A stretch of DNA of 64,000 bases, from contig NZ_JAESFE010000001.1 in assembly GCF_019646055.1 (NCBI RefSeq), positions 186,001 to 250,000 on the forward strand, given 5' to 3'. The notes beneath the pieces are model-generated. The model saw only the letters and a program-made list of their open reading frames with translations. It did no database searches and was not told where the DNA came from. The position numbers were made by a program, and so were the translations under genes. Numbering within the stretch: position 1 is the first letter of the stretch; the number at the start of each line of letters is the position of its first letter. Positions 1 to 64,000 of this stretch are shown in pieces. Origin of the DNA: Sodalis sp. CWE (lineage in GTDB: Bacteria > Pseudomonadota > Gammaproteobacteria > Enterobacterales > Enterobacteriaceae).

Positions 1-376
1 TCCATCTTTCAATGATCACACCAACATTAGCAGCTTGCGGTATCGCGTTCGGCTTACTGATTTTTAAACGAATCCATAATAATTCGAATTGAGATATGAG
101 ATACCCTGCTGTTTCTTCTGCAGCTCGTTCTATTAATGAGAAGTTTTTCTTAACTAAAAATGACAGTACAGAAGTAGCAACATTTTCATAATCTAGACAG
201 TCGACAATATTATCACTACGTGCGGCTTTACGATTATCCCAACCCATTTCTAAATCAAAAATTAGTTTCTGTGATCGTGTTTTTTCCCATTCATAGACCC
301 CTATTGTAGTCAATACAGTTAGTTGTTCAATAAATACAATATCCGTTACCTCATGATGACGTATCCTGTTGTTCAC
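1..376 (-). CDS. folB: Dihydroneopterin aldolase FolB (3' end cut by window edge)
   Basis: FolB cleaves 7,8-dihydroneopterin to 6-hydroxymethyl-dihydropterin and glycolaldehyde in cytoplasmic folate synthesis. The reverse-strand translation reads DIVFIEQLTVLTTIGVYEWE near the start, then WDNRKAARSDNIVDCLDYENV, ERAAEE and KPNAIPQAANVGVIIER at the window edge. This aligns along its whole length with E. coli FolB, and only a few C-terminal residues lie outside. No ATG is available at the expected start: the codon before Asp-Ile-Val-Phe is ACG (344-346). The nearest ordinary start is the GTG at 374-376, which adds ten residues, and I used it. The gene is divergent from plsY, the E. coli arrangement. 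Identity is certain; the start is not. Confidence 0.85.
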   Translation of the reverse strand, partial: MNNRIRHHEVTDIVFIEQLTVLTTIGVYEWEKTRSQKLIFDLEMGWDNRKAARSDNIVDCLDYENVATSVLSFLVKKNFSLIERAAEETAGYLISQFELLWIRLKISKPNAIPQAANVGVIIERW

Positions 377-484
377 TTTTGTGTTATACCTCTTTATTTT
401 ATAATTCTTAAGATTCAGTCCTACCTATAAAAGTGCATGCATTTTCAGAGGGTAGAAAAAATAAAATGATTATTGGAGTAGTGT
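377..484. promoter_or_regulatory. Divergent folB/plsY promoter region
   Basis: This 108-base AT-rich gap separates the two divergent genes folB and plsY, so both promoters should lie here. A GAGG-like ribosome-binding sequence on the reverse strand precedes the folB GTG by about 12 bases. A GGAGTA sequence lies just before the plsY ATG. I did not see convincing -35/-10 pairs. Confidence 0.35.
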
Positions 485-1114
485 ATGATTAACGTAATCC
501 CAATTGGGATGATTGTTTTTTCCTATTTATACGGTTCAATATCTAGTGCAATTTTAATTTGCAGGTTTATGCAACTACCCGATCCTCGTTCTGTTGGATC
601 TAAAAATGCAGGTGCTACCAATGTAATCCGCACTGGAGGCAAATTAGTAGTAGTTATTGGAGTAGTAATTTTTGATGTCCTAAAAGGTTTTATCCCAACA
701 TGGATAAGTTACTATATCCTTGGCTTGCAAACATTTTGGTTAAGTTTGATAGGACTAGCTTCTTGTCTCGGGCATATTTATCCAGTTTTCTTTCATTTTC
801 ATGGAGGAAAAGGAGTCGCTACCGCCCTTGGTACTATTATTCCTATTGGTTATGATTTGTTTGGACTAATAATCGGTACTTGGTTTTCAGTTGCTTTTCT
901 TTCTGGATACTCCTCTTTAGGAACCATTATTAGCATTATAATTGCTTTCTTTTATGTTTTTTGGACTAAACCACAGTTTATTTTTCAAGTTGGAGCGATT
1001 GCTTTTCTGGTGCTTTTATGTCACCACGAAAACATATATCGCCTCCTGAAAGGCCAAGAAAATCATTTTTGGCCTTTCAAAGGGAAATTAAAAAGTTTTA
1101 AGCAAAAAAAGTAA
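485..1114 (+). CDS. plsY: Acyl-phosphate glycerol-3-phosphate acyltransferase PlsY
   Basis: PlsY is the inner-membrane enzyme that transfers an acyl group from acyl-phosphate (made by PlsX) to glycerol-3-phosphate, the first step of phospholipid synthesis. The 209-residue protein is close to E. coli length (about 205). It has the family motifs YGSISSA and [15 protein letters not shown] near the N-terminus, [20 protein letters not shown] in the middle and five or so hydrophobic segments. The ATG has a GGAGTA ribosome-binding site. It sits between folB and tsaD as in enterobacteria. The basic tail after LLKGQENH is normal for the family. Confidence 0.95.
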
Positions 1115-1132
1115 TTCAATATAAAAACGTAC

Positions 1133-2167
1133 TTAATCTTCCAAAGAAGAAGTAATTGAAGAAGATAAATCTTCCAGTGGCCATCGTGATCGTACTGAAA
1201 TTGTAAGATCCGTTTTAGACCAGTTTTGAATTCTTAGCATTCCCGTATAGGCAATCATTGCTCCGTTGTCTGTACAAAATTTTGGACAGGGATAAAATAC
1301 TTTTCCACCTCGCTTGCGCATCATTTCGTTCATGTTATTACGTAATGACTGATTAGCAGCTACACCACCAGCTAGTACTAGCCGATGAAAACCAGTCAAA
1401 TCAAGTGCGCGATTACACTTTATTAAAAGTGTTTCTACTATTGCTTCCTCAAACCCTCGTGCAATATCCGCACGATCTTGTTGATTTTTAATATTTGTAT
1501 TCACCATTTTACTAATGAAAGTTTTCAATCCAGAAAAACTAAATGTTAATCCTGGACGATTTATCATAGGACGAGGAAATTTATAACGGCCTGGAGCGCC
1601 ATGTTTTGCTAAATCCTCTAACAATGGCCCGCCTGGATAACTTAATCCTAATAATTTAGCAACTTTATCAAACGCTTCACCAACAGCGTCATCAACGGAC
1701 TCTCCAAGTAATTTATATTTACCAATCCCAGTTACAGCAATCAGTTGAGTATGTGCGCCAGAAATTAAAAGTGTTATGAATGGAAATTCAGGCGGATTTT
1801 TTTCTAACATTATTGACAATAAGTGCCCCTCCATATGATGGACGGCAATCGCTGGAATTTCTAAAGCATAAGCAAGTGAGCAACTAACAGTTGCTCCAAT
1901 CATTAGTGCTCCTACTAGTCCTGGTCCGGCAGTATAAGCTATTCCATCAATATCGGAAGTTTGCAAATTAGCTTCTGAAAGAGCGGCATATATAAGCGGA
2001 ATAATTGCTCGAACATGATCACGTGATGCTAACTCTGGTACTACTCCACCATAATTAGCATGGATCTTGATCTGACTATACAACTGGTTGGCTAATAATC
2101 CTTGTTGACTATCAAAAATTGCTACTCCAGTCTCGTCGCATGATGTTTCAATGCCTAATACACGCAT
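1133..2167 (-). CDS. tsaD: tRNA N6-threonylcarbamoyltransferase subunit TsaD
   Basis: TsaD transfers the threonylcarbamoyl group from TC-AMP to A37 of ANN-decoding tRNAs, working with TsaB and TsaE, which are not in this window. The protein begins [14 protein letters not shown]. It carries the metal-binding HxxxH as HHMEGH (His111, His115), an ATP-binding SGAHTQL loop, [11 protein letters not shown], and a C-terminal CTDNGAMIA motif. I chose the ATG at 2165-2167, which matches the E. coli start, over an in-frame TTG nine bases upstream. The loop normally reads SGGHT, and its second glycine is Ala138 here. TsaC, the enzyme that makes the substrate, is encoded at 35.5-36.1 kb. Confidence 0.95.
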
Positions 2168-2659
2168 ACTTACCAAATGCCTTTTTTTAAAATTTAAAAA
2201 ACTTATATATTGTGTAATGCAAGTTTAGTAATATTAGTTCTATTCTTTGCATATTATAATATTGCGTTTAGAAAAACTTGTTAATCAAAATCCCTAGTTA
2301 ATTAGGATATCAAAAATCAAGAGATAATTATGTCATGCATGAAAATCAATATTTTTTAACTGCCATGCACCTTCTCTTTTGGAGAAGGAATTTTGTTAAA
2401 ATGCTAACGCTAAAATAGCGTTTATTAATATTTTTTCATTTATAAGTAAAGGACTACTCACATTTAAGTAAGTAAACTAATTTTAAAGTTTTTATCAAAC
2501 TTTCCAAATTCAATTTTAACACTAATACATTATCTAAATTTAGAAAATAAGTTTTCTTTGATAAGAAACTTTGCAGAGTTGCAGTTTTTCTGTAAACTTT
2601 TAGAAAGTTAAAAATCAGATTTTTTCTAGAATTATAAACTTAATTCGAGGTAATAAATC
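2168..2659. other. Gene-free spacer, divergent tsaD/rpsU control region
   Basis: This spacer of about 490 bases lies between the divergent tsaD and rpsU genes and must hold both promoters. A TATAAT hexamer occurs at 2255-2260 and reads similarly on both strands, but neither strand has a good -35 partner at 16-18 bases. A weak inverted repeat (TAGAAA / TTTCTA) lies in the last 60 bases before rpsU. No coding sequence is recognisable. Confidence 0.5.
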
Positions 2660-2875
2660 ATGCCTATAGTTAAAGTACGTGAAAATGAATCATTTGACGT
2701 AGCGCTGCGTCGATTCAAGCGATCTTGTGAGAAAGCAGGAATTTTAGCAGAAGTACGTCGTCGTGAGTTTTATGAGAAACCAACAACAGAACGTAAGCGT
2801 GCCAAAGCTTCCGCAGTTAAGCGACGAACTAAAAGAATTATTCGCGAAAATGCACGTAAAACTCGTTTTTACTAA
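2660..2875 (+). CDS. rpsU: 30S ribosomal protein S21
   Basis: S21 is a small basic protein of the 30S subunit that helps translation initiation. The 71-residue sequence ([20 protein letters not shown], then [19 protein letters not shown]) is almost identical to E. coli S21 and has the same length. A GAGGTAA ribosome-binding sequence stands just before the ATG. It is the first gene of the rpsU-dnaG-rpoD macromolecular-synthesis operon, which links translation, replication priming and transcription. The next gene begins 108 bases downstream across a small hairpin. Confidence 0.98.
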
Positions 2876-2932
2876 GAAAAATTTCTATCATTTGGTAGAT
2901 TAATAGTAAATTATTAAAGTTATAAAGATTTA

Positions 2933-2947
2933 TTTCTTAAAAAGAAA
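2933..2947 (+). terminator. Small hairpin between rpsU and dnaG, possible attenuator
   Basis: TTTCTT and AAGAAA arms flank a three-base AAA loop, with CATTTTT six bases further on. E. coli has a partial terminator between rpsU and dnaG that lowers primase synthesis. This weak A/T-only stem is in the equivalent place and may be its eroded counterpart; the role is inferred. Confidence 0.35.
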
Positions 2948-2983
2948 GGTCATTTTTAACTAGTTGCTTCTTTAACGGGACTT

Positions 2984-4726
2984 ATGACTGGATTAATACC
3001 TCGTGATTTTGTCAAAGTATTGTTAGCACGCACTGATATTGTTAGTTTAATTAATACACGTATAAAACTTAAAAAACAAGGAAAAAACTATCAAGCTCAC
3101 TGTCCATTTCATTATGAAAAAATCCCATCATTTACTGTAAACATCGAAAGACAATTTTACTACTGCTTTGGTTGCGGTGCTCACGGAAATGTTATTGATT
3201 TTCTAATGAACTATGATCGATTAGAATTTGTCGAATCTATCGAAGAACTTGCCTCTTATCATTCTATAGAAATTCCTTATGAAACTGCAACAAATAAAAA
3301 TTATAAAAATTATCATCAGAAAAATAATCTATATCAATTAATGCATCAACTCAGTAGTTTTTATCAAAAAACATTACAGAGTAATCTAGCAGTAGAAGCT
3401 CGTCGTTACTTACAACAACGCGGATTTAGTAAAGAGATTATCCATAAATTCGCCATTGGTTTCGCACCATCCGGATGGGATTACATTAGTAAATATTTTG
3501 TCTCATCAATAACAGATCGTAGTTCTCTTATCAATATTGGCATGATGGTTGTAAGTAAAAAAGGACGTGTTTATGATCGTTTTAGGGAGCGCATTATGTT
3601 TCCAATTCGTGATAAACGTGGAAGAGTTGTTGCTTTTGGCGGACGAGTTTTAAAAAATGGACAACCAAAATACCTAAATTCGCCAGAAACGGATATCTTT
3701 TGTAAAAGTCGTTATCTTTACGGTCTGTATGAAGCTCAAAAAAAATCAGAACAATTCCGACTACTCATAGTAGAAGGATACTTAGATGTTGTTACACTGT
3801 CACAATTCGGAATCGATTATGCAGTAGCTTCATTAGGTACTTCAATTAATGCAGAACATATTCAGATTTTATATCGTACAACCGATCTAGTTATCTGTTG
3901 TTATGATGGAGACCGGGCTGGACAAGAAGCAGCTTGGCGTGTATTAAAAAATGCTTTACCTTATTTAATTGATGGTCGTCAATTACGTTTTATGTTTTTA
4001 CCAGACGGTGAAGATCCCGATACGTTAATCCGAAAAATTGGTAAAGAAGCATTTGAACAACAAATCAAACACGCACAACCATTTTCGACATTTTTATTTA
4101 AAAAACTATTATCTCAGGTAGATTTAAGCACCTTAGATGGTCGAGCTAAATTCAGCTCGATAGCATTACCTTTAATAAATCAAGTTCCAGGCGTCATTTT
4201 ACGACTCTATTTACGTCAAAAATTAGGAAAAATAATTGGCATTCTTGATGAAAGTCAATTAGAAAAACTATTGCCTAAAATTACCATGAGGAGAAGGTTT
4301 ATCCTACAACCACGAATAAAACATACCATAATGCGCATGTTGATAGGGCTTTTGGTTCAAAATCCGTGGCTTTCTACTTTAGTCACGACGCTGAAAGGAT
4401 TAATTCGATCTGGCCAACCAGGAATATCTTTATTTATTAAACTAGTACAAGTGTGTCAAGCTCAACCTGGATTGACAACTGCTCAATTACTTGAGCAATT
4501 TCGGGAGAATAAATTTTTTCTTCAACTTGAAATGTTGGCCAGCTGGAACCACATGATTGTGGATGAGATGGTTAAAACAACTTTTGTTGATACTTTGACA
4601 AAACTTCACAATTCTGTTCTTGAACGAAGACAGGAATCACTTATTGCATTTGATCGTATTCGCGGTTTGACGCTTGAAGAACGACATGAACTTTGGTTAT
4701 TAAATCAGACATTGGCAAAAAAATAA
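2984..4726 (+). CDS. dnaG: DNA primase DnaG
   Basis: DnaG makes the RNA primers for leading- and lagging-strand replication. The 580-residue protein matches E. coli DnaG (581) throughout. An N-terminal zinc-binding domain (CPFHYEKIPSF, then CFGCGAHG) is followed by the RNA polymerase core with the TOPRIM acidic motifs VEGYLDVV and CYDGDRAGQ, and PDGEDPDTLIRK. The C-terminal DnaB-interaction domain ends NQTLAKK, as in E. coli. The ATG follows a GGGA sequence. It is the second gene of the macromolecular-synthesis operon, with rpoD 119 bases downstream of its stop. No key residue is missing. Confidence 0.97.
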   Translation: MTGLIPRDFVKVLLARTDIVSLINTRIKLKKQGKNYQAHCPFHYEKIPSFTVNIERQFYYCFGCGAHGNVIDFLMNYDRLEFVESIEELASYHSIEIPYETATNKNYKNYHQKNNLYQLMHQLSSFYQKTLQSNLAVEARRYLQQRGFSKEIIHKFAIGFAPSGWDYISKYFVSSITDRSSLINIGMMVVSKKGRVYDRFRERIMFPIRDKRGRVVAFGGRVLKNGQPKYLNSPETDIFCKSRYLYGLYEAQKKSEQFRLLIVEGYLDVVTLSQFGIDYAVASLGTSINAEHIQILYRTTDLVICCYDGDRAGQEAAWRVLKNALPYLIDGRQLRFMFLPDGEDPDTLIRKIGKEAFEQQIKHAQPFSTFLFKKLLSQVDLSTLDGRAKFSSIALPLINQVPGVILRLYLRQKLGKIIGILDESQLEKLLPKITMRRRFILQPRIKHTIMRMLIGLLVQNPWLSTLVTTLKGLIRSGQPGISLFIKLVQVCQAQPGLTTAQLLEQFRENKFFLQLEMLASWNHMIVDEMVKTTFVDTLTKLHNSVLERRQESLIAFDRIRGLTLEERHELWLLNQTLAKK

Positions 4727-4845
4727 TTAATCTAACAACTAATTTCTGTAAAAAATGCTAAGCTAATTGCAAGAAAATAGTTTTTGATTATTATCATTAA
4801 TAAATAACGATCAAATATTACTATATGAGGTACGAATATTGTTTT

Positions 4846-6696
4846 ATGGAGCAAGATTCCCAATCACAGCTCAAACTTCTTGTTACACGTGGTAAAGAGC
4901 AGGGCTATTTAACATTTTCCGAAGTTAATGATAGCCTTCCAGAAGAAATTATTGATTCCGATCAGATTGAAGATATCATTCAAATGATGAATGAGATGGG
5001 TATCCAAATAATGGAGGAAGCCCCAGACAATGATTATCTACTCTTAGCCGACAATACTTCTAATTCTGCTGATGAAGATGCAGCAGAAGCTGCAGCGCAT
5101 GTACTATCTAATGTTGAAAATGAAATCGGGAGAACAACCGATCCAGTGCGGATGTATATGCGAGAAATGGGAACTGTAGGGTTACTAACACGTGAAGGCG
5201 AAATAGATATTGCTAAGCGAATTGAAGACGGTATCAACCAGGTTCAATGTTCAGTTGCCGAATATCCTGAAGCTATTTCTTATCTTTTAGATCAGTACGA
5301 CCGTGTCGAGTCTGGTGAGGCTCGTTTATCTGATCTCATTACTGGTTTTGTTGATCCTAGTGCAACAGAAGAGGAAGATATAATTTTCACTTCGGCTCAC
5401 GTTAGTTCTGATGAACTTACATCTGATAATGAAAACGGTGATGGATATGAAGAAGGAGAAAACGATAACGCAGACGATGACAATCATATTGACTTAGATT
5501 TAGCAAAACAAAAATTTTTAGAACTTCGTCATCAATATGAAATTGTTCGTGATCTTATAAAGGTAAATGGACGAAAACATGCTCGTTCAATTGCTGAACT
5601 TGTAAATTTATCTGAAATATTTAAACAATTTCGCTTAGTACCAAAACAATTTGACCTTTTAGTTAAAAACATGCGATCGATGGTAGATCGCATTCGATTT
5701 CAAGAACGTCTTATTATGAAATTTTGCGTTGAAGTTAGCAAGATGCCCAAAAAATACTTTTTTACGCTGTTTACTGGAAATGTATCCAGTGAAACCTGGT
5801 TCAGAGATGCGCTGAACATGAACCAACCTTGGTCAAAAAGGTTACATGAAGTAAATAGTCATGTATGTCATAGCCTAAAAAAATTACGTCAGATCGAAGA
5901 AGAAACTGGTGTAAGTATTGAACAAATGAAAGATATCAATCGTCGTATATCAATTGGTGAAGCTAAAGCACAACGAGCTAAAAAAGAAATGGTGGAAGCT
6001 AATCTACGTCTTGTGATTTCTATTGCTAAAAAATATACTAATCGCGGATTACAGTTCTTAGATTTAATTCAGGAAGGTAATATTGGTTTAATGAAGGCAG
6101 TAGATAAGTTTGAATATCGTCGTGGTTATAAGTTTTCCACATATGCCACTTGGTGGATTCGCCAAGCCATTACTCGCTCTATCGCTGATCAAGCGCGCAC
6201 AATTCGAATTCCGGTGCACATGATCGAGACTATCAATAAACTCAATCGTATCTCCAGGCAAATGTTACAAGAAATGGGACGTGAACCAACTCCGGAAGAA
6301 CTCTCAATACGAATGTTGATGCCAGAAGAAAAAATTCGCAAAGTTCTTAAGATTGCTAAAGAGCCTGTTTCTATGGAAACACCTATAGGCGACGACGAAG
6401 ATTCACATTTAGGGGATTTTATTGAAGATACAGCTATTGAACTACCATTAGATTCCGCTACAGCAGAAAGCTTGCGATCAGCTACTAACGATGTATTATC
6501 CGGACTCACTGCTCGCGAAGCTAAAGTTCTACGCATGCGGTTTGGGATTGATATGAATACTGATCACACTTTAGAAGAAGTTGGAAAACAATTTGATGTT
6601 ACTCGCGAACGAATTCGTCAAATTGAGGCAAAGGCACTACGCAAATTACGTCATCCGAGCCGTTCTGAAGTTCTGAGAAGTTTTCTAGATGATTGA
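4846..6696 (+). CDS. rpoD: RNA polymerase primary sigma factor RpoD (sigma-70)
   Basis: The housekeeping sigma factor directs RNA polymerase to -10/-35 promoters. From [20 protein letters not shown] onward the protein follows E. coli RpoD: region 1.1, region 1.2 ([11 protein letters not shown]), an acidic non-conserved insert around residues 170-220, regions 2.1-2.4 ([32 protein letters not shown]), 3.x and 4.2 ([20 protein letters not shown]), ending RSFLDD. I chose the ATG at 4846 because it aligns with E. coli. The ATG 21 bases upstream would add an unconserved heptapeptide. The 616 residues compare with 613 in E. coli. Regions 2.4 and 4.2 are intact, so E. coli-like promoters are expected. 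Confidence 0.97.
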
Positions 6697-6921
6697 ACAT
6701 AAACTCCACTGATAAAAGCAAAAGCAAAAAAAACTAATAGAAGCTGATTTATGTAACTAAGTATTTCTTTCCAAGAATTTACAATCAGTAGAAGCTTTCT
6801 TAACTAAAAAATTAGATAGTTAAAACTTAGTAAGGATTTTTTTTGTGGTAAAGTCGACTTTCTTCGATGAGTACCCTTCAAACTAAGCACTTGTAAGAAC
6901 AATAACAGTACTCAAAAATAT

Positions 6922-6950
6922 TTGAAGTTTATTTCATAAGTGATTATTAG
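6922..6950 (+). promoter_or_regulatory. Candidate sigma-70 promoter of tRNA-Ile2
   Basis: TTGAAG (6922-6927) and TATTAG (6945-6950) are separated by 17 bases, and the tRNA 5' end lies 10 bases after the -10 hexamer. Spacing and position suit a stable-RNA promoter with a very short leader. It is a prediction from sequence only. Confidence 0.5.
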
Positions 6951-6960
6951 TATCATCTTT

Positions 6961-7034
6961 GGCCCCTTAGCTCAGTTGGATAGAGCAGGCGACTCATAAT
7001 CGCTTGGCCGCTGGTTCAAATCCAGCAGGGGCCA
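6961..7034 (+). tRNA. ileX: tRNA-Ile2 with anticodon CAT (lysidine type)
   Basis: A full cloverleaf is visible: acceptor GGCCCCT/AGGGGCC, D arm GCTC...GAGC, anticodon stem GGCGA/TCGCT around loop CTCATAA (anticodon CAT), and T arm GCTGG/CCAGC with TTCAAAT. The sequence is nearly identical to E. coli ileX, which also lies downstream of rpoD, so this is the minor isoleucine tRNA that reads AUA after TilS converts C34 to lysidine, not a methionine tRNA. TilS is encoded at 48.6-50.1 kb. The 3' CCA is not encoded; the bases after the discriminator A are CAT. Confidence 0.95.
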
Positions 7035-7927
7035 CATCATTATGTGTAAAAACAAATTCTCTAACTTTTAACCAAGTTAATTTTAAAATAATGAAAAAAG
7101 ATAACGATTAAAAAAGCAATTTTTATATAAAAACAGAAAAGTAAGTTTTTAAAAAAACGGGTGATGTTATTCTTGCAGATTGTTTGGTTTTTAAAAAATT
7201 TACTTCAGAAAATTATCTCTAATACGATTTAACCAAATATATAAACACGAACCTTGCTTGTTTTTAATAAAAAATAACTTATTAAAAATAAAATAGCCGA
7301 TTCTGTTAAATCTAGACAGAAAACTAATCTGCATTAACATCTAAATTTTACTTAACAAATTTCTTTTCTAATTTTTTTCATATAAAAATGCAGACGTGGC
7401 TGTCTTTATCAAGAGAAAACAAAAATCTATGTAAAACTTTGTTTAAAACGTATTAAAAAATCTTTATAAGATATGTAGTTTTTAACTATTTAATGCTTTT
7501 AATCAAAGGCAGGTCACATTAAACTTTTAAAAATTTATAAAAAATTTTATCTTTGTTAAAGTGAATAAACTGATTTCTTCGCAATGTAAAACACCTACTT
7601 AATTAGGTTAAGATAGAATTTTATAATTTTTTTTGATTAATTTATATTGCTTTAATGGTCAACTTTAGATTTTTAGTCAAAAAATTTTGCACTATAAGTG
7701 CAATATTTAAGTCAAAAATATTAAAAACTCCTCCTTAAGGTACTATCATAATATGATAATTATCAATTCAATTTTATAAATTATTCGTATCATTTAACGT
7801 GATAAATCGTAGGACTTGTTTAGTAAAAGTTAATAAGTAGATAAACGAATTAATACTTAACACTCAGCAAATTAACGGTCTATGTATCGACATTACAAAA
7901 CAGTTATTTTTAATTAAAAATCCATAT
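7035..7927. other. Gene-free AT-rich spacer
   Basis: About 890 bases between tRNA-Ile2 and yqjA hold no recognisable coding sequence. The only clear structure is a hairpin at 7687-7703, with TTGCACT and AGTGCAA arms around an ATA loop, about 225 bases upstream of yqjA. E. coli carries many genes between ileX and yqjA, so this is probably deletion and decay debris plus the yqjA promoter. Confidence 0.5.
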
Positions 7928-8578
7928 ATGATAAATGTTATCAAAAAATTATTACATGCTCTTTGGCAACAAAATTTTGAAACACTTTCAGAACCGAATT
8001 TAGTTTGGACGATATATTTTCTAGCATTTATTGTTATTTTTTTAGAGAACGGACTCTTACCAGCTGCTTTCTTACCAGGGGATAGCTTACTGGTACTACT
8101 AGGTGTCTTAGTTGCTAAAGGAGCATTAAGTTTTTTCCCAGCCTTAGTATTATTGTCCTTTGCGGCCGGCTTAGGAAGCTGGATAAGTTATTTACAAGGA
8201 AAATGGCTTAAAAATAATCGGATAATAGATGGTTGGATGGAGCATCTTCCATTACATTATCATAATCAGGCGTATTTAATGTTCCATCGTTATGGACTGT
8301 CGGCTTTATTGATTGGCCGTTTTATTGCTTTTGTACGCACTCTTTTGCCAATTATTGCTGGATTATCAGGTTTAGGTAATTCATCTTTTCAATTTTTTAA
8401 TTGGACTAGTGCGTTTTTATGGGTTTTTATCTTAGTTTTAATAGGTTTCTCTCTTGAGAGAACATCAGTTTTTCAAAGCTATGAACAAGAATTAATGTTA
8501 TGTCTTATACTACTTCCTTTAATATTATTGATGATCGGATGTATCAGTTCTTTAGCCATTATCTGGCGTCGTAAATAA
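7928..8578 (+). CDS. yqjA: DedA-family membrane protein YqjA
   Basis: DedA proteins are inner-membrane transporters needed for membrane homeostasis; E. coli YqjA supports proton-motive-force and pH tolerance and drug resistance. The 216-residue protein matches YqjA (220) with FLENGLLPAAFLPGDSLLVL near residues 38-58, GSWISYLQGKW, HRYGLSALLIGRFIAFVRTL and PIIAGLSG, and about five hydrophobic segments. The conserved acidic and arginine residues in these motifs (E, D, R) are present. In E. coli yqjA forms an operon with mzrA (yqjB), which is not recognisable here. No clear ribosome-binding site precedes the ATG. Confidence 0.9.
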   Translation: MINVIKKLLHALWQQNFETLSEPNLVWTIYFLAFIVIFLENGLLPAAFLPGDSLLVLLGVLVAKGALSFFPALVLLSFAAGLGSWISYLQGKWLKNNRIIDGWMEHLPLHYHNQAYLMFHRYGLSALLIGRFIAFVRTLLPIIAGLSGLGNSSFQFFNWTSAFLWVFILVLIGFSLERTSVFQSYEQELMLCLILLPLILLMIGCISSLAIIWRRK

Positions 8579-9075
8579 CTTGTAAGCTCAAACGAAAAAT
8601 AAAAAATAACATTCAAGATGGATTTAAATTTATTAAATATTTATCTATCTATCGTTTAGTTGAAATTTTTGTATGTAGTAGTTTATTTTGCTTTTATTTA
8701 TCTTTTTTATGTAAGAAGTGGATCCATATTTGGGAAGATCCATTTACTTTTAAAATACAAGACTAAATTTAGTTAAAAACTTTATTGTTACTAGAAAGAT
8801 GGTTTTATATTTATGAAAACTTTGGAGTTTTATTCATTTACCAATAAAAATTTTAGATTTAAAAAATAAAGACTAAAGAGAAGACTTGAATATTTTTAAA
8901 ATATTAGGATTTTAAAATAAAAACTTCTTACGAAAAGAAATAAAAGTTAAATGAAACTATTAGCAAATTTGCTCCCTCCTAAAAAGAAAACATTAAGGAC
9001 TTTTAAAGTTTTTTTAAAAGAAACAAAAAAGAATTAATGTTATAAGCATATAAATTTCATATTTTAAAATAAATT
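8579..9075. other. Gene-free spacer between yqjA and rnpB
   Basis: About 500 AT-rich bases hold no recognisable gene. An imperfect stem at 8716-8745 (AAGTGGATC with GATCCATTT, one G-T pair) may end yqjA transcription. The rest is low-complexity A/T sequence, including the region downstream of rnpB on the reverse strand. Confidence 0.45.
8716..8745 (+). terminator. Possible yqjA terminator stem
   Basis: A nine-base stem (AAGTGGATC / GATCCATTT, including one G-T pair) with a 12-base loop lies about 140 bases after the yqjA stop, followed by ACTTTTAAAATAC. The T-run is poor, so this is a weak prediction. Confidence 0.3.
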
Positions 9076-9465
9076 GGAGTTGACCGTTAAGCCGGGTTCT
9101 GTCGTGGACAATCATTTATCTAGGCTAGGCACTCACGTGCTAGCTCAAGCGGCCTACCCGGAGACTTTAACACGGGCCATGTTTGTCTCCTAAATTTGGC
9201 CTTGCTCCAAGTGGAGTTTACCACGCCGCAAGCTGTTACCAACTGCGCGGTGTGCTCTTACCACACCTTTTCACCCTTACCTGATTTGAATAACTTTTGC
9301 ATTTTATTCATTGGCGGTTTTCTTTCTGTTGCACTTGTCGTAGGTTCTCACCTCCCAGGTGTTATCTGGCACTTCGCCCTGTGGAGCCCGGACTTTCCTC
9401 TCCTTTATTTTTTATTCCAATTTTCTAGAAATAGAAATTAAAGCAGCGATTGTCTAGCCAACTCC
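9076..9465 (-). ncRNA. rnpB: RNase P catalytic RNA (M1 RNA)
   Basis: This is the catalytic RNA of RNase P, which trims the 5' leaders of tRNA precursors. The reverse strand begins GGAGTTGGCTAGACAATCGC and ends with GGTCAACTCC, so the two ends pair to form helix P1. Inside are bacterial type A landmarks: the block containing GAGGAAAGTCCGGGCTCCAC, the universal core around GTAAGGGTGAAAAGGTG, and the AACCCGGCTTAA block that binds tRNA CCA near the 3' end. The length of about 390 bases compares with 377 in E. coli. Small open frames on the opposite strand are shadows of this RNA. Confidence 0.95.
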
Positions 9466-9471
9466 GAATAT

Positions 9472-9500
9472 AGGATAAAAAATCTTTTGGACGATGTCTA
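9472..9500 (-). promoter_or_regulatory. Candidate rnpB promoter
   Basis: On the reverse strand TAGACA (9495-9500, five of six bases of the -35 consensus) is followed after 17 bases by TATCCT (9472-9477), six bases before the inferred RNA 5' end. Position and spacing match the strong rnpB promoter of enterobacteria. Confidence 0.55.
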
Positions 9501-9527
9501 CATTAAATATGATCCTAATGCAGACTA

Positions 9528-10403
9528 CTACGTTACATTTCTGTTTTGTTGGAAATCGAGACCAAAACGATATAGAATACTTTTTTTTATTCCATAAATC
9601 TGTGAAGCTAACATTACAGCCTTTTTTAAAGATAATTCAGATAAAAGTAATAAAAAAGTCTGTTTTGCCCCATTAGGAAGAGAATTTTTTTGTATTTGAT
9701 GTCCTTCGACAAGAATCACTATCTCTCCTCGTTGTTGCCACTTATCTTGTTTTACCCAGTTTAAAATTTCATAAATAGGTGCACCATGAATTATCTCCCA
9801 AATTTTAGTTAACTCTCTTGCCAACACTACATAGCGTAGAGATCCCCAAACAACTTTCATATCGTTAAGAGTTTTTAGTAACCTATGATTTGACTCGTAA
9901 AAAATCATGGTACGTGTTTGTTCTTTTAACGCGGATAACATAGCGAGTCTTGCTTTCTTCCTTACTGGTAGAAAACCCTCATAACAGAAACGATTAGATG
10001 GCAATCCAGAAGCGGATAGTGCAGCAATCGCTGCACAGGCACCTGGTAGCGGTACTACACGGATACTTGCCTCACGACATCGACGTACTAAACGATAACC
10101 TGGATCATTGATTATTGGTGTACCAGCATCCGAAACTAAAGCTATAGATTCCCCTTTTTTTAGTTTTTCTAATAAAAAACTGCTTCTTTGCTTTTCATTA
10201 TAATTATGTAATTCGAACATTCTTGTGGTTATAGAAAAACGTTGCAATAACAAAGCAGTATGTCGAGCATGTTCAACAGCAATTAAACTTACACTCTTTA
10301 GAATTAGTAAAGCTCTAAAAGTAATATCATTCAGATTCCCAATGGGAGTTGGCACTATATATAGTATCGATGAAGAAGCACTAGCTTGTTGAAACTGATT
10401 CAT
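9528..10403 (-). CDS. rsmI: 16S rRNA 2'-O-methyltransferase RsmI
   Basis: RsmI uses SAM to methylate the ribose 2'-OH of C1402 in 16S rRNA. The protein matches E. coli Rsm[78 protein letters not shown] and HGAP. I chose the ATG at 10401-10403, giving 291 residues against 286 in E. coli. An in-frame TTG upstream adds only unconserved residues. The strongly conserved AEDTR motif is VEHAR here (His45, Ala46), so activity may be altered. The E. coli neighbours lpoA, yraN and diaA are absent, but dolP follows on the other side, as expected from synteny. Confidence 0.93.
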
Positions 10404-11018
10404 TTTTATTAAGACGCTTAGATAAATTAAAAATATCAATAAAAAACATTTTTTAAACTTTTTAGTTCAAACTTTTTCCTTTTAAAGGAATTCATCTATC
10501 CTTTTAAAGGAAAAACCAAGCTCTACTTTTTTTAAAAAATACCCCTACCAAAAGTAGCATACAGCATAATCGGTTAAATTGTATTAAGACAATACTAAAA
10601 ATGATTTTAATAATCAATTTGTTTGAAAAAATAAGTTTATATTGATACACTAAAAATTAGTTAACAAAGTTAAGTCTTTTAAAGAAGAACAATTGATAGT
10701 CAGATTTGTGTTAAAGACGTGTGAAATTTAGAATAAATAAAGATAAATAAAAGATGAACATTTAACTGTAAACTTTGTAAAAAGATTTTTTAATTTTTAA
10801 AAATTAAAATTATTCATTTTGATTTAAATGAATTTTGGTTCATTGCTTTTTTTTGTTATAAGTCTCTAAAAACGAAGTTGTTTCCTAAAACATCTGTGGT
10901 GTTTCTAATAAGCAACATAAAGAAAAACTTTTCATAAAAGAGTTCTTTTTTTCTTGTCAAAGACAAAATGTCTATTTTTTATTCATTTAATGAATAGTCT
11001 GATATTATAGAGTTTGTA
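10404..11018. other. Gene-free spacer between rsmI and dolP with paired palindromes
   Basis: This spacer of about 615 bases between the divergent rsmI and dolP genes lies where E. coli has lpoA, yraN and diaA. I see no coding remnant. Two similar palindromes stand close together at 10476-10490 and 10499-10511. The sequence before dolP holds several T-rich stretches, but I cannot pick a promoter with confidence. Confidence 0.45.
10476..10511. repeat. Tandem pair of TTCCTTTTAAAGGAA palindromes
   Basis: TTCCTTTTAAAGGAA (10476-10490) is a perfect inverted repeat with a one-base centre. A 13-base copy of its core, TCCTTTTAAAGGA, follows at 10499-10511. The repeats start 75-100 bases upstream of the rsmI start codon, on the reverse-strand promoter side. 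They could be operator-like sites or decayed hairpins. Confidence 0.5.
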
Positions 11019-11696
11019 ATGTTTTTTGCAAGTTACCTGTATAATTTCATTAAAAATCGACTAATTTCATTTCGATTAAGGTCACTAAATATCCAGTCGA
11101 AAATACATTCATCGCCGTTTGTATTATTGATATTTGGACTTTTACTAAGTGTTAATTTAATGTTGCAAGGATGTACAAGCGCGATAGTAGCTGGGGCTGC
11201 TGCAGTCGCTGCTAAGACTATTACTGATCCACGCACTGCTGGAACACAACTTGATGACACTACTCTTAAAATAAGAATTAAATACGCGTTAGACAAAGAT
11301 CAACAGTTAAAAGAAAAAGCACATATTATAAATAATGTTTATTATGGAAAGGTTCTATTGCTCGGCCAAGCACCAACCAATAGTCTTATTGAAAAAGCTA
11401 ACAAAATTGTAAGAAACGTTGTTGGTGTAACTGAAATATATAATGAAATTCGTCAAGAGAGTCCTATAAAACTTAATGATACACTTGTGGATATTTGGAT
11501 TACTATTCAAATTTATTCAGAAATATTCTTCAATAAAGCTGTTAAACTGTCTGATATAAAAGTAATCACTGAAAACAGAGAGGTCTTCTTACTAGGAATT
11601 GTGACTTGCTTTGAAGGAAAAACTGCAGCAAAAGTAGCTAGTAAAGTAAAAGGAGTAAAACATGTCACTACCGCTTTTATTTATTCACCAACATAA
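11019..11696 (+). CDS. dolP: Outer-membrane lipoprotein DolP (YraP), dual BON domain
   Basis: DolP is an outer-membrane lipoprotein that binds anionic phospholipid, concentrates at division sites and supports BAM function and envelope integrity. After a lipobox LMLQGC (Cys52) come two BON domains: the first from about GTQLDDTTLKIRIKYAL to EIYNEIRQ, the second from about DIWITIQIYSEIF to VKGVKHVTTAF. Order and sequence match E. coli DolP. Residues before about 32 form an unusual N-terminal extension compared with the short E. coli signal peptide, so the true start may be internal and non-ATG. The total of 225 residues compares with 191. A hairpin terminator follows the stop. Confidence 0.88.
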   Translation: MFFASYLYNFIKNRLISFRLRSLNIQSKIHSSPFVLLIFGLLLSVNLMLQGCTSAIVAGAAAVAAKTITDPRTAGTQLDDTTLKIRIKYALDKDQQLKEKAHIINNVYYGKVLLLGQAPTNSLIEKANKIVRNVVGVTEIYNEIRQESPIKLNDTLVDIWITIQIYSEIFFNKAVKLSDIKVITENREVFLLGIVTCFEGKTAAKVASKVKGVKHVTTAFIYSPT

Positions 11697-12350
11697 TATA
11701 ACTTTTCGTATCTTTCTTCTGACAGAAGAAAGTTTGTCTAATTCTTTATCATAGAACAGCTAATCAAACGAGTTCCTCGTTTTAAGAAATTTAAAGAAGT
11801 GTGTCCTAATATTGAGCATAATGCTTAAACAAGAAAAAGACATTTCAACTGAGTTCATTTAAACAAGTTTTACGCGACTACTTCAACTGAAGTAAAAGTT
11901 TTCTAATAAAAATGACCTCCCAAATGTTTTGAAATACAATTTATTTAAAACAGAAACTCTGTACTTATTTTTATTATAGAATTTTAGGTTGCTTTATTCG
12001 TTACGTGATATAGAAACTAAAAACTAAAATAATTTTTTAGTAATTCATTAAGATTTACAACTCAGCTAGATTTACTCCTATAGCATAAAGAATATTGCGA
12101 AAAGTTGTTTTGGATCTCTTTTTCTAAACTTTTGCTAGTGTTTTATTTTAAAATCAATTTTATTAATTTTTAATTAAAAATAATAATCATCTTAGAGTAA
12201 GTATTAAACATCCTAATGAGCTTTACTAATTAATAATTATAGTGAAAATATTTAATTGAACTAATTATTTTTGAATTAACTATATTCTTTTCTTAGTAAA
12301 AGAACCTCAATTCTATTAAGCTTCACTTGTACCTGTATAGGTTTTCGACA
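11697..12350. other. Gene-free spacer between convergent dolP and rpsI
   Basis: About 650 AT-rich bases separate the 3' ends of dolP and rpsI. Apart from the dolP hairpin and a short ACCT/AGGT stem near 12330 downstream of rpsI, I see no gene, RNA or long repeat. E. coli has many genes between these loci, so a deletion or rearrangement joint probably lies here. Confidence 0.45.
11712..11732 (+). terminator. Hairpin terminator downstream of dolP
   Basis: A near-perfect inverted repeat lies 16 bases after the dolP stop: CTTTCTTC and GAAGAAAG arms around TGACA, extendable by two more pairs. It is followed by TTTGTCTAATTCTTT. The stem is A/T-rich but long enough to act as an intrinsic terminator. 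Confidence 0.5.
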
Positions 12351-12743
12351 TTAACGTTTAGAAAATTGCGGCCGACAACGCGCTTTACGAAAACCTATTT
12401 TTTTACGTTCAACTTGACGAGCATCACGAGTGACAAATCCAGCTCTGCGAAGATTGATGCGCAAAGTTTCATCATACTTTATCAATGCACGAGCAATTCC
12501 ATGCCGAATTGCTTCAGCTTGACCAGATATACCACCACCTTTAACAGTAATATATAAATCTAATTTTCCTGTCATATTAGTTAAATTCAACGGTTGATAA
12601 AGTACCATTCGAGCCATTTCTCGATCGAAATATTGGTTTAAGCTTTTCTGATTTATAAAAATCTTACCGGTTCCTATTTTGATAAAAACTCGGGCAGAAG
12701 AACTTTTACGACGACCAGTAGCATAGTATTGATTTTCAATCAT
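12351..12743 (-). CDS. rpsI: 30S ribosomal protein S9
   Basis: S9 is a 30S head protein whose basic C-terminal tail reaches the P-site tRNA. The 130-residue protein matches E. coli S9 in length and sequence: [20 protein letters not shown] near the start, [19 protein letters not shown] in the middle and [13 protein letters not shown] at the end, retaining the terminal SKR that contacts tRNA. Its ATG overlaps the rplM stop by four bases (ATGA), so translation is probably coupled to L13. The usual enterobacterial spacer of several bases with its own ribosome-binding site is lost. Confidence 0.97.
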
Positions 12744-13186
12744 TTATAATCTCGACTAACTAAATTTAATACTTGTGGCTTTTGTGCTGCATGGTTATGT
12801 TTCGTTCCTACATAAACTTTAAGTTTTCGAAATATAGAACGACCCAAAGGTCCTTTTGGTAACATACCTCTCACTGCGATTTCGATCACTCGCTCAGGAT
12901 GGCGAGAAATCATGTCTGAAAGAGTTGTTCTTTTAATACCGCCAACATATCCAGTATGGCGATAATATATTTTACTATTTATTTTATTCCCAGTAACAGA
13001 TATTTTTTCTGCGTTTACAACAATAAGATAATCCCCAACATCCAAATGTGGGGCATATTCTGCCTTATGTTTTCCACGAAGGATATGAGCTAATTGGGTA
13101 GCAAAACGACCAAGAATTTTGTTTTCAGCATCAACAACATACCAGTTACGCTGTGTTAGCTTTATTTTTGTTGAGAACTTTTTCAT
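12740..13186 (-). CDS. rplM: 50S ribosomal protein L13
   Basis: L13 is an early-assembly 50S protein. The sequence follows E. coli L13 ([74 protein letters not shown]). It is 148 residues against 142 because the C-terminus runs on as NLVSRDYK into the start of rpsI. The start codon is an ATG at 13184-13186 without a strong ribosome-binding site. It is transcribed as rplM-rpsI, the conserved ribosomal operon, toward dolP. Confidence 0.97.
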
Positions 13187-14886
13187 TTAAAAAAAATGAT
13201 TAATATAATAATTTTAGTTTCTAGAATGAAGTTGAATCCAGCAGATAAAATTATTTTAAATAAAATCCAGATTCTTTAATAATTTCAGTATAAAACTAAT
13301 CTTCAATTTTTTACTTTAAGTTTAAGTTTTTTCAAAAAATTCTCTCAGAGAACTCCCTTAACTATAATAGTTTTTTTGAAAAAAATCAATCTATCTTTAC
13401 AACTAAAAATTTTGCTTTATCCTAAGTAAGATTTTATTTAAATGCTATAAAGCTATTAAAAATAGATAAATAACTTTTTTCTTATAAAGGAAAAACTACG
13501 AGGCATGTTCTAATACTAGAAATTTATGCTTGGATAGTCTAAAGCAATTCAGATATTTTCTAGAAAATTAACTAAAATAGAATAAATAAAATTCATGATT
13601 ATCTAACTGTAGATTTTACGATATTATCCTTTAATAAAAGACACCTCTTAAATTTTAAGAGAGAAGGCTAGTTTTAGTTTGTCCCACCAGTTTAGAGTTT
13701 AAGTAATTTTTTAGATCTAAACTACCCTAATATAGCTAGTTTTAGCTGATTGTTTAAAACAAAGAATTAAGCCAATTTTTTATTGGAAATGATGCTTATA
13801 GTAAATGAAATTTATGTAAATTTATTACAGTAGCTTCGTTATTTGAACGTAAAGAGAAATTGATCATACAAAAATTAGGTTTTATTCTTTCTTAAAATAT
13901 TTAAACACTAGTTCAAATTTATCGTTGATAACGACATTTGCTATACTTAATACATATGAAAATTAGATAAATTTAAAATTTTTTAAAAAATTTTAAATAA
14001 GAAAAACGATCCTGTTTTTGGATAAAAAAGTGTTACTATTTTAATGATTGCTGTTGAATTAAAGTATTAACCGATACTAGATAGTATCAAAAAAAAAGAA
14101 AACTCATTAAATAGATGACTAATATTTAATTGAAAACTAAAAAAAATAATCTCTATTAAATTTTAATTTATTTGGGATATAGTCTTCTCATTTTAAATTT
14201 TATGTTCATAATTTAACACAAAACGTAATCAAATTTTTTAATGCTTATTGATCAGCGAAAGTATCATATTTTTTCATTTTAACTTTCTTCTTTTTATTTT
14301 TTAGAGCAGAAAAGAATTTAATGTAAGCGCTTTCTTAAGTTAAGAAAGTTCTCCCTTAAGTCCATGGTGTTTAATAAACTAAATATGGCCATCTTAAGAG
14401 GATCAACATAGCTATTTCTTTTAATAAAGAACTCAAGCTTTATTAAATAAATAATGACCTAAAAAATTTTTCTTTTTACTTATCGCTTTGATAAAAAATT
14501 AAAAAATTCTTTAATACTTGATTATTAGTTTCTGTGAGAATATACATGCATATATATTGCTTATTTTACATTATCAGTGAATTTTAAGTTTCTTAAAAGA
14601 TCGTTAAAATACAGACAAATAAAATTGATATAACCAAATAAGAGAACTAAAAAAACACGGTAATCTTTATTTTTTCTTTTGTAGGAAGTTCGTTATTTAA
14701 TCACAATCAAACATAATGTAGTATACACTAATTTTTGATATCATGATTTATTGACAATTCGATACAAAAGAATTTAGTCAAAACTAATAAATTAGTTTTG
14801 TAGCGAATTATACAATATAAGGTTATTGTTTTCTATCTAAATTAGAAACCAACATGGTGATGGAAGATGCTTGAAAAAGTGAACCA
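13187..14886. other. Gene-free spacer where zapE and zapG are expected
   Basis: This is the largest empty stretch, 1.7 kb. In E. coli zapE (yhcM) and zapG (yhcB) lie between rplM and degQ. No frame here shows a recognisable remnant, only A/T-rich sequence. Structures seen are palindromes at 13645-13661 (CTCTTAAA arms), 14330-14348 (CTTTCTTAA arms) and 14779-14800 upstream of degQ. The rplM promoter on the reverse strand and the degQ promoter must also be here. Confidence 0.5.
14779..14800. promoter_or_regulatory. Perfect inverted repeat upstream of degQ
   Basis: CAAAACTAAT and ATTAGTTTTG are perfect ten-base arms around an AA centre, about 90 bases upstream of the degQ start codon. A TATACA hexamer follows at about 14810. 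It could be an operator or a leader hairpin; function is unknown. Confidence 0.4.
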
Positions 14887-16266
14887 ATGAATATTCTGAT
14901 GAAAACAATTGCACTATTTAGTACATTAATATTTAGTATTGGGATCAATCTAATTCCTTTTTCAATATCTCAAGCAAAAGTTGTAGATGAGATAACGGAA
15001 CAATGTATACCAAGCTTGGCTCCAATGTTATCTAAAGTTCTACCAGCAGTCGTAAGTGTTCATGTTGAAGGTTCTCAACTATTTCGACGTCCTCTAATAC
15101 CCAAAGAATTTAAATATTTTTTCGGACCAGACATTCCTGGCAACAATGGAGCTCGTCCTTTTGAAGGGTTAGGTTCTGGTGTTATTATTAATGCTGAAAA
15201 AGGCTATATTATTACTAACAATCATGTGGTGAATGGTGCAGACAAAATCAAAGTACAACTTAATGATGGCCGTGAATTTGATGCTAAGTTAGTTGGTCGA
15301 GATGAACAGACAGATTTAGCGCTTTTGAAACTTCCAGCACCAAAAAATCTTAGCGAAGTAACCATAGCAGATTCAGATACTTTGAAGGTTGGTGATTTTG
15401 CCGTTGCAGTAGGTAATCCATTTGGCTTAGGACAAACAGCAACTTCTGGCATCATTTCTGCTTTAGGAAGAAGTGGTCTTAATTTAGAGGGTCTAGAAAA
15501 TTTTATTCAGACTGATGCATCCATAAATCGTGGAAATTCAGGAGGTGCGCTTGTCAATCTCAATGGTAAGTTAATTGGTATCAATACTGCTATCCTTGCA
15601 CCAGGAGGTGGAAATATTGGAATCGGATTTGCCATTCCAAGTAACATTGTCAAGAGTTTGAGCCAACAGTTAATTGAATATGGTGAAGTTAAACGTGGTC
15701 AATTAGGAATTAAAGGCACTGAGTTAACTGCTGATATTGCTAAAGCTTTTAATATTGACGCGCAACGTGGCGCCTTTGTTAGTGAAGTGCTACCAAATTC
15801 CGCTGCTTATAAAGCTGGTATCAAAGCTGGCGATATTATTGTTTCAATAGAAGGAAAAAGCATTCAAAGTTTTGCTGAATTACGAGTTAAAGTTGGAACA
15901 ACTATACCTGGAAAAACTATCAAACTAGGTCTATTACGCAACGGTAAGGCTAAAACAGTTTCGGTAATTTTAGATGATGGCGCTTTTGCTATTACTAGCG
16001 AAGAAATTCTTACTCCAGCTTTGCAAGGAGCTACTCTTAGTAACGGAAGATTAAAAGACGGAACCAAAGGCGTTCAAGTAGAGGAAGTGTTAAAAGATTC
16101 TTCTGCTGCTGCAATTGGTTTACAAAAAGGCGACATGATTATCGGCTTAAATCGCGAGCGAGTACAAAACGTTGTACAATTACGAAAAGTACTAGAAACT
16201 AAACCGGCAGTTATGGCGCTCAATATAATTCGTGGTAATACAAGTATCTTTTTATTACTACGATAG
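14887..16266 (+). CDS. degQ: Periplasmic serine endoprotease DegQ
   Basis: DegQ is a periplasmic HtrA-family chaperone-protease that degrades misfolded envelope proteins. After a signal peptide (ISQA / KVVDE near residue 30) comes the trypsin-like domain with triad His113 (NNHVV), Asp143 (TDLALL) and Ser218 (GNSGGAL), then two PDZ domains from about 270 and 380. The short loop around residues 64-90 and overall similarity fit DegQ rather than DegP, as does its position near rplM. Translation could instead start at Met5 (14899), which aligns better with the E. coli signal peptide. degS, the next gene in E. coli, is absent. DegQ may be the only HtrA protease. Confidence 0.93.
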   Translation: MNILMKTIALFSTLIFSIGINLIPFSISQAKVVDEITEQCIPSLAPMLSKVLPAVVSVHVEGSQLFRRPLIPKEFKYFFGPDIPGNNGARPFEGLGSGVIINAEKGYIITNNHVVNGADKIKVQLNDGREFDAKLVGRDEQTDLALLKLPAPKNLSEVTIADSDTLKVGDFAVAVGNPFGLGQTATSGIISALGRSGLNLEGLENFIQTDASINRGNSGGALVNLNGKLIGINTAILAPGGGNIGIGFAIPSNIVKSLSQQLIEYGEVKRGQLGIKGTELTADIAKAFNIDAQRGAFVSEVLPNSAAYKAGIKAGDIIVSIEGKSIQSFAELRVKVGTTIPGKTIKLGLLRNGKAKTVSVILDDGAFAITSEEILTPALQGATLSNGRLKDGTKGVQVEEVLKDSSAAAIGLQKGDMIIGLNRERVQNVVQLRKVLETKPAVMALNIIRGNTSIFLLLR

Positions 16267-16286
16267 ACTTTTTCCAAACTAAAGAA

Positions 16287-16305
16287 AAACTCTTAAAAAG
16301 AGTTT
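16287..16305 (+). terminator. Hairpin terminator downstream of degQ
   Basis: Perfect eight-base arms AAACTCTT and AAGAGTTT flank an AAA loop 20 bases after the degQ stop, followed by AATTGTATC. degQ and murA are convergent, so the element may serve both directions, because the A-rich flank on the left reads as T-rich on the reverse strand. Confidence 0.45.
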
Positions 16306-16387
16306 AATTGTATCAAGAATCGTATCTTTTAATTTAAGAAATTAAAGGTAATACCTGGTTTTTTTCAAAAAAATAGTTTACTTGTCA

Positions 16388-17954
<1,567 letters not shown>

Positions 17955-18195
17955 TTTAATAAAATTCCTGTAATAAAGATTAATTTATTACATCTGAAAT
18001 AAATTTTTTCTCTAGAAAAAAATATTCACCGTAATGTTTTTTTTGAAGAGATAAAAAAAGACCATCCATTTGCTAAATATAAGTAAAAATTCAACCAATG
18101 AATAAAGTTTCGCTAAACAACGGTATGATATTTAAAAAGTAATCTTATCCAAAATACTAATACCATTTTCGTTATAAGAACAAAAAACGTGACGT

Positions 18196-18540
18196 CTACC
18201 TCAGAGTAGAAACTTTCTTTAAAGAAAGGTTATCTGTACACTTAATTTGTCGAAAAGGTAAAACCATCTGTAGTTTATATAACAATACAAGCGTATACAA
18301 TTTATCAGTTATTCCTATAAGCGCAAGCGTTCTACCATGTAGCCGTTGATGATGGTAAAAATGCAGCATAAGCGCCATTCCTGCAGAATCAATATGATTT
18401 AGATTGGAAACATCTAAAAAATAAATATTCCTTAGTAAGGAAAGACGTTTTCTCCAAAGAGATAATAATGTATCTCGACCTAGTTCTCCTTGTAGGACTA
18501 ATGTTTTTTCTTTTGTATACCAACTCAATTTTTCGCTCAT
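18196..18540 (-). CDS. mlaB: STAS-domain subunit MlaB of the phospholipid ABC transporter
   Basis: MlaB is the cytoplasmic STAS protein that stabilises the MlaF ATPase in the inner-membrane MlaFEDB complex. The sequence matches E. coli MlaB: MSEKLSWYTKEKTLVLQGEL, FLDVSNLNHIDSAGMALMLH, ALIGITDKLYTLVLLY. The Ser in IDSAG lies at the position of the functionally important MlaB threonine or serine. It is 114 residues against 97. The extra C-terminal 17 or so residues are encoded by a palindrome (18211-18231) that looks like a terminator now inside the frame. It overlaps mlaC by one base (TAATG). Confidence 0.88.
   Translation of the reverse strand: MSEKLSWYTKEKTLVLQGELGRDTLLSLWRKRLSLLRNIYFLDVSNLNHIDSAGMALMLHFYHHQRLHGRTLALIGITDKLYTLVLLYKLQMVLPFRQIKCTDNLSLKKVSTLR
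18211..18231. repeat. Palindrome inside the mlaB 3' end
   Basis: CTTTCTTT and AAAGAAAG arms with flanking AA/TT pairs form a hairpin within the last codons of mlaB. It resembles the TTCTT/AAGAA palindromes seen in several spacers of this window. The simplest reading is that the mlaB stop was lost and translation now extends into a former terminator. Confidence 0.45.
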
Positions 18541-19178
18541 TATGTCGATAATCCATCAGTCATTGTTGCTATTCTAGCGGTGGAATTTTGTAATTGTTCA
18601 ATTAATCCATTAATACCTTTGTTATGCAACAGGGAAGTCCATTCGTGCTGTTTTGTTTTAATTATGCTAGCTCCATTAATAGCTATATCAAGAATTTGCC
18701 AATTACCGGAAATATTATTTTTATGCCACTGAAAATCAAAATAAATTGGCATATGATATTCTTTTTCAAAAACCGACATACGAATGATTACGGTTTTAGC
18801 TCCAGCGTTGAGAGGTTTTTCTGACTCTATTTGATAAATCTGATTATCGTAAAGGGCCAATGCTTGTCCATAAACTTGTTCTAAATAATCCTGGAACAAT
18901 TTAAAATAAATGTGTTTCTGTTTTGGAGTAGCTTCTTTATAATAATGTCCTAAAACTAATGCACCAGCATATTTTATATGCATATAAGGAAATAGCTCTT
19001 CTCGTACAATAACACGTAGGTAATTAGAATTTTTATGAACTTCCTCTTTTTCTGCTTTTAAACGAGTGAAAGTTCTATCAATAACATCATTCATTAAACA
19101 GTAAGGATTATTAAGATCAGTAGATTGCGCTATTAATGTAATCGTTAGAAGTACCGGTATCAATATTTTTTTTAACAT
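18540..19178 (-). CDS. mlaC: Periplasmic phospholipid-binding protein MlaC
   Basis: MlaC carries phospholipid through the periplasm between the outer-membrane MlaA-porin complex and MlaFEDB. The 212-residue protein (211 in E. coli) has a signal peptide (MLKKILIPVLLTITLIAQS), then FRELFPYMHIKYAGALVLGH-type family sequence, YLEQVYGQALALYDNQIYQI, NWQILDIAINGASIIKTKQ and LLHNKGINGLIEQL. These place the lipid-pocket strands correctly. It is followed by mlaB with a one-base overlap. A 341-base non-coding gap separates it from mlaD, unlike the tight E. coli operon. mlaA is not in the window. Confidence 0.9.
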   Translation of the reverse strand: MLKKILIPVLLTITLIAQSTDLNNPYCLMNDVIDRTFTRLKAEKEEVHKNSNYLRVIVREELFPYMHIKYAGALVLGHYYKEATPKQKHIYFKLFQDYLEQVYGQALALYDNQIYQIESEKPLNAGAKTVIIRMSVFEKEYHMPIYFDFQWHKNNISGNWQILDIAINGASIIKTKQHEWTSLLHNKGINGLIEQLQNSTARIATMTDGLST

Positions 19179-19519
19179 ACTTACCTCCTACAAGGATACC
19201 CTAAGTTTGTGCTATTAGCATAGGACCTCATTGATGCGCATCTTGCAGAATAAACAAATAAATTAAAGCATAAAACTAATATGAACATTACCAATATAAA
19301 TCAGTCACTACTTTTTTTTAAGCCAAGAAGTTTCTCTAGAATTTTATCAAAAAAAAGTAGAATACTAGTTGTATTAATTATTTAGTTTTGAATATTTCAA
19401 TCTTGAAAAACAACTATTTCATCTTCATAAAGAACATCAAACTGCTTTATTTGAAGCATATACCCAAAAATAAACTAATTAAGAACTATAATTTATTCCT
19501 TTATTACAGTAAGAATAAC
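19179..19519. other. Non-coding insertion between mlaD and mlaC
   Basis: In E. coli the mlaD stop and mlaC start are only some 20 bases apart; here 341 bases intervene. I see no open frame, gene remnant, flanking direct repeat or terminator with a clear T-run. Part may be the lost 3' tail of mlaD, but that accounts for only about 65 bases. Confidence 0.5.
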
Positions 19520-20005
19520 TTAAGGAATCCCTCCTAAGAGGGAGTTTTTATAGACAAATAGTCCAATAAGATCTTCTAACGCCATGGTTGATTTAGTATC
19601 ATGGATTACGCTACCATCCCCCAAAAAAGATTTACTAATTTTTGGATCATTGAATCCAATATTAAGTGCTAGATATTGTTCTCCCAAAAGCCCAGATGTT
19701 CGAATAGCTAGAGAGCTAGAATCAGGTATTTGATTATACGTTTTTTCAATTTCCATTGTAACTATCGGCATATAAGTCTCCGGATCAAGTGTAATGCTTG
19801 TAACTCGTCCAATTACAACGCCTCCAATCCTTACAGGAGAACGAACTTTGAGAACACCAACATTATTAAAAGAAGCAATAACCTGGTAGGTTGGTTTTTT
19901 ACAGAAAGAACGAATATTTATTACTTTTAAACAAAGAAAAATAACAGCGCAGAAGGTAATAATCATGAATATCCCAACCCATATTTCACTTCTTCTTGTT
20001 TGCAT
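19520..20005 (-). CDS. mlaD: MCE-domain subunit MlaD of the phospholipid transporter
   Basis: MlaD is anchored by one N-terminal helix and forms a hexameric MCE ring in the periplasm through which lipid passes. The sequence (MQTRRSEIWVGIFMIITFCA, then YQVIASFNNVGVLKVRSPVR, IGGVVIGRVTSITLDPETY, TSGLLGEQYLALNIGF, DTKSTMALEDLIG) matches E. coli MlaD through the MCE domain and pore helix. At 161 residues it lacks about 20 residues of the disordered C-terminal tail. It starts five bases after mlaE ends. The functional core appears intact. Confidence 0.92.
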   Translation of the reverse strand: MQTRRSEIWVGIFMIITFCAVIFLCLKVINIRSFCKKPTYQVIASFNNVGVLKVRSPVRIGGVVIGRVTSITLDPETYMPIVTMEIEKTYNQIPDSSSLAIRTSGLLGEQYLALNIGFNDPKISKSFLGDGSVIHDTKSTMALEDLIGLFVYKNSLLGGIP

Positions 20006-20010
20006 TGTGC

Positions 20011-20793
20011 TTAATATCCAAACATCAGTATTGTTAATAAAAAATCCAATCCTAATACAATCAAAGAAGCATAAATCACTGTATGAATAGATGCACGACT
20101 AATTCCATCGAAGGTTGGATTTGCGTCATAACCGTTAAAAAGTGCAATCCAAATAATAACATTAGCAAAGACAAAACTTTTAATCTCACAATTAATTAAA
20201 TCATGTCGCCAATCTATAGCGTTATGCATTACAGACCAAAAAAGACCACTATCAACACCCTTCCATTGAATGCTAACCAAGGCGCTCCCTAAAATTCCGA
20301 CAGTAACAAAAATTATTGTCAGAAATGGCATACTAATGACACCAGCCCAAAAACGTGGCGCTATCACTCGACGTAATGGATCTACCGCCATTAGTTCTAG
20401 GCTAGAAAGTTGTTCAGTTATTTTCATTAATCCTATTTCAGTGCTAAGCATGGAACCAACTAAACCAGTAAATAATAAAGCAACCATAACAGGTCCAAAC
20501 TCACGTAATAAAGATAATGCAACTAGCATGCCAAGACTAGATTCTGCACTGTAGGTTGTAAGAATAATATTACCTTGTAATCCCAATACCATTCCGATAA
20601 ATAAGCCAGATATTAAAACAATTACTAATGATAATGAAATAATGCTATAGATCTGTTTTATCAACAGACTCCATTGTTCATATAACGTAGGTTTTCCTAC
20701 TAATGCATTAAAAAGCATGATTCCAGCTCGACCGAAATTATGGCAAGTCTTATTTCCAAGGAATCCAATAGAAGCTATTGTTTTTATTATCAT
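20011..20793 (-). CDS. mlaE: Permease subunit MlaE of the phospholipid transporter
   Basis: MlaE is the membrane permease of the MlaFEDB ABC transporter. It is 260 residues, the same as E. coli, and reads [97 protein letters not shown] and [17 protein letters not shown]. The conserved stretch that reads GRAGSALTAEIG in E. coli is [12 protein letters not shown] here, removing an arginine next to the MlaF coupling region. It lies between mlaF (27-base gap) and mlaD (5-base gap). Confidence 0.94.
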
Positions 20794-20820
20794 GATTAAA
20801 CCAGGTCCTTATTACTTAAG

Positions 20821-21657
20821 TTAGTTATTCTTACCTAACAAATGAGTTTGGTAATCTTCAACACCAGGTATATTAAAAGAAATAGGTCCATCAGGGAAAC
20901 CATTTAAAAATTGTTTTACTAATGGATCTTGACTTTTAAAAAGATTATCCGGTGTTCCCTCCGCTACGACATGTCGTTCGGCAACAATATAAGAGTAATC
21001 AGCAATTTTCAATACTTCAGGAACATCATGTGACACCACAATACAAGTTATACCGAGCGAACAGTTTAGATTGCTAATCAATGTAGACAAAACTCCTACA
21101 GTTATGGGATCATGTCCCACAAACGGCTCATCGAGCATAATTAATTCAGGTTCCAAAATAATTGCACGCGCTAAAGCTACACGACGTATCATTCCGCCGG
21201 ATAATTCTGATGGCATTACTGATTCAGCTCCACGTAAACCGACCACTTCAAGCGTCATTAAAACAGTACTTCGTAGAATTGATTCCGGTAAACGAGCATG
21301 ATGATGACGAAGTGGAAATGCTACATTTTCAAAAACGTTATCATCAGTAAACAAAGCACCTGATTGAAATAACATGCTTATTTTCTTACGAACCTCATAA
21401 AGTCGACGACGAGATAAAGTGGGTATATTATCTCCATTTATCCAAATTTCCCCACCGCATGGAGGTAGTTGACCTCCAATAAGACGAAGAAGCGTAGTCT
21501 TACCAACTCCTGATGGTCCTATAATTGCCGTCACCTTTCCACGCGGAAATGAAATATTCATTCTGTCAAAGACAACACGATTTTTCCAACGAAAACTTAA
21601 TTCATGGATTTCTACCAAATTGGAACTTGGATTTGTATTTGTACGGTTTGTTGCCAT
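20821..21657 (-). CDS. mlaF: ATPase subunit MlaF of the phospholipid transporter
   Basis: MlaF powers MlaFEDB on the cytoplasmic face. The 278-residue protein (269 in E. coli) has Walker A GPSGVGKTT near residue 53, the Q-loop MLFQSGALF, signature ELSGGMIRR, Walker B LIMLDEPFVG and H-loop VVSHDVPE. The C-terminal extension (FLNGFPDGPISFNIPG) that contacts the neighbouring MlaF-MlaB pair is present. It is the first gene of the mlaFEDCB operon. Its promoter must be in the roughly 1 kb spacer upstream shared with kdsC. Confidence 0.95.
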   Translation of the reverse strand: MATNRTNTNPSSNLVEIHELSFRWKNRVVFDRMNISFPRGKVTAIIGPSGVGKTTLLRLIGGQLPPCGGEIWINGDNIPTLSRRRLYEVRKKISMLFQSGALFTDDNVFENVAFPLRHHHARLPESILRSTVLMTLEVVGLRGAESVMPSELSGGMIRRVALARAIILEPELIMLDEPFVGHDPITVGVLSTLISNLNCSLGITCIVVSHDVPEVLKIADYSYIVAERHVVAEGTPDNLFKSQDPLVKQFLNGFPDGPISFNIPGVEDYQTHLLGKNN

Positions 21658-22726
21658 TTTTTTTTGCTTATCTGCGATAACCGTAAATGGTGACGAAATA
21701 AATTTATTTTATATTTTACTCATTTCTGATAGAACCTGACGTTAAAAAAATTATTGTCCTGTCTGATTTTCTAAATTTCATAACTAAGATCGGTTTGGTC
21801 AATATCCGCTATTAATATAACGATTATTCATTATATTAATTAAGAACTTAATATAGGTGAATACTAATAAAAGTAATTCTCTTCTAAAATCAGAATTTTA
21901 TCTTGATTTTGCATTCTATATACTTCTGGATGTTATTGATAGTTTTTAAGCGAAAAGAATGTCAGCTTCTTAAGTGTTTTTATAGATTCCAAATCTATTA
22001 TAAATTATATTAAATCAAAAATTTTAAGACTTTTTAAGTTTCTTTAAATGGTGTTATACACTATTTCTCTTTGAAAACCTACTTATACTATTTTTATTTT
22101 AGTAATTTTGATTCTATTTTTTTAAAATTATTAAGTTGAATATTGGTTTTTTCTAATTATTAGCAATAAAATTTTTAAGCAACTTTAGTAAGCAATGTTT
22201 CATACTATTCTTTGAGGAAACTGATGTAACAAACATATGCTTAAATATAAGCGTATTTATTTTGATAAAATCGCATTTCGTTTCAGCATTAAAATCCCTA
22301 ATTGTATTATTTTTAGTAGAGATAATCCATAATGCAATGAGTGTTTTATTACTTAAAGTTATTAAGTGTACGATGTCCCTGTAAATTAACACTATATTAA
22401 TATAATTTTTTGAATTATATATTCTTACTTAGAAACCTAAAAATTATTTAGACAACTTCTGTTATTCGGATATAAAATTCCTTCATTGATAACATTTTTT
22501 AATATTACTGGATACTCTAATTTAGATGTCTTTTAAAAAAGCAAAGTAACTAATATCACAACTTTATTAATGCACAAGGTGCGAATGAATTTTCGAATAA
22601 TCAAATTAACATTAGTTCTTAAAACGGGAGCTGATTAATTTGCCTTAAATCACTATTAAAAACTAATTTCTGCAAAGATCAGGAATTTAATTTAGTAGAA
22701 AATATAAGATAGGAAAAATAAAATTT
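21658..22726. other. Gene-free spacer where yrbG and kdsD are expected
   Basis: About 1.07 kb lies between the divergent mlaF and kdsC genes. E. coli has yrbG and kdsD here. One short reverse frame (about 22153-22392) has no resemblance to either protein and low-complexity composition, so I do not call it a gene. Promoters for mlaF and kdsC must be present, but I cannot pick them reliably. Confidence 0.5.
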
Positions 22727-23263
22727 ATGCACAAAAGTTTCTCTATCGAAACATATTATGGACCAATAGCTGATCAAATTTTAGAAAAAGCCAAAGACAT
22801 TCGTTTGCTAGTTTGTGATGTAGATGGCGTTATGTCTAATGGATTAATTTATGTAAACAATTATGGTGAAGAGTTCAAAACATTTAATATACGTGATAAT
22901 TATGGAATTCAGCGACTTCTTGATTCAAATATTGAAATGGCCATTATTACGGGACGATATACTAATTTTCTTAAAACTTACTGCTTAACAATTGGAATTA
23001 AATATCTTTATCAAGGACAAAAAGAAAAAATTTTAGCACTTAATGAACTACTCAATAAACTAAAATTAACAACAGAACAAGTGGCCTATTTAGGAGATGA
23101 TTTAATTGATTCTCCAGTTATGGAACAAGTTGGACTGAGCATAGCAGTGGCTGATGCACATCCAACTATAAAGTCCATATCTGATTATATTACTAGAGCT
23201 TCCGGTGGATTTGGTGCAGTGAGGGAAGTTTGTGATTTATTATTATGTTCTCGCGTAGATTGA
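22727..23263 (+). CDS. kdsC: 3-deoxy-D-manno-octulosonate 8-phosphate phosphatase KdsC
   Basis: KdsC removes phosphate from Kdo-8-P to give Kdo for the LPS inner core. It is a HAD-family tetrameric phosphatase. The protein has the nucleophile motif DVDGV (Asp31, Asp33), IITGR, YLGDDLIDSPVM with the magnesium-binding aspartates, and the C-terminal GGFGAVREVCDLLL. The length of 178 residues compares with 188 in E. coli; the shortfall is at the C-terminal tail. A GGAAAAATAAAATTT stretch precedes the ATG. kdsD, the arabinose-5-phosphate isomerase of the same pathway, is missing from its normal place just upstream. Confidence 0.95.
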   Translation: MHKSFSIETYYGPIADQILEKAKDIRLLVCDVDGVMSNGLIYVNNYGEEFKTFNIRDNYGIQRLLDSNIEMAIITGRYTNFLKTYCLTIGIKYLYQGQKEKILALNELLNKLKLTTEQVAYLGDDLIDSPVMEQVGLSIAVADAHPTIKSISDYITRASGGFGAVREVCDLLLCSRVD

Positions 23264-23300
23264 GAAATTGCAAAAAAAATAAAAATCAAATAGATTTAGT

Positions 23301-23888
23301 GTGAACAGAAGAATGCATTGGATCCCTTTATTATTAGGATTAATAATCCTGACATTCACCATAAAATATTTAATTAATAATGTCAGTTTGGTTCATTCAT
23401 TACTTTATGTTAATGAACCGATTTGTCAAAGCGATTTTATTAAAACGGTAATTTATAATTCTACAGGTAAGATTAACTGCAAGTTAATAGCAGATCATAT
23501 AGAATTTTTTAATGAAAAACGAATCAGTTGGTTTATTCAATTGTCTGCTACCACATTTAATGAAAATACAGAGCCCACTTGGTCGGCAAAAGCTGATAGG
23601 GGAAAATTAGTTAATAACAAAATGCTTTATTTATATGGTCATGTTCAAATAGTTAGTTTGAAAAATACTTCACAAATTCAAAAAATTGTTACAGAAAGTG
23701 CAGTGATTAACTTAGTTACACATGATATTTTTTCAAATAACTCAATTACCTTATGTGGTCAAGACTTTATATCCTCAGGTATGAGGATGTGCGGTAATTT
23801 GAATAAAAAAACTATCAAACTGATTGAAAAAGTAAAGACTTCCTATAACAGGAAGAATGTGCAGTGCAAATTTTCATCTACCAAATAA
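23301..23888 (+). CDS. lptC: LPS export protein LptC
   Basis: LptC is a single-pass inner-membrane protein that passes LPS from LptBFG to the periplasmic bridge protein LptA. The 195-residue protein (191 in E. coli) has an N-terminal membrane helix (WIPLLLGLIILTFTI) and a periplasmic jellyroll containing WFIQLSATTFNENTEPTWSAKADRG-type sequence, LYLYGHVQI, ESAVINLVTHDIFS and KTIKLIEKVKTSY. I used the GTG at 23301, since MNRRMHW resembles the E. coli start; an ATG at 23313 is possible. It overlaps lptA by 25 bases. Confidence 0.9.
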   Translation: MNRRMHWIPLLLGLIILTFTIKYLINNVSLVHSLLYVNEPICQSDFIKTVIYNSTGKINCKLIADHIEFFNEKRISWFIQLSATTFNENTEPTWSAKADRGKLVNNKMLYLYGHVQIVSLKNTSQIQKIVTESAVINLVTHDIFSNNSITLCGQDFISSGMRMCGNLNKKTIKLIEKVKTSYNRKNVQCKFSSTK

Positions 23889-24385
23889 TTTGCTTTTATT
23901 TAACATTTTTTAACACAAAAGCACTGGCATTGATCGGTGATCATAGAGAACCAATTTATGTGCAAGCTATGCAACAAAAAGTAGATATAGTTAGTGATAC
24001 CATTACTTTTATTGGTAAAGTAATGATAAGACGCGGTTCAATTAATATTTATGCCGACAAAGTGATTATCTTTCATTTTAAAAATGAAAGGTATCAAATC
24101 ATCATAGGTTATGGCGATCTAATTTCTTTTAGACAATTACAAGATGATGGTAGATTAATACAAGGTTATTCAAAAAAAATACGTTATGAAGTCGCAAATG
24201 GTCTCGTCATCCTAAAAGATAACGCTTACCTAAAACATTTAGGCAATTCCATAAGAAGTGATTATATAGCTTATTTAATTAAAGAACAACGTGCAGAAGC
24301 CTTTGGCAATAAGGATAAACAGGTAACTGTTGTGCTAATGCCAAAAAAAACACCAAGTAACTATCATAGAAAAAAAATTAACTAA
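23864..24385 (+). CDS. lptA: Periplasmic LPS transport protein LptA
   Basis: LptA forms the beta-jellyroll bridge that carries LPS to the outer membrane LptDE complex. It has a short signal peptide ending near KALA/LIG, then PIYVQAMQQKVDIVSDTITF, GSINIYADKVII, a YGDLISFRQLQDDGRLIQGY stretch, KIRYEVANGLVILKDNAYL and DYIAYLIKEQRAEAF, aligning with E. coli LptA. The 173 residues compare with 185. It starts with GTG inside the lptC 3' end, with an AGGA ribosome-binding site about ten bases upstream, so translation is likely coupled. lptB follows 16 bases after the stop. Confidence 0.9.
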   Translation: MQIFIYQIICFYLTFFNTKALALIGDHREPIYVQAMQQKVDIVSDTITFIGKVMIRRGSINIYADKVIIFHFKNERYQIIIGYGDLISFRQLQDDGRLIQGYSKKIRYEVANGLVILKDNAYLKHLGNSIRSDYIAYLIKEQRAEAFGNKDKQVTVVLMPKKTPSNYHRKKIN

Positions 24386-24401
24386 ATTATCCTAGTCCAC
24401 T

Positions 24402-25127
24402 ATGTCAAAATTGATTGCAGAAAATTTAACTAAAATCTATAAAGGGCGTCAAGTGGTAGAAAAGGTTAGTTTAGCGGTAAAATCTAAAGAAATTGTTGGA
24501 TTATTAGGTCCCAACGGAGCAGGAAAAACCACTACGTTTTATATGATGGTAGGTCTTGTTCATCAAGACAACGGAAGAATTACCATTGATGATGATGATA
24601 TCAGTTTTCTGCCTTTATATGCTCGTGCACGTCGAGGAATTGCATATTTGCCGCAGGAACCATCGATTTTTCGACGCTTAAGTGTGTTTGATAATTTAAT
24701 GGCAGTACTGCAAATTCGTTTGGATCTTAGTCGTAAACAGCGTAATATTCGAGCAAAAGAGCTAATGGAAGAATTCTGTATTAGTCATTTGCGCGATTCT
24801 CCTGGAGAACTCCTATCTGGAGGAGAGAGACGACGAGTGGAGATTGCTAGAGCCCTTGCTATTAATCCAAAATTCATCTTATTAGATGAACCGTTTTCTG
24901 GCATTGATCCGCTTTCGATTATTGAAATCAAAAAAATAATCGAACATTTATGTATTAGCGGTCTTGGTGTGTTAATTACCGATCATAACGTTCGTGAAAC
25001 GTTGGATGTGTGTGAGCAAGCCTATATTGTTAATCAAGGAAAACTAATCACATTTGGTTCTCCATCTAAAATTATGCTTGATAAGCAGGTTAAAAAAGTT
25101 TACCTGGGTGAAAATTTTCGTTTATAA
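24402..25127 (+). CDS. lptB: LPS export ABC transporter ATPase LptB
   Basis: LptB is the ATPase of LptB2FG, which extracts LPS from the inner membrane. The 241 residues match E. coli length. Visible motifs are Walker [10 protein letters not shown] near residue 36, the Q-loop [13 protein letters not shown], signature [11 protein letters not shown], Walker [15 protein letters not shown]-loop ITDHNVRET and the C-terminal [12 protein letters not shown]. lptC-lptA-lptB is a compact operon behind kdsC. The rpoN and hpf genes that follow in E. coli are absent. lptF, lptG and lptD are elsewhere. Confidence 0.97.
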
Positions 25128-25755
25128 AACATTAATTAATATTTAATTTTGATATTTATGGGAATTTACTTATTTAAAATAAATTTTAAATTTAGAGATT
25201 TTCACTAGAAATTACTCAATATTAGTAGTATTAAATCGCAAGTTTTTTAAAAAAACCAATGTTTCGACTTATACTATAATAATTAACTTTTATTCTTCTT
25301 TAAAAAAGAACTTTTACATTAATTGAAATTTTAAAAACTATTGTTATATTGCTCCGCTTGTGTAGTTACTTAAAGTAATAATTATTTATGCAATAAAAAT
25401 TTGTAATTAAAAAATTAATTACCTTGTTTTAACTATTGCAGTTAGATGAATTTGTTTAAGTCAATAAGCTCTTTTTAAGAGTTCTTAAGAGAGGAGATTA
25501 TTTTATTTCTTTTCTACTACTATCTAATATCTTAGATCTCTTATTTAAGAAATAATAGTGAAAAGTAAGGAAATAAAAAATTTTCTAATAATTAGAAAGA
25601 ATTTATCAATTAATAATCTTGTAAGATTTTATTAAATAATTATTAGCATGAATCGGTTAATAACCGCTAATGCTTGATCTTTAATTCTTTATTCTAAAAA
25701 ATTAATAACTATAAGTATATAATTAATTAATGTTTTTTAAATTAAAAACTTAATA
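25128..25755. other. Gene-free spacer where rpoN and hpf are expected
   Basis: This gap of about 630 AT-rich bases lies between lptB and ptsN. E. coli has rpoN (sigma-54) and hpf here. I see no remnant of either, only short A/T palindromes such as CTCTT...AAGAG near 25470. The ptsN promoter should lie in the last hundred or so bases. Confidence 0.45.
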
Positions 25756-26235
25756 ATGATTAATAGTACAGCAATACAGATCAGTTCAGTATTAAACATT
25801 GAGTGTACTCGCAGCGATATTCTGTGCCCAAGCAAAAAAAAAGCATTGGAAATTGTTAGTGAACTAGCGGCAAAACAATTGAAAATTGCACCAAAAATAG
25901 TGCTTAACGCCGTGTTAACGCGTGAGCGTATGGGCAGTACTGGAATCGGAAAAGGTATTGCTATTCCACATGGTAAATTAGAAGAGGAAGATATACATGT
26001 AGTAGCCGGTGTATTTATCCGACTCGGACAGCCGATTGCTTTCGGGTCTATTGATAATCAACCGGTAGATTTATTATTTGCGCTTCTTGTTCCGGAAGAA
26101 CTATGTCAGATTCATTTACATACTTTATCGTTAGTAGCTAAACATTTAACAGATAAAACTATTTGCCGTCGTTTACGTGATGCGAGAAATGCTAGAGAGC
26201 TATATCATATTATTACTGAAAACAAGGGAGAATGA
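25756..26235 (+). CDS. ptsN: Nitrogen PTS enzyme IIA PtsN
   Basis: PtsN (EIIA-Ntr) is a phosphocarrier that regulates potassium transport and other processes through its phosphorylation state; it does not move sugar. The 159 residues (163 in E. coli) contain MGSTGIGKGIAIPHGKLEEE with the phosphorylated His72, NQPVDLLFALLVPEE and HLHTLSLVAKHL. rapZ and npr (ptsO), which follow in E. coli, are absent, as are rpoN and hpf upstream. The protein therefore appears detached from its usual operon, and whether it is still phosphorylated depends on ptsP and npr elsewhere. Confidence 0.94.
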   Translation: MINSTAIQISSVLNIECTRSDILCPSKKKALEIVSELAAKQLKIAPKIVLNAVLTRERMGSTGIGKGIAIPHGKLEEEDIHVVAGVFIRLGQPIAFGSIDNQPVDLLFALLVPEELCQIHLHTLSLVAKHLTDKTICRRLRDARNARELYHIITENKGE

Positions 26236-26359
26236 CGCTTTCTCTTAAATCTTTTATAAAGCAAAAAAAGGAGGATCTTTTCTTTAATTTTAAGTGGTGA
26301 TAAGGATATATAATTGAATCTGAAACACTTCTTCAGAGCTAAAGAAGGAGATATGATAA

Positions 26360-26442
26360 TGCCGAAGGCCGGACTTGAACCGGCATACCAAAAAGGTGGT
26401 TGATTTTGAGTCAACTGCGTTTGCCAATTTCGCCACTTCGGC
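26360..26442 (-). tRNA. tRNA-Leu with anticodon CAA
   Basis: The reverse strand folds as a class II tRNA: acceptor GCCGAAG/CTTCGGC, D arm, anticodon stem GTTGA/TCAAC around loop CTCAAAA (anticodon CAA), a long variable arm and T arm GCCGG/CCGGC with TTCAAGT. It is closest to E. coli leuX, which reads UUG. The discriminator base is A and CCA is not encoded. It sits just behind ptsN on the opposite strand, unlike leuX in E. coli. Confidence 0.95.
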
Positions 26443-26960
26443 TATAAAAAAGGTTTATAAAAAACTAAAAAAAGTTTATTATTAATTAATTTTCAACGCA
26501 ATACAGATTACTTTTTTTAGTAAAAAAGTTGTTAGGTATCTGTAATTTAACGAATACTGTTAATTAAAAAATTGCCATTACTATTTTAATAGTTTATTGG
26601 TTTCTTAGGGAAAAGAAGTAGAACATTTTTTATTAAAAACTAGCGATAATTTTTTCTGACCGAAAAGATCTACAAAACGCTTTACATTTTTTAATTTTTT
26701 TAAAAAAGTGAAAATGTGGTTTAGGAGTTAAATGATTTTATTCTAAAATATAGAAAAATTAACTATATTTCCTTTGAATTTTCTACTTTATGTTTCATTT
26801 ACCATAATATCACATTGTGAAATTTTTTAATTAGTGCAATTTTTGTTTATATATTTTAATGATATACGTATATGTACGACGAATATTATTAAGTACTATT
26901 AAAATCTAACTATATGTTTTTGATAGACTTACTTTTCTTTACGGAGAATGAATTATCCTG
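26443..26960. other. Gene-free spacer between tRNA-Leu and mreD
   Basis: About 520 AT-rich bases hold the tRNA-Leu promoter on the reverse strand and the region downstream of mreD. No coding remnant or notable repeat is visible. Confidence 0.45.
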
Positions 26961-27461
26961 TTAAAAAAAAAATTTCAACTTTATTTTTTGCATTAATAGA
27001 AAAAACCACGGCCATAACGCACCATCTATTACGCTACTCCAAAAAATTTTAGGATGAAACACAGCGTTTATCACTAAAAATTCTTCTAAAAAAATCATCA
27101 AATGAGTCGCTACTGATAACCATGCTACAACAAATATCTGCTGCCATAAACGAATATTAAGAAACAATCGAAATTGATTCACTACTAGATAAGCGAGAGT
27201 GCTAAACGCCAAAGCGTGTACACCTATAGTTGAGCCTAAAATTACATCCATAATTAACCCAACAGTAAATCCTGTGCCTACATTAATGCGATATGGCATT
27301 GTCATTACCCAGTAAATAAGAAGTAATTTAATCCAAGAAGGACGGAAAAAACACATCTGTACTGGCCATGGCATAACTTGTAATATAATTGCAATAAGAA
27401 AGGAGAATAAAATGATAATAATCAGTTTATTTTTTTGATAGTTCAAATTTAAAATGTTCAC
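26961..27461 (-). CDS. mreD: Rod-shape membrane protein MreD
   Basis: MreD is an inner-membrane protein of the elongasome that works with MreC and MreB to place lateral wall synthesis. The 166-residue, very hydrophobic protein (162 in E. coli) matches by FLIAIILQVMPWP, FRPSWIKLLLIYWVMTMPYR, NVGTGFTVGLIMDVILGST, EFLVINAVFHPKIFWSSVID and GALWPWFFLLM, with about five membrane segments. In E. coli mreD directly follows mreC; here 268 non-coding bases separate them. Confidence 0.92.
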   Translation of the reverse strand: MNILNLNYQKNKLIIIILFSFLIAIILQVMPWPVQMCFFRPSWIKLLLIYWVMTMPYRINVGTGFTVGLIMDVILGSTIGVHALAFSTLAYLVVNQFRLFLNIRLWQQIFVVAWLSVATHLMIFLEEFLVINAVFHPKIFWSSVIDGALWPWFFLLMQKIKLKFFF

Positions 27462-27729
27462 CTTGCATTTACATTAAAATGACTATAATTGACACTTTTT
27501 AAGTTCTTTTCTGTCAAATTCAAAATTTATTGACTCTTACTCTTAAATAAGAAATAAATAATAAAAAATAAAAGTTTTAACTCTAGCAAAAGGCAAAATT
27601 CATTTTCAATACTTCTGCGAGAGCATTTTTCATTTTATGTTTTTTCAGTTACCGTTTTGCAAATTGTAAAGAACAATTTTTAATAAAAAATTACTTGTTT
27701 CTAGGAATTTTTTAAGTTAGAGGTTTGAT
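27462..27729. other. Non-coding gap between mreC and mreD
   Basis: These 268 bases interrupt what is a contiguous mreC-mreD operon in E. coli. MreC here ends about 70 residues short, so some 210 bases of this gap may be the eroded mreC 3' end. No recognisable peptide remains. Confidence 0.5.
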
Positions 27730-28614
27730 TTACATTAAATGTTCACTTGCTATGCTTGGTACTTCATTTAATGAAAGCGAACCATTTTCAAACAATCCGA
27801 CTTTTTTCCATATTAATAGTAAATAACGCGAACGATTTAAGGGAGCAATAGGTTTTGCCTGAATAATAGAAGAACGATTAGTGTCAATCTTTACCGAAGT
27901 TACTGTTGCTACTGGATAACCTTCTGGAAAACGACCTCCTAATCCAGAAGTGACCAATATATCGCCAATATGAATATCAGACTCATTTAACTGATTTTCC
28001 AATCGTAAATCTTTATCACAACCCCTTCCAAAAAGAATTGCCCGGATATTGTTTCGTAGTACTTCAATTGGTAATGCGTGCGAATAATCGCAAATCAAAA
28101 GCGTACGACTAGTAAATTTATTAGCAGAAATGACTTGACCTATCACTCCTTTATCGCTAACAACTGGCTGTCCAACATAAACACCATTATTTAACCCCTT
28201 GTCAATTATTAATTGATTACTATAAGGAGTTTCGATAGTCGCGATTACCTGAGCAAGCATTTTTCGCTCATTTAAATGAATGGGCGATTCAAGTAATGCT
28301 CGGAGTTGATCGTTTTCTTTTTTATATCGATTCAATAAAAATTGATCACTGTTTTTCAAAAACAGTGCTTGATGCAAGATTTTATTTTCTAAAGCAAGTT
28401 TATTATGAGCTGTTAATGTATTTGATACATTATCAAGTAACTGATACGTATAATTTATTAACATATAAAAAGGGCTTATAGCTGCATTTGTATAAGTACG
28501 AACTTTTTCAAATGCTTCTGTCTTGCTATCTATAATAGCAAAAATCACTGCCATTAATATCATTAAAAAAAATCGTATTTGTAAAATAAAATGCGTATTC
28601 AATATCGACTTCAT
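27730..28614 (-). CDS. mreC: Rod-shape-determining protein MreC (short C-terminus)
   Basis: MreC is a bitopic inner-membrane scaffold whose periplasmic part activates the RodA-PBP2 wall synthase. It has an N-terminal membrane helix (RFFLMILMAVIFAII), a coiled coil around residues 65-105, and the beta-domain with EDxxLxALLESP-like sequence, AQVIATIETPYSNQLIIDKG, GQPVVSDKGVIGQVI, SHALPIEVLRNNIRAILFG, DILVTSGLGGRFPEGYPVA and a final SRYLLLIWK. The 294 residues compare with 367 in E. coli; only the poorly conserved C-terminal tail is missing, so function is likely kept. It lies 132 bases downstream of mreB across a large hairpin. Confidence 0.92.
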   Translation of the reverse strand: MKSILNTHFILQIRFFLMILMAVIFAIIDSKTEAFEKVRTYTNAAISPFYMLINYTYQLLDNVSNTLTAHNKLALENKILHQALFLKNSDQFLLNRYKKENDQLRALLESPIHLNERKMLAQVIATIETPYSNQLIIDKGLNNGVYVGQPVVSDKGVIGQVISANKFTSRTLLICDYSHALPIEVLRNNIRAILFGRGCDKDLRLENQLNESDIHIGDILVTSGLGGRFPEGYPVATVTSVKIDTNRSSIIQAKPIAPLNRSRYLLLIWKKVGLFENGSLSLNEVPSIASEHLM

Positions 28615-28665
28615 AACCTTAAAGGTGTTCCTCTAAATGTTAAAAATTAACCTTTTAATAGAGTC

Positions 28666-28716
28666 CTCTGCCGCTTAGAAATATTATTGTTATAAACAAT
28701 ATTCTAAGTGGCAGAG
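28666..28716 (-). terminator. Large hairpin between mreB and mreC
   Basis: Bases 28666-28680 pair with 28702-28716: 14 of 15 positions are Watson-Crick and one is a G-T. An inner ATTGTT/AACAAT stem sits in the loop. The outer stem is GC-richer (CTCTGCC / GGCAGAG) than its surroundings. It starts 30 bases after the mreB stop in the direction of transcription. No T-run follows, so it may be a processing or partial-termination element that separates mreB expression from mreCD. Confidence 0.6.
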
Positions 28717-28746
28717 CTATACATATTATAATTAGCTTTAAGTAAA

Positions 28747-31026
<2,280 letters not shown>

Positions 31027-31479
31027 ATGATTAATAAGTTCCGCGTTTTACTACTCAATGGACCAAATTTAAATTTACTTGGCTTACGTGAAGTAGAGAA
31101 ATATGGTTGTATTTCACTTTCTAATCTTGTTAAAAATTTAAAATTATTAGCTAATAGCTTAGGAATAGAGCTTCATCATTTTCAGTCCAATGCAGAGCAT
31201 GTGCTAATTGATCATATTCATCAAAATCGAGATAATACTGATTACATTATTATCAATCCAGCTGGATTTACTCATACTAGCATCGCTTTACGTGATGCAT
31301 TATTAGCAGTAGATATTCCGTTTATTGAGATTCATCTTTCTAATGTATACGCGCGAGAAAAATTTCGTCATCATTCGTATCTATCTGATATTGCAGATGG
31401 TGTAATATTTGGATTCGGTACTGATGGATATGAATTTTCTTTGCAAAAGATAGCCAAATATTTGTCAACATCCAATTAA
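31027..31479 (+). CDS. aroQ: 3-dehydroquinate dehydratase, type II
   Basis: AroQ converts 3-dehydroquinate to 3-dehydroshikimate in the shikimate pathway. The protein has [12 protein letters not shown], the lid with Arg and the catalytic tyrosine (REVEKYG), [37 protein letters not shown] with the catalytic histidine, and [19 protein letters not shown]. Its 150 residues are the normal type II length. A GGAGG ribosome-binding site precedes the ATG. It lies just upstream of accB-accC, as is common in gammaproteobacteria. AroE of the next step is also in this window. Confidence 0.95.
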
Positions 31480-31499
31480 ATTACAAGGTAACGCGAATT

Positions 31500-31949
31500 A
31501 TGGATATTTGTAAGATCAAAAAGCTAATTGAGCTAGTAAAAGAATTTGATATTTCTGATCTAGAAATTTCTGAAGGCGAAAAATCAGTTCGTATTAATCG
31601 TTGTTATACAACACAATCAACTTATTCGTCGAATCAACGGACTTGTGTTCCATCAGCCAAGCAACCTTTATCAGCCTCTTTAATAAAAACTACTACTGCA
31701 TTTGCAACTGTAAGTGATCATTTAGTACGATCTCCAATGGTAGGAACATTTTATCGAACTGCCAGTCCAGATGCAAAACCGTTTGTAGAAATTGGTCAAA
31801 AAGTTAATATTGGTGATACGCTTTGTGTTGTAGAAGCGATGAAAATGATGAATCAAATTCAGTCAGACAAAGCTGGTATAATAAAAGCCATTATTCCGAA
31901 CAATGGACAGCCAGTTGAATTTGATGAGCCTCTGATCATTATTGAATGA
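31500..31949 (+). CDS. accB: Biotin carboxyl carrier protein of acetyl-CoA carboxylase
   Basis: AccB carries biotin between the carboxylase and transferase halves of acetyl-CoA carboxylase, the first step of fatty acid synthesis. It has the N-terminal dimerisation segment ([20 protein letters not shown]), a shortened linker, and the C-terminal biotinyl domain [20 protein letters not shown] ending with [10 protein letters not shown], where Lys115 is biotinylated, and the thumb region. The length of 149 residues compares with 156. AAGGTAACG upstream provides the ribosome-binding site. accC follows 11 bases after the stop. Confidence 0.97.
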
Positions 31950-31960
31950 TGAGGCATAAA

Positions 31961-33301
31961 ATGCTAGATAAAATTATCATCGCAAATCGTGGAGAAATTG
32001 CATTACGTATTCTCCGAGCATCTAAGGAGCTTGGAATTAAAACTGTAGCCGTACATTCTACTATTGATCGTAAATTAAAACACGTACTGCTAGCTGATGA
32101 AGCTATTTGTATTGGTCCAGCTCCTTCAAAAAAAAGTTATCTTAACATTCCTGCTATTATCTCTGCAGCAGAGATTACTGGTTCAGTAGCTATTCATCCT
32201 GGTTACGGATTTTTATCGGAAAATGCTGATTTTGCTGAACAGGTAGAACGTTCTGGTTTTGTTTTTGTTGGACCCCGCTCTGAAACCATTCGGTTAATGG
32301 GTGATAAAGTTTCCGCTATTAACATTATGAAAAAAGCTGGTGTTCCATGTATTCAGGGTTCTAACGGTCCTCTGAAAGAGGATATAGATAAAAATAGAGC
32401 TATTGCTAGCCGTATTAGTTATCCAGTAATTATTAAAGCCTCTGGAGGAGGGGGTGGACTCGGCATGCGTGTAGTGCGTAATGATCAAGAATTAAATTCT
32501 TTGATTTGTATAACTCGTGCCGAAGCAAAAGCTAATTTTGATAATGATTTAGTTTACATGGAAAAATATTTAGAAAATCCACGCCATATTGAAATTCAAA
32601 TATTAGCAGATGGTCAAGGGAATGCCATTTATCTTTCTGAACGAGATTGCTCTATACAGCGCCGTCACCAGAAAGTGGTAGAAGAAGCTCCAGCGCCTGG
32701 TATTAAGGAAGAGTTGCGCCATTTAATTGGAAAGCGCTGCGTAAGGGCCTGTATTGAAATTGGTTATCGAGGTGCTGGTACATTTGAATTCCTATATGAA
32801 AATGGCGAATTTTTCTTTATTGAAATGAACACCCGTATTCAAGTAGAACATCCTGTTACTGAAATGGTAACAGGGGTAGATCTTGTTAAAGAACAATTGC
32901 GTATTGCTGATAGACAGCCTCTTTCATTGCATCAACATGATATAAAAGTATCTGGTTGTGCTATAGAGTGTCGTATTAACGCCGAAGATTCTATAAATTT
33001 TTTACCAAGTTCTGGTAAAATTACCAGATTCCATGCACCAGGTGGTTTGGGTGTACGCTGGGAATCACATATTTATACTGGTTATTCAGTGCCCTCTTAT
33101 TACGATCCAATGATTGGAAAACTCATCTGTTTTGGTGAAACACGGGATATAGCGATCGCCCGTATGAAAAATGCTTTGGCAGAACTTATTATTGACGGTA
33201 TTAAAACTAATATTAATTTACAATTAAAAATTATGAACAATAAAAATTTTCAACAAGGAGAAGTCGATACACATTTCCTAGAAAGGACACTAAAAATATA
33301 G
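31961..33301 (+). CDS. accC: Biotin carboxylase subunit of acetyl-CoA carboxylase
   Basis: AccC is the ATP-grasp enzyme that carboxylates biotin on AccB. From [20 protein letters not shown] (ATG at 31961, GAGG ribosome-binding site six bases upstream) the 446 residues follow E. coli Acc[65 protein letters not shown] and [18 protein letters not shown]. In-frame ATGs at 31946 and 31949 overlap accB and are less likely. The glycine-rich ATP lid is [10 protein letters not shown]; the arginine usual at position 167 is leucine. AccA is at 50.4-51.4 kb; accD is not in the window. Confidence 0.96.
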
Positions 33302-34240
33302 AATTAAATTTTAGAAAAAAAGTGCTAAATATTAGTTATGTAGTTAATTTTATTCCAATGAATAACGTTAAATATATATGAATTATAAAAAATTGATACG
33401 AGGTTTACGTTTATCTAGCTTTCTTAAATCTGTTAAGATTTACTTCTTGAGTAAATATGTTTCTTATTTTCATGCTTAATTTATTCTTATTTATTCTGAA
33501 AGCAAATTTTATTTCGTTTTATACTATAAAAGTCAACTCAATCTAATTTTTTATTAATTTGACGGGAAGAAATGCATATAAGAACATCGTAAAAATGTTT
33601 TTTTAGTAAATTGCTATTTACTTATCCACAAAATTTTTTAAAGATTAAAATCTAAATTTCTTTACAAGAGAAGATTTTTTCAATAAAAAAACGCGATAAG
33701 CTATTTTAATTTAACCACTAGTTACATTTAGCTTAGATTGATTTATAAATTTTGATATAACAACTTATATATTCAATACATCGATAAAAATTTATAGCAA
33801 TTAAAACAATCCACTTTCTTCTTTAAATGTAAATCAAATCTAAACATTTTGAATTAAATTAATTATTTAAATTGTTTATAACAGCTTAATTGTATTAATT
33901 GTACCGTAATATTACTAATTAAGCTTAATAAGTTTAAGCCAATCAAAATCTCATTCAATCAAGATAATCACTTGGTAATATTTCTATGAAAATTACTTTA
34001 AATAGACTTAATTTTTTATTAAAAAAACCAGTAATAGAACTGACAATTTTAAATCAAAATCTATAATCTTTTTCATTTTAATTGATTTCAGCTTAACGTC
34101 GCACATTATGATGCGAAAAATATCAGATGTTCATAGTGGTTGATATTGAAAAATTGATTTTTTAGTTCTAAAAAATCAATTTTAAAATTGAAAATGGTAG
34201 CAGTTTTGTAAAAATTTATTCAAAACTAGTATCATTTGAT

Positions 34241-34256
34241 AGCAGGATCTCCTGCT
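34241..34256. repeat. Perfect palindrome AGCAGGATCTCCTGCT
   Basis: Seven-base arms AGCAGGA and TCCTGCT meet across a TC centre. It is markedly GC-richer than the surrounding sequence and stands just before a second hairpin. It may be a terminator remnant or protein-binding site. Confidence 0.5.
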
Positions 34257-34271
34257 CCACTCTTCTAAAGA

Positions 34272-34319
34272 GAAGAAACTTTCTTGATTTTTCTATTTAT
34301 TGATTAATCAAGTTTCTTC
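34272..34319. repeat. Long bulged inverted repeat
   Basis: The right arm 34306-34319 (AATCAAGTTTCTTC) is fully complementary to the left arm 34272-34289 except for a four-base bulge in the left arm. This gives about 14 base pairs around a 16-base loop. It sits in the convergent accC-aroE gap, where a bidirectional terminator would be useful. Confidence 0.45.
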
Positions 34320-34667
34320 TTTCAAAGAAGAATTCAATCCTATCTATTTTTTAGGGGTTATCTTGTTCATATAAATATGATTTATTCATCTTTTTATTAA
34401 TTATTTATAATTTAGAGTAAAAGATTTTTGGATGTTATCAGAAAACTTTCTTTTCTTCTGAAAAGAAGAATATTAATTAATGATTGCAGTTATTATAATT
34501 CAAAAAAAATGCTTCAATGGGAGATTGTTTATCGTAAAGTGATTTAGTGTTATACAGTCCATCTTAATTTAACTATTAGTATTTTTATACATCAAAATAA
34601 GTTACCGTTCGTCAAAAAAATTTGAATCGCACTTAAAAAAATCTCATTTATCTAAGAATAACCTTCC

Positions 34668-35531
34668 TTATTTATAAATTGATTCCCTACGCAATATTTT
34701 CAGTACTGGCAACACGGAAGGAAGAATGCCGTGCCATAGTAAAAAAGACATAGCCGCCTGGTGCACTAGCATTCCAAGTCCATCCGAACAATGTAATGCA
34801 CCATTTTGTCGTCCCCAAGTTATAAACGGCGTATCTCCCTTTTGATAAAACATATCGTAACAACATACTGAAGACGAAATCAGTGATGTTGATAGCAATG
34901 GTACTTGACCTTTTATGCCAGAGGAAGTTGCGTTAATAATTAGATCATAGTTTGGAGCTTTCAAATTTTCTATGGATAAAGCGTTAATGTAGCCTGCTTT
35001 ACAATATGATTTGTAGGAAGATTGAATCAGTTTCAGAGCGCGAGAAAAAGTACGATTTGTCAGAGTTACTTTGCATCCATATCTTAGTAAATATGGAATT
35101 ACTCCTCTTGCCGCACCTCCTGCTCCTACCAAAAGAACTCGGCTATTGTGATATATAAAATTAAGACGTTTTAGGTCAGTAATCAATCCAATTCCATCTG
35201 TATTATCTCCTAAAAGAGAACCATCGTTCTGTTTCTTAATAGTATTCACGGTTCCAGTTAGGGAGCTCACCTCAGTAAGTTGATCGCACAAGGAAAGTGC
35301 GTATTCTTTAAATGGTAAGGTAATGTTTGCTCCTAAACCACCTGAATCAAAAAATTGTTTAAGTGTTTTTGAAAAACTTTTTATAGTCGTTTGTATACAA
35401 ACATACGGATAAGTTATACCAGTCTCATAAGAAAATAACGAATAAATACTCGGAGAGTAACTATGATGAATAGGATTACCAAAAACAGCAAATGCGTTTT
35501 TAATACCCTTTTTTATTTCATAATTATCCAT
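34668..35531 (-). CDS. aroE: Shikimate dehydrogenase AroE
   Basis: AroE reduces 3-dehydroshikimate to shikimate with NADPH. It has the substrate motif FGNPIHHSYSPSIY, GANITLPFKEYA with catalytic Lys75, NTDGIG with Asp112, the nucleotide-binding GAGGAARGV loop, TNRTFSRA for NADPH, NATSSGI, CYDMFYQKG and GLGMLVHQAAMSFLLW. The 287 residues include about ten more at the N-terminus than E. coli (272); no better internal start is obvious. It starts nine bases after the tsaC stop, so the two form an operon as in E. coli. Confidence 0.95.
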   Translation of the reverse strand: MDNYEIKKGIKNAFAVFGNPIHHSYSPSIYSLFSYETGITYPYVCIQTTIKSFSKTLKQFFDSGGLGANITLPFKEYALSLCDQLTEVSSLTGTVNTIKKQNDGSLLGDNTDGIGLITDLKRLNFIYHNSRVLLVGAGGAARGVIPYLLRYGCKVTLTNRTFSRALKLIQSSYKSYCKAGYINALSIENLKAPNYDLIINATSSGIKGQVPLLSTSLISSSVCCYDMFYQKGDTPFITWGRQNGALHCSDGLGMLVHQAAMSFLLWHGILPSVLPVLKILRRESIYK

Positions 35532-35540
35532 TACAATTTA

Positions 35541-36110
35541 TTATCCATATCGAATTAATTTACCACTCAAAGCATCACGTATTTCTGATGGATTTAATCG
35601 CCCTTCTACTTCTTCATTCATTACTAAAAAATTAGCGCCTAATTGTTTATATACTCCATTGACGTCGCGTGCTGGCTGGTAGCCAGTTAAATTAGCACTG
35701 GTAGATATTATTGGTTTGCCAAATGCAAGGCAAAGCTGTTTTATTGGGCCAAATGCACTAACACGTACCGCCAGAGAGGTATATCTACCAGTAAGCAAAG
35801 GAGATAAGGCTTTGCTAGCTGGTAAAACCCAAGTCACAGGCCCTGGCCAGCTAGAAAAAATTTTCTGTCTAGTAACAAAGTCTAACATGTCGTCATCGAC
35901 ATATTTTTTTAATTGAGAATAATGAGCGGCAACCAAAATAAATCCCTTTTCCCACGAGCGTTTTTTTAATTTTAACAACGCTTTAATTGCAGTAACACTA
36001 TCAGGATCACAACCTAATCCAAAAACAGATTCTGTTGGATAAGCAATAATTTGCTTTTGATGAAGTGCTGTAATTAAATTAATTATTTCTTCGGATAAAA
36101 TCCTGCTCAT
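35541..36110 (-). CDS. tsaC: L-threonylcarbamoyladenylate synthase TsaC
   Basis: TsaC makes threonylcarbamoyl-AMP from threonine, bicarbonate and ATP, the substrate used by TsaD for t6A37 of tRNA. The 189-residue single-domain YrdC-type protein (190 in E. coli) has AYPTESVFGLGCDP, KLKKRSWEKGFILV, WPGPVTWVLPA, SLAVRVSAF and PIISTSANLTGYQPA, covering the nucleotide-binding channel. No Sua5 C-terminal domain is present. It precedes aroE. The E. coli genes upstream (yrdD, smg, dprA) are gone. Confidence 0.95.
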   Translation of the reverse strand: MSRILSEEIINLITALHQKQIIAYPTESVFGLGCDPDSVTAIKALLKLKKRSWEKGFILVAAHYSQLKKYVDDDMLDFVTRQKIFSSWPGPVTWVLPASKALSPLLTGRYTSLAVRVSAFGPIKQLCLAFGKPIISTSANLTGYQPARDVNGVYKQLGANFLVMNEEVEGRLNPSEIRDALSGKLIRYG

Positions 36111-37168
36111 TAGAGTTTTTGATGGATTTCTATTTGAGAGAGTTAACTAAATTAAAAATTTAAATAGAATTATTCATTTTAATAAAAGAAACATATTTTA
36201 AAGTTACTAAATTTCAATTAATATACGTTGATATATTTAGTAATAAGACTATTTAAACTAAATCCCTCGTTGAGGAAATTATAAAATAAATAAAGATTAG
36301 GCTTGCAAATTAAAGCATGAAACAATCTAAAAGATTATAAATAATACGTACTTTCTTTTTTTTGCCAATTGGAATATAAACTATAAGAAAAGTTAAATTT
36401 GAAATATAAACTTTCTTATTAAGAATTAACCCCCAACATAATCCATGCTAAAGTATCTTGGTTAACTTGTCAAACTGAGTTTTATTCAAGTTTTGGCTTT
36501 TTAAGTAAGAAAAAATTACTTACTATTTTGATTTTCTACTGATAGGTAAGAAAATAAAAGATTTGTCTCATATAGCTTTTTAATAGAAGAACTACCTTAT
36601 CTCTAACTTCTTAGAGCGGATAGCATTGGTTATATTACTTAAAATGATGAGTAGAAAAATTAAAGCAAAATTGACATGCAATCTTTTTTATTAAATTAAG
36701 ACGCTTGATAGGCTATTAGCAATAGTATTTATACAAGAGATCTCTTTAGATAATATGGTTAAGGAGAAACCTTAATAAAAGTTAAAATTTAACTTAGTTG
36801 TTTTTGGCTGTTTTTAATTCACTATCATCTAGAACAACATATATTTTAGTAATGTAAACGGTCTTTTAATCTGTTAGTACAGAAAGTTATACTTGTAATT
36901 TATTTAGTATAAAGTTAGACATTATTAAGCATAATAGTTATTAATACATACTATGTTTAAGTTATTTAATTTCTTTATTGAGAATTGATATCACTAAGTA
37001 TTACTTTTTAAGTTAATTTAATGTAAAAATATTAAATCTTTTAATCTGGAAAGAAATAGAAAATTTTTCTAATTGAATTTTTTTCAAAACAACTTATGCA
37101 TAAGCATGCATTTATCAATGCATAACATTTTTATTATAAATAAAAGTTAAATTTTTTCTTAAACTTTC
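36111..37168. other. Gene-free spacer where yrdD, smg and dprA are expected
   Basis: About 1.06 kb lies between divergent tsaC and def. E. coli has yrdD, smg and dprA here. No coding remnant is recognisable. Near def the hexamer ATGCAT occurs three times in 28 bases (37096-37123). The tsaC and def promoters should be at the two ends. Confidence 0.45.
37096..37123. repeat. Three ATGCAT hexamers upstream of def
   Basis: ATGCAT occurs at 37096-37101, 37106-37111 and 37118-37123, with start-to-start distances of 10 and 12 bases, close to one helical turn. The first is the centre of the perfect palindrome CTTATGCATAAG (37093-37104). The cluster lies 46-73 bases before the def start codon. It could be a regulatory binding site or chance. 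Confidence 0.45.
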
Positions 37169-37696
37169 ATGGCATTATTAAAGTTGTTATATTACCCTGA
37201 TGAACGATTACGGGAAATCGCTAAACCTGTTATCAATATTAATGATGATATTCGCCTCATTGTAGATAATATGTTTGAAACTATGTATGCTAAAAATGGC
37301 ATTGGTTTAGCAGCAATTCAAGTCGGCATTCAAAAACAAATAATTGTAATCGATATATCAGCAAATCAAAATGAACAACTCGTATTGATCAATCTTCGAT
37401 TGTTAGAAACAAGCGGTCAAATACACATTGATGAAGGCTGTTTATCTATCCCAAATCAGTACGCTCTTGTTCCAAGAGCTAAAAAAATAAAAGTGCAAGC
37501 ACAAGATCAATATGGTAATAATTTTGATCTGGAAGCAAGTGACTTATTAGCAATTTGTATCCAACACGAAATGGATCATTTAATTGGTAAACTTTTCATT
37601 GATTACCTTTCACCTTTAAAAAGAAAAATAATTCAACGAAAAGTGAAAAAATTTATACGCATAAATACAAATACAAAAACAATTAAAAAAATTTAG
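37169..37696 (+). CDS. def: Peptide deformylase Def
   Basis: Def removes the formyl group from the N-terminal methionine of new proteins. The three metallo-deformylase motifs are present: GIGLAAIQV (motif I), EGCLS with metal ligand Cys91 (motif II) and HEMDH with His133, catalytic Glu134 and His137 (motif III). The length of 175 residues compares with 169 in E. coli. No strong ribosome-binding site is visible before the ATG. fmt follows seven bases after the stop, forming the conserved def-fmt operon. Confidence 0.96.
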
Positions 37697-37703
37697 AGAA
37701 CGC

Positions 37704-38654
37704 TTGTCTAATTTTCTACGCATTATTTTTGCTGGAACATCTAATTTTTCTGCCTGTTGCTTAAGCGCTTTAATTAACGCTAAGCATCAAATTGTTGGGG
37801 TATTTACCAAGCCAGACAAATCTATAGGATGCAGAAACCGTTTTTTGTCTAATCCAGTAAAACTTTTGGCTAATCAACATAATCTATTTGTATTTCAACC
37901 TACCTCTCTGTCCGGCTTAGAGAGTCAGAAGAATGTAGCAAAATTAGATGCCGATATTATGATAGTTGTAGCGTATGGGTTAATTCTTCCTCAATCTATA
38001 TTGGAACTTCCAAAATTTGGATGTATAAATGTCCATGGATCCTTGTTGCCAAATTGGCGCGGAGCAGCACCAATTCAACGAGCATTATTGGCTGGAGACA
38101 ATTTCACTGGTATCACTGTTATACAGATGGATACAGGAGTTGATACCGGTGCTATACTAAATAAAACTACTTGTATTATTGAACCTACTGATACCAGTTA
38201 TTCATTATGTAACAAATTAGCCAAGATCGGGGCAAAGACGCTTTTGGCTACGATTAAAAAAATTACCGATGGTTGTGTTTTGCCAGAAGCGCAAGATAAT
38301 TCACTAGCTACTTACGCAAAAAAAATTAGTAAAAAGGAAGCAAGACTTGATTGGTCGCTTCCTGCATCTCATCTTGAGCGTTGCATTCGCGCTTTTAATC
38401 CATGGCCAATTAGTTATTTTTTTTTCATGAATCAATCCATTAAAGTTTGGAGCTCTTTCGTTAAAGATGAAACAAAGTATTCATATATGCCAGGAACAAT
38501 ATTAGGGACAGACAATATTGGGATACATATTGCCACTGGCAAAGGAGTATTAACTATAACAAGACTGCAACCACCAGGAAAAAGAATAATGAAGGCTTAT
38601 GATTTTCTTAACTCACGTCGCAAATGGTTTCTTACAGGAACCGTACTTCCTTAG
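37704..38654 (+). CDS. fmt: Methionyl-tRNA formyltransferase Fmt
   Basis: Fmt formylates initiator Met-tRNA using 10-formyl-THF. The formyltransferase domain shows LRIIFAGTSNFSA, VVAYGLILPQSIL, GCINVHGSLLPNWRGAAPIQ with catalytic Asn and His, and MDTGVDTGAI with the Asp. The C-terminal domain has AFNPWPISYF and LNSRRKWF. The 316 residues match E. coli length (315). The start is TTG at 37704, aligning with the E. coli N-terminus. The GRGKK-type loop that inserts into the tRNA acceptor is altered to GCRNR. rsmB, next in E. coli, is missing. Confidence 0.95.
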   Translation: MSNFLRIIFAGTSNFSACCLSALINAKHQIVGVFTKPDKSIGCRNRFLSNPVKLLANQHNLFVFQPTSLSGLESQKNVAKLDADIMIVVAYGLILPQSILELPKFGCINVHGSLLPNWRGAAPIQRALLAGDNFTGITVIQMDTGVDTGAILNKTTCIIEPTDTSYSLCNKLAKIGAKTLLATIKKITDGCVLPEAQDNSLATYAKKISKKEARLDWSLPASHLERCIRAFNPWPISYFFFMNQSIKVWSSFVKDETKYSYMPGTILGTDNIGIHIATGKGVLTITRLQPPGKRIMKAYDFLNSRRKWFLTGTVLP

Positions 38655-39648
38655 ATTAAATTAATATTGGTCTTATTCTTTATAATAGAAGTCCGTGCTA
38701 AGTAAGAAACAAAGAGATCTGTAAAAATATTCTACAATCTTATTCATAATTACTAATAAATGTCCAATCAACGCTAGATTGACTTTTCTTATTCTAAGAA
38801 GAATCCTATAGGAGGAAATAATATAAAAAGTCTTTTTTAAAGATTGGAATGACCGTATTTTTTAACTTATTAAAAATTTTTTACGATTAGTTTGTGGCAA
38901 ATCTATCATTATTAATGCAATGAACTAATTCAATAGTTGAATAAAATTAGAAATTCTTTTATAAAGAAAAAAATGAATAGAATTCATATTAGCATGTATA
39001 ATAAAAACGATCTGTTTCTTTATAGAGTTAATAAAAATTAAAAAATATAAAAATATATCCTAATTTAATTAGACTTTTAATGACAAATTAAATTAAACTA
39101 ATCGCTATTAGGTAGCAGCAGATTTTCTTAAATTTCTTATAGAAGATTAATATTTTTTACTTTGAAAAGTTACTTATTATGATATCTAAAATAAAACCTA
39201 TCAAAATTAATAAAGCGGAAAAAGTTTCTAATTTATCTTGATACTCTTTTAAAAAGATCTAAACTTAAAACCGAACCGGAAACTATCTTAAATACAATAT
39301 TTAAAGATGGGTTAGATTGTCAATCAATACGTTATTACTAAAACAACAACTGCTTGTTTTCTCTTAAATTCTTGTTTTATTTTAAAACTGACCGATGTGT
39401 TATTTAACAATCAGGAACCATGTGCCTCCTGCTTAGATAAGCTTTTTCTTACATATGCGTTTATTTTAGCAATAAAAAGCTATCCTAACTGAGAAGAATA
39501 TTTAATATGATGTTCTTGAGATCTATTTGTAATTCTAGTTTTAATTAAAAATTAAAAAATTAGCTAAAATATACTAGGTGTTTAAAATAATTTTCTTTCT
39601 TGACATATCTTTTTTAGTCATTAGCTAATAATATAGATCTAATAAAAT
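38655..39648. other. Gene-free spacer and probable rearrangement joint
   Basis: This 1 kb gap joins def-fmt (E. coli 3.4 Mb region) to rmuC-ubiE (4.0 Mb region), so a chromosome rearrangement joint probably lies inside. rsmB, expected after fmt, is not recognisable. Visible are a small stem with TTCTTA/TAAGAA arms near 38785 and an orphan perfect Shine-Dalgarno AGGAGG at 38810-38815 not followed by a usable start codon. Confidence 0.5.
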
Positions 39649-41124
39649 ATGAATGTTAGTCAATCATATAGTTTATGTATTACTTTAGGCTTTAGCGGAG
39701 TATTAATTGGCGTTGGAATAGGCTGGTTTTTTGCCAAAATTAAACTGAATCAAAATATACTAATACAACAGGAAAAACAGGTTAGCCTTGAAAAAGCTTT
39801 GCAAACAATGCACCTTGCTCTAAGGCAAGCAGAACTAATGAAACATCAAGGAGAATGTGAGCAACGCGATCTTTCTAGTCGATTAATTGTTGCTGAGGAA
39901 CGCTTATCTTCTCTTTCCTATCTTCGTCAAGAATGTCGACAACTTAATCGAGAGTTACAGTTACAAAAAGAAATTAATAATAATCAAGAAATAAAACTGC
40001 GTGAGGTTATTACTCGTTTTGAAGAATCTAAATTGTCAGCCAAAGAAAAAGAAAATTATTTAATAAATAATGAGAAACATCTTTCAGAACATTTTGAAAA
40101 TGTAGCTAATCGAATATTTTCTTATCATGGACAAAAAGTCGATGAACAAAATCAAAAAAGCCTTAATCAATTATTAATACCGTTGAGGGAGCAAATTGAA
40201 GGTTTCCGTCATCAAGTACAAAACAATCTCAGTCAAGAGGCGCGAGAACGTCATACATTAATCAATGAAATTCAAACGCTAAAACAACTCAATGCTAGCA
40301 TCACTCAAGAAACCATTAATTTAACTCGTGCCCTTAAAGGGGATAATAAAATTCATGGAGATTGGGGTGAGGTAATTCTAAGTAAATTATTGGCATCCTC
40401 TGGATTACGAGAGGGACACGAGTTTGAAACTCAAGTTCAAACACAGCAAGAGGATGGTCATCGAAGACAACCTGATGTGATCATTCGTTTGCCAAAAGGC
40501 AAAGATGTTATAATCGACGCTAAAACATCATTAGTAGCATACGAACGCTATTTCAATAGTACTAATGATGCTGATCGCCAACTAGCTCTTATGGATCACA
40601 TAAACTCAATTCGTATTCATATGAAAACTTTAGGTCGTAAAGATTACCACAAGTTGCCTGGGTTTCGTTCATTAGATTATGTATTAATGTTTGTACCGAT
40701 TGAAACAGCATTTATGGTAGCAATTAATCAACAACCAGAACTAATAACCGAAGCACTAACACATAACATTATGTTAGTCAGTCCTACTACACTTTTAGTA
40801 GCGTTAAGAACGATAAATAATTTATGGCGATATGAATATCAAAGTAATAATGCTAAACATATTGCTGAGCGTGCATCGCGATTGTATGATAAGCTGCGGT
40901 TGTTTATTAATGATATTAATGATATTGGCCAATGCCTTGATAAAGCACAAAATAATTACCAACTAGCAAGGAATAAACTATTAGAAGGACGAGGTAATAT
41001 TCTTCGTCAAGCAGAAGAATTTCACTCCCTTGGAGTGGAAATTAAAAGACCAATCACGTTTCCATCTAACACTTACGCTGTCTTATCATCGGAATCTGAT
41101 CGTAACTATAGGAAAAAAAAATAA
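39649..41124 (+). CDS. rmuC: RmuC-family putative nuclease
   Basis: RmuC is a membrane-anchored protein linked to limiting recombination at inverted repeats; it contains a PD-(D/E)XK-type nuclease fold. The 491 residues begin with a membrane segment (LCITLGFSGVLIGVGIGWFF), followed by a long coiled coil to about residue 220. The RmuC core shows HGDWGEVILSKLLASSGLRE, RRQPDVIIRLPKGKDVIIDA, KTSLVAYERY and LDYVLMFVPIETAFM. The D...D-A-K catalytic pattern is intact. It precedes ubiE as in E. coli. Retention in an eroding genome suggests it is still useful. Confidence 0.93.
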   Translation: MNVSQSYSLCITLGFSGVLIGVGIGWFFAKIKLNQNILIQQEKQVSLEKALQTMHLALRQAELMKHQGECEQRDLSSRLIVAEERLSSLSYLRQECRQLNRELQLQKEINNNQEIKLREVITRFEESKLSAKEKENYLINNEKHLSEHFENVANRIFSYHGQKVDEQNQKSLNQLLIPLREQIEGFRHQVQNNLSQEARERHTLINEIQTLKQLNASITQETINLTRALKGDNKIHGDWGEVILSKLLASSGLREGHEFETQVQTQQEDGHRRQPDVIIRLPKGKDVIIDAKTSLVAYERYFNSTNDADRQLALMDHINSIRIHMKTLGRKDYHKLPGFRSLDYVLMFVPIETAFMVAINQQPELITEALTHNIMLVSPTTLLVALRTINNLWRYEYQSNNAKHIAERASRLYDKLRLFINDINDIGQCLDKAQNNYQLARNKLLEGRGNILRQAEEFHSLGVEIKRPITFPSNTYAVLSSESDRNYRKKK

Positions 41125-41340
41125 AAATAGGGATAGTAAATTAAGAAAAATATTACTGTTTTAGTAATAGACTAGGAGATATATTAGGGCATACGTCAAA
41201 AGGTTCGTTTTTTTTAAATCACGATGAGGCGTTTGTCTTCGAAGAACTTACTTCTTTAAAAAGACCGTTTATAGTAAAAACCATTAAGGTATATAGTGTT
41301 TTACTTAGAAAGTATAAACTTAATAGAACATAAACGTTAA

Positions 41341-42114
41341 ATGAAATCTAAACATGATAAGAAACATATAACAACCCATTTTGGATATTCTACTGTTTTA
41401 AAGAGCGAAAAAACATTAATGGTTGCAGATATTTTTCATTCTGTTGCAAAAAAATATGATTTAATGAATGATTTAATGTCTTTCGGTTTACACCGAATCT
41501 GGAAGCGTACTTCTATCCGGTATAGCGGTGTCCGTTGTGGACAAACAGTATTAGATCTAGCAGGCGGTACTGGAGATTTAACAGCCAAAATTTCTCGTCT
41601 TGTTGGAAACGATGGAAGGGTAATATTAACAGATATTAATGATTCTATGCTAAAAGTTGGACGCGATAAACTTCGTAATCTTGGAATTATTAATAATGTT
41701 AGTTATATTCAAGCTAATGCCGAACAGTTACCATTTTCAGATAATACCTTTGATTGTATTATTATTTCATTTGGTCTTCGTAATGTAACTGAAATAGAGC
41801 AAGCATTAAATGCAATGTATCGCGTACTTAAACCTGGAGGTAGATTACTAATTCTTGAATTTTCTACTCCTTATCTTTTTAATCCATTAAAAAAAGCTTA
41901 TTACCTTTACTCTTTTTATGTGTTACCATGTATTGGGAAAATGATAGCAAAAGATGCTAGAAGTTATCGTTACTTAGCTGAATCAATTCGTATACATCCC
42001 AATCAAGAAGAACTTAAATCAATGATGTCAGATGCTGGATTTAAAATTATTGAGTATTTCAACATGAGCGGAGGAATTGTAGCACTACATCGCGGCTATA
42101 AATTTTTGATTTAA
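41341..42114 (+). CDS. ubiE: Ubiquinone/menaquinone C-methyltransferase UbiE
   Basis: UbiE is a SAM-dependent methyltransferase for the C-methylation step of ubiquinone (and, where made, menaquinone) synthesis. The protein has [37 protein letters not shown], the SAM motif [18 protein letters not shown]-equivalent [31 protein letters not shown] and [15 protein letters not shown]. The 257 residues compare with 251 in E. coli. It lies between rmuC and ubiB in enterobacterial order; ubiJ, which normally separates ubiE and ubiB, is absent. Confidence 0.96.
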
Positions 42115-42576
42115 TTCATAAAGCAATTTTGTTTGTTGTTAGTGATTATTAGTGGGCTTTTAGATCATCAGGTTTATTTTGAACTACATGGCGAAAGCCT
42201 ATTTTTTTACTGCTTGCTTAAGCAAAAAATTATTTATTACATAAAAAGAAATTTCTTCTTTAAGAATTCTTTAGTTTAAAATAATTAATTGCATTGATAT
42301 CGGGTTGCAGTATTAAGTCTTATTTATTATATTTAGCTACAGATTTTTAGGTACATTAATCTCATTACATATTGGTTAACCGCTAATAATGATGGAGTAA
42401 TTATAAAACTCTTAACAAGAGATAAGATATGCACTTAATAAATCATTATCGTTTTAGTTTGATAAGTTGAAATTAATCTATTAAATCTTCACCATTAAAT
42501 AACTAACGATCACTATGACGGACTTTACGATCAACGAAAAATTTAGTGATCATCCAATTTGAAGGTTATAAAGATA
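42115..42576. other. Gene-free spacer where ubiJ is expected
   Basis: About 460 bases lie between ubiE and ubiB, where E. coli has ubiJ, the SCP2-domain accessory protein of ubiquinone synthesis. I see no remnant of it. Small stems occur at 42190-42199 (GGCGAAAGCC, a GAAA tetraloop) and 42214-42225 (TTGCTTAAGCAA followed by A-rich sequence). Confidence 0.45.
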
Positions 42577-44214
42577 GTGTTCAAAGCTAATCGTCGTCTC
42601 TATTTGATTATTCGTATTATGCTCAAATTTGGATTGGACGAACTTATTCCAAAAACGCGACTGACATTGTCGCTGCGATTAGGGCGTAGGTTTTTATTAT
42701 TTTGGATACAAAATAATCATTCGGAATACATGCTAGGTGAACGTTTGCGATTAGCTTTGCAAGAATTAGGTCCAGTTTGGATCAAGTTTGGCCAAATGCT
42801 CTCTACAAGACGAGATCTATTTCCACCATCTATTTCTGATCAACTTGCAATATTGCAAGATCACGTAAAACCATTTGATGGTATGTTAGCACGTAAGTAT
42901 ATAGAACGTTCCATAGGAAAACCATTAGAAAGTTTATTTGATGGTTTTCAGCAAGAGCCGTTGGCGTCTGCTTCAATCGCTCAGGTTCATTCTGCTCAGC
43001 TAAAAAACGGAAAAGAAGTAGTAATCAAAGTTATTCGTCCGGATATTTTACCAATAATCAAAGCGGATATACAGTTAATGTATCGTTTGGCTAATTGGAT
43101 CCCACGTTTATTACCAGATAGTCGACGTCTTCGACCGATCGAAGTAGTTCAGGAATATGAAAAAACATTGCTTGATGAGCTGAACTTATTGCGTGAAGCA
43201 GCCAATGCTATTCAATTAAGACACAACTTTGCTAATAGTCCAATGTTATATGTCCCAGAAATTTACTCAGATTACTGTAATGAAACCATGATAGTTATGG
43301 AACGTATATATGGTATACCAGTTAATGATATAGCCATGTTAGAGAAACAGGGAACAAATATGAAACTATTAGCAGAGCGAGGAGTACAGATTTTCTTTAC
43401 TCAAATTTTTCGTGATAGTTTTTTTCATGGGGATATGCATCCTGGCAATATTTTTGTTAGTTTTGAACATCCGGAAAATCCAAAGTATATTGGTATTGAT
43501 TATGGAATTGTTGGTTCGCTCAGTAAAGAAGATAAACGCTATTTAGCGGCAAATTTTATTGCCTTTTTTAATCGAGATTATCGAAAAGTAGCTGAATTGC
43601 ACGTTGTATCCGGATGGGTACCTTCGAATACAAATATTGAAGACTTTGAGTCTGCTATTCGAACGGTATGTGGACCTATTTTTGAAAAACCGTTAGCAGA
43701 AATTTCCTTTGGTCACGTGTTGTTAGATTTATTCAATACCGCACGGCGGTTTAACATGGAAATACAACCTCAATTAGTTTTATTACAAAAAACGCTACTA
43801 TATATTGAAGGCATCGGACGTCAAATTTATCCTCAATTAAATTTATGGGAAACAGCTAAACCTTTTCTGGAAGACTGGATTAAAGATCAAGTAAGTCTAA
43901 GGACTATTTTACAGACCTTAAAAGAAAAATCGCCTCTCTGGATAGAAAAGTTTCCTGAATTACCAGAACTTATTTATGAAAATTTTAAACAACAACATCT
44001 GTTTCAGAAAAGTATCGATCTTTTGACATTAAAAATTCAAACTTACTGCGAACGCCAGAACCAATTTCGTTTTCTATTTGGAATAGGCGCAATCTTACTA
44101 TTTGGTGGTACAGTTTTGATAGAACAAAACATTTTCAATGGATCATCGTTTCCAGCTTGGATTATAGGAAGCGGAGTTGTAGTTTGGATTATCAGCTGGA
44201 AACGTACTACATGA
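42577..44214 (+). CDS. ubiB: Ubiquinone biosynthesis ATPase/kinase-like protein UbiB
   Basis: UbiB is an atypical kinase-fold ATPase (COQ8/ABC1 family) needed for ubiquinone synthesis at the inner membrane. Motifs are the KxGQ helix in [16 protein letters not shown], the alanine-rich loop [52 protein letters not shown] with catalytic residues, and GIDYGIVG. Two C-terminal membrane segments follow ([17 protein letters not shown] and [14 protein letters not shown]). I chose the GTG at 42577, giving 545 residues against 546 in E. coli, over a TTG 18 bases upstream. Confidence 0.95.
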
Positions 44215-44592
44215 TATTTAAAATCTCTTACAATAAAAAAAGATAACCAAGTTAAATTTTTTTAAAAAAATAGAAATTAGAAACAAGAGTTGTATTTATT
44301 ACTAAATTAAACTTTTTATTTCTGAAAATTGTTAGTAACTTTTATTACTTCTAATAAAACAATTAATTTTCTTTTCTTGAGAAAAGAAAATCTGAACTAA
44401 AACTAGCAATTCTCTAAAAAGGAGTGCTTAAAATATAAAATGTTTAACTGTCATAGACAGAATAATTACTAAAAAAGAAAACTATTAAGTTTACTAGTCT
44501 ACAACAATAACATTTTTACATAGAGAAAAATGTAATCTTTCATTAGATTGTAATCAAAATTATTTATCATTATAAATGAAAAATAACTAATT
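44215..44592. other. Gene-free spacer where tatABC, tatD and rfaH are expected
   Basis: In E. coli tatA, tatB, tatC, tatD and rfaH lie between ubiB and ubiD. Here only 378 AT-rich bases remain, with no recognisable remnant. A strong A/T hairpin lies at 44366-44391. The twin-arginine export system is therefore absent from its usual place. Confidence 0.5.
44366..44391. repeat. Perfect 12-base-arm inverted repeat
   Basis: ATTTTCTTTTCT and AGAAAAGAAAAT are perfect 12-base arms around a TG centre, about 150 bases after ubiB and 200 before ubiD. No T-run follows, so it is not a classical terminator. It belongs to the TTCTT/AAGAA-type palindromes seen elsewhere in this window. Confidence 0.5.
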
Positions 44593-46080
44593 ATGTTTTT
44601 TGAAGATAGGATAAAAATCCGTAATTTACGTGAATTTCTTTCTTTACTGGAACAACGTAAAGAGTTGAAGAGAATTTCTCTTCCTATTAATCCGCATTTG
44701 GAAATGACAGAAATTGCAGATCGTACACTACGATCAGGTGGTCCTGCTTTACTTTTTGAAAATCCAAAAGGTTACGATATGCCTGTATTATGCAATTTGT
44801 TTGGAACAATTAGGCGAGTAGCTTTTGGTATGGGCCAAAAGAAAATAAAAGCCTTACGTGATATAGGTAATCTATTATCTTTTTTAAAAGAACCAGAATC
44901 TCCTAAAGGGTTTCATGATTTGTTAGAAAAAATTCCAAAATTTCGACAGATACTATATATGTCAACTAAACGCGTAAAGTCAGCGCCTTGTCAAGAACAA
45001 GTATGGAACGGTCTAGATGTAGACATTAACCGTATTCCGATTATGCATTGTTGGCCTGGAGACGTTGCATCGCTTATTACATTCGGAGTTACTATTACTC
45101 GTGGCTTGCATAAAAATCGATATAATCTAGGTGTTTATCGACAACAAGTTTTAGATAAAAATAAAGTAATTATGCGATGGCTTGCTCATCGAGGTGGTGC
45201 ATTAGATTTTCAAGAGTGGAAAGAAAAAAAACCTGAACAACGGTTTCCAATTGCTGTTGTGCTTGGTGCTGATCCTGCTACAATTCTTGCCGCAGTAACT
45301 CCAGTTCCAGATATTCTTTCTGAATACGCTTTTGCCGGTTTATTACGGGGTGGCAAAACTGAGGTGGTTAAATGTTTATCTTGTGATTTGGAAGTGCCAG
45401 CTAATGCTGAAATCGTGCTTGAAGGTTATCTAGAGACTTCTGAAACAGCGATAGAGGGTCCCTACGGAGATCATACTGGTTATTATAACGAAGTCGATCG
45501 ATTTCCTGTTTTTACTATTACCCATATTACTCAACGACACGATGCGATATACCATTCAACTTACACAGGTCGTCCTCCAGATGAACCATCTGTAATAGGC
45601 GAAGCGCTTAATGAAATTTTTATACCTATTCTGCAAAGACAGTTTCCAGAAATTGTAGATTGTTATTTCCCGCCGGAAAGTTGTTCTTATCGTTTAGCTG
45701 TCATAACTATTAGAAAACAATATATCGGTCACGCTAAACAAGTAATGATGGGTATTTGGTCTTTTTTACGTCAATTCATTTATACTAAATTTATTATTAT
45801 ATGCGATGATGATATCAATGCACGTAATTGGAAAGATGTAATCTGGGCAATGAGTACACGAATGGATCCAGTGCGCGATATTGTCTTAATTGAAAATACT
45901 CCAATAGATTATCTTGATTTTTCTTCACCAATACCTAATCTAGGGTCAAAAATGGGCATAGATGTAACAAATAAATGGCCAGGAGAAACCCAACGTAATT
46001 GGGGTGTACCAATTGAGATGGACCAAAAAACGCGTGTAAATATCGATTCTATCTGGGAAGAATTGGCTATTCTAAAATAG
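44593..46080 (+). CDS. ubiD: 4-hydroxy-3-polyprenylbenzoate decarboxylase UbiD
   Basis: UbiD decarboxylates the prenylated hydroxybenzoate in ubiquinone synthesis, using prenylated FMN made by UbiX, which is not in this window. The 495 residues (497 in E. coli) read [118 protein letters not shown] and [11 protein letters not shown]. The active-site glutamate and arginine motifs are present. The start ATG at 44593 lies a few residues from that of E. coli. Confidence 0.96.
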
Positions 46081-46168
46081 AAAGAACCATCCGTCACATA
46101 TAAGATAACATGATTTTACTAAAACTCAGTTAAAATTTATAACTTTAGATAAAAAATTTGGATAGTCT

Positions 46169-46196
46169 AAAAAAGAGGAGCTCCGTTCTTTTTTTT
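46169..46196 (+). terminator. Intrinsic terminator downstream of ubiD
   Basis: AAAAAAGA pairs with TTCTTTTTT around a GGAGCTCC palindrome, about 90 bases after the ubiD stop, and the right arm ends in a run of T residues. A/T stem with GC top and T-run make this the best terminator candidate in the window. Confidence 0.6.
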
Positions 46197-46374
46197 GTTT
46201 TGTCATCAAGTCAATAAGTTTATTTCAGAAAGAATAAAATTATGAAATTGACTTAATTTCTTGTCAGAAACTATGACTCTAAAATGAGAAAAGTTTTTGC
46301 TCTTCTTGCAGAACTCTTATTAAAGAGAAGTTGCTCTTTTGATTAAAGAAATGGTAAATACATTCTTATTTCGA

Positions 46375-46392
46375 TTCTCTCTTAAGAGAGAA
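46375..46392. repeat. Perfect palindrome TTCTCTCTTAAGAGAGAA
   Basis: An 18-base perfect palindrome lies about 110 bases before the proS start codon. It resembles CTCTT/AAGAG palindromes at 13645 and 16287. It could be an operator for proS or a terminator remnant at the rearrangement joint. Confidence 0.45.
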
Positions 46393-46499
46393 GACAAAAA
46401 AATGGCAAAAAGCTAAATAATAATTTAATAATTAGGAGCGCACTTAACTTACTTACATATCTGTTAAGAAATTAGTTAAATTCACAAAATCAAATTAAT

Positions 46500-48224
46500 A
46501 TGCGAACTAGCCAGTATTCACTTTTTACTCTCAAAGAGGTTCCATCCGACGCAGAAACAGTTAGTCATAAACTAATGTTGCGCGCTGGAATGATTCGTCA
46601 ATTAACTGCTGGTCTTTACAGTTGGTTACCTACTGGTTTACGTGTCTTGCAAAGAATAGAAAAAATCGTGCGCGAAGAAATGAATAAAGCTGGTGCAATT
46701 GAAATTTCTATGCCAGTGATACAACCGGCTAATCTGTGGAAAGAAAGTGGACGTTGGATACAGTATGGTCAAAAACTTCTTCGATTTACTGATCGACATA
46801 CGCGTTCATTTATATTAGGTCCAACTCATGAAGAAGTAATAGCTGATCTTATTCGTCATGAAATAAATTCTTATAAACAGCTTCCGCTGAATTTTTATCA
46901 AATTCAAACTAAATTTCGTGATGAAATACGTCCTCGTTTTGGTGTTTTACGTTCACGAGAATTTATAATGAAAGATGCTTATTCTTTTCATAAGAACCAA
47001 ATTTCCCTACAAGAGACTTATGATTTAATGTACCAAACTTATAAAAGCATTTTTACTCGCATGAATCTAAATTTCCGCGCAGTACAAGCAAATACTGGTT
47101 CTATGGGAGGCATAATTTCCCATGAATTTCAAGTTCTTACCAGTGTTGGTGAAGATGAAATTGCACTTTCAACAACGTCGAATTATGCTGCTAATATTGA
47201 ATTAGTGGAGGCCATTCCACAAAGTAGAAAACGCTCGACTCCTAAAGAAAAAATGAGAATAGTTGATACTTCTGATGTCTATACTAATGAAGAATTAATA
47301 GTAAAGTTTTCAATTCCAATAGAAAAGATCGCTAAAACATTATTAGTTCACGCCAAAAAAAATTCTAGTCACCCACTAATAGCGCTGATAATACGTGGTG
47401 ATCATCAGCTTAATTTTGCCAAAGCTGAAAAACTCTCTCAGATTGCTGTTCCGCTTAAATTTGCTAGTGAAGACGAAATACGCATTGCCGTTGGTGTTAG
47501 TTCTTCTTATTTTTTGGGGCCAATAAACCTTCCATTACCATTAATTATTGATCGTAGTGTGGCCATTTTAAGTGATTTTGTTGCTGGGGCCAATGAACAA
47601 AATAAACATTTTTTTGGTATTAATTGGGAACGAGATTTACCATTACCACAAGTGGCCGATCTTCGTAAAGTTGTTAATGGCGACTTTAGTCCAGATGGAA
47701 ATGGTGTTTTGCAAATTAAACGAGGAATCGAAGTAGGCCATATCTTTCAATTAGGTACCAGATACTCAGAAATAATAAACGCTAATATGCACGATCAAAA
47801 TAATAGAAGTAAGATACTAACCATGGGGTGCTATGGTATTGGTATTACACGCGCAGTTGCTGCGGTTATTGAACAAAATCATGATGAACGTGGTATTTTA
47901 TGGCCAGAAGCGTTAGCGCCATTCAATGTTGCTATTCTACCTATAAATATGTATAAATCTTTTAGGGTAAAGGAAGTAGCAGAAAATCTATATTATCAGC
48001 TACAAGCAAAAGGAGTTGATGTACTGCTTGACAATCGCAAAGCACGTCCTGGGGTTATATTTTCTGATATGGAACTTATCGGTATACCACACCAGTTAAT
48101 CATAGGCGATCGAGATCTAAACGTTAATGAAATTGAATATAGAAATAGACGTAGTGGCGAGAAAACAACGGTTAAGCTAGATGTTGTAATTAATTTTATT
48201 ATGGAAAAGTGTGTTATGATCTAA
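46500..48224 (+). CDS. proS: Prolyl-tRNA synthetase (bacterial type with editing domain)
   Basis: ProS charges tRNA-Pro. The 574 residues (572 in E. coli) begin [19 protein letters not shown]. Class II motif 1 lies around [20 protein letters not shown] and motif 2 around [20 protein letters not shown]. The YbaK-type INS editing domain runs from about residue 225 to 400, with [15 protein letters not shown] and [14 protein letters not shown]. Motif 3 is GCYGIGITR, and the anticodon-binding domain ends the protein. The editing domain is retained, so misacylated Ala-tRNA-Pro can probably still be cleared. No strong ribosome-binding site precedes the ATG. Confidence 0.96.
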
Positions 48225-48601
48225 ATTAGACTGAATAACTTTCTTAAAGAGATTTCTTATAAAAGAAAATACAGGTGATATTTTAGATAATTAATTTCAA
48301 ATTTTTTCTTTCTAAAGCACTTAGAGTCTTTCTCTTAACTTATTTGCGTGTTTTTGGAAATTTTTTAACAGTTTTTATTTTATTTAACGATTAAAAATCG
48401 TAATTACCTATATTAGACTTTCCTTATTTGCTATATTCATAAGGTATTTATTTGGATTTGAATTTTTCTTTTTTTTATAGAATTGGTTTTTAAAGTGAAC
48501 TCAGTTAGATAATAATTTATCTAAAATATTTAGATATCATTTAACTCAGCTATTACAGAATGATTATTTTTTATAATATAGAAAAATATTTCATTACTTT
48601 T
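48225..48601. other. Spacer between convergent proS and tilS
   Basis: About 380 bases lie between the convergent proS and tilS genes. The only clear structure is an inverted repeat at 48505-48524, with TTAGATAA and TTATCTAA arms around TAAT. It may end transcription from one or both sides. No coding remnant of the small genes that E. coli has here (such as rof) is visible. Confidence 0.45.
48505..48524. terminator. Possible bidirectional terminator between proS and tilS
   Basis: Perfect eight-base arms TTAGATAA and TTATCTAA flank a TAAT loop in a convergent gap. All pairs but two are A-T and no long T-run follows, so confidence is low. Confidence 0.3.
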
Positions 48602-50080
48602 TTATAATTCCAATTGCCAAAAAATTTTCCATTGAACGTCTTGATTTGCGATTCCATCTCGAGTTATAAAAACCCCTAATGCAGATATGAGTTTATCATT
48701 GTAAAATAGTAAAGGCGTACTAAGCCGCTGCCAAGGTGGTACACCTAGCTCTTGCCAAATTTTTTTTAAGGTGCGTCTACGGCTACGATTGATAATATGC
48801 AACAAACCAGATACTGATCCGAACCGAATTGATACTTCTTCCGAAGTAGTAGGAGCACGAACAATAGTTACTTTTAACTGTGATATGTTTTTTTCGTTAT
48901 TAATGTTAATATAATTACAAGATGTCCTTATAACCTCTTCTTTGACTAAGTGTCGATATATAATACCAACAAACCATGAAGGTAAACATGGTTGTTCGCT
49001 TCCTACTGGCCATAAGAATTGTGTCTTGCTATCTATGAAACAAGGAACAAACTTTACAATATGAAGACGATCTTTAAAACGTCGAACAAATCGATTTTCA
49101 TCAATTTTCAGTTGTGCTACTGAATCTCTTCGACTGAGAGCTACCTCTTCCCATACACGAATAAGATTTTTTCTTGTCGGCATTTTTATTGCAAGACTAG
49201 CAAGCCATCGACGAAGTAATGCTGAACGTTTAACTTCGTTCATTGCTTTTAGTGGAGTCAAATTTAATGATTTATCTGGCGCTACAACATTGGCTAATGT
49301 ATCTTTTAAAAGTTCATCGAGTAACTCTTCTTGCTCAGCACAAAGTTTTGCACTACGTGCTATAGCATCTGGAAACTTCGGCCAGCGCTGCTTTAAGGAC
49401 GGTAAAATTTTCAGGCGCAAAAAAATACGATCAAGTTTTAGATTTGCATTATCATCATCTTCTATCCAATGAAGTCCACATAAACGAGCGTATGTTTCTA
49501 ATTCTTCTCGACTAAACGATAACAACGGTCGTAATAGGCAATATTTTAAATTTGATTCGTTTGACGATGATGACATTGCTGCTAAACCGTTTGGTCCGCT
49601 ACCGCGTTTTAGTGCTAAAAGACAAGTTTCTGCCTGATCATCTTTATGATGAGCAGTAAGCAACGCTTCATTTGTTTTTAGTGTCATTAATAATGCTTGA
49701 TATCGAGCATTACGCGCTCTGGCTTCAATATTTCCAGATTTTTTATTAACGGTAATGTGTTTAATATTAAAAATAACATTGTGTCGATAACATTCTCGTG
49801 CGCAATGTTCAGCCCACCAATCAGCACGATAATTCAATGCATGATGAATATGCATTGCTCGAAGTAACAATTTATTTCTTTGTTCCTTCCCAAAGAAAAT
49901 AACGTCCATATCTCGCAGCATAACAAGAATATTTAGCAACACAGTAGAGTCTAAACCACCACTAAATGCTAGTAGTATAGAACGATAAGGTGCAATACAG
50001 TCACTAACATGATACAAAAATTTTTGTATCTGCTTCTCATGCTTCTTATTGATTTCAAAACTCATAACGGCAACTCTCAT
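48602..50080 (-). CDS. tilS: tRNA(Ile)-lysidine synthetase TilS
   Basis: TilS attaches lysine to C34 of tRNA-Ile2(CAU), turning an AUG-reading anticodon into an AUA-reading one. The PP-loop SGGLDST is at residues 40-46, followed by HIHHALNYRADWW, EARARNARYQALL, TAHHKDDQAETCLLALKRGS, GPNGLAAMS, RPLLSFSREELETYA and WIEDDDNANLKLDRIFLR, then the C-terminal tRNA-binding domains ending LKKIWQELGVPPWQR and LLFYNDKLISALGVFI. At 492 residues it is about 60 longer than E. coli, partly from an N-terminal extension; Met6 (50065) is another possible start. Its substrate tRNA is at 6961-7034. Confidence 0.94.
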   Translation of the reverse strand: MRVAVMSFEINKKHEKQIQKFLYHVSDCIAPYRSILLAFSGGLDSTVLLNILVMLRDMDVIFFGKEQRNKLLLRAMHIHHALNYRADWWAEHCARECYRHNVIFNIKHITVNKKSGNIEARARNARYQALLMTLKTNEALLTAHHKDDQAETCLLALKRGSGPNGLAAMSSSSNESNLKYCLLRPLLSFSREELETYARLCGLHWIEDDDNANLKLDRIFLRLKILPSLKQRWPKFPDAIARSAKLCAEQEELLDELLKDTLANVVAPDKSLNLTPLKAMNEVKRSALLRRWLASLAIKMPTRKNLIRVWEEVALSRRDSVAQLKIDENRFVRRFKDRLHIVKFVPCFIDSKTQFLWPVGSEQPCLPSWFVGIIYRHLVKEEVIRTSCNYININNEKNISQLKVTIVRAPTTSEEVSIRFGSVSGLLHIINRSRRRTLKKIWQELGVPPWQRLSTPLLFYNDKLISALGVFITRDGIANQDVQWKIFWQLEL

Positions 50081-50403
50081 TTCTAGAGAGCTTTATTTTA
50101 TAATTAAATTAAGAAACCAACTTTCTTATTATTTATCTCAATTCTATCTGTTAGGTAGATCTTTTTCAGTTAAACAGTCAATAATTAATGCTTAATGAAA
50201 TTAAGATTTTTATTGGATTACCAACTAAATCAAACAATAAGATACTATAAGTTTCATTATTTCTTAATATAAAGTTTTTCTTAAAAAGAATTGGCAATTG
50301 CCTAATTGGTAGAGAAAATACATCCACATAAATTATGTCTTGATAAAAATTTTTTGATTATACTTAACTCTTAATAATTTTTTTCTAAAAGGATTTTCAA
50401 ATT
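50081..50403. other. Spacer between accA and tilS
   Basis: About 320 bases separate accA from tilS on the reverse strand. A stretch near 50292-50340 superficially resembles a tRNA D arm (GCCTAATTGGTAGAG) but has no acceptor or T arm. Nothing else is recognisable; a tilS promoter may lie here. Confidence 0.4.
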
Positions 50404-51363
50404 TTAGCAGTATCCATAACTCATTAATCGATGATATCGACGATTCAATAACTCTTCCGTTTTTAGACTATCAAGTTCAGACAGATCAGATAATAACTGT
50501 TTCTTTAACGATACAGTAATAGCTGATAGATTACGATGAGCTCCTCCGAGCGGTTCTGGAACAATATTATCAATTAACGCTAACTCTTTTAGTCTTGAAG
50601 CGATAATTCCCATAGCTTCAGCAGCAATAGGTGCTTTATCTGTACTTTTCCATAAAATGGAAGCGCATCCTTCAGGAGAAATTACCGAATAAGTACTATA
50701 TTGTAACATATTGATCTTATCTCCCACTCCAATTGCTAATGCTCCACCAGAACCACCTTCGCCTATTACCGTGCAAATGATTGGAACTCGAAGGGAAGAC
50801 ATTTCTCGCAAATTTTTTGCAATAGCTTCGGCTTGACCTCGTTCTTCAGCACCGATGCCTGGATAAGCTCCTGGGGTATCAATAAACGTAATTAATGGAA
50901 GATTAAACCGATCTGCCATTTCCATCAATCGTAAAGCTTTGCGATAACCTTCTGGCGCTGGCATACCGAAATTTCTTCTAATTTTTTCTTTAATTTCGCG
51001 ACCCTTTTGATGACCAATAATTATAACTGGCCGTGAATTTAAACGAGCAATACCACCGACAATAGCTTTATCGTCAGCATAAGTACGATCTCCTGCTAAT
51101 TCATCAAAGTCGTTGAAGATATGATGTACATAGTCTAATGTGTAAGGGCGCATGGGATGTCTAGCTAATTGAGCAATTTGCCAAGCTCCTAAATTAGAAA
51201 ATATTTTTTTTGTTAGTTCTATATTTTTCTCATTTAAACGTTTTACTTCTTCATCTAAATTAATATCAAATTTTTCTCCTTTACAGACGATTGCTGTCAA
51301 TGATTCGATTTTTGCTTCTAACTCTGCGATTGGTTGTTCAAAATCAAGAAAATTTAAACTCAT
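50404..51363 (-). CDS. accA: Acetyl-CoA carboxylase carboxyltransferase alpha subunit
   Basis: AccA, with AccD, transfers the carboxyl group from carboxybiotin on AccB to acetyl-CoA. The 319 residues equal E. coli Acc[110 protein letters not shown] and [12 protein letters not shown]. The coenzyme A and carboxybiotin-binding glycine motifs are intact. It follows dnaE by 23 bases and is probably cotranscribed. accD lies outside the window. Confidence 0.97.
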
Positions 51364-51386
51364 ATCGCTCCGTTCCTATCCTTCTA

Positions 51387-54300
51387 TTAATTGAACTCTA
51401 ATTTCACTTGTTTACTGCCTACAAGTGTTCGTAAATCATTAAGTAAATGATCTGTTAAATAAACTTGCCAAATTTTTTCTCCGAAACGCACTCGCATATG
51501 TGTATCTATCTTTTGATGGAAAAGATATACAGGAGTATTTCCTGATTGATTTTTTTTTAATAATATAAGAAGGCGATTAAGGAAATGATTATTGCTTATT
51601 TGCCATTCCATTAATAAAATAACAATTTTACGTACATATTTTCTTCTTGCTTCACTAATGTCCATTAATTCACTAGAAATTAGTCTAGCACTTCTATTAA
51701 GAGAATCATAACTGACCCTTCCTTTTACAAGGATAACACGATCTCTTTTCAGTAGAAAATAATATCTTTCTAGTTCATTTGCGAACAAAACTATATCAAG
51801 TCGGCTTGATTGATCATCTAGTGTACAAATACTAACTTTATTTCCTTTCTTTGTGATTGTTTTCCGAATCGATAAAATTAATCCTACAATGGTAATAACT
51901 TTTCCACGTTCAACAAGGTAAACATCTCTTAAACGTAGACCATTTGTATAGAATTTAATTTCATGTAAATATGAAGTAATGGGATGACCGCTTAAATAAA
52001 ATCCAAGTGTTTCCCGTTCGTTATCCAAAATCATTTTTTCCGTCCAGGGAGTAACACTATATGAAGATTGTATAATTTCTCGCTTACTTTTTATATCAAA
52101 CATATCAGTTTGACCAATCTCTTCATTTCTAGCACGTTGATTAGCGAATTTAAGTGCATCATTTATAGAGGCTATTAGCGCAGCTCGATGATCACCAAAA
52201 CAATCAAATGTTCCAGACATAATTAGTTTTTCCAATATTCTTCGACTTAATTTTTTAACATTAGCATGTGCACATAATTCAAATATTCCATTAAAGCAAC
52301 CTCTTCGATTACGTGCTTCAATTATTGCTTGGATAGGTCCCTCCCCAATACCTTTAATAGCGCCTAGACCATAAACTATCTCACCATTTTGGTTAACAAA
52401 AAAACGATATTGGCTATTATTAATATTTGGTGGCAAAACCTTTAGACCCATACGCAGACATTCTTCCATTAATTCTACTATTCTTTCAGTGTTATCCATA
52501 TCTGCAGACATAGCTGCTGCCATGAATTCAGCAGGATAATGAGCTTTTAGCCATAGAGTTTGATACGAAACTAATGCGTACGCAGCAGAATGTGATTTAT
52601 TAAATCCATATCCAGCAAATTTTTCTACTAGATCAAAGATTTTCATTGAAAGTTCACTTTTAATTCCGATACGTTCTGCTCCAGTTTTAAAAACTAATCG
52701 CTGTTTTGCCATTTCCTCTGATTTTTTTTTCCCCATAGCGCGGCGAAGAATATCTGCTTTTCCTAAAGTATATCCTGCCAATACTTGAGCTATCTGCATT
52801 ACTTGCTCCTGGTAAAGGATAATTCCATAAGTTGACTCTAAAACAGGCTTTAAGGACAAGTGTTGCCATTCAATGTCAGGATAAGAAATCTTTTCGAGAC
52901 CGCGTTTGCGATTTATAAAATTATCTACCATGCCAGATTGTAGTGGACCCGGCCTAAATAAAGCTACTAACGCGATCATATCCTCGAAACAATCTGGCTG
53001 CAAACGTCTTATTAAATCTCGCATGCCACGTGATTCTAGCTGAAATACAGCAGTTGTTTCGGAACTTTTTAATAAATTGAAACTTTTTTCATCGTCTAGT
53101 GGAATAGAAGAAACGTTAATGGGTTTTTTTAAATTATGATGTACACGCCTAGCATTAATCATTTCTAATGTCCAGTTAATTACGGTTAGAGTACGTAATC
53201 CTAGAAAATCAAATTTTACTAGGCCAACATACTCCACGTCGCTTTTATCGAACTGAGTCAATTGGCAGCTCCCTTCACTATCGCAATAAATAGGGGAAAA
53301 ATCAGTAATTTTTGTTGGAGCGATTACTACTCCCCCTGCATGTTTACCAGCGTTCCTTGTTATTCCTTCCAATTTTTTCGCCATATCAATTAATGTTTTG
53401 ACTTCCTCGTCATTGGAATAAATAGTCTGTAGTTTTGGTTCAGTTATGAGAGCTTTTTCTAAATTGATACCAGGATCAGAAGGAACAAGCTTAGAAATGG
53501 AATTTACAAAACTATAAGAATATCCAAGTACTCGTCCAACATCACGAATTGCTGCTTTTGCTGCTAAAGTACCAAAAGTAATAATTTGAGAAACTGCATC
53601 TCGACCATACATTTTAGCTACATGATCAATAACCAAGTCACGTTTTTCCATGCAAAAATCGACATCAATGTCTGGCATTGATATACGTTCTGGATTGAGG
53701 AAACGTTCAAATAATAAACCAAACGATAGTGGATCAAGATCTGTAATTTTTAGTGCATAAGCTACAAGCGAACCGGCACCAGAACCACGCCCTGGTCCAA
53801 CAGGAATGTTATTCTTCTTTGACCATTGAATAAATTCCATTACTATTAAAAAATAACCAGGAAAACCCATCTGGTTTATTACTTTCAATTCACTAAATAA
53901 ACGTTCATTGTAAATTGAACGTTTTTTTTTCCGTATGTTAATATTTGGGAACAAAAATTCTAATCGTTCTTCCAAACCTTGACGAGCACATTTAATTAAA
54001 TAATCTGCCGTGGATAAATTTCCAGTTGGAAATTGTGGCAAAAAATATCTATTAAGACGAATAATAACATTGCATCGTCGTGCAATTTCTACACTGTTAG
54101 ATAATGCTTCCGGTAGATCGGCGAATAAATTGCACATTTCTTCTTCGCTGCGAAGATATTGTTGTGGACTATAGCTTCTTGGCCGTTTAATATCATTGAG
54201 AGTGTATCCATTACTAATTGCCACTCTGATTTCATGCGCATCAAAATCTTTTGTATCGATAAAGCGTACATCATTAGTAGCTACTATTGGTAAACCATGA

Positions 54301-54875
54301 CGAGTTGCTAATGCAACAGCAGAGCGTATGTAATTTTCTTCACCTGATCGTCCAGTACGAATAACCTCCAAGTAGTAACGTTCTGGAAAAAATCGTCCAT
54401 AAAACTCTAAACAGTTTTCTATTTGAGAAACATTATTACGTATCAAAAACTTTCCAATATCCCCTTTACTTGCCCCGGAAAGAAGAATGAGACCTTCATT
54501 ATAATTAGCTAACCAATTGCGATCGATAACAGGTCCAAGAGCACTGTTATATCCACGTTTATAAGCATCCGAGATTAACAGAGTTAAATGTTTGTATCCA
54601 ACATTGTTTGCTGCTAAAATTGTCAACTCTGATATTTCGTTATGAAATACGTCATTTTGGACAAAAAAATCTGCGCCAATAATTGGTTTAATGCCGAGCA
54701 TATGGGCATTATCATAAAATTTGACTAATCCACATAAATTAGCAAAGTCAGTAATGGCCAAGGCAGGCATATGTAGAAGTACAGCTTTTTCTAATAACTG
54801 ACTTATTTTAATTAGTCCATCAACCATAGAATAGTCACTATGTAAGTGTAAATGAACAAAACGTGGTTCTGGCAT
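51387..54875 (-). CDS. dnaE: DNA polymerase III alpha subunit DnaE
   Basis: DnaE is the replicative polymerase. The 1162 residues (1160 in E. coli) start [20 protein letters not shown] with the PHP domain. The palm follows, with [28 protein letters not shown] (catalytic Asp pair) and [10 protein letters not shown] (third Asp). Then come the fingers ([39 protein letters not shown]), the helix-hairpin-helix ([14 protein letters not shown]), an OB fold ([15 protein letters not shown]) and the tail with QTDMFD near the beta-clamp-binding site. All core motifs are conserved. rnhB, which lies upstream in E. coli, is missing. Confidence 0.97.
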
Positions 54876-55036
54876 ATAATGTTTCTCTATAAAAAAGAGT
54901 AAAGTGATTAAGACGTAAGAAAAATTCTTACATATCGCATCATAATAAATACACTAGATTATATGTGGGCTAAAGATTTTTGTGTAACGCGGAAGATATT
55001 AATTTAATGATATACACAGTTTCTGACTTTAAAAAA

Positions 55037-56197
55037 TTAACGTTTTATTAATGCCATTACTGCACGTGCAGCCTGTTCATTTGCGTTACAACGAATCTTC
55101 CGATGCATTTGACGAAATGTAGTTAATAAGGAATTTATTTGATGATCACTATCTTCAAGTAAGAAACCTAAAGCATTTGCTAACGCATCTGGATGACACT
55201 TTTCTTGGAGAAATTCTTTAACTAATTCATGATCAGCTAATAGATTCGGAAGAGATATCCATTTAGTTTTTATCAAACGACGTGCTATTGCAAATGACAA
55301 AGGCTTCATGCGGTAGCCAACAACCATTGGACATTTTGCTAACATACATTCAAGTGTTGCAGTACCTGAAGCTAATAGAGCTACATTCGCAGCAATCATA
55401 GCTTGTATAGATGATCGATGATTTAAAATTCGTAATGGTAATGTTGGTGTTGTCATCGCTTTAATACGTTTAAATTTGGCACAATGATTAGAATTAACTA
55501 ATGGAACAATAATTTCAAGTCCTGGAAAATTGCGATACAGTTGTTCAGCAGTACGTAAAAAATCTGCACCTAACATTTCAATCTCGCTTTGACGACTTCC
55601 AGGCAACAATGCCAGGCATGTTGCTTCGACTGGTATGCCGAGCGCTACACGCGCAGCAGTTTTATCAGGATTAAAAGGAATAAAATCGGCTACTGGATGG
55701 CCAATGAACTTGCAAGGAACATTGTGATAATCATAAATTGACTTTTCGAATGGAAATAAAGCTAATACGTTATCAGTAGCTCGACCAATTTTATGAACTC
55801 GATTTTTCCTCCAAGCCCAAATAGAAGGACTAACGTAATGAATAGTACGAATTCCACGTTGTTTTAATTTGTTCTCTAATGAGATTGTAAAATCTGGTAC
55901 ATCAATACCAATAAATACATCGGGTTGTAATGCAATGAAACGATGTTCTAAATCGCGGCGAATACGTAATAATTTTGGTAAATATTTAACTGTTTCAAAG
56001 ATACCCATTACCATTAACTCTTCTGCATTATACCAGACCTCTATCCCTGCTGTTCGCATATTTTCTCCAGCAACGCCGAAAAATTTAACATTTGGCAAAT
56101 ATTCACGCAGCGCATTCATTAATCCAGCGCCAAGAATATCTCCAGATGTTTCTCCAGATACTAGACCAATAGTGACAGAACGTGATATTAATCCCAT
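55037..56197 (-). CDS. lpxB: Lipid A disaccharide synthase LpxB
   Basis: LpxB joins UDP-2,3-diacylglucosamine and lipid X to make the lipid A disaccharide. It is a peripheral inner-membrane GT-B enzyme. The 386 residues (382 in E. coli) show [116 protein letters not shown] and [14 protein letters not shown]. It begins two bases after the lpxA stop, in the conserved lpxD-fabZ-lpxA-lpxB order. Confidence 0.97.
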
Positions 56198-56199
56198 AA

Positions 56200-56988
56200 T
56201 TATCGAATAATTCCTCGGCGAGATCGCAACAAAAAATCAAGAAAGACATTAACTACTTTGTATTCTTGCGCTAATTCTTTTAGTTCTAATTTAGCTCTCT
56301 CAAGAGTATTACCATTCCGATAAATAATCTTATATGCAGCACGTATTGCGTAAAGAGCATCACGATCAAAACCGTGTCGTTTTAATCCTTCTGTATTCAG
56401 GCCAAATAAAGTAGCATGGTTGCCTTGAGCAATAACAAAAGGCGGTACATCTTGAGAAACACCAGAACACCCTCCAATCATGACGTGCATTCCGATTGCA
56501 CAAAACTGATGTATCGCAGTCATGCCGCCTATAACAGCATGATCGTCAATTATTACATGACCTCCAAGAGTCACGTTATTAGCCATAATACAATGATTGC
56601 CTATAGTGCAATCATGGGCAATATGGGTATTTACCATAAATAAATTTTCATCACCAATCCTGGTTATTTTTTTTCCTTGCATTGTCCCACGATGAATTGT
56701 TACGCACTCTCTAATGCGATTATTATTACCAATTTCTGTACGTGTCAATTCTTTAGAATACTTTAAGTCTTGATTTACATCTCCTAGCGAGGCAAATGGA
56801 TAAATTTGATTATCCTCACCTATCCGAGCTATTCCTGTTACTACTACATGAGATTTGAGTATTGTTCGTGCGCCAATTTCCACTTGTGGTCCAACAATGC
56901 AAAATGGACCAATATATACATCAGCATGGATAATTGCTCCATCTTCCACAATAGCATTGTTGTGTATAAAGGCAGATTGATTAATCAC
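56200..56988 (-). CDS. lpxA: UDP-N-acetylglucosamine acyltransferase LpxA
   Basis: LpxA transfers 3-hydroxyacyl from ACP to UDP-GlcNAc, the first step of lipid A synthesis. The left-handed beta-helix is visible as hexapeptide repeats ([20 protein letters not shown] and others), with catalytic His125 in [10 protein letters not shown], and [20 protein letters not shown] and [20 protein letters not shown] at the C-terminal helices. I chose the GTG at 56986-56988: it aligns with the E. coli start (MIDKSAFVH; here MINQSAFIH), has GGAG eight bases upstream, and gives 262 residues as in E. coli. An upstream ATG would overlap fabZ by 25 bases. Confidence 0.96.
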
Positions 56989-56990
56989 CT

Positions 56991-57446
56991 TTAGGTCTCC
57001 CGGCGGCGAGCGCACATCATTGATGCTTCACAGGCTATTTCACTGTCAACTTTAGCAGTACCTTTGAATCGAGCTATACTTTGCCGTTCTTTAATAAATT
57101 CCACTTCGAGAATTAATTGATCACCAGGTTGAACAGGACGCTTAAATCTGGCCTCATCAATGGCAGCAAAGTAATAAAGTTCCCATGTAGTTAACTTTTC
57201 TGCGCTTTTAAATGCCAGAATACCTGTTGCTTGTGCCATAGCTTCTAAAATCAATACACCAGGAAAAATTGGTTTACCCGGAAAATGTCCTTGAAAAAAT
57301 GGTTCATTAAAAGAAACATTTTTTATTGCTTTTAAGAACTTCCCTTTCTCAAAATCCAAAACACGATCTACCAGTAAAAATGGAAAACGATGTGGTAAAA
57401 ATTCTAATATTTCTTCAATACGAAGAGCATGAGTATCAGTAGTCAA
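56991..57446 (-). CDS. fabZ: 3-hydroxyacyl-ACP dehydratase FabZ
   Basis: FabZ dehydrates 3-hydroxyacyl-ACP in fatty acid elongation and competes with LpxA for 3-hydroxymyristoyl-ACP. The hot-dog fold shows [20 protein letters not shown], the active-site [20 protein letters not shown] (His54, Glu68), [20 protein letters not shown] and a final [10 protein letters not shown] chose the TTG at 57444-57446, which has a GGGAGAG ribosome-binding site and gives 151 residues, the E. coli length. The E. coli gene also starts with TTG. An ATG 45 bases upstream would add unconserved residues. Confidence 0.95.
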
Positions 57447-57618
57447 AATACTCTCCCTGTATATGTGGTAAGCATGATATTTAAAAAGCAAAGCTGTCTT
57501 AATCTTATTAATCTGAATAAAAAAAATAAGTAAGCGCGTGAATTACAAAAAAAAGACTGATAATCATTTAAAATCTAGACATGCACAATTTTAATTCTTA
57601 TCTTATCTAGAAAGATAG

Positions 57619-58641
57619 TTAGTTCTTTGACAATTTTCGTTCAATAGTCTTTATTCGTTTTTTTATATTGTTAATGTTCATAACTAATGCAGCTGTTTTC
57701 CGCCATTCTTTGTTTGGTTGCAACGGAATTCCAGAAGAGTAAACTCCTGGTTCAGTTATCGAACGCATAACCATTCCCATTCCAGTAACTGTAACTTTAT
57801 CACAAATAGCAATGTGACCATTGATAACACTTGCACCTCCAATCATGCAGCAACGACCTATAGTTAAACTTCCTGCCATAATAACACCGCCAGCAACTGC
57901 AGTATTATCTCCAATAACTACGTTATGTGCAATTTGGCATTGATTATCAATGATTACACCATTACCAATGCGAGTGTCATCTAACGCACCACGATCAATT
58001 GTAGTACATGCTCCAATTTCAACTCGATCACCGATAATAACGCGTCCAAGTTGAGGTATCTTAATCCAATTTCCGCAATCATTAATATATCCAAATCCAT
58101 CAGCACCTATTACAGCGCCAGATTGAACCAAACAGTGTTCTCCGATAGAAATTTCATGATAAAGAGTAACATTGGCCCATAAACGTGTAGTAGATCCAAT
58201 ACAAGTATTTTTCCCAATAAAGCACCCAGGGCCAATTATTACGTTATCCCCGAGTACCACACCAGATTCAATAACAGTGTTAGCACCAATTGCTACCCGT
58301 TCACCCAAAATAGCGTCTGAAGCAATAACCGCTCCTGTTCCAATATCTATAGCAGGTTTTGGTGTAGTATCCATTAACTGTGCTATCTGAGCATAAGTAA
58401 GATAGGGATTTTCAACCACTAATGCAGAGCCTGCACAGAAAGGAAGGTTATCAACGGTAAGCACTACAGCAGACGCTTGACAGGAAGAGAGTTTTTTTCG
58501 AAAACGATTGTTCGAAAGAAATGTAATTTGACCAGCTTGCGCACTATCTATAGAAGCAATACCAGTGATAATGGTATTGCCATCACCATGCAATTTTGCA
58601 TGCAACTGCTTCGCCAAATCAGCTAGTCGAATTGAAGACAT
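57619..58641 (-). CDS. lpxD: UDP-3-O-(3-hydroxymyristoyl)glucosamine N-acyltransferase LpxD
   Basis: LpxD adds the N-linked 3-hydroxyacyl chain in lipid A synthesis. The 340 residues (341 in E. coli) have an N-terminal uridine-binding domain ([20 protein letters not shown]), a beta-helix of hexapeptide repeats ([20 protein letters not shown] and others), the catalytic histidine in [14 protein letters not shown], the GADGFGY substrate loop, and a C-terminal helix ([20 protein letters not shown]). It starts six bases after skp and is followed by fabZ after 172 bases, a somewhat wider gap than in E. coli. Confidence 0.97.
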
Positions 58642-58647
58642 GATAAG

Positions 58648-59148
58648 TCATTTAACCTGTTTTAGAACGTCGTTAGTAATATCTTTAGCATTGTTGGCAT
58701 AAGCAATAGCATTAGCATTAATTACTATATCATAATTTTTTTTAGTAGCTACTATTCTCACAGCTTCTTGAATACAATTTAAAATTTTGTCACGTTCTTC
58801 TGTCTGGCGACGTCGATTGTCTTGTTCAAAAGCATGCGCTTTAGTAGAAAGATTATCACGTTGTGCAATCAACGACTTTTCTAATGAAATGCGTGCATCA
58901 GGTTCCATGTTAGAACCATTGAGCTGTAATTGTTGCATTTTAATCTTTAAATCTCGCTCCATTGATTGAAGTTCAGTAGCTCGTTTTTTGAATTCGTCTT
59001 CAAGTTTCTTAGCTACGGTCTCTCGTTGTGGTAATTGCTGAAAAATGCTTGAAATATCAACGATAGCGATTTTATCCGCAGCTTGCGAAGTCGAAGTAAT
59101 AGTGAATCCTAAATTCAATAAGACTATAATGGAAAACCACTTATTCAC
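58648..59148 (-). CDS. skp: Periplasmic outer-membrane-protein chaperone Skp
   Basis: Skp is a trimeric jellyfish-shaped chaperone that carries unfolded outer-membrane proteins to BamA. The 166 residues (161 in E. coli) have a signal peptide ending STSQA/AD, then KIAIVDISSIFQQLPQRETV, a long charged coiled-coil region (EFKKRATELQSMERDLKIKM and onward) and the C-terminal strand region NYDIVINANAIAYANNAKDI. It lies between bamA and lpxD in the normal order. Conservation is moderate, as usual for the tentacle region. Confidence 0.93.
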   Translation of the reverse strand: MNKWFSIIVLLNLGFTITSTSQAADKIAIVDISSIFQQLPQRETVAKKLEDEFKKRATELQSMERDLKIKMQQLQLNGSNMEPDARISLEKSLIAQRDNLSTKAHAFEQDNRRRQTEERDKILNCIQEAVRIVATKKNYDIVINANAIAYANNAKDITNDVLKQVK

Positions 59149-59296
59149 TACAAGGCTCCTTAAATTTTTCGCAAAGAAAAATTTTTTACAAATGAATAAT
59201 ATTTTTTATGAAATGTTCATATATTATTTAAATGTTATCAATCGACAAGGTTTTTACCTTAAAAATCGACTATTTACCTCTAATGTTATCACATTT

Positions 59297-61744
59297 TTAC
59301 CAAGTCTTACCGATATTAAATTGAAACGGTTCTACCTTATCCCCGTCATATTTCTTGATTGGTTTTGCATAAGAAAACGTCAGTGGACCAAGAGGTGAGA
59401 TCCACTGTAGAGCAATTCCACCGGAAACTCGTATATTTTTAGGATTACTGTAATCTGGAATTTTTGCCTCAAGAGTTGTATTAGTATTCTTCCATTTGCT
59501 ATCCCAAACGGTGCCACTATCAACAAATAATGAAGTTCGTATCGTATTATTTTGCCTTTCATTCAAAAACGGTGTTGTTGGGATGATAAGTTCAGTTGTT
59601 GCAATCGCCATTGCATTTCCGCCTACAGCATCATTCGATTTGCTTATTTGACATTCACTATAGTAGGTATTATTGCTATTGCATTTATAATAAACTGCTT
59701 TTGGTCCGATGGTGTTAACACGAAAACCACGAACACTATTGGCCCCCCCTACATGAAAGTTATCATAAAATGGCACATCTTTATCATCAAAACCATTGGA
59801 ATAACCCATTTGAGTATGTCCTTTTAATATCCAATCATTATTTTCGTTAAGTGAAATATAGCGATAAAAATCAAAAATAACTTTATAGTACTGATTGTTA
59901 GAACCTGGCATGGTTATTTTTCCGATTAAATTTGTGTTTGTTCCGGATGAAGGAAAATACCCTCGGTTTAGATTATTAAAAACCCATCCGATTGACACAA
60001 AAAAATCATTAGCACTAATATCAAAATCGTTTTTTAAATGACTAGTCGAAATTATTTTTGAATTAATACCAAAACCTTTTAAGTAACGCCACATTGCTAC
60101 TTGTGGTTGCATGTTACTTAGATCATTATGAATATAATCAAGATTAACTTTAAACGAGTGGTTGTCTCCTGCTAAAAAACCAAACATGGTATTCATACCG
60201 AAACTTCTTAAGTTATAATCAGATAAATCCGCATTGTCAGCGTAAAAGTCATTGTAAAATACTTTACCTCCCAAACTAATACCATTTGCTGTAAGATACG
60301 GATCTATCACTGATAGTTCTGTATAAGTCTGATAATCATTTTTAGCTCCATTAAAACTGAGAAGATTGCCAGTTCCAAGCCAATTATCCTGATGTATGTT
60401 AAATTGAAAACTAATACCACTTTCGCTTCCGAAACCGATACTTGCATTTAAACTACCTGTGTTGCACTCTTTTACGTTATAAATAATATCTACTTGGTCC
60501 ATTGAGTTAGAAACAGGTCGAATCTTAATCTTTACATCTTGAAAATACCCGAGACGATTCAAGCGTTTTTGACCTTGATCAACTAAATTTCTTTTAAATA
60601 AAGAGTTTTCCATTTGACAAATTTCACGACGCAAAACAGAATCTTTAGTAAAATTGTTACCTTCAAAAAGAATGTAACGCACATAAAGTTTGTTTCTTAC
60701 ATCAACGTTAATATGTAATTCAATTGTTTTATCAGCATCATTGACTACTTTTTTTATAATTATTTGTGGATATGGAAAACCCTTTTGATAAAGCAGATTT
60801 CTAATATCACTTTCTATTTTGAAAACTTTGTCGCCATTATACAGTTCTTTAGTAAGCAAAGGCAGATTCTTTTTGGCTAAATGTTCGAGTTCTGTAGAAA
60901 AGTTAGCTATGTTACAATTAATTTTTATGTCAGTTAACGTATATCTTAAGCCTTCTGTGATTTTTAAAGTAACAAAAATCCCATTTTTATCCGGGGTTAG
61001 ACTGACGTGAGTATAATCAACATTGAAACAGGCATAGCCTTGATTAAAATAGAATCTCCGAAGAGTATCTAAATCATTAATTAATTTTTGTTTTTGATAC
61101 TTTCGATTATTTATAATATCCCACCATGGTAGTTTATCTTTCAGTTGAAAAAATGAAAGTAGCTTATTGGCTGTAAACATATGATTACCAATGATGTTAA
61201 TTTTTTGAAGCTTAGCAGTAGCTCCTTCACTAAATATTAATTTTAAATTAACTCTATTACACTCTATCGGTGTAAGTATTGTTTCAATTTTTATATTGAA
61301 TTTACCAATACTATAATAAAAGTCTTCCAGATCTTTTTTAGCGTTAAAAATATTGGAACAATTTAGGAATTCACCGACTCGAATGCCATTCAAGTCAAAA
61401 TGATTTTTTAGTGTTTCTTCTTTTATTATTTTATTTCCAAAAAAAACAACACTAGCAATTATTGGACATTCTTTAACTTGTACAATTAAAGAATTTTCGT
61501 TGCGAAGTATCCGTACATGCTCAAATTTCTTAGTAGAAAAAAGATTACGAATAGCTTTACTGATATCTTCATCAGTTGTTACGCTACCAACATGAATTGG
61601 AATGCTTAATAATGCTGTATTAGTAGAAATTCTTTTTAATCCCTCAAAGTGAATTTCTTTCACCAAAAATTTTTCTGCAAAACATATGTCAACAGTATTG
61701 CTGAACAATAGCACTCCTATAAGGAATCTTCTTATTATCGTCAT
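59297..61744 (-). CDS. bamA: Outer-membrane protein assembly factor BamA
   Basis: BamA is the central beta-barrel of the BAM complex. The 815 residues (810 in E. coli) have a signal peptide ([22 protein letters not shown]), five POTRA domains to about residue 425 (first [15 protein letters not shown], last [20 protein letters not shown]), then the barrel with [30 protein letters not shown], the loop-6 VRGF motif in [16 protein letters not shown], and [15 protein letters not shown]. It ends GKTW like E. coli, with the aromatic terminus needed for barrel recognition. rseP, normally upstream, is missing. Confidence 0.96.
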
Positions 61745-62787
61745 TCTAATAATATGTTATTTTTAATTTAATCAAGTAGCATTTGCTATTAATATCTAAC
61801 TCTGATAAATAAAACCAAACTTGTTATAATGTATATGATAGAATTAGGCTGACCATAGTAATGCGAATGGAACTAAGCAAAAGCATGTTTATTCTTTTTA
61901 AGAGATTTTTTAGTATTTTTAGATATGTTGTATAAATGTATTTATAAGAACCAAAAGAAACATGTTTCTCTTACCTTAAGAGATAAGATAGTTTAAAAAA
62001 TCGGTATCTAAATAAAGTGTCTGCTTACTTTTATCAAGTAAACTTAATATAAAGTCATGTTTTTCAGCTCTCTTCTCCTTGGGAAAAATGCTTAATCAGT
62101 TTTTAGTATGTTGTTTCTTTTTTTTAGACTTAATACTAATGCTAGTAGCTTTTAGTTATACTATCATTTCTAGTGACGAGTGATACAGTTACATTATAAG
62201 AAACCAATTTGTTCAAATATAAATTAATTATTCAATACGATTTGATTCCTGTTGTGTAATACAGAGTAATTTCCTACATTAGCAATTTGTAATTACGCTT
62301 TTCCTTTACGCAGAAGGAGACACTCGTTTGATAGCACAAATATTTATGGGATTAGATTGCAAAAAATTATAAATCGAGATCAACATAAATATGTTGCGGT
62401 TCAAACCGCAACAGGTTTATATGTTCGTTAACATATGCCTCTTAAATCAAAGAGTTCCGAACTCTATTTAATTGCTGACGAGTAATTTAAAAGAAAATTA
62501 TAGAAATATTTTTATTGAAAATCTATAGATGTTACATAGATCGCGCAGCTTGCGTAGATACTTAAATATCTCATTTTTTAATAAATGACCTTTGGAGAAG
62601 ATATTTTGCATATAAAACTTATGTTATAAACATATCCTTTTGCATTTCTATGTTACTTTCAGTAACTTTTTTCAGAATGATTTGCATACATCTTCATACT
62701 TACCATGCAATACTGCATTGAAAAATCTTTTCAACTACTTTGTTGAAGTATAAAAAAGTTGTAGTATTTCATTTCAATTATTCTAAA
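61745..62787. other. Gene-free spacer where rseP is expected
   Basis: About 1.04 kb lies between cdsA and bamA on the reverse strand, the exact place of rseP in enterobacteria. No frame shows the HExxH or PDZ motifs of RseP. Structures are a TCTCTTA/TAAGAGA stem at 61967-61983, a striking hairpin at 62391-62412, and a TTCAAC/GTTGAA stem at about 62732-62749 just downstream of cdsA. The bamA promoter must lie here. Confidence 0.55.
62391..62412. repeat. Perfect ten-base-arm hairpin in the rseP gap
   Basis: TGTTGCGGTT and AACCGCAACA are perfect arms around a CA centre, with imperfect extension outward (AACATAAA on the left against TTTATATGTT on the right, positions about 62381-62424). The GC-rich core is conspicuous in sequence of very low GC. 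It is about 650 bases upstream of bamA and 375 bases downstream of cdsA. Confidence 0.6.
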
Positions 62788-63660
62788 TTAAATACTCTGA
62801 AAAATTTTTAACATAAAACATGTAAATATTGGTAAAGCAGCAATCAAACTATCTATACAATCTAAAATACCACCATGTCCAGGAATTAATCTACTACTAT
62901 CTTTGATTTTAACCTCTCTCTTTAACATGCTTTCAATTAAATCACCGAGTACTGAAGCCAAAACCGTGGCAATTGATGAAACAATTAAAGCAACTGTTGA
63001 TTTTGATTCAAGAGGCGCATATATTCCGAATAACCAAGAAACAGTTGCAGAAGTAATTAAACCACCGATGAACCCTTCCCAGGTTTTTTTAGGAGAAATT
63101 TTTGGTGCTAATCTATAATACCCTAAAGTACGTCCAAATATATAAGCGCCAGTATCTGTACTCCATACTAAAACCATAACATATAAAATCCACCAAGCGC
63201 CAATAAAACTATTGGTAGAATAATGGTGATATCGAAGGATTAACATCCCCCAGAAAAATGGAGAAATAGTCAAGAAGCCAAATATCAATCGTAACAGTAT
63301 AGATGTACGCCAGATTGTAGAAGAATAAGGATAAGATAATATCAGGCAAAAAACTATTATAAACCACCAAAATAAAATAGTCAAAGAGATAAAATTTATT
63401 CGCCAAACTAAAAATGACGAATGCGTTGATGTCATAAAGATCATCAATAGTGTTAGAAAGATTCCATAGAGAATAGTTAGAAAAATCTTGTGGCTATTCG
63501 AGTTTAGTCCTGCTAGCTTTCCCCATTCCCAAGCGCTGAGCATACATATTGCAAGAGTAATTAACGAAAATCCGGTTAGAGATAATGAAAACAATAAAAA
63601 AATAACAATTGGTATCAGAAGAAAAGATGTAACTATACGTTGTTTTATCAAAATTTTCAC
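62788..63660 (-). CDS. cdsA: Phosphatidate cytidylyltransferase CdsA
   Basis: CdsA makes CDP-diacylglycerol from phosphatidate and CTP, the branch point of phospholipid synthesis. The 290 residues (285 in E. coli) form about eight membrane segments and include FLLIPIVIFLLFSLSL, CMLSAWEWGKLAGL, GFLTISPFFWGMLILRYHHY, LVWSTDTGAYIFGRTLGYYR, LAPKISPKKTWEGFIGG and the signature SMLKREVKIKDSSRLIPGHG. The signature normally ends with GILDRxDS; here it is GILDCIDS, with Cys268 in place of an invariant arginine. It follows uppS by 24 bases, as in E. coli. Confidence 0.94.
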   Translation of the reverse strand: MKILIKQRIVTSFLLIPIVIFLLFSLSLTGFSLITLAICMLSAWEWGKLAGLNSNSHKIFLTILYGIFLTLLMIFMTSTHSSFLVWRINFISLTILFWWFIIVFCLILSYPYSSTIWRTSILLRLIFGFLTISPFFWGMLILRYHHYSTNSFIGAWWILYVMVLVWSTDTGAYIFGRTLGYYRLAPKISPKKTWEGFIGGLITSATVSWLFGIYAPLESKSTVALIVSSIATVLASVLGDLIESMLKREVKIKDSSRLIPGHGGILDCIDSLIAALPIFTCFMLKIFQSI

Positions 63661-63684
63661 TTTTCCTCTTTTTAAAATTATGAA

Positions 63685-64000
63685 TCATTCAGGATTTGTT
63701 TTTCCAAATCGTCGTTCTCGTTTAGCGAAGGCGTTTAACGCACCTTCAAAAACAGTTTCGTCAAAATCAGGCCATAATACATCAGTAAAAAATAATTCTG
63801 AATAAGCAATCTGCCATAGTAAAAAATTACTGATACGATGTTCTCCTCCAGTACGAATAACAAGATCTACCGGAGTTAATTCATTCATACAAACCACTTG
63901 ACAAAAAACGTCTTCATTTATCTGATCAGGATGTAAAATACCATTTTGAACTTGATTAGCAAGTTGCCGCACTCCTTGAATTATATCCCAACGTCCACCA
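63685..64000 (-). CDS. uppS: Undecaprenyl diphosphate synthase UppS (5' part outside window)
   Basis: UppS (IspU) condenses isopentenyl diphosphate units onto farnesyl diphosphate to make the C55 lipid carrier for peptidoglycan and O-antigen. Only the C-terminal part is here: it enters at the window edge reading [20 protein letters not shown], then [40 protein letters not shown] and [12 protein letters not shown], with the RTGGE and SNFLLWQ substrate-binding motifs intact. The frame is open to base 64000, so the start lies beyond the window. cdsA follows in the same direction. Confidence 0.95.

Follow-up and report, generated by a model that had tools for sequence, protein, structure and literature searches.

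Replacement of the CdsA signature arginine by cysteine in Sodalis sp. CWE

Fold and signature of the Sodalis sp. CWE CdsA

CdsA, the phosphatidate cytidylyltransferase, occupies the step from which the routes to PE, PG and cardiolipin branch. The T. maritima enzyme (PDB 4q2e and 4q2g) provides the structural frame for the comparison made here. In this enzyme, D219 and D249 form the metal dyad, and the strict signature of CdsA reads KDX5PGHGGX2DRXD, as given in the accessible part of PMC7018664. The accessible part of a second study (PMC5404519) reports that D246 is required for CdsA activity, and that the G246C and D249N substitutions, located in the same motif of the S. oralis protein, were accompanied by the loss of CdsA function. 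We numbered the T. maritima residues by counting from S223 and S258, which are named in the titles of 4q2g and 4q2e and were seen in the sequences. These titles appear to be swapped: 4q2e is titled S200C/S258C and 4q2g S200C/S223C, and the chains carry cysteine at 223 in 4q2e and at 258 in 4q2g.

The gene studied here lies in a stretch of 64,000 nucleotides from Sodalis sp. CWE (hereafter called the window) and has the following features.

62788..63660, minus strand: cdsA, phosphatidate cytidylyltransferase; 290 codons with a GTG start, assigned from the open reading frame, PF01148, NCBIfam NF008635 and the structural match to T. maritima CdsA
62857..62859, minus strand: codon 268, TGT (Cys); Arg in 191 of 194 distinct homologs
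62848..62877, minus strand: signature HGGILDCIDS (residues 262-271), in which the aspartates D267 and D270 are unaltered
62941..62943, minus strand: D240 codon, intact; aligned to D219 of the T. maritima metal dyad

The frame encodes 290 amino acids with no internal stop codons, in agreement with the earlier note, which had called the gene otherwise full length. Its product is predicted to make CDP-diacylglycerol from phosphatidic acid and CTP. The protein matches PF01148 (CTP_transf_1) with 212.4 bits against a cut-off of 24, over model positions 1-261 of 264. Against the NCBIfam equivalog model NF008635 (PRK11624) it falls narrowly short, with 372.4 bits as compared to the required 385, over positions 2-284 of 285. 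Every residue named in the strict KDX5PGHGGX2DRXD signature is present except the arginine, which is replaced by cysteine. The aspartates of the bacterial-type CdsA are all in place: D240 and D270 correspond to the dyad D219 and D249, D267 corresponds to D246, and C268 takes the place of R247. Across the 26 near-invariant columns of the family, the Sodalis sp. CWE protein departs only at position 268, and the other 25 residues, including these three aspartates, are intact.

The AF2 model of the protein (pLDDT 90.7) has the CdsA fold. Its four best PDB matches are chains of 4q2g and 4q2e, with E-values of 1.5e-06 to 1.9e-05, TM-scores by target of 0.73-0.75 and rmsd values of 7.3-7.5. Thus, the Sodalis sp. 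CWE and T. maritima enzymes share the fold and the metal-dyad aspartates, whereas they differ at the arginine site and are only 22-23% identical in the structure alignment. In the model, which cannot judge a single residue, position 268 lies close to where the last helix (residues 265-289) begins. A comparison with the archaeal CDP-archaeol synthase 5guf gives no information on the arginine, as the profile alignment ends before the motif. Among closer proteins, the CdsA of Sodalis relatives (L032 and L033; family NF008635) is 59-60% identical to that of Sodalis sp. CWE and shares its core residues and its neighbours uppS, dxr and bamA, but has arginine at position 268.

Distribution and origins of the arginine losses

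How rare is a CdsA without the signature arginine? We read position 268 in 209 loci, which correspond to 194 distinct proteins after fifteen duplicate loci were merged. Arginine occupies the position in 191 of them (a count that retains the broken L228 and the frame-broken L131 and L132, all with Arg), cysteine in two and threonine in one. The relatives of Sodalis sp. CWE bear arginine codons at this site, CGT in Sodalis L032 and in G522, and CGG in G504. Both the minus-strand codon and the homolog alignment thus confirm the replacement of arginine by cysteine that the earlier note had read from the TGT codon in HGGILDCIDS, and the comparison with relatives that it had proposed finds arginine almost throughout. 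The departure in Sodalis sp. CWE is therefore real in the sequence and rare. It is not unique, since three of the 194 distinct homologs also lack the arginine.

These three proteins come from genomes of at most 1.2 Mb. Serratia symbiotica SCifornacula (G029) has a TGT codon in L130, to which L049 is identical. The same codon is found in L237 of G473, which we take to be Pantoea carbekii (contig of 1,150,626 bases), and an ACT codon encodes the threonine in L236 of G506, presumably the Blochmannia of Polyrhachis (contig of 749,321 bases). In all three, the frames of cdsA, uppS and rseP are open. The S. symbiotica case resembles that of Sodalis sp. CWE in its TGT-encoded Cys268, its open frame and its reduced genome, and differs from it in the asparagine at position 254, the separate lineage and the intact rseP. 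The cysteine-bearing cdsA of Sodalis sp. CWE belongs to a pattern that recurs in a few reduced genomes. In the open literature that we searched, we found no report that symbionts have lost this residue repeatedly.

The recurrence also bears on the quality of the base call. A base-calling or assembly error, with an arginine codon as the true codon 268, would need only a single wrong base, since TGT is one base from the CGT of Sodalis. However, the frame and its surroundings are clean, and two further genomes of this kind, each sequenced independently, show the same residue change, which makes the cysteine state plausible. We therefore regard such an error as very improbable.

In genomes of at least 2 Mb, arginine was found in all 68 read; these were mostly the best-scoring matches, taken from a set that by our count holds over 200 further large genomes matching cdsA. 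In the deliberately chosen small genomes (47 genomes, nearly all small, plus 17 further stretches), the count below 2 Mb is 53 Arg, three Cys and one Thr out of 57, with Sodalis sp. CWE added and the broken copy L228 left out. The difference (Fisher p = 0.041) is indicative only, as kinship was uncorrected and the sampling uneven. The retention of arginine in 53 of these 57, in some cases in CdsA proteins only 28-37% identical, indicates that the residue is under selection even there. The threonine of G506 does not represent a simple one-step slip, since no arginine codon can be reached from ACT with fewer than two changes.

A search for the HGGxxDCxD pattern found matches in 11 of 394 genomes of the order (G473 not being among the 394), and only those of G000 and G029 lie inside cdsA. 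The nine other loci lack a CdsA match. A match to cdsA was also found in 19 plasmid records; the five matches listed are from E. coli, at about 72%.

Some loci show damage of another kind. L228 (G438, contig of 745,590 bases) is a true wreck of cdsA with nine stops in the match, and its remnant keeps the arginine; G438 has no PF01066 match. In L131 (G017) and L132 (G028), from genomes of about 5 Mb, cdsA is split over reading frames. These splits are possibly assembly errors, because cdsA should be essential there.

We then have the question of whether the losses share an origin. In a tree of 125 CdsA proteins, built without L228, L131, L132, the stop-containing rows and the distant loci L055-L111, the four proteins lacking arginine are placed apart from one another, at four positions, and 0% of 200 bootstrap trees unite them, although the bootstrap was unsettled. 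If only the starred branches of this tree are considered, no more than two changes are required, and a clade of the three cysteine rows is compatible with the AU test on CdsA (p = 0.416). G506 groups with Blochmannia floridanus and with three congeneric genomes, all with arginine (98/75). Its separate origin rests on this CdsA tree, in which the two support values are uneven.

The uppS and dxr genes provide a further view. Their combined tree was built without L039, L234, L236 and L239, which have missing columns, and G506 is hence absent from it. Sodalis sp. CWE forms a group (93/92) together with two Sodalis, Steffania and the Sodalis of Henestaris. Both S. symbiotica and G473 belong to a different group of 15 rows (100/100), in which the nearest relatives of S. 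symbiotica are Rahnella and Hafnia (99/97) and those of G473 are Mixta and Pantoea haifensis (100/99). These genes reject a single origin of the three cysteine cases (p = 3.9e-98), as are the pairings of Sodalis sp. CWE with S. symbiotica (p = 0.0015) and of S. symbiotica with G473 (p = 1.2e-05). This shows that the three cysteine cases are separate events.

Genome setting and lipid genes

The Sodalis sp. CWE genome comprises 797,418 bases in two contigs, is listed as 100% complete with 0 contamination, and contains the window as part of contig 2. The G+C content of the window is 32%. The size, the composition and the best matches to Sodalis relatives point to a shrunken genome of an insect symbiont. 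Upstream of cdsA lie uppS, dxr, frr, pyrH, tsf and rpsB, and downstream lies bamA, as named by recognition of their open reading frames. In relatives, rseP separates cdsA from bamA, but Sodalis sp. CWE has no such gene there. The corresponding 1,043 bases (61745-62787; 27% G+C) yielded one weak rseP-like relic of 14 residues with an E-value of 0.049, in a search limited to this stretch. In G504 (L234), a relative with an 800 kb genome, rseP is visibly broken at the same place.

Does the cell still need CdsA? The accessible part of PMC11481867 lists cdsA, pgsA, plsBC, psd and pssA as core essential in Enterobacteriaceae, and adds that phospholipid genes were lost several times in reduced genomes. 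The need is not universal, as the loss of CdsA is tolerated by S. mitis and S. oralis, according to the available portion of PMC5404519. A second intact cdsA, which the earlier note had named as an observation that would remove the puzzle, was sought by a PF01148 search of the whole 797 kb genome, and the single match was the cdsA at 62788-63660. Hence, no other member of that family could do the job of CdsA.

The genes that use its product are retained in Sodalis sp. CWE. We identified pgsA (312.1 bits against a cut-off of 304), pssA (679 against 314), a psd-family decarboxylase (TIGR00163, 269.2 against 111.75) and cardiolipin synthase (594 against 290), together with a plsC-like acyltransferase that scores above the TIGR00530 cut-off and below that of NF011593. 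Moreover, the pgsA family PF01066 is present in all 27 genomes with a cdsA frame of at least 276 residues, including the four without the arginine, and in none of the 21 genomes without a full cdsA, namely 20 without a cdsA match and G438 with its nine stops. In this set of 48 genomes, the making and the using of CDP-DAG are therefore kept or lost together, and the genomes without the arginine are on the kept side.

These observations bear on the proposal that the Sodalis sp. CWE CdsA is inactive or nearly so, as the first step of the decay of cdsA in a cell whose membrane lipid is supplied by the host, a supply on which symbionts without the route must depend. Such decay has precedents: cdsA is unmatched in 63 of 392 genomes of the family, 20 listed ones among these being of at most 600 kb, and Buchnera is reported to lack nearly all phospholipid genes except cls (PMC12356351, in its accessible part). 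In addition, the adjoining rseP is already a relic. However, the cdsA frame has neither a stop nor a break, just one of its 26 near-invariant columns departs, all of the consumers that we looked for are kept, and in the 48 genomes neither cdsA nor the pgsA family is retained without the other. We consider this explanation unlikely. The substitution and the full-length frame described in the earlier note are upheld, and the genome has no second cdsA; its reading that an essential enzyme is endangered finds only partial support. The conflict that the note implied between essentiality and Cys268 is weakened, because three other reduced genomes lack the arginine and keep an open cdsA and a pgsA-family gene.

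Role of the signature arginine

What does the signature arginine contribute to CdsA? We found no published role for it in the open literature searched. The earlier note had assigned residue 268 to the metal/CTP-binding region. The residue does sit between two active-site aspartates; since the accessible parts of the sources name neither metal nor CTP binding as a function of the arginine, its belonging to this region means proximity rather than a demonstrated contact. The arginine probably helps to position or steady the last helix where it begins, between the two aspartates, without being the catalyst itself.

Taken together, the evidence favours a working, perhaps slower CdsA, in which the arginine, a useful but dispensable support, was lost by drift; we consider this account likely. 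Since this arginine is absent from at least three further bacteria with small genomes, the residue is probably helpful but not indispensable. The reaction should still proceed, given that the metal dyad and the rest of the near-invariant core are retained. An enzyme that has the dyad and D267 would still bind metal and turn over, perhaps at a lower rate, which may suffice in a slow-growing symbiont. The substitution would require one C-to-T change in a CGT codon, as found in Sodalis, to give TGT, in the direction expected in an AT-rich genome, and Cys268 was most likely fixed by drift in the AT-rich, reduced genome of the symbiont. Against this account stand the missed NF008635 cut-off, the loss of function in the S. 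oralis G246C and D249N variants, the arginine kept in 53 of 57 small genomes, and the ACT codon of G506. The several natural losses of the arginine also caution against inferring an inactive CdsA from a single mismatch to the signature.

A broader proposal is that the arginine of HGGxxDRxD is not needed for the chemistry of CdsA, so that symbionts have shed it repeatedly with an active enzyme, and that it is a residue for tuning or stability, possibly a partner of D254. We offer this only tentatively, as a possible but not the probable case. If it is true, the supposed catalytic hallmark becomes a tuning or stability residue, and the symbiont enzymes may be slower or handle substrates differently. 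The several natural losses of one signature residue constitute a natural experiment on the role of the residue and on the erosion of essential enzymes in symbionts.

A rival explanation holds that the arginine and D254, the aspartate of the KD in the signature, form one supporting pair, so that the loss of either makes the other less needed and the enzyme is re-tuned. The D254 column departs in 11 of 56 genomes below 2 Mb as compared to 0 of 68 larger ones read, the strongest small-genome bias of the 26 columns. It is changed in two of the four proteins without the arginine versus 11 of 190 with it (Fisher p = 0.023, indicative only, with kinship uncorrected). This distribution in the alignment suggests that D254 and R268 may together make up a single element that supports the site. 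However, Sodalis sp. CWE and G506 keep D254, nine small genomes changed D254 and kept the arginine, and L059, from a MAG, also has asparagine at D254. Such a pair is distinctly improbable, and we retain the reading of a working enzyme with a dispensable arginine. The position of D254 is occupied by asparagine or glutamate in the small-genome loci L129, L195, L209, L222, L224, L225 and L227, among others.
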